Below are positions 1 to 10,705 of a stretch of DNA of 10,705 nt, piece by piece. Every line of letters begins with the position of its first letter. Positions within the stretch are counted from its first letter, which is position 1. The position numbers were made by a program, and so were the translations under genes. Source of the DNA: an uncultured Clostridia bacterium (GTDB taxonomy: Bacteria > Bacillota > Clostridia > UBA1381). The DNA is taken from assembly GCA_945948775.1 (NCBI GenBank), contig CAMFCK010000009.1, positions 1 to 10,705 on the forward strand. The letters run 5' to 3'. The notes beneath the pieces are model-generated. The model saw only the letters and a list, made by a program, of their open reading frames with translations, was not told the DNA's origin and did not search any database.

Positions 1-70
1 CTATATGCGCCAGCACTCTATCCGGTCCCCAAATATACTGATGCGTAGGATACATTACAATTTTCTGCTC
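1..70 (-). repeat. Direct repeat copy 1 of rhs core segment
   Basis: Bases 1-70 match 1485-1554 at 68 of 70 positions, same orientation. The two differences (positions 56 and 62) are third-codon changes that leave Val and Lys unchanged. Identity stops sharply after base 70. The repeat probably continues beyond base 1, so its true length cannot be seen. Confidence 0.95.
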
Positions 71-109
71 TGGGGTATACCATCCTCCTCTAACCCAACA
101 GTATTCATA
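1..109 (-). pseudogene. Displaced Rhs fragment (orphan tip), runs off the left edge
   Basis: Read on the minus strand, the frame is open from just after a TAG at 110-112 to the window edge (36 codons). Its last 24 or so residues, from EQKIVMYP to RVLAHI, are the same as residues about 1539-1562 of the large Rhs protein in this window. The first dozen residues (YEYCWVRGGWYTP) do not match the main gene. No in-frame start codon with a ribosome site precedes the homologous part; the only in-frame ATG is the internal Met of IVMYP. In Rhs loci, partial cores without a start, placed downstream of a toxin-immunity pair, are displaced tips that can replace the active tip by homologous recombination. 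I infer that the remaining core (about 105 residues) and another toxin domain lie left of the window. It could instead be a plain decayed duplicate. Confidence 0.75.
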
Positions 110-181
110 CTAATAGTGCTTTAAATAGTGTAGCGTCATGTGCCTGTTTGTTTTGCACTTGATTATTACGTCATGTTCATT

Positions 182-607
182 TCAGGGAGCTTCATTTATC
201 ATAACAACCCTCCATTCTTCATTTATCTTTTTTACCTCCCATTCAGATTCAATATCTTCACATTCATGCAAAACTCGGTATTTATCTGAAATCTTTTGAG
301 AATATATAACGCGAATTATCCCATCATTTTCTTCAAGTTCTGCTGTATACTTAATTTTCGATTTTGCTTTTGCTTCAGGATAACGCAAAATATCGTTATA
401 CCTTTGAAAAGGCGTTCCTACTGTTTCTTCATATGGTACTTTTAATTCTAAAATATTTTGCGCATATTCTATAATCGATAAAACTTCCTCATTCATCTGC
501 CGCTGCTTACTAGTTTTTGCCACATTATAATCTATTATTTTATAGCCAACAAAAATTATCAGCACAAACACAACGAATACTACAATGTTTCTTTTTTTAT
601 ATTTCAT
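182..607 (-). CDS. Candidate immunity protein, membrane-anchored, for the Rhs amidase tip
   Basis: A 141-residue protein of no family I can name. It begins with a basic patch (MKYKKRN) and one hydrophobic segment at about residues 8-26, then a mostly charged domain of about 110 residues. That shape predicts a single-pass membrane protein with its bulk outside the cell. The C-terminal part has the strand-rich look of small NTF2-like or lipoprotein-type domains, ending with a W-x-V-K-K-I-N-E-E-W-R-V stretch; that similarity is weak. The start at 607 is supported by AGGAG five bases upstream, which overlaps the rhs stop codon; the gap from rhs is eight bases, so the two are cotranscribed and probably translationally coupled. 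Position directly after a polymorphic toxin is the standard place for immunity genes, and an outward-facing domain suits a wall-acting toxin. The immunity role is inference. Its base composition is clearly more AT-rich than the rhs core. Confidence 0.7.
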   Translation of the reverse strand: MKYKKRNIVVFVVFVLIIFVGYKIIDYNVAKTSKQRQMNEEVLSIIEYAQNILELKVPYEETVGTPFQRYNDILRYPEAKAKSKIKYTAELEENDGIIRVIYSQKISDKYRVLHECEDIESEWEVKKINEEWRVVMINEAP

Positions 608-615
608 AATTTCTC

Positions 616-3600
616 CTATGCGTCATCTCTAATTTTGACAATAACAACTACCTCTGTGCCTTTTACATACTTACCATTTACATAAGATAATACATGAGTC
701 GACAAAGCTTCATCATTCCTGGAGCCTGAATGTGCATTATAATAAATATCTCCATCTCTTATGCTTGTAATAATCGCCGCATGATGAGGAGAATTACCAT
801 CCGCTCCGCAGAAGTATATTAAATCGCCTTCCTGAATCCCCTGATATTCTATCGCGTTTTTCAATCCTACATGCGACCAGATTTGTATTGTTCCACTGGT
901 GTATCCTTTACTCGAATCACTAAATATTTGATATTGATCCAAAGCAACCGTCCATGATCTTGAATACGAACCAATCATTCTGTTATAGACTCCTAAAGCG
1001 ACATTCATATACCAATCATCACTTTGATGCAACAATCCAGCTCGTAAACAATTTGAAACAAAATGCGCACAGTCGCCATTCTTTAAATACACATCTTCTG
1101 TTGCATATGCTCTCTTACTATAATATGTATTGGCATAATTCACCGCCATTTTTCGGTCATACAACCCAGTAGGATCAACAGCGTTAACCGGATTGTTCCC
1201 ACAATACACATACCAGTTATATCCATCCTCTGCCGGGTCTTGCTGGGTAAAACGTCCGGCGGTCGGATCGTAGTATCTCGCTCTTAAATAATAAAGTCCG
1301 GTTGTTTCATCATAGGTCTGTCCGAAATAGGTAAACGGATTATACACCGTTTCTTCCTTCTTTATAAAGTTTCCCCAGACATCATAATCATAGCTGTTCT
1401 TGACATTTCCGGCAGTATCTACCACTTGCACAACATCGCCGTGACCGTTATACAGATAGTAATATGACTGACCTGCCAAAAAGTCTATATGCGCCAGCAC
1501 TCTATCCGGTCCCCAAATATACTGATGCGTAGGATACATAACAATCTTCTGCTCCGAATCTATCGTCGCCCAAATAAGCTCCGCCTCTGCTGTCAGTCTG
1601 CCGTTTTGGTCATAGATACAATATGTCGGCATATCAGAGTTTTCACGCTTTACAAACCTATATCCGCTTGCAGAATAGCCGAACCTTGAAAGTTCTTCGC
1701 CGACATGAGCTGTGGACAGATTATTGTCTAAATCATAACTGTATGCTGCGTTTTCCTCTGCCAGAAAATCAATCTGCTCAAAATTTGCTTTTCTGTTGCC
1801 TCTGCAGTCATACTCATAATAGGAGTCAGCCCCTTTATCACCTGACACACTTGCAATTCTGTTCAGTTTATCATAAGTGAAGGATGTACTGTTTTGCTGA
1901 TTTCCAACCGTTTCATTTATCGAAATGATATTATTGTTTTTATCATATTCATAGCTATAGCCTGACAGTACCGTGCTGCCCTTTGTATTCTGCAGGGTTT
2001 TCAACCTTGAAAGCCCGTCATATGTATATTCAGATTTCAGCACAGTTCCGTCAGAAAGTGGCGGATAGGTCACCGACTTCAGCTTTCCGTCCAGATAAAA
2101 TTCATAGCTTGCATTCGCACTCTCGGAAGTATTTCTTTCACCCTGTGCTACCTGTACTCTTGAAATACGGTTTTTGTTGTATTCATAATAGTTTGCAAGC
2201 GTATACTTCTTCTCATTTACCTCATCTATACAAGAATACTCCGCCGAAGTTACATTTCCGATTTCATCATAGGTATATTTTGCCTCCGGGTAAAAGAACA
2301 CATTTTCTACGCCTGTTGCATAGAAATACTTTGAACTGTCGTTCAAAATCTTTCCTGCAGGTGAATAGTCAATAAACCTTACCTCCGACAAACTTCCGGT
2401 GTACTTGTCTGTTTCAGGGTTATATCGTGCATATGCTTTTATTGTCATTGATGCACCAAACGGTGTGATATATTGATACTGCTCATCCGAAATCGCCGTG
2501 CCAATCTTTGTTATATAGTTTCTGTCTTGTACTCCATCTTCATTAAATTCTGCATACAGAAATTGTCCGTTTTTATCCTTTGCTGCTTCAAGCTGTCCCA
2601 AAGCGTTATATGTATAAATATTACTATTTTCTGCATTATCGGTATCGGACAGTAATTTGCCTTCACCGTCATATTCCCTGCGGTACAGTATACTTTCCTC
2701 TCCGCTTGCGGAGGTAATCGTCTGTTTTGTAACATTTCCGAATATGTCATAGCTGTTTTTTATCACTTCATCATTTGCATTTTTAGAAGTGATGACACGG
2801 TTCATTTTATCGTAGGTACAGCTTACGGTGTAACCGCTGCTGCCTGTATTCCCCTTAGCATCCGTTGTTCCGATTATATTTCCGGCTATATCGTAAACAT
2901 ATTGAACCTCCGAATAGCTTTCGGGATAGCTCTCATACGCTTTTTCGCTTATTACTCTCTGCAGTCGGTCATATTTACATTCCGTGATATTCTGCTTTGC
3001 CGTCCTGTCATCTGCCGGGACAAAGTAAGACATTGCTAAAAATCCCGCCGTATCGCTGTTTTTATTATACTCGGTAATATGATAATTGTCAAACATGTCA
3101 ACTGTTTTGACTGTCCTTCCCAAATCATCGTAATACGCCTTTGTAGTGTTTCCATCCGGGTCGATTGTGGTTTTGATATTATTTACCGTGTCATAAATAT
3201 AGCTTGTTTTAAGGTATGTATAGTTCGTGCCGATCTTATCAAAGGTGTTTTCCTCTATCAGCTCGCCCGTACCGGTGTAATAGTCAATTTCATCTCCGAT
3301 ATAGTAAAGTGAACATTCAGCAAGAGCATCATCAGACGGATTATTTGCCGAAATATCCGATACATCGTAATATTTATCTGTAGTCTGCACCTCCTGCACA
3401 ATAAGTCTGAGCGTTGCATCGGTTATTCCGGCATAATCAGTATGTATTACGTTTCTGTAGCTGATGTTTTTTACCGGCAGAATACTTAGATCTTTTTCGT
3501 TGACGTTGCTGTAAGCCGAATATTTGGGATACACAATTCTTATCGGTCTTGCAAGCTCGTCATATTCATAATATGTTGTATTTCCGTTATTATCCGTTTC

Positions 3601-6168
3601 CGATGCAATCGTACCTAAAAGCATATTGTAGGTATATGTCACAGTTTGTGTCTGCGATATGTCCTCACCCGATATATTTTTACCTGTCACGGTCCTTTTA
3701 ACGGTTGTCGGATAGGCATATCCTGTTGCAGATGTATAGTTTTCCTCTGTAACAGTACTCATCGTTCCATTTGTTACAGTGGTTATTTTCTTTGATATTT
3801 TTCCGTTTCCTGCATATTCATAGCTGTAGTTTGTTGTTGTACCATCTGCCTGTGTAACCTCTTGCAGTCTTTGGTCAGAGTTATAGCGATAATACTCGGT
3901 GCATTTTGTATTCTCGTCCCGATACCACGATTTACTTTTTGCAAAGCCTGTTGTCTCATCATAGGTATAAACAACCGCATGCCTTTTTCTGTTTGTTCCG
4001 ATTACCGTATCATAATCCACCTCAGCGGTAGTAAGGGTGGGACGCCCGAAGGCTCTGTTCTGCCCGGTTTCAAATTCGTTTTGAACATATGAATCATATG
4101 AGTATTCGCTATCGTTTGAATAGGTAATCTTTGTCCGGACGGGGCGCTTGAATAAATATCCAACCACTTCACTGTTTCTGCTAAGCTGTGAACCTTCCGG
4201 TTCGGTATATGTTTCATATGTATATTTTAGAAGCGCCGCTCCGTCTGTTTTATAATAGTCGCGCGACACCTGTGACTTACTGTGTATTTCCCTTGTGCCG
4301 CAAACCTTTCTGCCCTCCTCGGCAGCTGCAATTGAGCAGTTTCTCGGATACCCTGTGTAGTCGTTAGTATATCTATATTGAATACGATTTTTTAAATATG
4401 TTTCATCTATCGTATTATTACTGTCTATCGTAAGTTCATAATCTCCGCGCTCTGTTATTCTGTACGCCTCACTGACGCCGCTGTGTCCGAGATTTCTTGT
4501 TATAATGTCATATTCATAATACGTATCGGAATGCGGTCTTACGATATTGCCGAGCAAATAAACAAGATTATTTCTTGCTCCGCTTGTGTTAATAACAAAT
4601 CCGGAGTCAAGCTTTTTATCAGCAAATGTAAACTTCACAGGATAAGCATATTTCCGCCCGTTTCCCCCTACCATGGGGTAGTAGCTCGTTGTTTCACCCA
4701 TTGTATTTGTGACGGATACCAAAACCGGTTCGGTTGAAAGTGTTTCTCCGTCCTGCAACACTTCAACCATTTTCTTTTCATATGACAGCGTCAGTTCTTT
4801 TCCGGTTTCCATTGTCGATGTTATTGTAAGAGTCAGTGTTTCGTAATCTCCCGGCTCGCTGTATGTAAATTTCCCTTTTCTTCCTACGCTGTCGGTTATG
4901 GAAGAAATCAACGGACTATTGTTTGCACCGTAGAAGTTCTTATTTGTATAGTTAAAGGTTATCTTGTTTCCAAACCTGTCAAGAATAGTCAAAAGCTCAC
5001 CGCGTGTGCCGAAATAGTATTTCTTTGAATCGGCATCGGTTACGATATAGTCAATTCTGCCGGAGGAGCTAATAGCCGAATCGTAATCGAAGTAGTCTTC
5101 AAAGATAATATCCTTGCCTATATGATTTGCAAAGGAATACTCTCCGTTCCCGTTATATTCTACCTCTATAACATTTCCCTTGCCATCATGATAATAAAGT
5201 CCCTTTGGAACTTCAGTCGCATCCGCATAGTTATTCTTTATTATCTGAACAGATGGAAATCCCCATGACCAGCCTGCACCGAGGTTATTTCTCGTTCTTT
5301 GGTAGCTTGACGATGTGATTTCAGAGGTGTAATAGTACGGGACATAAACCTCATCCCCCTCATTACAATCGCGTATTGTTGCATTATATATAAAGTTTCC
5401 ATTGTTTGTGTCGCGGCTTTCAATTTCTTCTTTTCTTAATTCAGCCTCAGACCTTTGGGCATAAGGATATCTGTATTCGCTTGTTTGTCCCGTTTCACAG
5501 TCATATACTGATTCGACCACAACATACGAATCCTCCGGCATAGTAAATGTTATAGCGTCATTATTGAGTTTTGATGTCTTTGTATATAGCTCCGCCTCTG
5601 CCAGACTGTAGTATCTTTCGAGACGAAGATCCAGCCCATCGACTCCCGGCAAAACCAGATCCGTTTCGGTTACAATCAGATTTCCCGTCAGCGGATCGAT
5701 ATATTCCTCCCCGATATCATCTCCGACAAAGCTTGTTCTTCCGGCTTGGTTCTGCAGTGCAAAAGAGTCCTTACCGTTGATATTGTTCAATCGGTACTGT
5801 GTATCACCCGCCGCTGATGCAGATCTGAGTACAGGACTTTGCGACGCTGTTCTGCCCACAATTCCGTCAGACGCCTCTGTATCCTCACGGGATATGTCAA
5901 TGGCACCCTCATCTGCCAATATTTCAGGCAATACAGCGCTGGTATATTCCGTATAATTTACTGCATTTGCCTGCGTATTTCGCATAACCTGTGCTTCTTG
6001 CGGAACTTCTTCCGCTATATCTATACTCGGAAGATTTGCATTTAAAACATCATATGAGAAATCTGTGTTGTATTCTTCTGTCAGTATAACATCCGGCTTT
6101 TCCGCCAGTGCTGTAAGCGGTGCAAAAATCATAGAAACGGTTAAAAGTATTGATATGAATTTTTTCAT
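616..6168 (-). CDS. Secreted Rhs/YD-repeat polymorphic toxin with C-terminal amidase-like tip
   Basis: An 1850-residue Rhs protein. A Sec signal peptide (MKKFISILLTVSMIFAPLTALA, likely cut after ALA, about residue 22) is followed by a low-complexity linker, then the typical Rhs N-terminal block around residues 155-190 (DPLTGNLIVTETDLVLPG, GLDLRLERYYS) and GAGWSWGFP. From about residue 385 come YD-type repeats (for example YYEYDELARPIRI, FTYDKLNRIASV), which in known structures form a hollow beta-barrel shell around the toxin. The RHS core lies at about 1567-1668 (RARYYDPTAGRF, NPVNAVDPTG). The paired aspartates D1644 and D1665 correspond to the self-cleavage motif of Rhs proteins, so release of the tip near L1669 is expected. 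The start ATG overlaps the preceding stop (TAATG) and has AGGTGA six bases upstream. No LPXTG anchor is visible. No frameshift is seen, so the gene looks intact. Confidence 0.93.
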   Translation of the reverse strand: MKKFISILLTVSMIFAPLTALAEKPDVILTEEYNTDFSYDVLNANLPSIDIAEEVPQEAQVMRNTQANAVNYTEYTSAVLPEILADEGAIDISREDTEASDGIVGRTASQSPVLRSASAAGDTQYRLNNINGKDSFALQNQAGRTSFVGDDIGEEYIDPLTGNLIVTETDLVLPGVDGLDLRLERYYSLAEAELYTKTSKLNNDAITFTMPEDSYVVVESVYDCETGQTSEYRYPYAQRSEAELRKEEIESRDTNNGNFIYNATIRDCNEGDEVYVPYYYTSEITSSSYQRTRNNLGAGWSWGFPSVQIIKNNYADATEVPKGLYYHDGKGNVIEVEYNGNGEYSFANHIGKDIIFEDYFDYDSAISSSGRIDYIVTDADSKKYYFGTRGELLTILDRFGNKITFNYTNKNFYGANNSPLISSITDSVGRKGKFTYSEPGDYETLTLTITSTMETGKELTLSYEKKMVEVLQDGETLSTEPVLVSVTNTMGETTSYYPMVGGNGRKYAYPVKFTFADKKLDSGFVINTSGARNNLVYLLGNIVRPHSDTYYEYDIITRNLGHSGVSEAYRITERGDYELTIDSNNTIDETYLKNRIQYRYTNDYTGYPRNCSIAAAEEGRKVCGTREIHSKSQVSRDYYKTDGAALLKYTYETYTEPEGSQLSRNSEVVGYLFKRPVRTKITYSNDSEYSYDSYVQNEFETGQNRAFGRPTLTTAEVDYDTVIGTNRKRHAVVYTYDETTGFAKSKSWYRDENTKCTEYYRYNSDQRLQEVTQADGTTTNYSYEYAGNGKISKKITTVTNGTMSTVTEENYTSATGYAYPTTVKRTVTGKNISGEDISQTQTVTYTYNMLLGTIASETDNNGNTTYYEYDELARPIRIVYPKYSAYSNVNEKDLSILPVKNISYRNVIHTDYAGITDATLRLIVQEVQTTDKYYDVSDISANNPSDDALAECSLYYIGDEIDYYTGTGELIEENTFDKIGTNYTYLKTSYIYDTVNNIKTTIDPDGNTTKAYYDDLGRTVKTVDMFDNYHITEYNKNSDTAGFLAMSYFVPADDRTAKQNITECKYDRLQRVISEKAYESYPESYSEVQYVYDIAGNIIGTTDAKGNTGSSGYTVSCTYDKMNRVITSKNANDEVIKNSYDIFGNVTKQTITSASGEESILYRREYDGEGKLLSDTDNAENSNIYTYNALGQLEAAKDKNGQFLYAEFNEDGVQDRNYITKIGTAISDEQYQYITPFGASMTIKAYARYNPETDKYTGSLSEVRFIDYSPAGKILNDSSKYFYATGVENVFFYPEAKYTYDEIGNVTSAEYSCIDEVNEKKYTLANYYEYNKNRISRVQVAQGERNTSESANASYEFYLDGKLKSVTYPPLSDGTVLKSEYTYDGLSRLKTLQNTKGSTVLSGYSYEYDKNNNIISINETVGNQQNSTSFTYDKLNRIASVSGDKGADSYYEYDCRGNRKANFEQIDFLAEENAAYSYDLDNNLSTAHVGEELSRFGYSASGYRFVKRENSDMPTYCIYDQNGRLTAEAELIWATIDSEQKIVMYPTHQYIWGPDRVLAHIDFLAGQSYYYLYNGHGDVVQVVDTAGNVKNSYDYDVWGNFIKKEETVYNPFTYFGQTYDETTGLYYLRARYYDPTAGRFTQQDPAEDGYNWYVYCGNNPVNAVDPTGLYDRKMAVNYANTYYSKRAYATEDVYLKNGDCAHFVSNCLRAGLLHQSDDWYMNVALGVYNRMIGSYSRSWTVALDQYQIFSDSSKGYTSGTIQIWSHVGLKNAIEYQGIQEGDLIYFCGADGNSPHHAAIITSIRDGDIYYNAHSGSRNDEALSTHVLSYVNGKYVKGTEVVVIVKIRDDA
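619..1164 (-). other. Variable C-terminal toxin tip, Amidase_6-like domain
   Basis: Residues about 1669-1850 of the Rhs protein, after DPTG. The order of landmarks matches the putative amidase domain (Amidase_6, papain/NlpC-P60-like fold): AVNYANTYY, then NGDCAHFVSNCL with the candidate nucleophile C1700, SWTVALDQY, EGDLIYF, PHHAAIITSI with candidate catalytic H1796, and IYYNAHSGS with H1813 and N1811 as possible third polar residues. Family members are thought to cleave amide bonds; a peptidoglycan substrate is plausible for a secreted Rhs effector but is not shown by the sequence. The tip is more AT-rich than the core it is fused to, as expected of an exchanged module. Domain call is fairly firm; the role as antibacterial toxin is inferred from architecture. 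Confidence 0.8.
1165..3980 (-). other. YD-repeat shell and RHS-associated core of the Rhs protein
   Basis: Residues about 730-1668. Successive degenerate units carry the pattern G-x-x-x-x-Y-x-Y-D-x-x-x-R-x-x or close variants (VQYVYDIAGNIIGTTD, YTYDGLSRLKTL, YSYDLDNNLSTA). The repetition is at protein level; at DNA level the units have diverged and do not form a simple tandem repeat. The final hundred residues form the strongly conserved core, including YNGHGDVVQVVD, DYDVWGN, GLYYLRARYYDP and NWYVYCGNNPVN. The core spells DPAE, 17 residues, DPTG, a variant of the DPxG-18-DPxG motif of Rhs proteins. Confidence 0.9.
1485..1554 (-). repeat. Direct repeat copy 2, inside the intact rhs gene
   Basis: Encodes residues about 1539-1562 of the Rhs protein and is the partner of bases 1-70 (68 of 70 identical). 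It lies about 320 bases before the core-tip junction, so recombination between the copies would carry the rest of the core and the tip with it. Confidence 0.95.
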
Positions 6169-7034
6169 TACTGCTCACCTTCTACCGTTTTGGTCAGTAA
6201 ATTCCCCATATTATCATAAGTAAAAAATATTGACTTATTGTTTGCTTTGTCTATCTGTAAAAGCCGATTATCAGCATCATAGTAATATGCATTAACTCCA
6301 TCTGTCTGATTAAAGTCAATCACCGTTTTCACCGGAAGCATACCGCTTGTGCTGTTCCAGAACATCAGCTTTGCGCTGCTTTCGTTCTCTGCGTCAAAAC
6401 GATAGAGCATGAGCGCATTGCCGCTCGCTCCCGGCTCTACGGTGATTTCTGTTTGTTTTACCTGATACAATCTTTTTTCTGCCGTATATGTTGCTAAAAC
6501 GACGCATAGGCTTCTTTCATCCTCCGAATTATTCTCCGCGCTGAATATACATTCCATATCCGCATTGTCAATGATCCTAAGACCTTTTTCTCCGACATTA
6601 ACACCATTTATTTTTATCTGTGAAGAGATTTCAAGACCGCCGCTTACATTTAGGCTGCTGCCGGAAACTCTTCGCAGATTTTTTTCGGATATATTCATAC
6701 GCTCCGCTACATTTTCGATTGCCGATGATGGTGTTATGTAAAACACCTCATTGCTGTCCCATTCCAGAATAATAGCTAAGCCGATGGTTGAGAAATCTAT
6801 ACTGCTCCACACACCTTCCTCATATCCACCAAGCGGTCCGGAATACACCGTCGTACTTGTTTCTCCAACCCTTTTTACAACATTAACCGGCAATTCTGAA
6901 TTACCGGTATTTTGTGACAGTTCTGTCGAAACGTCCCTCACCTGTGTTTTCGTATCAATGTCGCCGGCATAAGCTGTAATAGCCATCATTTCAATCGCCA
7001 GCAATGCTGACATTATCTTTTGTATTTTTTTCAT
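6168..7034 (-). CDS. Secreted protein with beta-sandwich-like region and a terminal YD repeat
   Basis: A 288-residue protein with a Sec signal peptide (KKIQKIMSALLAIEMMAITAYA, likely cut after AYA). The middle region ends with ALMLYRF...AKLMFWNSTSGMLPV, resembling a repeated motif (L-W-D-S-L-x-x-M-x-P-L) that I know from surface proteins of Clostridia; this is a similarity judged by eye. The last 40 residues (NAYYYDADNRLLQIDK, FFTYDNMGNLLTKTV) form about one and a half YD repeats. I chose the ATG at 7034 because AAGGAG lies seven bases upstream; another in-frame ATG at 7040 is too close to that site, and a TTG farther upstream at 7100 lies inside the terminator hairpin. The stop overlaps the next start by one base (TAATG), so translation is coupled to the Rhs protein. 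It may be a partner or plug for the Rhs shell, or a split-off N-terminal piece; function unknown. Confidence 0.85.
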   Translation of the reverse strand: MKKIQKIMSALLAIEMMAITAYAGDIDTKTQVRDVSTELSQNTGNSELPVNVVKRVGETSTTVYSGPLGGYEEGVWSSIDFSTIGLAIILEWDSNEVFYITPSSAIENVAERMNISEKNLRRVSGSSLNVSGGLEISSQIKINGVNVGEKGLRIIDNADMECIFSAENNSEDERSLCVVLATYTAEKRLYQVKQTEITVEPGASGNALMLYRFDAENESSAKLMFWNSTSGMLPVKTVIDFNQTDGVNAYYYDADNRLLQIDKANNKSIFFTYDNMGNLLTKTVEGEQ

Positions 7035-7041
7035 ATTCATT

Positions 7042-7047
7042 CTCCTT
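7042..7047 (-). promoter_or_regulatory. Ribosome-binding site deciding the start at 7034
   Basis: AAGGAG with seven bases before ATG at 7034. It sits too close (one base) to the ATG at 7040 for efficient use, which favours the shorter protein starting MKKIQK. Confidence 0.8.
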
Positions 7048-7050
7048 GTA

Positions 7051-7074
7051 TTTTTTGTTTGCACAAACAAAAAA
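7051..7074 (-). promoter_or_regulatory. AU-rich palindrome directly before the ribosome site
   Basis: Two perfect 11-base arms (TTTTTTGTTTG and CAAACAAAAAA) around a two-base centre. It begins within the U-run of the terminator at 7069-7129 and ends three bases before the AAGGAG of the next gene. In RNA its A-run could pair with the terminator's U-run; in DNA it could be an operator. Only the symmetry is certain. Confidence 0.5.
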
Positions 7075-7129
7075 AAGAGGACAAAACCAAAGACTTGCAA
7101 AATACTTTACAAGCTCCGATCTTGTCCTC
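7069..7129 (-). terminator. Intrinsic terminator (probable attenuator) in the leader of the Rhs operon
   Basis: On the minus strand GAGGACAAGA pairs with TTTTGTCCTC (ten pairs, one G-U) at 7120-7129 and 7077-7086. Within the loop CTTGTAAA pairs with TTTGCAAG around a GTAT tetraloop. Eight T residues follow at once (7076-7069). It lies downstream of the promoter at 7191-7219 and upstream of the structural genes, so it must be read through for the Rhs operon to be expressed. The first stem base coincides with the last codon positions of the leader ORF, which is the geometry of ribosome-mediated attenuation. It would also stop readthrough from the conjugation operon upstream. Confidence 0.85.
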
Positions 7130-7148
7130 ATGATACTCTTAACTCCAT
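7128..7148 (-). CDS. Six-codon leader peptide MELRVS before the terminator
   Basis: ATG at 7148 preceded by GGAGG five bases upstream, a better ribosome site than that of most full genes here. The frame closes after six codons with TGA at 7130-7128, and that stop overlaps both the 5' arm of the terminator and an ATG (ATGA) that opens a second frame. Such short ORFs with strong sites before a terminator are typical of attenuators controlled by ribosome movement or stalling. Expression of the peptide itself is not proven. Confidence 0.6.
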   Translation of the reverse strand: MELRVS

Positions 7149-7190
7149 AAATACCTCCATTTTAATATTGTACAATTTTCTTACAGTAAA

Positions 7191-7219
7191 ATTATACCAT
7201 ATATCTCATTTAAAATCAA
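7191..7219 (-). promoter_or_regulatory. Sigma-A-type promoter of the Rhs operon
   Basis: TTGATT at 7219-7214, a 17-base spacer and TATAAT at 7196-7191, all on the minus strand; an AT-rich spacer ends in TGG. Transcription should start near 7184, giving an untranslated leader of about 150 bases before the first structural gene. It lies just after the end of the conjugation-operon genes, so the Rhs operon has its own start. Confidence 0.8.
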
Positions 7220-7279
7220 GGCAAGAATTTCAACTGTTTCATCTCAAGTACCTGTCTTGCTCCTATTTTACCACATTTA

Positions 7280-7429
7280 TTATTTCATATTTTCGATCTT
7301 CATAAACTTGCTGCAGCAATCGCCGTTATTAAGATACATGTACGGACAGAAAGGTTCTCTTTTATCAAGCATCAGCATATCAAACCCTGTCCGGCATATG
7401 GGACAAAGCTGCTCTTTTTCGTTATTCAT
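7280..7429 (-). CDS. Small cysteine-rich, probably zinc-binding protein
   Basis: A 49-residue protein. Cysteines are at positions 9 and 12 (CPIC), 28 (FCPYMY) and 38-39 (CC), enough for one zinc site of the knuckle or ribbon type. ATG at 7429 has GGAGGT five bases upstream. It ends in a TAATAA double stop. It follows the S1-domain gene by about 50 bases that include a hairpin, and precedes the Rhs promoter, so it is the last gene of the conjugation-element block. Similar tiny cysteine-rich proteins are common in such elements, but I do not recognise a named family and assign no function. Confidence 0.75.
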   Translation of the reverse strand: MNNEKEQLCPICRTGFDMLMLDKREPFCPYMYLNNGDCCSKFMKIENMK

Positions 7430-7452
7430 AAGTTACCTCCCAAATAATTATA

Positions 7453-7473
7453 GGGCGGTCACTCAAACCGCCC
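7453..7473 (-). terminator. GC-rich hairpin between two genes
   Basis: GGGCGGT and ACCGCCC form a perfect seven-pair stem with a seven-base loop, located nine bases after the S1-domain gene. The bases that follow on the minus strand (TATAATTATTT) are AT-rich but not a true U-run, so termination would be partial. It may stabilise the upstream message or lower expression of the small gene. Confidence 0.5.
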
Positions 7474-7481
7474 CGTTATAA

Positions 7482-8360
7482 TCAGTGCATCTTTCTCAAA
7501 ATCTTGCCGTAAACCAGTTTTTTGTCCGTGTTGTATTTTGTAATCACGATCTCAACCGTATCGTCTGTCTTGTAGTCTCCGTCATACTGCATTGATTCAT
7601 AAGAACACAGAACATCGGTGATATTATCATAAAGCCGACAAAACCCGCCTCCGCCGTATTTACCGATGATTTTTGCAATCCGCGTTGAATGCAGCGGATG
7701 CCTCGTTTCAATACCGTCAAACGGATGCGGCGTTGTTTCCTTTACGGACAGCTTCAATATCTTTTCCCCGGGATTAAATTCCTTAACCACCGCTCTTTTT
7801 GTTTCCCCCGGTTTCATTGCCATGCGCAGATCCGGAACGAGGCTGTAGCTGATGTCGCGCTGGGGCAGCATAACGTCATAGCCGCCGAAATTGACCGTAC
7901 AGACGTTTTTGCCCACCGATACAACATCAACATTGACCGTTTTGCCCTCCAATCCTTCCCGTCTGTCGGTCAGCTTTTGCATTTTTTCAAGCGCAAGCTT
8001 TCTCGATGCTACGGCAAATCCTGCCTCACGGTCAATATGCGTTACGACAAACGGTATGTTTGCACCGCACATTGAATGCAGAATATGATAACCGCTGTCA
8101 AGCTCCAATGCAAAAACCTCTGTTTCCGGGATGATGATTTTAACCCTGTACTTAATAACGATCAGACAGCGCACAGTCTGCGGTACTGCCTTCCGCTTGC
8201 CTTTCGGCACAATATTAAATTCGTGAATATCCACGCCCGCAACTCTTCCGCTCATTACCGACGTACTTTTGAAGGAGGCATAAATTGCCTGCCATTCTTC
8301 TTTTTCCGCCGCAGTTAGATCCCTGTCCATTTCCGCCAGATTCAAATCCTTAAACTCCAT
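7482..8360 (-). CDS. S1-type RNA-binding protein of a conjugative element
   Basis: A 292-residue protein that looks like a chain of OB-fold S1 repeats. The clearest is residues about 138-208 (GKTVNVDVVSVGKN...ILKLSVKE), with a degenerate one at about 33-125 (MSGRVAGVDIHEFNIV...FAVASRKLALEKM) and another at about 225-292 (STRIAKIIGKYGGGGF...LVYGKILRKM). The segment FAVASRKLALEKM mimics the end of S1 repeats in ribosomal protein S1. Ribosomal S1 itself is longer and made of regular repeats, so this is a dedicated paralogue rather than rpsA. Such genes occur beside replication initiators in Tn1549-like elements; their role is not known to me, and binding RNA or single-stranded DNA is an inference. 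AAGGAGG eight bases before ATG supports the start, and it lies over the end of the preceding gene, indicating coupling. Confidence 0.8.
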   Translation of the reverse strand: MEFKDLNLAEMDRDLTAAEKEEWQAIYASFKSTSVMSGRVAGVDIHEFNIVPKGKRKAVPQTVRCLIVIKYRVKIIIPETEVFALELDSGYHILHSMCGANIPFVVTHIDREAGFAVASRKLALEKMQKLTDRREGLEGKTVNVDVVSVGKNVCTVNFGGYDVMLPQRDISYSLVPDLRMAMKPGETKRAVVKEFNPGEKILKLSVKETTPHPFDGIETRHPLHSTRIAKIIGKYGGGGFCRLYDNITDVLCSYESMQYDGDYKTDDTVEIVITKYNTDKKLVYGKILRKMH

Positions 8361-8373
8361 ATTTTTTTCCTCC

Positions 8374-8895
8374 TTACCTTTTGAAAAATTGTGTGCCCTG
8401 TCCTGTCACCATTGCGAATTTGCAGTTGCAGGACGTTTTGATTTTACTTATCTGCTCCTTTTCGTCCACAAGAAAAATTACCACCTCACACTTGTCGTCT
8501 GTAAATTTATCGTCCGCATAATCCGATACCGCCTTTTCATCTCCCTGCTTTACCGGAATAATGCATATGTTCTTGTCATGCTCCGTGCCCGGAACAATGA
8601 ATCTGATTGCCGCATAACCCTTTGCCCGATAATGACGCACATTCTCCGATAAAAAGCTTAACAGTACCTCAAATGAACGAATTACATCATAGTCCGGCTG
8701 TATCCCCTCATACATGACCACCTCACCACAGAGTTTAAAATCACCGAACCGGCTCATCTGCAAAAGGTACGCGTCAAGACTTTCAAACTTAGATCTAAAC
8801 TGTATATTTACCGCTCTTAATAACTGTTTTTTTGTAAGTGCGCCGTATTCGCAGAGCAACTCTTTTATGTACCGCTGATATGGGTTATAGAACAT
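8374..8895 (-). CDS. DUF5697-like protein of a conjugative element
   Basis: A 173-residue protein from my chosen start. The N-terminal part (YIKELLCEYGALTKKQLLRAV, about residues 9-29) reads like a winged-helix recognition region; the rest alternates strands and helices (YAAIRFIVPG, CEVVIFLVDEKEQI). It resembles the DUF5697 family found in Tn1549-like elements, by recall of the pattern. The ATG at 8895 has GGGAGG seven bases upstream; an in-frame ATG at 8913 overlaps the stop of the replication gene (ATGA) but lacks a clear ribosome site, and would add six residues (MKGGRK). The stop lies within the ribosome site of the S1-domain gene. No enzymatic motif is visible. Possible role in element maintenance or regulation, unproven. 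Confidence 0.75.
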   Translation of the reverse strand: MFYNPYQRYIKELLCEYGALTKKQLLRAVNIQFRSKFESLDAYLLQMSRFGDFKLCGEVVMYEGIQPDYDVIRSFEVLLSFLSENVRHYRAKGYAAIRFIVPGTEHDKNICIIPVKQGDEKAVSDYADDKFTDDKCEVVIFLVDEKEQISKIKTSCNCKFAMVTGQGTQFFKR

Positions 8896-8902
8896 TTTGC
8901 GT

Positions 8903-8908
8903 CCTCCC
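8903..8908 (-). promoter_or_regulatory. Ribosome-binding site favouring the start at 8895
   Basis: GGGAGG seven bases before the ATG at 8895. Because this motif itself encodes the Gly-Gly of the longer reading MKGGRK, the longer start at 8913 is probably an artefact of the ATGA overlap. Confidence 0.65.
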
Positions 8909-8909
8909 T

Positions 8910-9890
8910 TCATTCGTTTTTTCTAAGACTGTTTAAGAACGGATCCACCGCCGCCACCGTAAAATCCTCTGCTATGCAGTTGAAAATCGTACTCATAACA
9001 TACCTCTGATAATTCCTTATCGGTTTATTGTTTTTATGCAGATTTGCCATTGCGCTTTCAAGCGTTCCGGCGTTAATTTCATACATACGGCTGCGGATTT
9101 TCCCCTGCGGATATACTGCATTCCCCACGCGCAGGGTTTCACTGTAATACATCCGCTCTAGAGCATCATACAAGATCCTTTGCTCATCCTCCGGGAATGT
9201 GTCAAGCTGACAATTAGCTGTTATCTCCTCCAGACTGTAATTACCGTCAGTCAGTCTGTATTTACGTTCACTATGATTGACAGACTGACTGGTATCATGT
9301 TGATTTATATTATTCTGGTTTATATAAGTATGATTAGCATGCGGTTCTGGCATATCAAAAACTTCCAATACGGCAGGTTCAGAAGTTCCATTTGGGCATA
9401 TCTTTATCTTCCCGTTTTGCATATCACACAGCATTCTTTCTTCGTAAGATATGCCGTTTTGGAATGTCTTGTTTTTCTCTTCCTGAACTTCTGTTTTGGC
9501 ATATCTTGTTTTTTCAATCTCAGAAAAATCTTTTGCTCTTTTTACCGAAGTCTTCGGCTTAACTATGTATATCCTATTCGGAAAGCCTCTGCCGCAGCGT
9601 GTTTCACTTATTAGCTCCGCCCCAAGTAGTTCCTTAAACGCAGCAATTGCTTTTTTATACGTTATCCCCAACTCCTCAGCAATTTCTTCTCTGGTATATA
9701 TAAGGTATACCTCATCCTTATCATTAATCCAACCGTTCAATTTGGAAAGAGAAAGCCTGTCATACAGCAGTGCAAAGGTCAGCTTTGCATCAGATGACAG
9801 TATCTTGTATTTTTCATTTGCAAACATGCTTTTGGGAATTTTCAGAAATTCACAGTTTATTACATCATTTATCTTGTACACTTCATTCAT
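8910..9890 (-). CDS. Replication initiator, RepA_N family
   Basis: A 326-residue protein. Residues about 13-113 match the RepA_N domain: FLKIPKSMF, LSSDAKLTFALLYDRLSLS, WINDKDEVYLIYTREEIAEELGIT and FPNRIYIVKP, with the DNA-binding helix-turn-helix at about 65-90. A polar linker (114-205, rich in Asn and His near NQNNINQ) leads to a C-terminal helical domain at 218-320 (EEITANCQLDTF, RNYQRYVMSTIFN) like the DUF6017 type seen in initiators of conjugative elements. Such proteins start replication of plasmids or of the excised circular form of an element. GAGGAGG seven bases before ATG fixes the start. It begins 18 bases after the coupling-protein gene and overlaps the next frame's ATGA, so it is part of the same operon. 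No replication origin repeats are visible within or near it. Confidence 0.9.
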   Translation of the reverse strand: MNEVYKINDVINCEFLKIPKSMFANEKYKILSSDAKLTFALLYDRLSLSKLNGWINDKDEVYLIYTREEIAEELGITYKKAIAAFKELLGAELISETRCGRGFPNRIYIVKPKTSVKRAKDFSEIEKTRYAKTEVQEEKNKTFQNGISYEERMLCDMQNGKIKICPNGTSEPAVLEVFDMPEPHANHTYINQNNINQHDTSQSVNHSERKYRLTDGNYSLEEITANCQLDTFPEDEQRILYDALERMYYSETLRVGNAVYPQGKIRSRMYEINAGTLESAMANLHKNNKPIRNYQRYVMSTIFNCIAEDFTVAAVDPFLNSLRKNE

Positions 9891-9908
9891 AGCTTTTCCT
9901 CCTCGTCT

Positions 9909-10705
9909 TTATTCATTTAATATATCCTCTGCTGTACAGCTTTCCGGATCAAAAACCGTTTCATCAAAAGAGATTTGAAGCGGTTGATGTGGCATTATGG
10001 TCTCCGGACTTTCTTCTTCGGATTCCGGTATTACGACTGTACCGAAGTTCGGCTTAGGCGGCGTGTATGCCCCTGCTGCCTCCTTGCTCTCATGCTCTTG
10101 CTTTTGTACCTCTTCCTCCTGACGCCATTTGGGGATATAATCACTGATACGTGTATACTCCAATTCCTTAAATGCTGAGATCTCCTCCGGTATTATCTTA
10201 TATGCCTTTACTGGCTTTTGCCCTCGTATTAACAGCAGGCACTCCCTGTTATCCAGCTGCAAAACCTCCTCAGGGTACATAAGTGGACGCATTGTGTTTG
10301 ATTTTGTCTGTCTGTAGCCTGTAACTTCTCTTGTGATCGGCGAAAACAACGGCGTCTGCGGTGACATACTGTTTGTCAGCCGTATCGTCACATTTCCGCA
10401 GCGCTTTGAAATAAACTCGCTCGTCATGGTATCGTTACAGCCTAAAAACAGCTGTGTATCACAGTTACCGACAATCTCCTCCCATTCCTTTACCGGATAC
10501 CTGTCGGCAAGCTGAGCTATACTCTGTATAATGACATGACAGTTTATGCCGTATGAGCGCACAACCGATATGGTTTTCTTAAAATCCAACAGCTTTCCGC
10601 AGTTGCAAAATTCGTCCATAACAAAGTTCACCGGAACGGGCAGTCTTCCCCTTTCATCGCCATGCTTTCGCGCAAAGTCGGTAAGTCTTTTAAACAGCAG
10701 CGAAA
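9909..10705 (-). CDS. VirD4/TraG-type conjugative coupling ATPase, C-terminal part
   Basis: About 264 residues, open to the right edge; the full protein in this family is about 600 residues, so the Walker A part is outside. The Walker B region is VNFVMDEFCNCG near 10595-10631, followed by ISVVRSYGINCHVIIQSIAQL, GNCDTQLFLGCND and FISKRCG, which are features of the TraG/TraM-recognition C-terminal domain. RECLLLIRGQKPVKAYKI closes the ATPase fold, and the last 80 residues are a charged, flexible tail. The protein couples the relaxase-DNA complex to the mating channel at the membrane. An internal GTG at 10631 is not a start; translation is open across it. It heads the visible operon and shows that the region belongs to a conjugative element. 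Confidence 0.92.
   Translation of the reverse strand, partial: SLLFKRLTDFARKHGDERGRLPVPVNFVMDEFCNCGKLLDFKKTISVVRSYGINCHVIIQSIAQLADRYPVKEWEEIVGNCDTQLFLGCNDTMTSEFISKRCGNVTIRLTNSMSPQTPLFSPITREVTGYRQTKSNTMRPLMYPEEVLQLDNRECLLLIRGQKPVKAYKIIPEEISAFKELEYTRISDYIPKWRQEEEVQKQEHESKEAAGAYTPPKPNFGTVVIPESEEESPETIMPHQPLQISFDETVFDPESCTAEDILNE

Follow-up and report, generated by a model that had tools for sequence, protein, structure and literature searches.

Bases 1-70 of the DNA analysed here most probably open a reserve cassette for a toxin and its antidote, which seems to be silent and lies behind an Rhs weapon gene on a mobile element. The reading favoured with good confidence is that an orphan Rhs tip has its 5' end in these bases, with a core stub, a second toxin tip and its own immunity gene placed directly behind the main rhs/immunity pair within the cargo of a conjugative element, and that contig C109, from the same genome, is the most probable candidate for the missing left flank.

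The window, i.e., the whole stretch of DNA that was analysed, has 10,705 bases and is an entire contig (C9), and its base 1 is an assembly end. The source assembly consists of 273 contigs and is 58.5% complete. Since the window is a whole contig of a fragmented genome, the sequence left of base 1 could not be read directly. The genes described in the window are all on the minus strand, and its features are the following:

1-70, minus: displaced rhs core fragment, the 5' end of a presumed orphan tip frame that runs off the contig (68/70 against 1485-1554)
71-181, minus: spacer separating the orphan core from the candidate immunity gene (minus strand translated in three frames)
182-607, minus: 141-aa candidate immunity gene for the attached tip, starting 8 nt past the tip stop; its product has an N-terminal hydrophobic stretch
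616-6168, minus: full-length (main) rhs gene, 1850 aa (PF05593, PF20148, PF12671; TIGR03696)
616-1164, minus: attached C-terminal tip with Amidase_6 (PF12671, E 3.6e-13, residues 1670-1823 of 1850)
1165-1554, minus: rhs core end of the main gene (TIGR03696 Rhs_assc_core, residues 1595-1669)
6168-7100, minus: upstream partner gene with one YD/RHS-like repeat at its end, overlapping the rhs start (homologues)
7482-8360, minus: element backbone gene, part of which resembles ribosomal protein S1 far below curated cut-offs
8374-8913, minus: DUF5697 backbone gene (PF18954)
8910-9890, minus: RepA_N replication initiator (PF06970, E 1.6e-20)
9909-10703, minus: conjugative coupling protein, C-terminal part, running off the contig (PF02534, PF12696)

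Analysis of the main rhs product revealed YD repeats, an Rhs-associated core and a variable C-terminal domain, as in a full-length Rhs protein, and solved Rhs structures matched it, e.g., at residues 1379-1668. The product of the candidate immunity gene (182-607; P0002) showed no Pfam family, and a search of 95 genomes of the order returned two with a match, its own included; the one homologue in the 94 other genomes is weak (31%). NCBIfam matches to this protein and to the C109 lipoprotein described below were far below cut-offs and were set aside. The upstream partner gene is conserved, with homologues upstream of rhs in genomes G002, SUG1531 and RGIG4708, and its product has one YD-like repeat at its end and, by eye, a hydrophobic N-terminus. 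For the assembled 58% of the genome, another full-length rhs gene was considered and rejected, all six RHS_repeat matches being on C9; the missing 42% may hold one. When the Rhs protein minus its tip was used as query, two matches were obtained, both on C9; this search missed the short core stub of C109 and is therefore weak for short pieces.

The comparison of bases 1-70 with 1485-1554 in the main core confirmed the repeat reported by the first-pass annotation: 68 of 70 positions are equal, in the same orientation, while the best ungapped match of 200 shuffled 70-mers (plain letter shuffles) against the rest of the window reached 38/70. Identity is unbroken over the first 55 bases, the only mismatches are at 56 and 62, and the likeness ends at base 70. 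On the minus strand, the copy is translated as EQKIVMYPTHQYIWGPDRVLAHI, and the rhs gene at 616-6168 has these core residues in unchanged order. The position given by that annotation was also correct, the copy being downstream of both the Amidase_6 tip and the small gene at 182-607. The core stub expected of an orphan module is thus present, homologous to the main rhs gene, downstream of it and in the same orientation. Bases 3-69 were identical (67/67) to an orphan core of SUG1531 (contig JAQXUJ010000092.1, locus L078, 1480-1546), which carries both of the orphan-specific bases, 56 and 62; a second SUG1531 core (L078 3787) has one of the two.

Minus-strand three-frame translation of the spacer revealed that the frame is closed by a stop at 110-112 and that none of ATG, GTG and TTG occurs in frame between that stop and base 70, leaving an ATG within the core (55-53) as the remaining possible start. 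Lacking its own start codon before the core, the orphan should be silent. Against the other fetched loci, the spacer gave no match beyond one 14-base hit (E 0.53).

Contig C109 (4,500 bases) has core at its right end, oriented as in the window, and was the sole contig besides C9 with core, according to a DNA search and a 25-base core pattern with up to three mismatches. Its minus-strand frame 3946-4500 leaves the contig end with PAEDGYNWYVYGNQNPVMYVDESGEEG and continues into a tip, so that the module consists of a core stub, an NPVMYVDESG junction, a 160-residue tip (tip 2) and, 4 bases on, a lipoprotein gene, after which a helicase gene comes next. Both tip 2 and its partner are intact open frames. 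Tip 2 shares 27 of 151 aligned residues with the attached tip of the window (tip 1) in a global alignment; it showed no Pfam family at E ≤0.1, solved-structure matches only at E 0.72 or worse, and no plasmid match. Its partner is a lipoprotein of 137 aa matching DUF3997 (E 5.1e-5) with 23.9 bits, the cut-off being 25. The first-pass annotation had placed a second toxin-immunity pair immediately left of the window, and the parts of such a pair, i.e., core, a DPxG-like motif, an unlike tip after the stub and a small gene after the tip, were all seen on C109, whose join to C9 is proposed on the basis of synteny. The interpretation given by that annotation is in this sense supported.

In G002, a genome of the same genus, a single contig holds on its minus strand the coupling protein, RepA_N, DUF5697, the 7482-8360-type gene, the C109-type helicase (63% identical), the partner gene and rhs. 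In G028, of the same order, the 7482-8360-type gene likewise precedes the helicase, about 1.5 kb apart and on the same strand. As both relatives have the helicase downstream of the backbone genes and in the same strand orientation, C109 is likely the left flank of C9. C9 holds sequence beyond the 7482-8360 gene and the right end of C109 lies upstream of the helicase, which fits an order of 7482-8360 gene, rhs cargo and helicase. The position of the cargo is not conserved, since rhs of G002 is about 8 kb downstream of the helicase and not between the two genes; in G016 the helicase is present and the other window proteins had no match in the 20 kb fetched. If C109 stands left of C9, the gap would be the equivalent of window 1237-1484 (248 bases of core): within the main core, the end of C109 matches 1204-1236 exactly and bases 1-70 repeat 1485-1554, and the stretch between 1236 and 1485 is presumably common to the orphan too and unassembled there. 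A 113-base stretch of C109 (L005 2980-3092) lies upstream of the helicase and looks by eye like a terminator; SUG1531 has it again in contig C54, as part of a 75% match, and in C4 (88%), and it may be an element-wide repeat.

Orphan modules were also found in relatives. A single contig of G036 (C21) carries a main gene followed by two orphan modules, and two contigs of G011 hold three (C48) and two (C47) tip modules, the first of each running off the contig start. L078 of SUG1531 holds two modules of a tip with its partner; the contig end interrupts the core of the first, and the tip of the second is short (79 residues). A further core leaves the contig at the opposite end, and one core piece (2656-2892; rhs residues 1178-1256) stands isolated. 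Compared with the main core of the window, the three core-end stretches of L078 show 95.5-97.4% identity. From this core identity, L078 would belong to the SUG1531 copy of the element, the backbone of which is on other contigs. The first and last 136 bases of L078 (1-136 and 3813-3948) are identical, which would fit either a tandem array that was collapsed or a circle of about 3.8 kb. Another rhs gene of SUG1531 (L075, JAQXUJ010000207.1, 1384-6864) has a tip that, by eye, we take to resemble a lytic transglycosylase; downstream of it is a HEAT-like gene, also judged by eye, which recurs in L078 (74.5% DNA identity). In G009, six contigs (C9, C15, C56, C59, C76 and C83) end inside or at rhs core; five of them carry tips that look different by eye, and the sixth has an almost full-length gene. 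No second core was found in the fetched part of the G002 contig (5000-61235), and the viral collection gave one distant Rhs locus (40%).

A candidate for a swapped tip, which the first-pass annotation had proposed to look for in related strains, was found. One tip (tip A) is an orphan in SUG1531 and the tip of a full-length rhs gene in MB2.42 (JAHAZB010000017.1, contig C119 of G002). The two agree in 144 of 153 residues after the junction and in 79 of 98 in the preceding core, with 160 of 201 in the partner protein; at the DNA level the identities are 74% (core), 87% (tip) and 83% (partner gene). In 60-base steps the core shows 77-83%, except for 55% in the first, edge step, and the tip 80-92%, so the 74% core figure is lowered by a single edge step; at the protein level, the partner (80%) does not exceed the core (81%) in identity. 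Taken on its own, tip A accordingly gives a modest mosaic signal. The SUG1531 core that carries tip A is identical in 96 of 98 residues to the window core, which bears a different tip. Near-identical cores thus bear different tips, and a near-identical tip is found on a different core and in a different position. Made between genomes, these comparisons support an exchange of tips between main and orphan position, of which the products, rather than the event or its direction, are seen. Tip 2 was searched in 95 genomes of the order and in 391 of the class, with two genomes matching in each set, its own included. G009 contig C83 has counterparts of both tip 2 (57%) and its lipoprotein (54%), placed together after another core. 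In G220, a frame of 2057 residues with Rhs-type repeats ends in a distant relative of tip 2 (29%). That frame is followed by an ORF with a lipobox-like start, as judged by eye.

According to the proposed mechanism, the orphan would be a core stub fused to a second candidate toxin tip, with its own candidate immunity gene alongside, and would be silent in place. Homologous recombination across the shared core stretches would join the new tip to the main gene, and its insertion would displace the old tip to the orphan position. We infer the C9-C109 join, the silence, the toxicity, the immunity and the recombination step. A possible but rather doubtful alternative is that the orphan is real and an inert relic of an old displacement, which never recombined back and whose immunity gene, if anything, is kept against siblings. 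The absence of an in-frame start ahead of the core agrees with such a relic, and the isolated core piece and the 79-residue tip of L078 are what decay would give. Yet tip 2 and its partner are still intact, tip A is found, at high identity, as an attached tip in one genome and as an orphan in a second, and re-use has been reported in Salmonella (Koskiniemi 2014, PMC3967940).

It is unlikely that C109 is not the left flank and that its tip comes from a different rhs locus, or from another strain's version of the locus in the bin. The C109 core end is closer to the L078 orphan core (93.7%, 63 bp) than to the main core (88% over 52 bp, exact only in the last 33 bp), the bin is incomplete, and contigs of mobile elements can be mis-binned, all of which would suit a separate origin. 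On the other hand, the helicase region of C109 is 97.3% identical to SUG1531 (2,251 bases), which parallels the 97.65% of the C9 backbone (2,638 bases) to the same genome; the six RHS_repeat matches of the bin are all on C9, with a second main gene unseen; and the ends of C109 and C9 face each other in the order and strand expected from synteny. An assembly artefact at the contig end is very improbable: the copy lies exactly at the contig edge and its first 55 bases are identical to the main core, like a k-mer overlap, but a true repeat gives such a contig end too (10 of the 23 modules in the scanned loci likewise leave their contig inside core), 13 of 15 bases match past the identical run, both substitutions occur in another genome's orphan core, and the copy leads into unique sequence.

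Returning to the orphan as a tip reservoir, its surroundings point to a mobile carrier. The RepA_N gene, the coupling-protein part and the other genes upstream of rhs indicate a conjugative element. The RepA_N protein gave distant plasmid RepA matches, all below 60% identity. The homologous G002 contig (10 proteins scanned, eight with a Pfam family) encodes a whole coupling protein and TrbL, and the window and this contig taken together thus provide a replication initiator, a coupling protein and type IV secretion parts. The rhs cargo therefore appears, from gene content, to be carried on a conjugative-type element, for which a plasmid and an integrated form are alike possible. While the backbone and the helicase region are 97-98% identical to SUG1531, rpoB is 76.3% identical over 2,243 bases, and the SUG1531 array bears tips different from those of this genome. 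The element has thus probably moved recently between distinct lineages, mis-binning in either genome being a further possibility.

The genes that follow the tips were compared across modules. Of 18 loci scanned for the core-end motif, L076 had none, and the remaining 17 gave 23 modules, 21 of which have a next gene (G007 and G017 are without). Eleven frames were flagged as running off, one of which (G006:C44) was cut by the fetched stretch and not by the contig, so that 10 were counted. N-terminally hydrophobic proteins, defined by a mean hydropathy of ≥1.8 over the N-terminal 17-residue stretch, are encoded by 17 of the 21 genes after tips, compared to 14 of 57 control ORFs (100-220 aa, on 11 loci, two of which hold modules, so that a few partner genes may be included). 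The Fisher test (p 9e-6) is a guide only, as several modules share one genome and are not independent. Among the four genes that miss the threshold, three, from G002 and L078, code for partners of about 200 aa, and the fourth (G011:C48, 4801) is probably a mis-picked internal start, its longer frame beginning with a hydrophobic stretch. These partners suggest that many of the tips act at the cell envelope. Gram-positive Rhs/WapA toxins are usually associated with cytoplasmic nucleases, and the hydrophobic partners hint at envelope toxins instead.

Orphan modules as such are of a known kind. The proposed arrangement resembles the orphan rhs-CT/rhsI modules of Enterobacteriaceae, in which a displaced core stub, a tip and an immunity gene lie downstream of the main rhs gene, usually without a translation start, as here (PMC3967940). 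Fusion of a main and an orphan rhs gene has been reported in Salmonella LT2, where the two genes share 522 bp at 95% identity (Koskiniemi 2014, PMC3967940), compared to the at least 70 bp seen here. Unlike those orphans, the present one is from an uncultured Clostridia genome, is beside RepA_N and type IV secretion coupling genes, and belongs to a set of modules with mostly hydrophobic partners (17/21). C-terminal displacement and arrays of dissociated tips were described by Jackson 2009 (PMC2935791) in Enterobacteriaceae, with exchange confined to one rhs clade and a Salmonella rhs gene housed in a mobile element. As in those arrays, core stubs are alike within a locus and tips differ; unlike them, the array described here goes with a conjugative-type backbone that is 97-98% shared by hosts with 76% rpoB identity. 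The same study proposed an excised circular tip intermediate (PMC2935791). The SUG1531 array contig might be such an intermediate, an origin that a collapsed tandem array explains as well. A WapA/Rhs orphan of Streptococcus suis (PMC12704120) is likewise a Gram-positive Rhs orphan, without signal peptide and full core; the words 'conjugative' and 'integrative' are absent from the main text of that paper, and no array is mentioned in the sections consulted. Among the literature matches listed, no title dealt with Rhs orphan arrays on conjugative elements of Clostridia. The newer part is accordingly the place of the module on an apparently promiscuous conjugative element of uncultured Clostridia, and what deserves further attention is this mobile setting together with the hydrophobic partner proteins.

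Tentatively, the conjugative element may be viewed as a travelling, re-assortable arsenal, in which a main Rhs protein and silent, mostly envelope-acting tips with membrane-anchored immunity proteins would move between gut Clostridia and be swapped by core recombination. As assemblies break at core repeats, such tip reservoirs are probably undercounted. If this view is right, part of the weapon diversity of uncultured gut Clostridia would consist of silent cassettes on mobile DNA.
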